23,082 bases of DNA from a virus. Position numbers and translations under genes: made by a program. The notes beneath the pieces were generated by a model. It did no database searches and had not been told where the DNA came from. It saw only the letters and a program-made list of their open reading frames with translations. The stretch lies in IMG/VR virus record IMGVR_UViG_3300050821_015826, positions 1-23,082 of that record, one strand, 5' to 3'. This document shows, one piece after another, positions 1 to 23,082 of the stretch. Numbering within the stretch: position 1 is the first letter of the stretch; each line of letters begins with the position of its first letter.

Positions 1-176
1 GTCTTGGTGCGGGCGGAGCCGGAGTCCGTCTCAACGGTAATGCCCATGCTGCGCAGCTCATCTACGATCCCCTGCATCTTCCGGGCAACCTCAGCCGCGA
101 CGGTAAGCTGATTGAGATCCGACATGTCGATGTAGGCGTTGACACCGATGCGGTATGAAGCGGTTTGGATAGCCAT
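1..176 (-). CDS. Hypothetical protein, 3' part beyond window edge
   Basis: An open frame on the minus strand starts at an ATG (176) and runs off the left edge, giving 58 visible residues (MAIQTASYRIGVN...). A good ribosome binding site, AGAGGTAA, precedes the ATG at a normal distance. The visible part is soluble, with an alternating hydrophobic pattern around residues 20-45 that suggests helices, including VAAEVARKMQGIVDELRSMG. I do not recognise the family. It lies downstream of the DUF932 gene but is separated from it by a terminator and about 170 bp, so it probably has its own promoter. Confidence 0.7.
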   Translation of the reverse strand, partial: MAIQTASYRIGVNAYIDMSDLNQLTVAAEVARKMQGIVDELRSMGITVETDSGSARTK

Positions 177-346
177 GTGACTTACCTCTGTTGGCACGCT
201 GCCGGGAAATTCCGGCTTGTGGATATTAACCAATTAACGGATGTTAAGGTATGTTGGTTTCGCAGGTTGAACCCAATAGGAATGCGATAGGCGCATGAGC
301 GGGAAAATGCCTATTTATCATTAGATAATTCTAATTGTGCTGGCTC
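177..346. other. Noncoding gap with likely leftward promoter
   Basis: No credible gene lies here. The segment at 300-340 is AT-rich. A short hairpin (GCCGG 201-205 / CCGGC 212-216) sits just upstream of the ribosome binding site of the leftward gene ending at the window edge. I could not pick a convincing -35/-10 pair. The 13-mer at 327-339 occurs again at 2981-2993 in the other large noncoding region. Confidence 0.4.
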
Positions 347-374
347 AAAAAAAAGAGGGCGCCGAAGCGCCCTC
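347..374 (-). terminator. Intrinsic terminator of DUF932 gene
   Basis: On the minus strand a perfect 8-bp stem (GAGGGCGC / GCGCCCTC) closes a C(TTCG)G tetraloop and is followed by eight T. It starts 22 bp after the DUF932 stop codon. This is a textbook rho-independent terminator. The plus-strand side lacks a T tract, so it should act leftward only. Confidence 0.92.
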
Positions 375-396
375 AAAAAGGTTAAGGTGGAAGGCT

Positions 397-1386
397 TTAG
401 GCGACTAGCGCCAGTGCTGCGTTGAAAACGTCCAGCTTGCGGTCCGAATTTTTCCCGAACCATGCGCTGCTAAGACGCGCGTCCTGATTGCGTCCCGCAT
501 GGTGATCGAAAAATTCCGTGGCGGCGTTTACCAATCCCCAAGCGGTGCCGCTGCGAGACGCAAGATTGCTGGCAATGCCAGCCCCATTATAAAGGCGGAC
601 AATCTCGCCCATAAGACGGGCGTTAGGTTGATCCTCAATCTTTCCTCCCGCGTCTAGCGCCGCGCGATCGCCAATGGCGTCAATAAGGATGTTGACGGCT
701 TCAGCCTTAGTAAGCCTGCGCCGCGCCAGTGCCTCTACATTCGCACGGAAATAATCGAACTGTTCCGCAACCAATCCCAGATCCATCCGCACTTGCTGCG
801 CGTTGAAGGTGGTGGAATGCTTTACGGAAACCGCGTGCTTGGATTTCTCCGCCATCCCCATGGCGAGAGTGTTAGCACAAACGACGCAGGTGGAGATAAC
901 TCTAGCCGTGGTTGCCATGGAACCGTCGCAAGCGGTGGCGAACAGGATATGCCCTGTTACTACGTCACCGTTTCCCAAGGTGAAATTGTCGGGAAGGCTG
1001 GCCTGCGCCCAATATTTGCTGCCGCCGTACAGAACGCCAGCGGTGACAAGTTTAATTCCCATGGCGCGCGTTTGCTCGTCAAAAAACTCCAGGGCTTCAC
1101 GAGGCTGGACGAGTTTGAATTTCTGAGAACCTCTTCCCAAAGGAACGAGAGTGTCGTTCCGGAAGAAAACCTCTTCTTCTTCCCAGATTTGGAGCGGAGC
1201 ATCCGGGTCGCGGGACGTGGCGAAGCGGACTTTGCTTCGCAGGACCTTGAACGCCAGCCCGGCGGCGGTTGCCCATTCGTCTAGAGAAGCATCTTCCTTA
1301 AGCTTCTGCCCTAGACCATGCCACGGGGTATCGCCCATGTAGGCCATGTCCGCTTTACCACCAACTACTCTAAGCATGTGGGCCAT
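397..1386 (-). CDS. DUF932 phage/plasmid-like protein
   Basis: This 329-residue protein has the N-terminal signature of the DUF932 family (phage/plasmid-like protein TIGR03299): MAYMGDTPWHGLGQKL at about residues 14-29, in a protein of normal family length. The family is widespread in phages and plasmids; its biochemical role is not settled. The ATG at 1386 is preceded by GAGGAAA at good spacing, which favours it over the internal Met codons at 4 and 14. The gene forms its own unit: a T-rich terminator lies just upstream on the same strand (1453-1479), an extended -10-like promoter lies near 1421-1431, and a strong terminator follows the stop. Confidence 0.9.
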   Translation of the reverse strand: MAHMLRVVGGKADMAYMGDTPWHGLGQKLKEDASLDEWATAAGLAFKVLRSKVRFATSRDPDAPLQIWEEEEVFFRNDTLVPLGRGSQKFKLVQPREALEFFDEQTRAMGIKLVTAGVLYGGSKYWAQASLPDNFTLGNGDVVTGHILFATACDGSMATTARVISTCVVCANTLAMGMAEKSKHAVSVKHSTTFNAQQVRMDLGLVAEQFDYFRANVEALARRRLTKAEAVNILIDAIGDRAALDAGGKIEDQPNARLMGEIVRLYNGAGIASNLASRSGTAWGLVNAATEFFDHHAGRNQDARLSSAWFGKNSDRKLDVFNAALALVA

Positions 1387-1420
1387 AAGACTTTTCCTCG
1401 AAAGAGTGAACCGAACGACA

Positions 1421-1431
1421 CATATATAGCA
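1421..1431 (-). promoter_or_regulatory. Possible extended -10 promoter for DUF932 gene
   Basis: Reading leftward, TGCTATATATG gives a TGn extended -10 element about 35 bp upstream of the DUF932 start. No good -35 hexamer is seen 16-18 bp further up, only AT-rich sequence. The leftward gene upstream ends in a terminator, so a promoter is expected in this gap. Confidence 0.4.
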
Positions 1432-1452
1432 CGGCTGATTTTAGTTTTAAAC

Positions 1453-1479
1453 AAAAAACGGAGGGAAAAAATCCCTCCG
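1453..1479 (-). terminator. Intrinsic terminator after the leftward three-gene unit
   Basis: An 8-bp stem (CGGAGGGA 1459-1466 / TCCCTCCG 1472-1479) with a 5-base loop is followed on the minus strand by six T. The plus-strand side also has a T-rich run (1481-1490), so it may work both ways. A second perfect 7-bp hairpin (1498-1504 / 1509-1515) overlaps the stop codon of the 52-aa gene just upstream. Confidence 0.85.
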
Positions 1480-1506
1480 CTATTTTTCTTCCCGCTTGCG
1501 GAATCC

Positions 1507-1665
1507 TTATTCCGCACTATATCCCATGGCTTTAAGATCGCCCGCAGCGTAAAGGAAGCCTAGTTTGCGCAACTCCTCTTTCGTTAGCCTCTTCCCTAGC
1601 GGGACGGCGGCCCCGAGAATGCTTTCTGAAAACGCCTTCCATCCCTTCCATCTTATCGGTTTCAT
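1507..1665 (-). CDS. Small hypothetical protein, 52 aa
   Basis: The ATG of this frame overlaps the TGA of the upstream 60-aa gene (ATGA at 1662-1665), the coupling used throughout the window, which is the main reason to accept it. The product (MKPIRWKGWKAFSESILG...) is basic at its N-terminus with a predicted helical middle, and it has no motif I recognise. It is the last gene of the leftward unit and is followed at once by the terminator hairpins. Confidence 0.65.
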   Translation of the reverse strand: MKPIRWKGWKAFSESILGAAVPLGKRLTKEELRKLGFLYAAGDLKAMGYSAE

Positions 1666-1844
1666 GCCGCCTCACTTATTAGAAAATCCTCCGGCGCAGC
1701 CACGCCGCAACGCAGTTGCGTCTCCGCGCGCAGCGCAGCGTATACATCCTTTTGGCCTTCCACACTTCGGACAACCATCTTGATCAGCCTTTCGGCCTTT
1801 TCCCTGTCCGCGTGGTAGAGCCTGTTCCATTCCATCTTGTTCAT
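1662..1844 (-). CDS. Small hypothetical protein, 60 aa
   Basis: The start is set by a strong AGGAGAAGGAAG ribosome binding site directly upstream of the ATG at 1844. The protein (MNKMEWNRLYHADREKAERL...) is highly charged and probably helical, without Cys clusters or membrane segments. It lies between the 235-aa and 52-aa genes of the same strand. The 50-bp gap upstream holds an imperfect hairpin (1856-1879) that covers part of its ribosome binding site. I do not recognise the family. Confidence 0.75.
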   Translation of the reverse strand: MNKMEWNRLYHADREKAERLIKMVVRSVEGQKDVYAALRAETQLRCGVAAPEDFLISEAA

Positions 1845-1855
1845 CTTCCTTCTCC

Positions 1856-1879
1856 TATAAGGGGATTTCTCCCCCTATA
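1856..1879 (-). promoter_or_regulatory. Hairpin in leader of the 60-aa gene
   Basis: TATA, one mismatch, GGGGA, a four-base loop, TCCCC and TATA form a near-perfect stem in the short gap between two leftward genes. It sits against the AGGAG ribosome binding site (1852-1856 region) and could tune translation or mRNA stability. There is no T tract, so it is not a typical terminator. Confidence 0.35.
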
Positions 1880-1897
1880 GAGAAGAAATCCTTTCTA

Positions 1898-2605
1898 CTA
1901 AAAGCCCGCATCCTCTTCCGGGGCTGACGTATGCGTCACAGTGGTTGCCGTCACTTCAAAAGGCGAGAGCAACGCTTTTGAGGAGTGCGCAACATGGGCT
2001 AGGGCGTCTGCCAACGTCCGCTGATACTCCTTCTTGCCTTCCGCAACGACTTCATCCCGGATTTCGGCCGCACGGCCGGAAAGTCCGGTATTCGCTAGCC
2101 ACTCACGCGCGGTGCGCTTGACGCAGTTCGCACGGGACTGATTGCGGGGCGCGGCCGAAGCTTCCCGCTCTTCCGAAGTGTACCGGGTTTCGTACCACTC
2201 CTTCAGTGCAGCTTCCGGGTCGCGGGACTTCTTTACCGTTGTGTCGCGACGGTGCTCTACGAACGCAACGGCCGCATCGAAGATATGCTCAGCTTCCGAA
2301 GGAACGTTAGACGGCAGAAGACCGTCATTGAAAGCCTTCCGGGCTTCACTAGCCCCCTTCTCCTGCGCTGCCCGATGCTTCTCTTCTTCATCCTTCGCGG
2401 AAATCCCGTAAGCCGCTTTCTTCTTCGCCTTTTCAATCTCAAACGCGATCGCGATGGCGACGAAGTCCGCAACATGCCCAAGGGCCAGCTTGTGAACATT
2501 CACCCCGTCAATTACCGGGGCTAACCCTGGGAACGCGTCGCCCAGAGTTTCCATGCGCTTCGCGCTTTCCTCAACGCCGTCTTCCTTAATTTCCTGCCGT
2601 GCCAT
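1898..2605 (-). CDS. Hypothetical protein with acidic DAGF C-terminal tail
   Basis: This 235-aa soluble protein starts at an ATG preceded by AGGAG at good spacing. It is rich in Ala, Glu and Lys and looks mostly helical, with a very charged segment (about residues 58-95) that could form a coiled coil. I do not recognise a domain. The last 20 or so residues look unstructured and end in APEEDAGF. Two other, non-homologous proteins in this window (ending at 12377 and 12910) carry nearly the same end, which suggests a shared docking peptide, much as bacterial SSB ends in an acidic stretch plus Pro-Phe. It is the first gene of the leftward unit, transcribed from the divergent control region. Confidence 0.85.
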   Translation of the reverse strand: MARQEIKEDGVEESAKRMETLGDAFPGLAPVIDGVNVHKLALGHVADFVAIAIAFEIEKAKKKAAYGISAKDEEEKHRAAQEKGASEARKAFNDGLLPSNVPSEAEHIFDAAVAFVEHRRDTTVKKSRDPEAALKEWYETRYTSEEREASAAPRNQSRANCVKRTAREWLANTGLSGRAAEIRDEVVAEGKKEYQRTLADALAHVAHSSKALLSPFEVTATTVTHTSAPEEDAGF

Positions 2606-2644
2606 TCCAAAAACTCCTGTTGGTGAAAAACTTCTAGAGAACAG

Positions 2645-2672
2645 AACATAGCACTTTTAGAACGCAGTTCAA
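2645..2672 (-). promoter_or_regulatory. Leftward promoter candidate for 235-aa gene
   Basis: On the minus strand, TTGAAC (2667-2672) is followed by 16 bp and TATGTT (2645-2650), with TG at the extended -10 position. It lies about 40 bp upstream of the 235-aa gene start and would drive the three-gene leftward unit. Confidence 0.55.
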
Positions 2673-2877
2673 TGAAAAAAGAAGGGAATGGGAAGATTTT
2701 TTGGGGAAGCAATAAAATGCAGATTTCTGCGGAAGTTGGCATGAGGATTGCAACACGCACGGGACGCGCGGATGATAATGTGGAGCGCCAGAGCCTCCCC
2801 GGCATTTAAAAGACGTTTGATAACCATCCCCCAGAACGTATCCATATGACGCCCCACAACGATTTATGAAAAAGGCG

Positions 2878-3027
2878 TTCTCCCCGGCTTAAAGCGTCAC
2901 TAGAGACTGCTATTTCTTATAGAAAAAAAATTTTTTCTTTACATATATAATAAACTATGCTAGGCAAGCCTAATTCCACAAATTCTAATTGTGTAATCCA
3001 ATTTATGCTGTTTTAAGCCGGGGAGAA
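2878..3027. repeat. Perfect 16-bp inverted repeat pair flanking AT-rich core
   Basis: The 16-mer at 2878-2893 (TTCTCCCCGGCTTAAA) returns as its exact reverse complement at 3012-3027. Partial matches extend outward on both sides (GCG and runs of A/T). The 118 bp between them contain the A8T6 tract and other AT-rich sequence. The right arm ends 27 bp before the -35 of the rightward promoter. Arms this far apart fit paired protein binding sites (DNA looping, repression) or an origin better than a simple hairpin. Confidence 0.8.
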
Positions 3028-3054
3028 ACGCTTTTACATTAATCATTTTCGGGC

Positions 3055-3083
3055 TTGACCTGAGCACGCCCCAGGGCTACATT
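3055..3083 (+). promoter_or_regulatory. Main rightward promoter
   Basis: TTGACC at 3055-3060, a 17-bp spacer and TACATT at 3078-3083 make a good sigma-70-type promoter, 33 bp upstream of the first rightward gene. The CTTGAC -35 and the GGGC next to the -10 recur in the second rightward promoter at 12393. Confidence 0.75.
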
Positions 3084-3115
3084 ACCACACGTCACATTAC
3101 ACATTAAGGACCGTG

Positions 3116-3589
3116 ATGCCCACTCATACAGAAAAAACTTTATCTTGCGCTCGCGAAGGCGTTGCTCTTTGGAAATGGGCAAGCGAAACCGCCACTACAC
3201 TGGCGCAGTTAAGCAAGAACGAAAAACTCCCTATAGAAGTTAGGATGCTTCTTAACGGCCTCGCGACGACGGGTCTTCACCTTCAACCAAATAAATGTAT
3301 CTTCTATGAAATTGATTTGACAGAAGGTAACCGCGCAAAAGCGAATGAACGCCATCGCCGTTGGAGGGCGAACAAATCCGCAAAAATCGCAATGCCAACA
3401 TATCTCCCCTCGTCACAGGACGAGAACAAAGAAGCCTTCCAAATGTGGGATATGGGCGGTGGAACCAAGGAAACATACGAAGCTAAAGAAGCGCAAATTT
3501 TAAGCGCGATGAATTCCTACATTAAAAATGCGTCGAAAGACGTTAATTTTGATTTTATGGAACAATTAGTTAAATCCATAGGAAAGTGA
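3116..3589 (+). CDS. Hypothetical protein, first rightward gene
   Basis: The 157-aa product starts at the ATG at 3116, with AAGGA five bases before it; a GTG directly upstream (3113) is in frame but less well spaced. The protein is soluble, with a helical N-terminal half (ALWKWASETATTLAQLSKNE) and a basic patch near residues 75-95 (RAKANERHRRWRANKSAK), which could bind nucleic acid. I do not recognise a family. As the first gene behind the strong promoter it is probably expressed early. Its A+T content looks higher than that of genes further right. Confidence 0.8.
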   Translation: MPTHTEKTLSCAREGVALWKWASETATTLAQLSKNEKLPIEVRMLLNGLATTGLHLQPNKCIFYEIDLTEGNRAKANERHRRWRANKSAKIAMPTYLPSSQDENKEAFQMWDMGGGTKETYEAKEAQILSAMNSYIKNASKDVNFDFMEQLVKSIGK

Positions 3590-3590
3590 A

Positions 3591-3881
3591 ATGCCTTGGG
3601 TTAGAGAATGCCAATCGTGCGGGTATCTTCAGATAGAGAAACAACCAATCAACCCTTTAGATCCATTTTACGTAAAACGGCGGTGCAAAAGCTGCAATTT
3701 AAGAAACCTTAATGAAGGATCACTTCGGCCGCGAAGGCGTACACCGTCAAGAGAAAAATATATAAAAAGCAAAGAATTTCTAAAATGGAAAGAAGCCCAA
3801 AAGAAACTGAAAACCCCAAATTATAAATTTGTCACCACCGACGAATATTTTCTAAAAGATCTTACCTATCGTGAAGATTAG
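3591..3881 (+). CDS. Small zinc-ribbon-like protein
   Basis: The 96-aa product has two CxxC knuckles, CQSC at residues 8-11 and CKSC at 32-35, spaced as in a zinc ribbon. A very basic stretch follows (RPRRRTPSREKYIK and KEFLKWKEAQKKLK), then an acidic end. This layout suggests nucleic-acid binding, but no specific family is recognised. The ATG comes one base after the previous stop, so translation is probably coupled. The gene is clearly A-rich compared with the replication genes. Confidence 0.8.
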   Translation: MPWVRECQSCGYLQIEKQPINPLDPFYVKRRCKSCNLRNLNEGSLRPRRRTPSREKYIKSKEFLKWKEAQKKLKTPNYKFVTTDEYFLKDLTYRED

Positions 3882-3923
3882 TTAGGGAATTTATCCCAAC
3901 TGAAACTTTGGAGGAAAAGGACA

Positions 3924-4211
3924 ATGCCTAAGTCGCAGGATCTAACGAGCAAGCTGGTACAGTATTTTAACTACGTTGAGAAGGAAATTAAGAACGCGGT
4001 TCCAAACAGGAAGGCAAATATTCACATTTCCATCGGTCGCGACTACTCAGGCAATCTTAAGTTAGAGTATAAAGTCTCCGGGGAGGATTACGCAGATAAG
4101 GCGGAAACCTCCGGAACCGATCTTCTGGACGTTCTCACAGAATACCTCCGCCGCTGCGGTTTTGAAATCTCCCAGCAAACGTTGCTGGAAGCTCCAGCGA
4201 TAGACCTGTAG
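3924..4211 (+). CDS. Hypothetical protein, 95 aa
   Basis: A strong GGAGG lies before the ATG at 3924. The protein combines a helical N-terminus (LTSKLVQYFNYVEKEIKNAV), alternating residues typical of beta strands (ANIHISIGRD, LKLEYKVSGE) and a C-terminal helix (LLDVLTEYLRRCGFEI). This looks like a small alpha/beta domain, but I do not recognise it. It shares the rightward transcript and is followed two bases later by the next start. Confidence 0.75.
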   Translation: MPKSQDLTSKLVQYFNYVEKEIKNAVPNRKANIHISIGRDYSGNLKLEYKVSGEDYADKAETSGTDLLDVLTEYLRRCGFEISQQTLLEAPAIDL

Positions 4212-4213
4212 CC

Positions 4214-4450
4214 ATGCACGTCACGTGGCTGATGCCGGTCGCTATCGCAATTCCTCTAGCCTTCGCTGGAGGATTTATCTTCGGCCATGACAACGCGGTG
4301 GAAGCAATGGCTCCTGTCCTGGCCAAAGCAACACGTCAACTTAAAGAAGACGTGAAGCAATTCGAGCAAGACTCAAAAACCATCGACGATGAAAACGTGA
4401 TAATCAAGAACCTTCTGAAGCGTAACAAAGCCTGCAAACCTCTTCTATAG
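4214..4450 (+). CDS. Single-pass membrane protein with coiled-coil tail
   Basis: The 78-aa protein has a hydrophobic segment at about residues 4-24 (TWLMPVAIAIPLAFAGG...) followed by a charged, probably coiled-coil region (LKEDVKQFEQDSKTIDDENV) and a short basic end with one Cys. An N-terminal anchor plus coiled coil resembles an inner-membrane spanin (Rz type) in outline, but no outer-membrane partner overlaps it and it lies far from the holin-like gene, so that reading is weak. Start two bases after the previous stop, without a strong ribosome binding site. Confidence 0.7.
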   Translation: MHVTWLMPVAIAIPLAFAGGFIFGHDNAVEAMAPVLAKATRQLKEDVKQFEQDSKTIDDENVIIKNLLKRNKACKPLL

Positions 4451-4458
4451 GAGAAAAC

Positions 4459-4719
4459 ATGCAAAAGTATTTCCTGCGGCTTCTTTCCGGCGATGAATTG
4501 ATTGTTCATTCGTATAATGGGGATTATGACGACCTTCGGTCGGATCTTCAGGTTCACAACCGTCTTGATTTCTCTTACGACTTCAAAGACTGGGTTCCCG
4601 GAGACGGCGGTCGCGACGGCCATTGGTCCGAAGAGAAAACCCGCCCCATTTCCATTGCCTGTTCCGCGATCGCGACCGTCGAAGAACTGGACGGCGATCA
4701 CAAACCAACTGACAAGTAA
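4459..4719 (+). CDS. Hypothetical protein, 86 aa
   Basis: The ATG at 4459 follows AGGAG at good spacing. The N-terminus (MQKYFLRLLSGDELIVHSYN) looks like a small beta sheet and the rest is acidic and Gly/Asp rich. There is no membrane segment and I see no known motif. It is the last gene before a hairpin at 4724-4741. Confidence 0.75.
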   Translation: MQKYFLRLLSGDELIVHSYNGDYDDLRSDLQVHNRLDFSYDFKDWVPGDGGRDGHWSEEKTRPISIACSAIATVEELDGDHKPTDK

Positions 4720-4723
4720 TTAA

Positions 4724-4741
4724 AGGGGGCGAAAGCCCCCT
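4724..4741 (+). terminator. Terminator-like hairpin
   Basis: A 7-bp G/C stem (AGGGGGC / GCCCCCT) with a GAAA loop follows the stop codon at once. Only a short T-poor tail (CGTTTA) comes next, so termination may be partial. The core 16 bases are identical to those of the stronger terminator at 16283-16309. Confidence 0.6.
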
Positions 4742-4773
4742 CGTTTATAAAATTTAACTTGGAGGCGAAGCCG

Positions 4774-4974
4774 ATGTATTCTTATGAAGATTTAAATGAT
4801 GAAGAAAAACGCCAAAATCATGTCCGCTCCCTCATTGCTTCGGTTGCTCCTGCAAAAGGACATTGTGAAGCGTGCGGTCATGACCTTTCGGCTGCGCGAG
4901 CGCACGCAAGGACGTGCCGGTTTGCTACGAGAATATCCCGCTACGTTCCGCCTAGGCGGGAAAACACAGTCTAA
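4774..4974 (+). CDS. Small protein with C2HC zinc-finger pattern
   Basis: The ATG at 4774 has GGAGG eight bases upstream and is preferred over the in-frame TTG at 4759, which would overlap that site. The 66-aa product carries CEACGHDLSAARAHARTC, a CxxC-(n)-HxxxC pattern fitting one zinc ion, and ends in a basic tail. A DNA- or protein-binding finger is likely, but the family is unknown. Confidence 0.7.
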   Translation: MYSYEDLNDEEKRQNHVRSLIASVAPAKGHCEACGHDLSAARAHARTCRFATRISRYVPPRRENTV

Positions 4975-4995
4975 CTTTCTTTTGGAGAAGATGAG

Positions 4996-5235
4996 ATGAA
5001 ATTTACACCCTTAACCCACGACTTGCTTCTTAAATATCTACAGAACTTTCCTACAATTGACGTAAGACGCAGGAAATTGAACGAAAGTCTCGCCTTCGCC
5101 TCTTACTCCGCTTGGCGCGCTTTCTGCGATCACTTCGGAACCGCCACTCCAGTAAGCACTTCCGTTGTAGAGAGTTCCCATAATATTGGCTTCGCCAAGC
5201 AATGGCAACCTCCCCTTGGCTATTTAAAGGACTAA
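4996..5235 (+). CDS. Hypothetical protein, 79 aa
   Basis: GGAGAAG precedes the ATG. The protein is soluble with a helical start (LTHDLLLKYLQNFP) and several aromatic residues in the middle (SYSAWRAFCDHF). No motif is recognised. It directly precedes the glycoside hydrolase gene, six bases away, and may be translated with it. Confidence 0.7.
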   Translation: MKFTPLTHDLLLKYLQNFPTIDVRRRKLNESLAFASYSAWRAFCDHFGTATPVSTSVVESSHNIGFAKQWQPPLGYLKD

Positions 5236-5241
5236 TCCCCC

Positions 5242-6528
5242 ATGGATGTTTCCAAGCTTACGCTTACCTTCTCGGACGAATTCTCCGGAACTTCCCTAAA
5301 TCCCATTTGGCGCACCGCCTATGGATGGTCTGGAGGAACCGGAAGAACTCTTTCCGGTAACGCCGAAGGCGAATACTATTGCGATCCAAACGTCCCTGTT
5401 GCCTCTTCCGGAACTCCCGGAATAAATCCCTTCACTTTCACAGGCAAATCTCTAATCATCACCGCCGCTCCATCAACCGACACCTCTTCCTCCGGAACGC
5501 GCGGCCTTCCCTATTCCTCCGGTATGCTTTCCACTTGGGATACTTTCGCCCAGCCCTTCGGTTATTGGGAAATTCGGTGCCGCCTCGGAACTGGAAGTGG
5601 TTTTTGGCCCGCCTTTTGGATGTTGCCTTCGGCCATAGTTTGGCCGTGGGAGATTGATGCATTTGAAATCTTTGGAGGGCCAAATCCAAACCACGAAGGC
5701 GGTCACTTCCTTATGCACACCGGGATTATCGGTGGAACTGGACAGCACACAAAAAGCATCGCCTCACAATGGAATACCGTTCCAAACGATCCTCTTGACG
5801 GAAAATTCCACACTTACGGCCTCAATTGGCAACTGGACTTTATCTCCTGGTACATGGACGGGGTTTTGGTAAATAAAACCCCCACCCCCCAGCAATTCAT
5901 CACTCCTAGTTATGTAATCGCCAACCTCGCGGTTGGCACCAATCAAAATCTCTCCTGGCCGAAAGCTCCTGCCGCAGGCGCAACCTGTGAAATGGAAATA
6001 GACTATATACGCATTTATTCCCGCTTCTACGACGCAACTCCCGCCATCTTCACAGGGGTTTCATCTCCCGATGGGATTGATACTTCTCCCGTAGGAGCCC
6101 TTACTTCCTCCGGCCCCGTGAAGGTTGGAACTTCAGCTGTAAGCGTCTTCGCCGCCACCCTAAACCTTCCCACCTTCACTACCCTTCCTCCCGCAACCTT
6201 TCAAATTACCATCGACGACGTTGCGGTTCCGGGAACCTACACCGCCACCGCCGATCAAACAAAAGGCACTTACCCCGCAATCTCAATCTCCCCCTTCCCC
6301 CTTTACGGCGGGAGAAAACTTGGCGTAAAATTCACCAACGCCTTTTACGCCCCACCGGATAATAGAATTCTCGTCGTGAAAAACCTCACTTTCGACTGCG
6401 GGAACGGCTATTCCGGAACCCTGGATCACACAAACTTAATCCTTTCGAAGGGAATAACCGTCACCGCTGACGGAACTATCCACATCGGCAGCAACGTGAC
6501 AGTGGAATTCACCCTACCTTCTATCTGA
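5242..6528 (+). CDS. GH16-family glycoside hydrolase with C-terminal carbohydrate-binding-like domain
   Basis: Residues 1-265 of this 428-aa protein match the GH16 (laminarinase/licheninase-like) beta-jellyroll: FSDEFSGTSLNPIWR near the start, then GYWEIRCRLGTGSGFWPAFW, then the active-site motif WEIDAFEIFG with E137, D139 and E142 as nucleophile, helper and acid/base. GH16 enzymes cut beta-1,3 or beta-1,4 glucans and galactans. The C-terminal 150 residues look like a beta-sandwich; VKFTNAFYAPPDNRILVVKN recalls calcium-dependent carbohydrate-binding modules such as CBM36/60, though this is only a resemblance. There is no signal peptide, so it would leave the cell at lysis or as part of the virion. 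A role as a depolymerase of host exopolysaccharide is likely. It sits among small genes, away from any tail gene seen here. Confidence 0.88.
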   Translation: MDVSKLTLTFSDEFSGTSLNPIWRTAYGWSGGTGRTLSGNAEGEYYCDPNVPVASSGTPGINPFTFTGKSLIITAAPSTDTSSSGTRGLPYSSGMLSTWDTFAQPFGYWEIRCRLGTGSGFWPAFWMLPSAIVWPWEIDAFEIFGGPNPNHEGGHFLMHTGIIGGTGQHTKSIASQWNTVPNDPLDGKFHTYGLNWQLDFISWYMDGVLVNKTPTPQQFITPSYVIANLAVGTNQNLSWPKAPAAGATCEMEIDYIRIYSRFYDATPAIFTGVSSPDGIDTSPVGALTSSGPVKVGTSAVSVFAATLNLPTFTTLPPATFQITIDDVAVPGTYTATADQTKGTYPAISISPFPLYGGRKLGVKFTNAFYAPPDNRILVVKNLTFDCGNGYSGTLDHTNLILSKGITVTADGTIHIGSNVTVEFTLPSI

Positions 6529-6539
6529 GGATCCTTCCC

Positions 6540-6701
6540 ATGCTCCGGTATCTTGAAGTCTCCGTTGGTCTTCTGATAATCTTCTGCGCAATTCAATTCA
6601 TTGTAGATGGGATTATTTGGGAAAAAGCCACCCGGAGCATGGTTCCTTCTGTTGATTTATTCAATTGCGCTTCACCGTGTATGTCGAAGGAAGTGAAATG
6701 A
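6540..6701 (+). CDS. Small membrane protein, 53 aa
   Basis: GAGGA, overlapping the stop of the hydrolase gene, serves as ribosome binding site for the ATG at 6540. The product (MLRYLEVSVGLLIIFCAIQF...) has one hydrophobic segment at about residues 7-22 and a short polar remainder with two Cys. Its stop overlaps the next start (ATGA at 6698), which supports real translation. Function unknown; a lysis accessory or membrane-modulating role is possible but unproven. Confidence 0.65.
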   Translation: MLRYLEVSVGLLIIFCAIQFIVDGIIWEKATRSMVPSVDLFNCASPCMSKEVK

Positions 6702-6886
6702 CCTATATCTTTCCGGACGATAACATCCATGAAGCTTTTGTGAATTTCTATCACGAGCCTGAAGGAACCTTCACCGGCATTCCTTGGAGGTTCCGCCGCG
6801 ATGCGGAAAACGCATCTTCGGAAGATAAAGATCTCCTTTACCGCATCCACGTAATTCCTAGGAGGAAGGGAAATGGGAAAGAATAA
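6698..6886 (+). CDS. Small hypothetical protein, 62 aa
   Basis: The start is fixed by an ATGA overlap with the stop of the 53-aa gene and by AAGGAAG upstream; a longer version from an upstream TTG is less likely. The protein (MTYIFPDDNIHEAFVNFYHE...) is soluble, with a basic end. Its last 14 bases overlap the next gene. No family recognised. Confidence 0.65.
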   Translation: MTYIFPDDNIHEAFVNFYHEPEGTFTGIPWRFRRDAENASSEDKDLLYRIHVIPRRKGNGKE

Positions 6887-7253
6887 GAGTAAACCTCCGG
6901 TTCTTCCTCCAAAAGAAAGTGTATTGAAGAAATATGAACCGAAGGTTCCGCCCGAACGGTGCGCGATTTCCTACACCGGTACAGCCCTTGCTGTCACGCT
7001 CCGCGAAGGTCAAACGGTGGAGATACCGGAAACGGTGGAGGGCCTCCGCGTACTCCGCAATATCCTCATGGCGCAACGCGCCGCACGCCTCGCGGGCTCT
7101 TGCCCAACCTTATGCAGCGACAGCTTCCCCACCCAACATCAAATCGACGCCTGGATGAAGCTTAAGAGAGAAAGTGAAGAAATGATTTCGCAAGAAAGGT
7201 TAGACTCCGTTCATCGAGATATCCTTGATGATCTAGAAGAAGTAGGATTTTGA
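6873..7253 (+). CDS. Hypothetical protein, 126 aa, with acidic EEVGF end
   Basis: AGGAGGAAGG provides a very strong ribosome binding site inside the previous gene. The N-terminus is basic and Pro-rich (MGKNKSKPPVLPPKES), the middle looks like a small beta domain (TALAVTLREGQTVEIPETVE), and the rest is helical. The last residues, DDLEEVGF, are a weaker version of the acidic DAGF tail found on three other proteins in this window. No domain is recognised. Confidence 0.75.
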   Translation: MGKNKSKPPVLPPKESVLKKYEPKVPPERCAISYTGTALAVTLREGQTVEIPETVEGLRVLRNILMAQRAARLAGSCPTLCSDSFPTQHQIDAWMKLKRESEEMISQERLDSVHRDILDDLEEVGF

Positions 7254-7254
7254 A

Positions 7255-7443
7255 ATGGAAACCTTCACCATCACAATGAAAAAAGAAGACATCACCCTTT
7301 TAATTGCCGAAGTGTCGTCAATTATTGCCGGCCTAACTGCCGGAATAGCTGCTAACACTTTACCGCCCGACGTAATCCCTGTAGCCAAAATGTGGATTGA
7401 CTTTGGGAACAAACTTTTAGAGGCAACTTCCGATGAAAACTGA
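7255..7443 (+). CDS. Small hypothetical protein, 62 aa
   Basis: The ATG follows the previous stop after a single base. The product has a hydrophobic middle (DITLLIAEVSSIIAGLTAGI, residues 12-31) that is borderline for a membrane segment but could equally be a buried helix. It overlaps the next gene by 11 bases. No family recognised. Confidence 0.6.
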   Translation: METFTITMKKEDITLLIAEVSSIIAGLTAGIAANTLPPDVIPVAKMWIDFGNKLLEATSDEN

Positions 7444-7660
7444 GAAAGAAGATTTCACGCTTGTTGATGAAGGAATTCTCCTCCCCCTTTCCCGCCCTGC
7501 GGCCGAAAGGCTTCTTCGGATTGCCGATATTGGGGTAAAATCAGCACAAGAAATGTACGATATAGTCTCCGCTTATAGTCCGGTTTCAGCGGCCACGGAA
7601 AACACTCTCTCCTTCTTCCTCGACCTTCAATCCACCTTGAAAACCCTCTTAGAGAAATAG
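7433..7660 (+). CDS. Small hypothetical protein, 75 aa
   Basis: It begins inside the end of the preceding gene. It looks helical and soluble (AAERLLRIADIGVKSAQEMY; FFLDLQSTLKTLLEK). No Cys cluster, signal peptide or known motif is visible. It belongs to a row of four short helical proteins between the hydrolase and the HIRAN gene. Confidence 0.6.
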   Translation: MKTEKEDFTLVDEGILLPLSRPAAERLLRIADIGVKSAQEMYDIVSAYSPVSAATENTLSFFLDLQSTLKTLLEK

Positions 7661-7662
7661 AA

Positions 7663-7863
7663 ATGCCCCAAATAGACTTCCCCACTTCCTACGGTGAAGC
7701 CGAAGCGAAGTTTCTCCTCGTCCATCACCTTTCCATGGTCCTGGCGCTCTTTGAGCTAACGGACGCGGACGTTGAGACGACAATAAAATACATCAACGAC
7801 TTAAAAGACTTCCAAGGAAAAAACGAAGTCCTAAACTTCATTCGCGCTCTCGACAAACTTTAA
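7663..7863 (+). CDS. Small hypothetical protein, 66 aa
   Basis: The start lies two bases after the previous stop. The product appears fully helical (AEAKFLLVHHLSMVLALFEL, then VETTIKYINDLKDFQGKNEV) and acidic. No motif is recognised. Codon use matches its neighbours. Confidence 0.6.
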   Translation: MPQIDFPTSYGEAEAKFLLVHHLSMVLALFELTDADVETTIKYINDLKDFQGKNEVLNFIRALDKL

Positions 7864-7876
7864 AAGGATTAATGAA

Positions 7877-8293
7877 ATGCCCACCTTCACCGCCCCTATC
7901 GTTGGGATGTTTTTCCGCTTGCGCGACGACGGCGTTCCCGCTCCCGCAATCATTGCAAATTTGCCGAGCGGCACGCCGCTGTCCCTCGTCGCCGAACCTG
8001 ACAACGCTTACGACGAAAACGCCATTAAAGTATACATCCTCTCCGCAAATATCCCCCACGGCGAAGAGATTGAAATTGCCTGCGCCGCCCAAGGCACCGC
8101 CTCGAACGAACTGTACTCCACTGATTGGCACCTGGGGTACGTTGACAGCAAGAAAACCGGAGCCGCTGCTTACCTTGCACCCCTTCTTTCCCGCGTCACC
8201 TCTTGCACTATCTTTTTTGACGCCGCAGGAAAGCCCGCAATTAAGGTAGAACTTTCCGAAGATCTTCCTTCCGCTTCTTCTTTTGGAGAATAA
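7877..8293 (+). CDS. Stand-alone HIRAN-domain protein
   Basis: The 138-aa protein matches the HIRAN domain along its length: an N-terminal strand (FTAPIVGMFFRL), the diagnostic VAEPDNAYDENAIKVY at about residues 37-52, and HLGYVDSKKTGAAAYLAPLL at about 85-104. In the eukaryotic helicases HLTF and Rad5 this domain binds 3' ends of single-stranded DNA and helps handle stalled forks. In phages and bacteria it often stands alone near replication genes. AAGGA upstream supports the ATG at 7877; the ATG at 7872 is in another frame. It is the last gene before the structured noncoding stretch. Confidence 0.82.
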   Translation: MPTFTAPIVGMFFRLRDDGVPAPAIIANLPSGTPLSLVAEPDNAYDENAIKVYILSANIPHGEEIEIACAAQGTASNELYSTDWHLGYVDSKKTGAAAYLAPLLSRVTSCTIFFDAAGKPAIKVELSEDLPSASSFGE

Positions 8294-8296
8294 CCA

Positions 8297-8525
8297 ATTC
8301 GTTGTTCAGCAAGTCTGTAAGACGGACTATCGACGGTATGCGATTGGAGATGTTCCTCCGTCCGACTCCCTTGCGCGGATGTTTCTCTTAAGGAAACTTA
8401 GTAGCGAAAGCTATACTGGCGGATTGCGACTACCTTGAACAACGAATGCGCGGGAGGCTCTTGGACTGCACCATGCTTGTAGTCATCTCTGCGTCTTGAG
8501 CCTTTAAACCGTCTTGGCGACCCGC
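8297..8525 (+). ncRNA. Candidate structured RNA or long structured leader
   Basis: This stretch has no gene but much pairing. A perfect 12-bp helix (8297-8308 with 8436-8447, plus a G-U pair) closes a domain holding AGTCTGT/ACGGACT (8312-8318/8322-8328), GACGG/CCGTC (8332-8336/8358-8362), GTTTCT/GGAAAC (8381-8386/8392-8397) and TAGC-GAAA-GCTA (8402-8413), the last with a GNRA loop. A second domain has GCGGG/CCCGC (8450-8454/8521-8525) stacked on AGGCTC/GAGCCT (8455-8460/8498-8503). GACTA (8428-8432) could also pair with TAGTC (8480-8484) across the first helix, recalling the P3/P7 pseudoknot of group I introns, but the other core motifs are not convincing. It ends just before the ribosome binding site of the secreted-protein gene. 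Confidence 0.55.
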
Positions 8526-8543
8526 ACCTATACGGAGGTTTTT

Positions 8544-8768
8544 ATGCCCTTCATCGCCCTAATCCTTCTCTGTTCCGCCTCCATTTCTGCCGAAGATTGC
8601 AGTAAAGAAAATGCAATCGACTACATGTCCTTCGGGGCGACGAATGAATTAACTTGCCTTCAAAAAAGTGAAGACGCCGTAATCTACTTCGCCCATGAAG
8701 ATTACGGCCTAGGCGACGGTTACTACATCGTCCGTTCTTGCACAAGGAATAAAACAGGAGAAAAATGA
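8544..8768 (+). CDS. Small secreted protein with Sec signal peptide
   Basis: The ATG at 8544 has GGAGG at good spacing and is preferred to an in-frame TTG at 8514 that lies in the structured stretch. The 74-aa product begins with a signal peptide (MPFIALILLCSASISA) with a likely signal peptidase I site after Ala16. The mature part is acidic and holds three Cys. No lipobox is seen. It is probably periplasmic; superinfection exclusion would be a typical job for such a protein but there is no direct evidence. The start of the HNH gene lies one base after the stop. Confidence 0.7.
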   Translation: MPFIALILLCSASISAEDCSKENAIDYMSFGATNELTCLQKSEDAVIYFAHEDYGLGDGYYIVRSCTRNKTGEK

Positions 8769-9122
8769 ATGAGCGTCCGTAACCGCTCCGCAGTGAAAGT
8801 CGGGCCTCTTTCCGCTCAAGCCTTTCTTCTCGCTCAAGCCAATACATGTTTCTATTGTACCAATATGCTTACACCTCACCGCTTCAAAGCAAAGTTCAAT
8901 GAATTCGGTTGGACCGTGGATCATGTAATTCCACGATCAATTATAAAAAGTAACAGCTTGAACAACATCGTCTTCTCATGTGACACTTGCAACAACTCAA
9001 AGCGTGACATCCTCCCCTCAAAAGAAACTCTTAGCCTTGTGGCAGATATGCACCGCCGCCGCAGGGAAATACTTAAAGAGTTGAAAAGAGAGTTAGAAGA
9101 AAGGCAGAAAAATGGCGGATAA
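8769..9122 (+). CDS. HNH endonuclease
   Basis: The 117-aa protein has a full HNH core: CFYC at 27-30, WTVDHVIPRS with D51-H52, N66 and CDTCNNSKRD at 71-80, the two CxxC pairs forming a structural zinc site. HNH enzymes nick or cut DNA; in phages they act as free-standing homing enzymes, in packaging or in defence. The C-terminus is a highly charged helix. It overlaps the helicase start by 11 bases. Its place between a structured RNA candidate and an intein-bearing helicase is suggestive of mobile-element activity, but it is outside both. Confidence 0.85.
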   Translation: MSVRNRSAVKVGPLSAQAFLLAQANTCFYCTNMLTPHRFKAKFNEFGWTVDHVIPRSIIKSNSLNNIVFSCDTCNNSKRDILPSKETLSLVADMHRRRREILKELKRELEERQKNGG

Positions 9123-11439
9123 AATTTGGACCCCCGAACAGGAGCTAGTCTTCAATGCAGCTACGAATGAAAAAACATCCCTCATTATCCAAGCTTACCC
9201 GGGGACCGGAAAAACTACTACCCTCGTGGAACTTGCGCAGCGCATCAAACAGACTACTTGCCTCGCTACGTCCTTCGGCACAAAAACCGTGGAGGAATTA
9301 CGGGAACGCCTTCCCTTGTGGATCGAAGTAAAAACAATGAATTCCGTGGGCCACTCCGCTTGGTGTTCGGCCGTGGGAGGACGATGTGAAGTTGATCGCG
9401 ATAAAATGTTTAACCTCGTCAAGAAGACCGGCTTACGTGACGACGATTTTCAGGCCGTGTATGCAATGGTCCGCCGCGCCCGACACGTCGGACTCGTCCC
9501 TGCTGATGCCCAAGCAATCAAACTCGTGGAAGATACAGAAGACAACTGGCGTGATCTTACTGACTTCGATCCGTCTCCTGAGCTTATCAAAATTGCAAGG
9601 AAAGTTTTGAAAGACTGCATCAACCTTTCCTATTCCCGGAGCATCGACTTTGACGATCAGATTTACATGAGTTCCCTTTTCGGAGGAATCTTCAGAAGAT
9701 TCAAACTCGTTCTCGTAGATGAAGCCCAAGATCTTTCGCTTCTCAACATCCGTCAAATTAAGCGAATGTCGGAAGACAGGATAATTGCGGTCGGCGATGA
9801 ATTCCAATGCCATCCACCAGGAACCATGATTAGAGTTCCGGATGGTTTCGGTGGAAATGAAAGAAACTGCAAACCAATAGAAAACATCAAAGAAGGAGAT
9901 GAAGTAACAAGTTATAATACTAAAACTTCTTTCTTTTCAGGTTGTCAACAGCAAGGCAGAAAAGTTCTTGTTAAAAAAGAATTTGATTTTGATGGCGATC
10001 TTGTAAGAATAAAAGCTGGAGAATATACCCAGCTTTGTACACCAGAGCATAGATGTTTAGTGAGAATGATAGATGCGCCTTATGTTTATGCTTTGTATTT
10101 AATGCAAAGAGGAAACGATTTTAGAGTAGGAATAGCGCAAATAACTTATAATCTCGGTTTCGGTCCTGGATTACGCGCTCGTCAGGAAAGTGCAGATGCT
10201 CTTTGGGTACTAAAAGTGTCCGGAAACAAAGCGCAAGCTTTAATTGACGAGGCCGTCACTTGCGTAAAATTTGGTTTGCCAGATACAATGTTTAAAAATA
10301 ATGGAAAGGCTTCAATGGACCAAAGATTTTTAGACGCGATCTGGGATGAAGTTGGTAATAACGAAGAAAGAGCTAAAATCTGCTTGAAATCTTTTGGTCG
10401 TATGTTTGAATTTCCGTTTTGGAAAAGACAAAGTGAATTACAAGACGGAAATTGGATAGGAAAAAGATCTTTTCTTATGCAAGCTTGCAATTTACTACCA
10501 AATTTAATGACAGTTAAAATTTTTAATGGAGATCCAAGAAATTCCGATTGGATAATTATAGATACGGAAAAAGTTCCTTACAAAGGAAAAGTACACGGAA
10601 TTGAAGTGCAGCCGAATGAAGGAAGAAGACTTTATGTGGCTGACGGAATAGTTACACACAACTCTATTTACGCTTTTCGTGGCGCAGATTCTAACAGTAT
10701 GCAATCGGTCCGTGGGTTGAAAAGCGAATGGAAAGATTTAACTCTTTCCGAAAGCTTCCGGTGCCCACAAAAGGTTGTCAGAAGGAGAAACACCTTCTTG
10801 CCTTTATTCCGCGCCGCTTCGGCGAATGCCGAAGGGACAATTTCCGAATTCCCTGGCCCCTGGTACTGGCATCAAATTCCTTCGGGAGGTTCAGTTGCTA
10901 TACTTTCGCGGAATAATGCACCTATCTATGCAATGGCAACGAAGCTACTCAGTTTACGAATTCCCTTTCAAATCCTCGGCCGAGAAGGCAACCGCCCCGT
11001 CGTTGCTCTTGCAAAGAAGATCCTTCCTAAGAATGGAGAACCGCACGAATTCATTGAGTCGGTCAACTCTTGGAAAGAAAATGAAACCCTCACAGCGGAG
11101 ACTTCTGGCAAGCACTCCCGACTGGAGTCAATTACAGACCGTGCTGAATGCCTCCTTAATATCATCGCCGAAATCTCTCCTACCTCCCGCGAGGAAGTAC
11201 TAAATGCTCTTGAAGAGATTTTTTCGGAGACGAATCCAAAAATTATTCTATCCACGGTTCACCGAGCAAAGGGGCTTGAATACGATACGGTCGTTCATCT
11301 TGATCCATGGCGAATTCCCAGTTTCTTCGCCTCTTCGGCTGACGCCCGTCAGCAAGAAGCCAACATCCTAAATGTATTGGAAACGAGGACTAAACTCCAC
11401 TTCATCACGGCAAATCTAAAACACTTCATGGGGAAGTAA
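9112..11439 (+). CDS. UvrD/PcrA-like superfamily 1 helicase interrupted by an intein
   Basis: The 775-aa precursor has Walker A AYPGTGKTTT (K34), motif II VDEAQD (203-207), motif III split as VGDEFQ / SIYAFRGAD around the intein (residues 233-517), the region ESFRCP for motif IV, motif V STVHRAKGLEYD and a motif VI-like ETRTK near the end. After splicing the helicase would be 490 aa, short for UvrD, with reduced 1B/2B subdomains. Enzymes of this family unwind DNA 3' to 5' using ATP and serve phage replication or recombination. The start overlaps the HNH gene by 11 bases. The unspliced protein should be inactive because motif III is broken. Confidence 0.9.
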   Translation: MADKIWTPEQELVFNAATNEKTSLIIQAYPGTGKTTTLVELAQRIKQTTCLATSFGTKTVEELRERLPLWIEVKTMNSVGHSAWCSAVGGRCEVDRDKMFNLVKKTGLRDDDFQAVYAMVRRARHVGLVPADAQAIKLVEDTEDNWRDLTDFDPSPELIKIARKVLKDCINLSYSRSIDFDDQIYMSSLFGGIFRRFKLVLVDEAQDLSLLNIRQIKRMSEDRIIAVGDEFQCHPPGTMIRVPDGFGGNERNCKPIENIKEGDEVTSYNTKTSFFSGCQQQGRKVLVKKEFDFDGDLVRIKAGEYTQLCTPEHRCLVRMIDAPYVYALYLMQRGNDFRVGIAQITYNLGFGPGLRARQESADALWVLKVSGNKAQALIDEAVTCVKFGLPDTMFKNNGKASMDQRFLDAIWDEVGNNEERAKICLKSFGRMFEFPFWKRQSELQDGNWIGKRSFLMQACNLLPNLMTVKIFNGDPRNSDWIIIDTEKVPYKGKVHGIEVQPNEGRRLYVADGIVTHNSIYAFRGADSNSMQSVRGLKSEWKDLTLSESFRCPQKVVRRRNTFLPLFRAASANAEGTISEFPGPWYWHQIPSGGSVAILSRNNAPIYAMATKLLSLRIPFQILGREGNRPVVALAKKILPKNGEPHEFIESVNSWKENETLTAETSGKHSRLESITDRAECLLNIIAEISPTSREEVLNALEEIFSETNPKIILSTVHRAKGLEYDTVVHLDPWRIPSFFASSADARQQEANILNVLETRTKLHFITANLKHFMGK
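9808..10662 (+). mobile_element. Intein in helicase motif III, with GIY-YIG-like insert
   Basis: The 285-aa insert begins with Cys233 (CHPPGTMIRV), has block B TPEH at 310-313, block F around KVHGIEVQ, and ends VTHN before Ser518, so all splicing residues are in place (C1, TxxH, His-Asn, Ser+1). It lies exactly between Gln and Ser of the VGDxxQ/SIYxFRGAD motif. There is no LAGLIDADG motif. Instead residues 324-390 resemble a GIY-YIG-type fold (T5orf172/MUG113-like): YALYLMQRGNDFRVGIAQ, then R355/R357, then E380. The DNA is visibly richer in A+T and in AGA arginine codons than the flanking helicase, a sign of recent arrival. The catalytic state of the insert is uncertain. Confidence 0.9.
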
Positions 11440-11440
11440 A

Positions 11441-11695
11441 ATGGACACCGTAGAAAAGCACATATCCGCCGCCATTAGCGTCGCAAATGCCATAAAAGAA
11501 TTAGACAGCATCGAAAAGCTGAACGTCCTTATCGGCTCTATATGTTCCGTTGTGATCGTCAGTTGCGACCGCAAGGAAAGTATAGAAAACGCCATCAACT
11601 ACGTTAGCGTCGGCATTCGCGAAGCCTGCGCTGCCGCCTGGGACCAAGGCAAAGCTCTCCAACTCTCCAAGAAAACTCCCGCAGGCCGCGCATGA
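11441..11695 (+). CDS. Small hypothetical protein, 84 aa
   Basis: The start follows the helicase stop by one base with GGGGAAG upstream. The protein appears helical, with a hydrophobic stretch LIGSICSVVIVSCD at about residues 30-43 that is too short and polar for a sure membrane segment. No family recognised. Its stop overlaps the next start by four bases. Confidence 0.65.
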   Translation: MDTVEKHISAAISVANAIKELDSIEKLNVLIGSICSVVIVSCDRKESIENAINYVSVGIREACAAAWDQGKALQLSKKTPAGRA

Positions 11696-11886
11696 CACCA
11701 GTTCAAAAGCAGCGCGAAGTCTGGAAGCATAACACTTACCTCGGCCACACCGCTCGCGCCAAGACCGCGATGGTGAACATCATGGAATCCACCACCGCCA
11801 CGCCACAAACAAAAGACATTGCGAAAACCGCTCTTCGCTATCTCGAAATGCTCTACAACGCTTTAAAGAAGAGGAACGAACTATGA
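11692..11886 (+). CDS. Small hypothetical protein, 64 aa
   Basis: It begins in an ATGA overlap with the previous gene and ends in another with the next. The product is basic and helical (QKQREVWKHNTYLGHTARAK and a C-terminal helix LRYLEMLYNALKKR). It could bind nucleic acid, but no motif proves this. Confidence 0.65.
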   Translation: MTPVQKQREVWKHNTYLGHTARAKTAMVNIMESTTATPQTKDIAKTALRYLEMLYNALKKRNEL

Positions 11887-11963
11887 TTAGCATAATTTCT
11901 TGGGCTGTCGTTTGGCTAATCTTTGTCGCCATCTGCGTCTTCATGATGGGGAAGGTGAAGTGA
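11883..11963 (+). CDS. 26-residue single-span membrane peptide
   Basis: This tiny gene starts in an ATGA overlap with the 64-aa gene, and the next gene's ATG follows its TGA directly (TGAATGA). Its product is almost entirely one hydrophobic helix (MISIISWAVVWLIFVAIC...) ending in a basic GKVK. The two tight junctions make real translation likely. Such peptides can act as holin-like, antiholin or membrane-stress modulators, but the function here is unknown. Confidence 0.6.
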   Translation: MISIISWAVVWLIFVAICVFMMGKVK

Positions 11964-12377
11964 ATGAATCCACCTTTCCACTCTCCACTCCGGAAAACTA
12001 TCGCCAACGGTTCACCGGGATACCCTTCCGACAATCCGATCGCAGCCTTGCCGCCTATTTCGATTTGGCCGGAAAAGAACGGATGGCGATTATCCCTGTG
12101 GCTTATTATCGATACGAATCGAAGCGCCGTAGAACACAAGAAGTTTTTATCCGGAGACAAAGTTCATGAAGAAATCCACAATATTTTGCTCGATTATTTT
12201 ACTGACCCAGAAAGAGCGATGCTATGGCACTTCGGTTGGGGAGGTATTAAGAGCCTCCCGCGCACCTACACTGTTGAGGCAGAAGTGTCCTCCCGCACGC
12301 CCCTACCTGCGCCCCGTAAGGCTGCGGAGGCTGCCCCCCGGTATGCTATAGGTGACGACGAGGACGCAGGGTTCTAG
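11964..12377 (+). CDS. Hypothetical protein with acidic DAGF C-terminal tail
   Basis: The 137-aa protein has a folded-looking part (about residues 25-105, with several Trp in ISIWPEKNGWRLSLWLIIDT and AMLWHFGWGG), then a Pro/Ala-rich linker (RTPLPAPRKAAEAAPRYAIG) and the end GDDEDAGF. Folded domain, flexible linker and acidic tip closing in Phe is the layout of bacterial SSB and phage T7 gp2.5, though the core is not recognisably an OB fold. Nearly identical tips end the proteins at 1898 and 12611. The start follows the preceding TGA directly. It is the last gene before the second rightward promoter. Confidence 0.78.
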   Translation: MNPPFHSPLRKTIANGSPGYPSDNPIAALPPISIWPEKNGWRLSLWLIIDTNRSAVEHKKFLSGDKVHEEIHNILLDYFTDPERAMLWHFGWGGIKSLPRTYTVEAEVSSRTPLPAPRKAAEAAPRYAIGDDEDAGF

Positions 12378-12392
12378 GGCGCATTTCCCCGC

Positions 12393-12421
12393 TTGACGGG
12401 GGGCCTACAGTGGGCCATGAT
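12393..12421 (+). promoter_or_regulatory. Second rightward promoter
   Basis: TTGACG (12393-12398), 17 bp and CATGAT (12416-12421). The CTTGAC start and GGGC before the -10 match the promoter at 3055-3083. It lies in a gap of about 75 bp in front of a probable ribbon-helix-helix gene, so autoregulation is possible. The -10 is a weak match. Confidence 0.55.
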
Positions 12422-12452
12422 GTCCACCCTTCCCCCTTCGGGCTCCCCTAGC

Positions 12453-12614
12453 ATGATCCGTCGTCATATCGTTTTCGAGGAAGAAGACCTGTCCGCGCTA
12501 CGCGACCGTTTCGGTCCTACAATTACGGTCAGCCTCGCGGTTCGGTTATTGGTTAAAGAATATATTCGTGAGCCTTCCAAGTTTGAGCTTTCCCGCTATG
12601 AGGTTAAGAGATGA
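12453..12614 (+). CDS. Probable ribbon-helix-helix DNA-binding protein
   Basis: From the ATG at 12453 the 53-aa product reads RRHIVFEEEDLSALRDRFGP followed by a second helix ITVSLAVRLLVKEYIRE. One strand and two helices of these lengths fit the ribbon-helix-helix (Arc/CopG) fold of small phage and plasmid repressors. The start is uncertain: ATGs at 12417 and 12420 would add 11-12 residues but overlap the predicted -10 element, and none of the starts has a good ribosome binding site. The stop overlaps the next ATG (ATGA). It may control the promoter just upstream. Confidence 0.6.
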   Translation: MIRRHIVFEEEDLSALRDRFGPTITVSLAVRLLVKEYIREPSKFELSRYEVKR

Positions 12615-12910
12615 CGGAAGAACTAGAAACCGAAAATCCCTTCGTCAACATCACAACAAACACCATTGATCTTCTCTTCAATATCCCACCGCCAGATCTA
12701 ACCCGCCCGAAAATAGATGAAATCGTCGCAGTTATGCGAGAGCTTCGCGGGCGACGCCTCGTCGCCGAAGCGTCGGGAGAGAAAGCCCCGTGCGTGAAGA
12801 AGGAACCCGCGCCGAAGGCTGCAAAGCCTGAGAAAATCTCCCGCACCCCTTCCCAAGTGACCGCTATCACTTCAATCGAAGTCTCTGACGAAGAGGATGC
12901 TGGATTTTGA
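12611..12910 (+). CDS. Hypothetical protein with acidic DAGF C-terminal tail
   Basis: The 99-aa product has a short N-terminal part (about 1-55, ending in a helix KIDEIVAVMRELRGRRLVAE), a Lys/Pro/Ala-rich linker (KKEPAPKAAKPEKISRTP) and the end SDEEDAGF. Before the tip, VTAITSIEV resembles VTATTVTHT in the 235-aa protein at 1898, so the shared module may be about 18 residues. No domain is recognised. ATGA coupling joins it to the regulator upstream, and its TGA overlaps the next ATG. Confidence 0.78.
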   Translation: MTEELETENPFVNITTNTIDLLFNIPPPDLTRPKIDEIVAVMRELRGRRLVAEASGEKAPCVKKEPAPKAAKPEKISRTPSQVTAITSIEVSDEEDAGF

Positions 12911-13134
12911 TGATTCAAACCAATGAAAATAAACTCGCCCGCCATTCCGCCAAGATGCTCGCTAAGTGGGGTATCCGCCATCAACCTCGGCCGAAGGTCT
13001 TTTTCTCTCCCCCGAAGACTTGGGAGGAAATTAAGAAGATTCGTGTTGCGAACTCTGGAATAAATCGAGGAAAGCCGAAGAACACTAAACTTCGTGAGCA
13101 AATTGAGGCTTTATTGAAAGCTTTTAGAATATGA
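12910..13134 (+). CDS. Small basic hypothetical protein, 74 aa
   Basis: The ATG at 12910 shares a base with the previous stop (TGATG). The protein is basic (ARHSAKMLAKWGIRHQPRPK; SGINRGKPKNTKLREQIEAL) and could bind DNA or RNA. No known motif is visible. It overlaps the nuclease gene by four bases, so the two are translated together, and a role in recombination is a reasonable guess only. Confidence 0.65.
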   Translation: MIQTNENKLARHSAKMLAKWGIRHQPRPKVFFSPPKTWEEIKKIRVANSGINRGKPKNTKLREQIEALLKAFRI

Positions 13135-14120
13135 ACGACTTCCTTAACTTCAACCCTGATCTTCCCGAAAGAGTATCTTTCGTGGGGACTCTCCAAATAG
13201 CTTGGGACAGCACGTCAATTGGCTACCTTAAAGAATGTCCGTATAAGTACTATCTCGCAATCGTCGCGGGAATTGTTCCAATGGGAGAGTCGGTTCATCT
13301 TAAATTTGGACTCCTGTACCACGGCGCGCTGGAAGAATATGAAAAAGCGCGGGCGCGTGGCGAAACGCGCGATGATGCTATTGCCTCAGCGGTACACTAT
13401 TGTCTTGTGAATTCTTGGGAACCGCGGCTAAATCGTGGATGGGTATCCGGCCATGAAACTAAGAACCGCTTCACTTTGGTACGGACGGTCGTCGATTATT
13501 TGGACACCTTTAACGACCAAACAGATTCTCTTCGAACGATCCTCCTTCCCAACGGCAAACCGGCAACTGAGTTATCCTTCAACTTTAAAACGAACTACGT
13601 CACTCCATTCGGCTATCCGTATAAACTCTGCGGCCACTTGGATAAAGTCGTCAAAGAGAGAGATGACTTTGAAAACCCCGAAGCGGACCTCCACATTCTT
13701 GACCACAAAACCACTTCCATGCCGTTAAACACCGGTTACTGGAATCAATACAACCCCAACAATCAAGTCTCTCATTATTACCATTCCGGTCAAATAATCT
13801 TCAAAACCCGCGTGCGCGACTTCATTATTGATGCGGCGCGCATCACCGCGAATGCCGATGAATTCGAACGCCGTTCGATTCCCCGAACCGAGTCCCAGCT
13901 CGAAGAGTGGTATAAAGATCTCGGCTGTTGGATCGCGATGGCGGAAGCCTACTCCCAGCAAAATTATTGGCCGAAGAATGAAAAGTCCTGCGTGAAGGGT
14001 TTCATTACTTGTGAATATATTGGGATTTGCCAAAATTGCCCAAGCACAAGGAAGCTTTGGTCCGGAAGTGGCTTCGGTAAGAGAAGTTGGGATCCAATGC
14101 GTATTAGAGGTGAAGAATGA
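13131..14120 (+). CDS. PD-(D/E)XK nuclease, Cas4/RecB-like with Fe-S cysteines
   Basis: The 329-aa protein follows the PDDEXK_1 (RecB/Cas4-type) plan: an early Cys (C36, KECPYKYY), GLLYHGALEEY with H64, LCGHLDKVV with D171, LHILDHKTTS with D191 and K193, the QVSHYY motif with Q212, and a closing cysteine group C287, C294, C300, C303. One early and three or four late cysteines is the pattern that holds a 4Fe-4S cluster in Cas4 and AddB. Such enzymes resect DNA ends and, in phages, feed single strands to recombinases. The Sak4-like ATPase and SSB candidate lie a few genes downstream, which fits. Confidence 0.85.
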   Translation: MNDFLNFNPDLPERVSFVGTLQIAWDSTSIGYLKECPYKYYLAIVAGIVPMGESVHLKFGLLYHGALEEYEKARARGETRDDAIASAVHYCLVNSWEPRLNRGWVSGHETKNRFTLVRTVVDYLDTFNDQTDSLRTILLPNGKPATELSFNFKTNYVTPFGYPYKLCGHLDKVVKERDDFENPEADLHILDHKTTSMPLNTGYWNQYNPNNQVSHYYHSGQIIFKTRVRDFIIDAARITANADEFERRSIPRTESQLEEWYKDLGCWIAMAEAYSQQNYWPKNEKSCVKGFITCEYIGICQNCPSTRKLWSGSGFGKRSWDPMRIRGEE

Positions 14121-14320
14121 AACGTGGCCAAAATACCACTAACCGCCTTCCGACTGACGCCCCAACTGAAAGGGGTTGGTATTACATTAAATTTTGCGGC
14201 GGTTTAATTGAACCGCATTACTTCGACGGCTACGACGTATTCGCCTATGGGCATGAATTTCCGCTCGACTGGAATTCTATCATTTGGTTCGGCCCCGTCG
14301 CAACCTGTATCGAGGCGTAA
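14117..14320 (+). CDS. Small hypothetical protein, 67 aa
   Basis: It starts in an ATGA overlap with the nuclease gene. The product is rich in aromatic residues (GWYYIKF, HYFDGYDVFAYG, DWNSIIWFGP) and looks like a small beta domain. It resembles in style the short DUF551-like phage proteins that end in a W-x-P strand, but I cannot assign it. Probably translated with the nuclease. Confidence 0.6.
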   Translation: MKRGQNTTNRLPTDAPTERGWYYIKFCGGLIEPHYFDGYDVFAYGHEFPLDWNSIIWFGPVATCIEA

Positions 14321-14323
14321 TCC

Positions 14324-14503
14324 ATGGCAAAAGCGTTCGCAAAGCATTGCCCTCCGAAGGACGGTCCAGAGGAAGAACTGTGGCACGGGCCTTCGGCCGA
14401 AGAAATGAAGATGGCGGAACGCCATCGAAAGTGGTTTAGGAAGATAAAGGACAGCTTAAGTTATCGAATTGCATCCCGCAACCGTCGCCTTGTGGGGAAG
14501 TGA
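14324..14503 (+). CDS. Small hypothetical protein, 59 aa
   Basis: The frame from ATG 14324 to TGA 14501-14503 fills the gap between two coupled genes, and its stop overlaps the next start (TGATG). The product is strongly basic in its second half (AERHRKWFRKIKDS, RIASRNRRLVGK), which suggests nucleic-acid contact. No family is recognised and no strong ribosome binding site is seen; position in the tight gene row is the main support. Confidence 0.6.
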   Translation: MAKAFAKHCPPKDGPEEELWHGPSAEEMKMAERHRKWFRKIKDSLSYRIASRNRRLVGK

Positions 14504-14769
14504 TGATAGTCATAGATAAAATTGACGGAAAAGAATGCGTTGTCATTCTTGAACCAGCTTCTTCTGATGAAGCTGGGATGACTTTCAATAGGGTGCTCAC
14601 ATTAACTCCCGCCAATGAAGAGAATATATGGGACGATCTTGTAACTCTTCGAATGTTTGGGCTTGAAGTGACAATTCATGCGGGTGAATTAGAAAAAGCT
14701 GTAAAACAGGCAGAGGTGCTTGGCGGGAAAAAAAGAAATGAAGTTTTGCAAAAGATGGCAATGCTATGA
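14503..14769 (+). CDS. Hypothetical protein, 88 aa
   Basis: The ATG at 14503 is chosen over a GTG at 14500; GGGGA lies just upstream. The product begins with beta-like segments (MIVIDKIDGKECVVILEP) and ends in a helix (GELEKAVKQAEVLGGKKRNE). No motif is recognised. Its DNA is more A+T-rich than the flanking genes. The stop overlaps the Sak4-like gene by four bases. Confidence 0.65.
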   Translation: MIVIDKIDGKECVVILEPASSDEAGMTFNRVLTLTPANEENIWDDLVTLRMFGLEVTIHAGELEKAVKQAEVLGGKKRNEVLQKMAML

Positions 14770-15632
14770 CAGCTCTCGCAGATCTAACCTCCACCGACCG
14801 GGTAAAACTTATGATCCTCGGCCACTCCGGAAGCGGTAAAACCGGAGGCTTAGCTTCTTTAGCTTCTTCCGGCTACCGCCTTTGGATACTCGACTTTGAA
14901 GATGGCGTCCCCATCCTAAAATCTGTCCTTCAAGAACACTACTCCGGAAAAGGTATTGCCAATATTGACGTTCTCCAAATCTCCAACGACTTCAAAGTCG
15001 CGGCTGATAAACTCATTCCAGAAACTAAAGGCTGGAATAAATTCAACAACGCCTTGTCCTCCTGGGATAAGCCTCGCGTTCCTGGCGCTCCATTTTGGGC
15101 TTATTCTCTTGGGGATAATGATGTTATTGTCCTCGACACTCTATCTGGCCTATGTGATCTCGTTCGCGATTACGTCCTCGGACTTAATAGCAGGCTAGAA
15201 TTAGGAGCCAGAATTCAAGACTACAAACAAATGCAGGAACTCTTGGATTTCGCCTTTCGCTCCCTGGCGGGAGACAAGTGTAAAGCCCACTTAATAGTAA
15301 ACGCTCACGTCCAAGATTACCGCGAGGGCGGGGAGACAGTTGATGATCCTAAAAATCCGTCGCAGAAAACTATCGTCGGTGGTAAAGATGTTGGGTTTGC
15401 CCGATCTTCCGGGAAAACGTTTTCCCGTTCCTGTGGACGTTACTTCAACAACGTCCTATATCTTGAGGAAGAGCCCGGACTTCGCGGCTCCGAGAGAATT
15501 TATAACACCCAGCCGAAAGGAATTGTCCGTGTAAAAACTTCATCCCCTTACACCGCAAAACGTTCCTATAAAATTGAAAATGGCCTCGCGGAATTCTTTC
15601 GCGACGTGCGTGGAGGGAAAACTCCGGAATGA
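14766..15632 (+). CDS. Sak4-like RecA-fold ATPase (AAA_24)
   Basis: The 288-aa protein has Walker A GHSGSGKT at 19-26 and Walker B DVIVLDTLSG ending near D124, with a RecA-type core (LWILDFEDG after the P-loop). This is the organisation of the phage AAA_24/Sak4 family, single-strand annealing or RecA-like recombinases. The segment FARSSGKTFSRSCGRYFNNV fits the family's C-terminal half. It follows the nuclease by four genes and precedes the SSB candidate, matching the common phage order nuclease-Sak4-SSB. Start by ATGA overlap. Confidence 0.8.
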   Translation: MTALADLTSTDRVKLMILGHSGSGKTGGLASLASSGYRLWILDFEDGVPILKSVLQEHYSGKGIANIDVLQISNDFKVAADKLIPETKGWNKFNNALSSWDKPRVPGAPFWAYSLGDNDVIVLDTLSGLCDLVRDYVLGLNSRLELGARIQDYKQMQELLDFAFRSLAGDKCKAHLIVNAHVQDYREGGETVDDPKNPSQKTIVGGKDVGFARSSGKTFSRSCGRYFNNVLYLEEEPGLRGSERIYNTQPKGIVRVKTSSPYTAKRSYKIENGLAEFFRDVRGGKTPE

Positions 15633-15808
15633 AAATTATCCCCTTACTTCCTCCGGAAGGAATACTTGAGCTTCGGAGGTTCTGCCTCGACCGAGCAATT
15701 CAGTCCTATTCCATCGGCGAAGCCGATGGTGGTCTTACTGACGACAACGTTGTTTCAACGGCGGAAGCATACGAAAACTATATGCTTCGCGACTACAAAG
15801 GAGAGTAA
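15629..15808 (+). CDS. Small hypothetical protein, 59 aa
   Basis: This short gene starts in an ATGA overlap with the ATPase gene and ends at a TAA three bases before the next ATG. The product (MKIIPLLPPEGILELRRFCL...) is acidic in its second half and lacks known motifs. The tight spacing on both sides supports it. Placement between recombinase and SSB candidate suggests a helper, without proof. Confidence 0.6.
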   Translation: MKIIPLLPPEGILELRRFCLDRAIQSYSIGEADGGLTDDNVVSTAEAYENYMLRDYKGE

Positions 15809-15811
15809 AGA

Positions 15812-16276
15812 ATGACTGAGAAGAGTGTAGAAGATTTCCTTGGTGCAAAGATGGGGACGGTTCCTAAGCCTCCGGTCCTTCCGGCGGGAACCTATCTCGG
15901 AACCATCACGAAGCATGAATTCGTGGATAAGAAGTTCGGTGCGGAAATGACGAAAGCCCTTCGCATCAACATCAAGGTGGCGCAGGCTGAAGCGGACGTA
16001 GAGGAAGAATTGCTGGCGGCGATTGACATGACTCGCCAGTACGTCCAACGCGACTACGCCCTTGACGCCAACGGCCACCGTGCGTTTGACCGCCTCTGCG
16101 TTACTTTGTTCGGCGAGAACGCCGAAGGTGCGGGCCTTGGGGAGTATCTTCCCCTTCTTGTCGGCAAGTCTGTAGTCTTCAAAGTAACCAACACTCGCGG
16201 TTCCAAGCCCGGCGACGATGGAGAATTCCCCATCTTCGTAAACGTGCAGGAGTTGAAGGGACTTCCGCAGGAGTAA
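15812..16276 (+). CDS. Putative ssDNA-binding protein (DUF669-like)
   Basis: The 154-aa protein has the layout LPAGTYLGTITKHEFVDKKF, a long middle with LRINIKVAQAE, and LPLLVGKSVVFKVTNTRG near the end, alternating strands that fit an OB-like fold and recall the DUF669/SSB-like proteins that follow Sak4-type genes in many phages. The assignment rests on this pattern and on position. It lacks an acidic Phe-ended tail, unlike E. coli SSB. GGAG precedes the ATG. A terminator follows the stop, closing this transcription unit. Confidence 0.55.
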   Translation: MTEKSVEDFLGAKMGTVPKPPVLPAGTYLGTITKHEFVDKKFGAEMTKALRINIKVAQAEADVEEELLAAIDMTRQYVQRDYALDANGHRAFDRLCVTLFGENAEGAGLGEYLPLLVGKSVVFKVTNTRGSKPGDDGEFPIFVNVQELKGLPQE

Positions 16277-16282
16277 TGGATT

Positions 16283-16309
16283 GAGGGGGGCGAAAGCCCC
16301 CTTCTTTTT
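16283..16309 (+). terminator. Intrinsic terminator after SSB candidate
   Basis: A nine-pair stem (one G-T pair) of G and C runs with a GAAA loop is followed by five T. It lies seven bases after the SSB candidate's stop. The core 16 bases equal those of the hairpin at 4724-4741. Genes beyond it need read-through or a promoter I could not identify. Confidence 0.88.
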
Positions 16310-16320
16310 GGGAGAAAGTT

Positions 16321-16659
16321 ATGACTGACGCTTACGGTTATCAACAATATCCTGGGCCGCAAACCCCGCCTGACCGTGAACTCTCTAATACCGAGAAGTT
16401 CGATTCCGCTCTCGCCGGAATGGTGAATAAAGAACGCGCGGATATTTACGGCCATCCGCAGGAGAATTTCATCCGTATTCAGCAACTAAAGGACGTAGTT
16501 TTTGAATGCAAAGACGAAGTTCTTCGGGAGGCTCTTGATTCTATCTGCATCAAGATCGCCCGCCTTATCCAATCCCCTTCCCACTTCGACTCTTGGCTGG
16601 ACATAGCTGGCTACGCCCGTTGTGCGGTGATGATACTTGATAGGAGGAATGAGAAGTGA
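16321..16659 (+). CDS. DUF6378-like phage protein
   Basis: The 112-aa product carries the pattern ERADIYGHPQENFIRIQQLK, a middle helix, IKIARLIQSP and SWLDIAGYARCAVMIL, which I know from a phage family usually labelled DUF6378. The family is helical and often found near MazG-like genes, as here, two genes upstream. Its role is unknown; an all-helical nucleotide-pool or MazG-related function is only a guess. GGAGAAAG precedes the ATG. Confidence 0.7.
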   Translation: MTDAYGYQQYPGPQTPPDRELSNTEKFDSALAGMVNKERADIYGHPQENFIRIQQLKDVVFECKDEVLREALDSICIKIARLIQSPSHFDSWLDIAGYARCAVMILDRRNEK

Positions 16660-16859
16660 GCTTCTTTACCAAAGAACAAATAGAGCAAATGGAAAAACAA
16701 AGCAAAGAATTCGACGCTATGGATTACTTAGCTGTGTGCTATCGAGCAATCCAGATGACAGCCGTAGTTGACGATGATTACCCAAGAGTACGCCATAATT
16801 ACGAAAGTGCAGTGCGTGGATTCCTTGAAGCATGCAAAGCCAATGGGAGAGAGGTATGA
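16656..16859 (+). CDS. Small hypothetical protein, 67 aa, GTG start
   Basis: The GTG at 16656 overlaps the previous stop (GTGA) and has AGGAGG eight bases upstream, so the unusual start is well supported. The product is helical and acidic (TKEQIEQMEKQSKEFDAMDY). No motif is recognised. Its stop overlaps the MazG start by four bases. Confidence 0.65.
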   Translation: MSFFTKEQIEQMEKQSKEFDAMDYLAVCYRAIQMTAVVDDDYPRVRHNYESAVRGFLEACKANGREV

Positions 16860-17176
16860 AACTCCTCGAAGAATACTCCCATTTCCACAAGAAAGTAGAA
16901 AACACTCCCCATCACCTGACCCATTTCTCTCGCTCTTTCAACCGATCTCTTCACGCCGCTATTGGCATGTCGGGCGAAGCGTCGGAAGTCCTAGATCTTA
17001 TAAAGAAAACCCTGTACGGGAAGCAGGTTCCTCTTACGAGGGATACTCTTCTCTCCGAACTCGGTGATATCTATTGGTACTTCCACTTGATGATGGACGC
17101 CAACGGGTTGACGCTCAATGAAGTCCTTTCCTTCAACATCGCGAAGCTCTCTAAGCGGTATGAGGAAAAGCTTTGA
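16856..17176 (+). CDS. MazG-like nucleotide pyrophosphohydrolase
   Basis: The 106-aa helical protein has the MazG metal-binding pattern: GEASEVLD with E41 and E44, then LLSELGDIYWYF with E68 and D71. MazG-type enzymes hydrolyse nucleoside triphosphates to monophosphate and pyrophosphate, removing damaged or excess dNTPs, and phage versions may also affect host ppGpp. The ATG at 16856 (ATGA overlap, GAGAGAGG upstream) is preferred to the in-frame ATG at 16832. It couples to the UDG-exonuclease gene through another overlap. Confidence 0.85.
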   Translation: MKLLEEYSHFHKKVENTPHHLTHFSRSFNRSLHAAIGMSGEASEVLDLIKKTLYGKQVPLTRDTLLSELGDIYWYFHLMMDANGLTLNEVLSFNIAKLSKRYEEKL

Positions 17177-18213
17177 CCGTTCCCGGCGTCGGCCCCAAGC
17201 CGTGCAAGATTATGTTCGTTGCCGAAGCTCCCGGAAAGGAAGAAGATGAAGCCGAACTCCCTCTCGTCGGTTCCTCCGGTCGTCTCTTCAACCAAACCCT
17301 TCAATTGGTCGGCATCTCCCGCCCTTCCTGCTACATAACCAATGTCATTCAGGAACGCCCGCCTAATAATGATATCCTCAAATTCTGCGTCGGCAAGAAA
17401 GACCTCCCGCCGACTTATCTTTATTCGCCTGTGGCTAAAGGGAAATACTTGCACCCCGACTATCTATCTTCTTTGCCGAGACTCGCTAGGGAAATTCGTG
17501 AAGCCGATCCCAATGTCATCGTCGCAATGGGCAATCTCTCTACTTGGGCGCTCTTGGGGGCTGTCGGTATTTCAAAGATACGTGGTGCCGTTGCTGCTTG
17601 TTCGCTTGTTTCTGGTAAGAAGGTTATCCCTACGTACCATCCGGCTTTTGTTCTGCGCGCTTGGCACGAAAGAATAACCTTCAATATGGACCTTCAGAAA
17701 GCTCTTCGGGAGAGTGAGTTTCCGGAAATCCGAAGAGAAGAACGAGTTGTCGCCATTGAACCAGACCTTCAAGATATCCGAAATTGGATAACGGAGAACC
17801 ATGATGCTGAAATTATTTCCGCGGACATTGAAACAGCGGATGGCTTTATCACTTGTATCTCTTTTGCCGCTTCGCGATCCAGTTCAATTGTCGTTCCTTT
17901 TCGCGATATGCGCAAATCTGACGGTAATTATTGGGCTGATATTGATAGCGAGATTTGTGCATGGAAGTTGGTAGAAGAAATCCTTTGCCTTCCGGGCCAG
18001 AAGCTTTTCCAGAATGGTTGCTACGATTTACAGTACTTGTTCCGCACGGGCCTTACAGTCAGAAACTGCACCGCCGATACGATGCTGTTGCACCATTCTC
18101 TTTACCCCGAGATGAAGAAAAGCCTTGGCTACATGGGTAGTTTATACTGCAATGAAGCTTCCTGGAAATTGATGCACCGCAGGAGCGGTGAGGAACTGAA
18201 GAAGGAGGAATAA
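17173..18213 (+). CDS. Uracil-DNA glycosylase domain fused to a partial PolA 3'-5' exonuclease
   Basis: Residues 10-190 follow the family 4/SPO1-type UDG plan: FVAEAPGKEEDEAELPLVG, YITNVIQERPP, VIVAMGN and the closing TYHPAFVLR (H156). The N-terminal CxxC that binds the Fe-S cluster in family 4 enzymes is missing. Residues 210-346 are the start of a PolA-type proofreading exonuclease: ISADIET (D218, E220; Exo I) and FQNGCYDLQYL (N281, D285; Exo II). The protein then ends, before Exo III, which is found at the start of the polymerase at 18640. UDG fused to Pol A is known in phage SPO1; here it is cut into two genes. It starts at TTG, overlapping the MazG stop (TTGA). Confidence 0.85.
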   Translation: MTVPGVGPKPCKIMFVAEAPGKEEDEAELPLVGSSGRLFNQTLQLVGISRPSCYITNVIQERPPNNDILKFCVGKKDLPPTYLYSPVAKGKYLHPDYLSSLPRLAREIREADPNVIVAMGNLSTWALLGAVGISKIRGAVAACSLVSGKKVIPTYHPAFVLRAWHERITFNMDLQKALRESEFPEIRREERVVAIEPDLQDIRNWITENHDAEIISADIETADGFITCISFAASRSSSIVVPFRDMRKSDGNYWADIDSEICAWKLVEEILCLPGQKLFQNGCYDLQYLFRTGLTVRNCTADTMLLHHSLYPEMKKSLGYMGSLYCNEASWKLMHRRSGEELKKEE

Positions 18214-18389
18214 TGAGCGTTTGCAAAACTGCCATGCGCCGCCGTGCGCAGGCTAAGAATGGCTACCGCCACATCCACGCGAAAGCCCGTCCGCACTTCA
18301 CCAAGGCCGATGCAGGCGTTGCCGCCCGTAGGCTTGCGGCCAAGGTTGACCGCCAGAAATCCATGATCGCACGGAAAGGATCTAAGTAA
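18213..18389 (+). CDS. Small very basic protein, 58 aa
   Basis: GGAGG upstream and a TAATG overlap support the ATG at 18213; the stop overlaps the next start in the same way. The product (MSVCKTAMRRRAQAKNGYRH...) is full of Arg, Lys and His and should bind nucleic acid or act as a charge-neutralising subunit. It stands between the two halves of the split polymerase. No family recognised. Confidence 0.7.
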   Translation: MSVCKTAMRRRAQAKNGYRHIHAKARPHFTKADAGVAARRLAAKVDRQKSMIARKGSK

Positions 18390-18649
18390 TGAGATACCTA
18401 GTAGTCCTTACTAGCTGCACTAACAATGAAAGTGACATAGTTATTATTGAGTCTGGTTGTTCCCTTCGACAGTTAGCGCAGGATTTAGTGGACCATAAAG
18501 TAATACTCTACACCAGAGTTTACCAAAAATTCATTCCACCAAAAAAAGAAGATGGACCTTATGCCGCAGGAAAGTATGAAGAGAGTACAAAATCCATTAT
18601 CCTCACAACTTCTAATATAGTTTCTATAGAAGAAAAAGAATGCGACTAA
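18389..18649 (+). CDS. Hypothetical protein, 86 aa, between polymerase halves
   Basis: The ATG overlaps the previous stop (TAATG) and the last 10 bases overlap the polymerase gene. The product starts with a strand (MRYLVVLTSC) and looks like a small alpha/beta domain. Its DNA is clearly more A+T-rich than the genes on both sides, which suggests it arrived separately. No motif is recognised. Confidence 0.68.
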   Translation: MRYLVVLTSCTNNESDIVIIESGCSLRQLAQDLVDHKVILYTRVYQKFIPPKKEDGPYAAGKYEESTKSIILTTSNIVSIEEKECD

Positions 18650-20172
18650 TTCAAACCTCCACCCTCAATCCAAAAAATCTCTCCCCCTTCGACGAACTCC
18701 AAATCTACAATGGGCTGGACTCCCCCATAACCCTTGAAATTTACGAAAAACTTCCTCGCAAAGATAACTCCACCTATCTTTTTGAAATCGCTCTCCAAGC
18801 GCCTATCCTTGAAATGATGATGAGAGGGATAAAAGTTGATGTACCAGCCAGAACAGCGGCGAGAGCAGAAGTCCTCGCCAAGATTGTATCCTACGAGGAA
18901 CTTCTCGACTACTTTGGTGAAAGGTTGGAGTTACTGCCAGTCAAGAAGGTTAAACGTGACGCGGGCGAGCACGTCCCTAAGTTTCTTAACTCCCGTTCCG
19001 GGCCTCAACTGAAGTCCTTTTTCTATGACTATCTCGGAATTCCGCCCATTAAAGTCTACGCGGCGGGCGACGTTTCCCTCCCAATGGACGAGGCGGTACT
19101 TACTAAGCTCAAGGAATACACCTTGGCCCGCCCTGTGGCCGTGCTTGTACTTGAAATCCGCAGGTTACAGGAGGAATATAAGAGGTTGAAGAGTGACATA
19201 TCTTCCGACGGCCGCGCCCACACTACTTACTCCATTGGAGTTACTACAACAGGAAGACTTGCTTCATCCAGTTGGATTGATGATACGTCTCAAAACCTGC
19301 AAAACGTCGCCGAGGAATTACGACATGTGTATGTGGCCGATCCCGGCTGGAAGATGGGCTCTATCGACAAAGAGCAAGCGGAAAGCAGGATAGTCGGCTG
19401 GATTTGTGGAACTCTCTTCGGTGATTGGAAATACCTAGACTTTTGCGAGAACCGCGATGTACACACTTATGTTGTTCGGTTGGTTTGGCCTGAGTTGCCT
19501 TGGACTGGTGATGATAAATCCGACAAGAAACTCGCTTCTGATAAGAAGCACCCCCTTGCTACTCATGGTCTTTCTCTTAGAGATAAATGTAAGCGTATTG
19601 GGCATGGCGCTAATTATTATGGCACTAACCGCACTCTAGCTGCAGAAACCTTTCTTCCGGAACGGAAGGTCGGCGAAGCCGTTGAGATTTATTTCGATGA
19701 ATTCAAGGGAATTCAAAAGTGGCAAAATTACGTAATCGACCGGATAAAAAACGAGGAACCCATTATTACTCCTTTTGGTTGGTCGCGTCGTTTTCTAAAA
19801 CATCCAAAATCATCCTCAACGTGGCGGGAAGCTATCGCCCACGGCCCCCAAAGTGCTATCGCACATATGACCAATTTAGGGTTGTTCAACGTTTGGTCTT
19901 TCTTCGGCCATCGCATCCGTCTTCTGTTGCAGAACCACGATAACATCGTATTCCTCTTCCGGGAAGATGACGACGAAGATTACATCATGTCTAACGCCAT
20001 GAAACAATTTGAAGTACCGCTGCGTTGCAGCGCCAGAACAATGACAATCCCCGGCGACGCCTACGTCGGATATAATTGGGGCTACAGGAAAGAAGTAAAG
20101 GATGACGCAGGAAACATCACCTCCATCCTCAACCCTTCCGGCCTCGTCCATTGGGAAGGGAGATTGGATTGA
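18640..20172 (+). CDS. Family A DNA polymerase, polymerase domain with Exo III remnant
   Basis: The 510-aa protein begins with the end of a proofreading domain, YNGLD at 23-27 (the YxxxD of Exo III), and then the polymerase core. Motif A is IDKEQAESR with D243; motif B is R314-DKC-K318-RIG-H322-GANYYG; motif C is NHDNIVF with D434. Compared with E. coli Pol I, the Phe at 762 is His and the Glu after the motif C Asp is Asn; both catalytic Asp residues remain. It synthesises phage DNA and must pair with the product at 17173 to have a complete exonuclease site. Its ATG lies inside the previous gene, with a weak GAAGAAAA site upstream. Confidence 0.92.
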   Translation: MRLIQTSTLNPKNLSPFDELQIYNGLDSPITLEIYEKLPRKDNSTYLFEIALQAPILEMMMRGIKVDVPARTAARAEVLAKIVSYEELLDYFGERLELLPVKKVKRDAGEHVPKFLNSRSGPQLKSFFYDYLGIPPIKVYAAGDVSLPMDEAVLTKLKEYTLARPVAVLVLEIRRLQEEYKRLKSDISSDGRAHTTYSIGVTTTGRLASSSWIDDTSQNLQNVAEELRHVYVADPGWKMGSIDKEQAESRIVGWICGTLFGDWKYLDFCENRDVHTYVVRLVWPELPWTGDDKSDKKLASDKKHPLATHGLSLRDKCKRIGHGANYYGTNRTLAAETFLPERKVGEAVEIYFDEFKGIQKWQNYVIDRIKNEEPIITPFGWSRRFLKHPKSSSTWREAIAHGPQSAIAHMTNLGLFNVWSFFGHRIRLLLQNHDNIVFLFREDDDEDYIMSNAMKQFEVPLRCSARTMTIPGDAYVGYNWGYRKEVKDDAGNITSILNPSGLVHWEGRLD

Positions 20173-21364
20173 GAACTTTCTCGCCGCAACGAAAGACGTT
20201 AACTCTCCAGAGATCTTTCGCCGCTGGGCGGCGATTTCCACCCTTTCCGGGGCGCTTGAACGACGCACTTACACCTATTTCGGCTCAGGGAAAGTCTATC
20301 CAAACACATTTGTTGTCCTTGTTGCGCCGCCACGAGTCGGTAAGACCCAAGCTCTCAAGCAAGTTACGCATCTTTGGAGAAGTACAAAGGTACTTCATGT
20401 CGCACCCGACTCAATATCTTCGGCAGCCCTCATTGATTGTTTGGAGTCTACATATCGGGCGTTACCTGTGGTGCAGACAGGGGAAGTTCTCGAATATCAC
20501 TCCCTCCAAATCTGTCAAGATGAAATGGGGGTTCTTCTTCCGGAGTACGCACCGGGGACACTTAGTTTGGTGTCCGCTCTTTATGACTGCAAGGAACGCT
20601 TCACAGAAGAAAAGCGCACAAATAAGCTGAAGAAAGACATAATAAATCCTATCATTTCCGTCGCCGTGGGTGCAACTCCAGGATACCTCAAAGACACTCT
20701 CCCAGAAGTCGCCTGGGACCAAGGCTTTATGGCGCGGATGATAATCATCTATCAAAAGGAAGGGCCGAATTATAGTATCCGCGGAAAATTTAAACGTCCT
20801 CGTCAACTCGGCCTCTTTCCTTCCGAAATGAAAGATTATCTTAAAGAATTGTGTGACCTTGTTGGAGCCTTCCAATGGAGCGAAGAAGCGGAAGAAGCGA
20901 TTGCCCGGTGGCACGAGCAAGGATTTGCACCTGCGCCGACGCATCCACGCCTTGCAAATTACTGCAACGAAAGGATGATCCACGTTATGAAACTTTCAAT
21001 GATATCTTCAATATCGCGTGGGACTTCCCTTCGTATTACCTTAAAAGATTTCGAGCGCGCACGCGCCTGGATGATTGAAGCCGAAGGCACTATGCCCGAC
21101 GTATTCGCGGCCATGGGCGGCAAGGGGGATAAGAATATAATCCTTGACTTGCACCAGTTTTTGCTTAATATTCAGAAGCGCAGCGGCACACCCCGCGTCC
21201 GCGATCAACTAATGTACCACCACCTTTCCGGTCAAGTTCAAAGTGAGCGCATTCCAAAACTTGTTGAGCAGGCTTCTCGGATGGGCTTATTGAAGATCGT
21301 CCCTCCGAATTTCGTGGAAGTACTGGAACCGTCCGGTACTGTTTATAAGGAGATGGAAGAATGA
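20102..21364 (+). CDS. DUF3987-like phage replication ATPase
   Basis: The 420-aa protein has WIENFLAATKDVNSPEIFRR near the start, Walker A APPRVGKT at 75-82 and a Walker B-like ICQDEMG with D140-E141, the order seen in phage DUF3987-type proteins linked to helicase/primase roles. The C-terminal 90 residues look like a winged helix (VRDQLMYHHLSGQVQSERIP). The only in-frame ATG lies at 20102, so the gene overlaps the polymerase end by 71 bases; a rare ATT at 20150 is the alternative. The product may load or drive the replisome with the polymerase upstream. Confidence 0.8.
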   Translation: MTQETSPPSSTLPASSIGKGDWIENFLAATKDVNSPEIFRRWAAISTLSGALERRTYTYFGSGKVYPNTFVVLVAPPRVGKTQALKQVTHLWRSTKVLHVAPDSISSAALIDCLESTYRALPVVQTGEVLEYHSLQICQDEMGVLLPEYAPGTLSLVSALYDCKERFTEEKRTNKLKKDIINPIISVAVGATPGYLKDTLPEVAWDQGFMARMIIIYQKEGPNYSIRGKFKRPRQLGLFPSEMKDYLKELCDLVGAFQWSEEAEEAIARWHEQGFAPAPTHPRLANYCNERMIHVMKLSMISSISRGTSLRITLKDFERARAWMIEAEGTMPDVFAAMGGKGDKNIILDLHQFLLNIQKRSGTPRVRDQLMYHHLSGQVQSERIPKLVEQASRMGLLKIVPPNFVEVLEPSGTVYKEMEE

Positions 21365-21684
21365 TAACCTGTCCGAATAATGCTTTTGTTGTAGACACTC
21401 CGAAGTTCTACGATAAGGGCGGAAACCAGTTCAATCTAGCCCAGGACGAGAAAATCTCCTGGACTCCAGGCGACACTTCTATGGCTTCCATGGTCGTTTC
21501 CGACGACACCCTTTCAGCCAAGATTGTCCCCCTCCGCACCACGGTCGGAGATTACGCCTATTCGTATTCTTACGTTTGTCAAGGCAACACGATAACTGTC
21601 AACGAAACAGTGAGTTTCGAGAATCCTTTTCCTGTAGCGGCGAAGTCGGACCAAAAGATTTCGTCGCAAACAATAGGAGAATGA
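21361..21684 (+). CDS. Hypothetical beta-rich protein, 107 aa
   Basis: The ATG overlaps the ATPase stop (ATGA). The product looks all-beta (EKISWTPGD, ASMVVSDDTLSAKIVPL, VGDYAYSYSYVCQGNTITV), like an Ig-type domain. Such small beta proteins often decorate virions, but no family is recognised. It is the first gene of the late-looking block that holds a holin-like protein and a lipoprotein. Confidence 0.7.
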   Translation: MITCPNNAFVVDTPKFYDKGGNQFNLAQDEKISWTPGDTSMASMVVSDDTLSAKIVPLRTTVGDYAYSYSYVCQGNTITVNETVSFENPFPVAAKSDQKISSQTIGE

Positions 21685-21686
21685 AA

Positions 21687-21884
21687 ATGGACACCACCTA
21701 CGCCGCCGCAGGCAGAAGCACCTTTATCGGTGCGGCCATTACCGTCCTTCTTGGAAGCATCCTCGCGCGCTTCCAAATCACTATGTCGTCGGAAGAGGCC
21801 GCAGGGCTCACGGGCTTCTTTGCTTTGGCGGTACACTACTTCTTTCCAGGGGTAGACAACACCCCGCCTACGGCAACGCCATGA
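21687..21884 (+). CDS. Holin-like membrane protein, 65 aa
   Basis: Two hydrophobic segments are visible, about residues 12-27 and 38-53, joined by a short polar turn (QITMSSEEA), with a small tail. Size and topology fit a class II holin, which makes holes in the inner membrane for lysis. The ATG at 21687 has AGGAG at good spacing; an upstream ATG at 21681 overlaps the previous stop and is too close to that site. No endolysin is adjacent, so the call rests on shape. Confidence 0.6.
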   Translation: MDTTYAAAGRSTFIGAAITVLLGSILARFQITMSSEEAAGLTGFFALAVHYFFPGVDNTPPTATP

Positions 21885-22255
21885 GACGCGTCGCCCTGGC
21901 GCTATGCGCGCTTGCACTGTCCTCCTGTGGAGGCATTACAGTCCCTGACCCTTTCGCCCCGTCCGGTGCGATTACCTTGACCGGGAATCCTCTGAAGGAC
22001 TTCTCTCCGGTCACAACAAAGCTAGCCTCGCTTACTTCCTCGGATTTGCAGACCGCGCTCGCGGATGCGAACGCTACCGGAGACAGCGCAGGAGCGGCGT
22101 GTTGGACGTTGCTTTTGAAGGATATCAATTTCCTCAATAATTCTTCTTCCGGAGGAATTGCTACGCTTGCGCAGTTCGGTCGAGATATCCAAGTCGAAAT
22201 ACCACATATTCTAAATCAGTGCAGCGGCGTAGTGCCGATGCTGTCACTTCCGTAG
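21881..22255 (+). CDS. Lipoprotein
   Basis: The 124-aa product begins with a lipoprotein signal, MRRVALALCALALSSCGG, with lipobox LSSC and Cys16 as the lipidated residue. The rest is Ser/Ala/Thr-rich and contains two more Cys. It starts in an ATGA overlap with the holin-like gene, so it is likely part of the lysis module. An outer-membrane spanin is conceivable, but it is long for one and no inner-membrane partner overlaps it. An exclusion role is the other option. Confidence 0.72.
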   Translation: MRRVALALCALALSSCGGITVPDPFAPSGAITLTGNPLKDFSPVTTKLASLTSSDLQTALADANATGDSAGAACWTLLLKDINFLNNSSSGGIATLAQFGRDIQVEIPHILNQCSGVVPMLSLP

Positions 22256-22264
22256 GAGAAGAAA

Positions 22265-22684
22265 ATGGTAGCGGCAGTAGTTTGGCAAAGTGACTTCCAA
22301 TTCACCGCAAGAAATCGAACCTTCGCGGTTGTCGTCGGGCCGGGTAGAAACGTCGGTGTTGAAGGAACTGCCGTTATCCTGGCGGAAAACGTTTCCGGTG
22401 CCGGATGGACAAATATCGGCGATCTTCTAGTAAACCTCGGGGACGGCAGTCTCTCCGGTTTCCCTGGCGCTGACGGAACGGTGAAGGGATTCTTGCTTTA
22501 TCTTTGCAAAATCCTAAACAACACTTTCCTCAGCATTCTCCCTCCAATCACCGTCACCCCACCGCCATCTTTAACTGCTATCCAACGGATAACTATCGGA
22601 ATCCAGAAAGGGATGGTGACACCAACTGTCAATCCAGACGGAACTCTTTCCTTCACCGTTAGTTCTACATTTGTAGAACCATAG
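22265..22684 (+). CDS. Hypothetical protein, first of a tandem paralogue pair
   Basis: The 139-aa product has AGGAG before its ATG. It shares clear segments with the next gene: FTARNRTFAVVVGPG near the start, a hydrophobic middle ending in ILPP, TAIQR, and DGTLSFTVSSTFV at the end. It looks mostly beta, with a hydrophobic helix in the middle. Function unknown; a repeated small structural or surface protein is likely. No signal peptide is seen. Confidence 0.75.
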   Translation: MVAAVVWQSDFQFTARNRTFAVVVGPGRNVGVEGTAVILAENVSGAGWTNIGDLLVNLGDGSLSGFPGADGTVKGFLLYLCKILNNTFLSILPPITVTPPPSLTAIQRITIGIQKGMVTPTVNPDGTLSFTVSSTFVEP

Positions 22685-22693
22685 GAGAATCCG

Positions 22694-23074
22694 ATGTCAA
22701 TTACAGTAGTATCTGGTGATTACGTCTTCACTGCGCGGACGAGGCAGTTTGCTGTCGTTCTCGCTCCGGGGCAGTCAACTGCCGCTAACGGAACTCTATC
22801 TGTCATCCTCGCGGAATTGATTTCCGGCGTCTATACTTGGACGGCCGATCTAGTTCCGAACGTCAACGCTGTAACTCTTCCTACAGGAGCCAGCCCTATG
22901 ACCGCTTGGCTGAATACTTTCCTCGCCACGCTTCAAGCGGAAATGTTGACGCTTCTTCCCCCAACGCCCGCGACGGCGATCCAGAACGCCATCCGCACCG
23001 GAATCAACCCTCCGGCCACCAGCGCCACGGACGGCACTCTCTCCTTCACGGTGAAGTCCACCTTCGTCGGCTAA
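22694..23074 (+). CDS. Hypothetical protein, second of a tandem paralogue pair
   Basis: The 126-aa product aligns with the previous one along its length: FTARTRQFAVVLAPG, VILAELISG, LLPPTPATAIQ and DGTLSFTVKSTFV. Sequence identity is low outside these blocks, so the duplication is old. AGGAG precedes the ATG at 22694. The stop lies eight bases from the window end, so further copies downstream cannot be excluded. Confidence 0.75.
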   Translation: MSITVVSGDYVFTARTRQFAVVLAPGQSTAANGTLSVILAELISGVYTWTADLVPNVNAVTLPTGASPMTAWLNTFLATLQAEMLTLLPPTPATAIQNAIRTGINPPATSATDGTLSFTVKSTFVG

Positions 23075-23082
23075 TCCTTTAG

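Follow-up and report, generated by a model that had tools for sequence, protein, structure and literature searches.

Why should unrelated proteins encoded by a single phage end in the same acidic peptide? The question arises from a virus record of 23,082 bases, which was analysed over its whole length and is referred to here as the window; a simple codon-usage gene caller assigned 44 proteins to it. An initial annotation had pointed out that three of its proteins close with (D/E)EDAGF on otherwise different sequences, and the ORF translations bear this out. EEDAGF ends the ORF at 1898-2605 on the minus strand (tail and stop codon at 1898-1918) and the ORF at 12611-12910 on the plus strand (12890-12910), and DEDAGF ends the ORF at 11964-12377, also on the plus strand (12357-12377). 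All three ORFs pass as coding by their coding scores. The coding pattern for EDAGF followed by a stop codon occurs three times in the window and not once in 100 dinucleotide shuffles. Proteins ending in GF account for four of the 44 called in the window, compared to 2 of 1829 in related phages. When all viral contigs were searched for the literal EEDAGF pattern, four matches were obtained, at most one of which ends a called protein, and none was found in the related loci. The shared tail in the window is real. Judged by sequence comparison, the bodies that carry it are non-homologous: two belong to different families and the third, the 1898 protein, is without detectable relative. The codons for the terminal Ala-Gly-Phe are GCG GGC TTT, GCA GGG TTC, and GCT GGA TTT, Ala and Gly each being encoded by three different codons. 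Such synonymous differences speak for the earlier proposal that the tail is selected at the protein level and is not a copied DNA repeat. A VTA-T match between the 1898 and 12611 proteins, also noted at that time, is a minor feature.

Several replication-related genes are encoded on the plus strand of the window. These are an SF1 helicase (UvrD/PcrA-like) that contains an intein-like insert (9112-11439), a PD-(D/E)XK nuclease of the RecB/Cas4-like type (13131-14120), which is found 3′ of the 12611 gene with one small ORF in between, an AAA_24 (Sak4-like) ATPase (14766-15632), an SSB-like protein assigned by position and alignment with no Pfam match (15812-16276), a uracil-DNA glycosylase (UDG) domain protein with, by eye, an exonuclease-like C-terminal part (17173-18213), a DNA polymerase of Family A (18640-20172; not to be confused with the small-protein family A defined below), and a DUF3987 protein (20102-21364). 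Except for the nuclease, all of these are candidates for a common partner of the tails; the helicase does not carry the tail and the SSB-like protein has no acidic tail.

Some further features of the window were observed. The helicase insert of about 285 aa (C...HN, with S as the next residue) lies within the conserved GDxxQ-SIYAFRGA block and is missing in two relatives that were compared, and a gene for a free-standing HNH endonuclease (8769-9122) is located directly upstream of the helicase gene. A glycosyl hydrolase family 16 protein (5242-6528, Pfam E 6e-17) is encoded amid small phage genes, and a DUF932 protein (397-1386 on the minus strand, E 2e-47) is encoded near the 1898 gene. The adjacent proteins at 22265-22684 and 22694-23074 have similar C-terminal sequences (DGTLSFTV-STFV) and are probably tandem paralogues.

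No close DNA relative of the window was found in the phage collection searched. Direct homologue searches returned no match for the 12611 protein and no relative of the 1898 protein, and for this reason distant relatives were gathered via polymerase and UDG alignments, complemented by Caulobacter phage Kuura and ctMlz233. Many of the contigs from these relatives are fragments, and their genes were likewise called by a simple codon-usage caller.

The 12611 protein (99 aa) was found to belong to a family, here called family A, whose members have about 60-115 aa and, in related phages, are usually encoded immediately 5′ of the RecB-like nuclease gene. The 12611 protein consists of a short helical hairpin, a K/P/A-rich linker, and the tail. 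The family A profile was built without the last 12 residues, so that the tail was excluded from it. This tail-less profile identified family A at 43 loci, some of them near-duplicates, and nearly all members carry a tail, for example LSLDDLGL, LNLEDLGF, MTIEDLGL, NINLDELGL, APKDMDF, PPTDMEF, KAADVEF, or EEDAGF. When the profile was built without the window, it recovered the 12611 protein at E = 3e-10, which confirmed gene and frame. At locus L015, family A and the nuclease form a natural in-frame tandem, and in an AlphaFold model read through the stop codon the body is a confidently predicted helical hairpin; linker and tail have low confidence, consistent with disorder.

The 11964 protein (137 aa) represents a second family (family C), which the corresponding tail-less profile identified at 15 loci, with a tail in all 15. 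The gene is often found behind the helicase and elsewhere near the UDG or polymerase. Since a window-free profile recovers the 11964 protein (E = 9e-16), its reading frame is confirmed. Its start codon is uncertain because a second ORF in another frame (11900-12169) overlaps the first half of the gene, and homology backs the protein from about residue 22 on. AlphaFold predicts a beta-beta-beta-alpha-alpha domain (residues 32-90, pLDDT about 89-96), for which a fold-match search gave nothing convincing, and a C-terminal stretch of low confidence. The pLDDT of 47-66 for residues 101-137 agrees with the flexible linkers that had been proposed to precede the tails.

It became evident from these families that the tail differs between phages and tends to be matched within each of them. 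The matching tests were devised during the analysis and not set beforehand, and their permutation p-values are approximate as the loci are related by descent. The comparison of families A and C is the cleanest test, as the tail played no part in selecting either family. In the ten non-redundant genomes holding both families, the mean A-C tail similarity is 28.5 within a genome and 14.9 between genomes (z 5.7, p 5e-6). The result persists when the window is removed (p 3e-5), and for the residues that immediately precede the tail the effect is weak (p 0.02). A first matching test on 19 genomes had given a p-value of about 2e-8. When the family A tail is compared to every other protein, the best match within the same genome scores higher than that in foreign genomes (z 8.1, 26 non-redundant loci; z 7.3 with the window removed).

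Matched tails are illustrated by LTIEDLGL/MTIEDLGL/ITIGDLSL at locus L100, ATAGDLGL/ASAGDLGL at L140, LKLSDIGL/KSLSDIGL at L091, APKDLDF/APKDMDF at L024, and LSLADLGL/ISLADLGL at L154. At L125, a basic tail, KRRKL, is found on four proteins (3147-3476, 5614-6021, 6230-6391, and 6542-6751), whereas the tails of its relatives are acidic. In lambda, P22, and T7, the highest-scoring pairs of unrelated proteins reach 17-22, compared to 28-36 in the best loci here. A convincing second carrier was not found at L016, L079, L093, and L133, nor at L005 in the automatic test; this is partly attributable to fragmentary contigs and the crude gene caller. With respect to the 12611 and 11964 proteins, the initial annotation had considered the case that homologues lack the tail; the homologues carry other, genome-matched versions of it, which supports a phage-specific peptide common to several small proteins. 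A further conserved family with tail-like ends (family D, about 160-230 aa, 32 matches, e.g. L100:4458-5000 and L110:2975-3448) was considered as a carrier family and was rejected, as it shows no co-variation with family A (p 0.31).

Two further proteins of the window are relevant here. The 1898 protein (235 aa, coding score 34.7) ends in ...TSAPEEDAGF and was not detectably a member of another family, family B; its identical tail suggests that it belongs to the carriers. The protein at 6873-7253 on the plus strand (126 aa) ends in LDDLEEVGF, the translation confirming the looser EEVGF ending reported before, and fits a wider motif, [DE][DE]-hydrophobic-G-[LF]. It is a probable fourth carrier.

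We also asked which proteins carry tails and which do not. A strict tail pattern was found in one of 451 conserved replication proteins (SSB-like proteins 0 of 57, helicases 0 of 21), while a looser pattern matches 11% of the small proteins but 0-5% of core and large ones. Therefore, the carriers are accessory proteins. Several tails run on past the motif (KALGLVED, DDLLKDIDLNF) and many relatives end in Leu, so that in general no free Phe is needed at the end. At L039/L040:779-1777, the RecB-like nuclease itself has a tail-like end (EINIKDLM), which is unusual among the nucleases seen. SSB-like ends, DDDIPF or DDIPF, were observed in related phages at L084:69-1367, L039:2086-2334, and L031:1746-2132, one of these being a 432-aa protein at the helicase position.

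Attempts to single out a hub among the phage proteins by a charge-mirror test, by mirror-tree, and by the AlphaFold tandem did not point to any one of them. When the charge reversal of L125 was compared to the core proteins, no clear hub emerged; the L125 nuclease is unusually acidic compared to the other members of its family (z -1.9). Tail similarity and core-protein similarity are weakly correlated (rho up to 0.25, for DUF3987 and SSB). In the L015 tandem model the tail is undocked, with a pLDDT below 50.

We consider it rather probable that the tail is a genome-specific C-terminal docking motif, carried by several accessory proteins and recognized by one co-evolving, probably phage-encoded hub. 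The tail would be a short linear motif that caps a flexible linker; the carriers would include family A, encoded near the nuclease, and family C, whose genes often follow that of the helicase, together with proteins peculiar to single genomes, such as those at 1898 and 6873. Every tail of one phage would fit one pocket of one partner, so that the carriers join the same complex. Co-evolution of partner and tails would let the tail vary between phages (LSLDDLGL, LNLEDLGF, APKDMDF, EEDAGF) while tending to match within each. As the motif shifts between phages and is matched within them, the partner probably varies along with it, and a phage-encoded protein is likelier than a conserved host protein. 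Most likely, it is a conserved replication protein of the phage that has no tail (the polymerase, the DUF3987 protein, the SSB-like protein, the Sak4-like ATPase, or the UDG, in no firm order), and docking would serve DNA replication or recombination. That there is a single hub, that it is of phage origin, and that it acts in replication or recombination is what we infer from the tails. The initial interpretation is, as a whole, partly supported. More tentatively, hub and clients may share a phage-specific recognition code. The tag would change in all of them together during phage divergence, at L125 even with reversed charge, and the clients would thereby join the replication/recombination complex of their own phage but be kept out of one built by a co-infecting rival.

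Other explanations have to be weighed against a phage-encoded hub. The tails might imitate host SSB and bind to an SSB-Ct-like pocket of a host protein (e.g. RecO, ExoI, PriA, primase, or polymerase subunits). Their acidic residues and terminal hydrophobic residue resemble the DDDIPF hexapeptide of SSB-Ct (PMC5872125), and a few proteins from related loci end in DDDIPF or close variants. However, SSB-Ct is highly conserved in bacteria while the tails vary by phage and one is basic, and those tails that extend past the motif need no free terminal Phe, so that we regard host mimicry as unlikely. It is quite unlikely that the tails serve as tags for degradation or for an unfoldase, by which a host protease such as ClpXP, with or without an adaptor, clears a set of early proteins. 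ClpX signals are indeed found among short C-terminal tags, namely LPF (Streptococcus mutans SSB), LAA, and RRKKAI (MuA) (PMC5143411), the last of which is resembled by KRRKL from L125. Most tails, including those of the window, are acidic and unlike LAA or RRKKAI, though, some have further residues after them, and their change from phage to phage would demand an equally fast-changing host recognition.

Two explanations manage without any separate hub. The tails might interact among themselves or with domains of their own carriers, resulting in self-association, condensates, or a DNA-mimicking auto-inhibition. For T7 gp2.5, the acidic tail and ssDNA are reported to compete for the same gp2.5 surface (in a work cited by PMC5686142), and here K-rich linkers are found in the same chain as acidic tails. 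But the bodies of family A, family C, and the 1898 protein are unrelated, and auto-inhibition would not require their tails to be nearly identical; the basic shared tail in L125 speaks against simple DNA mimicry. We consider self-binding distinctly improbable. Finally, the tail could be a functionless DNA module that was recently copied between genes by recombination. The same codon is used at 40 of 76 shared tail residues where 28.7 are expected (nine loci), which is slightly above expectation. In the window, however, the Ala and Gly codons are all different, and matched tails have been kept by two families over ten non-redundant genomes where neutral copies would decay, which makes recent copying highly improbable.

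If docking on a common hub applies, it would tie small early proteins, so far uncharacterised, of a large environmental phage group to one machine without homology among them, and their last ten residues would provide a simple way to find further members. The concerted tail change between phages would represent a natural experiment in peptide-pocket co-evolution. The idea is testable, as the arrangement is also found in Caulobacter phage Kuura, which is in culture (PMC9959647). The Kuura tails are LNIDDLFSE on a 108-aa protein and LSIDDLLSTL on a 221-aa protein. A prior description of genome-matched tails was not found in the open-access literature, which does not prove its absence.

The closest known systems differ from these tails in several respects. 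In T7, the acidic tails of gp4 dock on basic patches of the gp5 polymerase (PMC12593628), and the gp2.5 tail has been implicated in binding polymerase and primase-helicase (PMC5686142). The T7 record NC_001604 gives ...ADEDGDF and ...SNDTDF, which are acidic and end in D-x-D-F or D-F. As in the window with EEDAGF and DEDAGF, unrelated proteins of one phage have an acidic C-terminal tail with an aromatic end. A family A polymerase is encoded in the window as well, and docking on it is a candidate interaction. However, the T7 carriers are an SSB and a helicase, while small accessory proteins carry the tails here. The motif here is hydrophobic-acidic, may be followed by further residues, and changes between phages in step across the carriers; the tail match is 35 here and 16 for gp2.5/gp4.

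Another similarity is to the beta-clamp binding motif, QLxLF, which is represented by QLVLGL at the C-terminus of Pol IV. There too, one short hydrophobic motif on many unrelated proteins leads to one hub, and several tails here end in LGL. Yet the Qxx[LM]xF/QLxLF core is missing, the A and C tails have, by eye, no Gln at the corresponding position, and the tails have an acidic centre and change between phages. No clamp gene was recognized among the annotated genes of the window.

Like the tails, the SSB-Ct (DDDIPF) ends a disordered linker with acidic residues and a hydrophobic one. It has one bearer and many partners, whereas there are many bearers and probably one hub here, and it is conserved, whereas these tails are genome-specific. 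The bearers are not OB-fold SSBs, family C being predicted as beta-beta-beta-alpha-alpha and family A as a helical hairpin, and D-D-x-[IL]-P-F is not seen in EEDAGF, DLGL, DMDF, and the like. The parallel to SSB drawn in the initial annotation holds for the mechanism but not beyond it, the phage's own SSB-like protein being without such a tail. The tails may work like those of T7 gp2.5 and gp4 or like SSB-Ct, yet they lack defining features of both.
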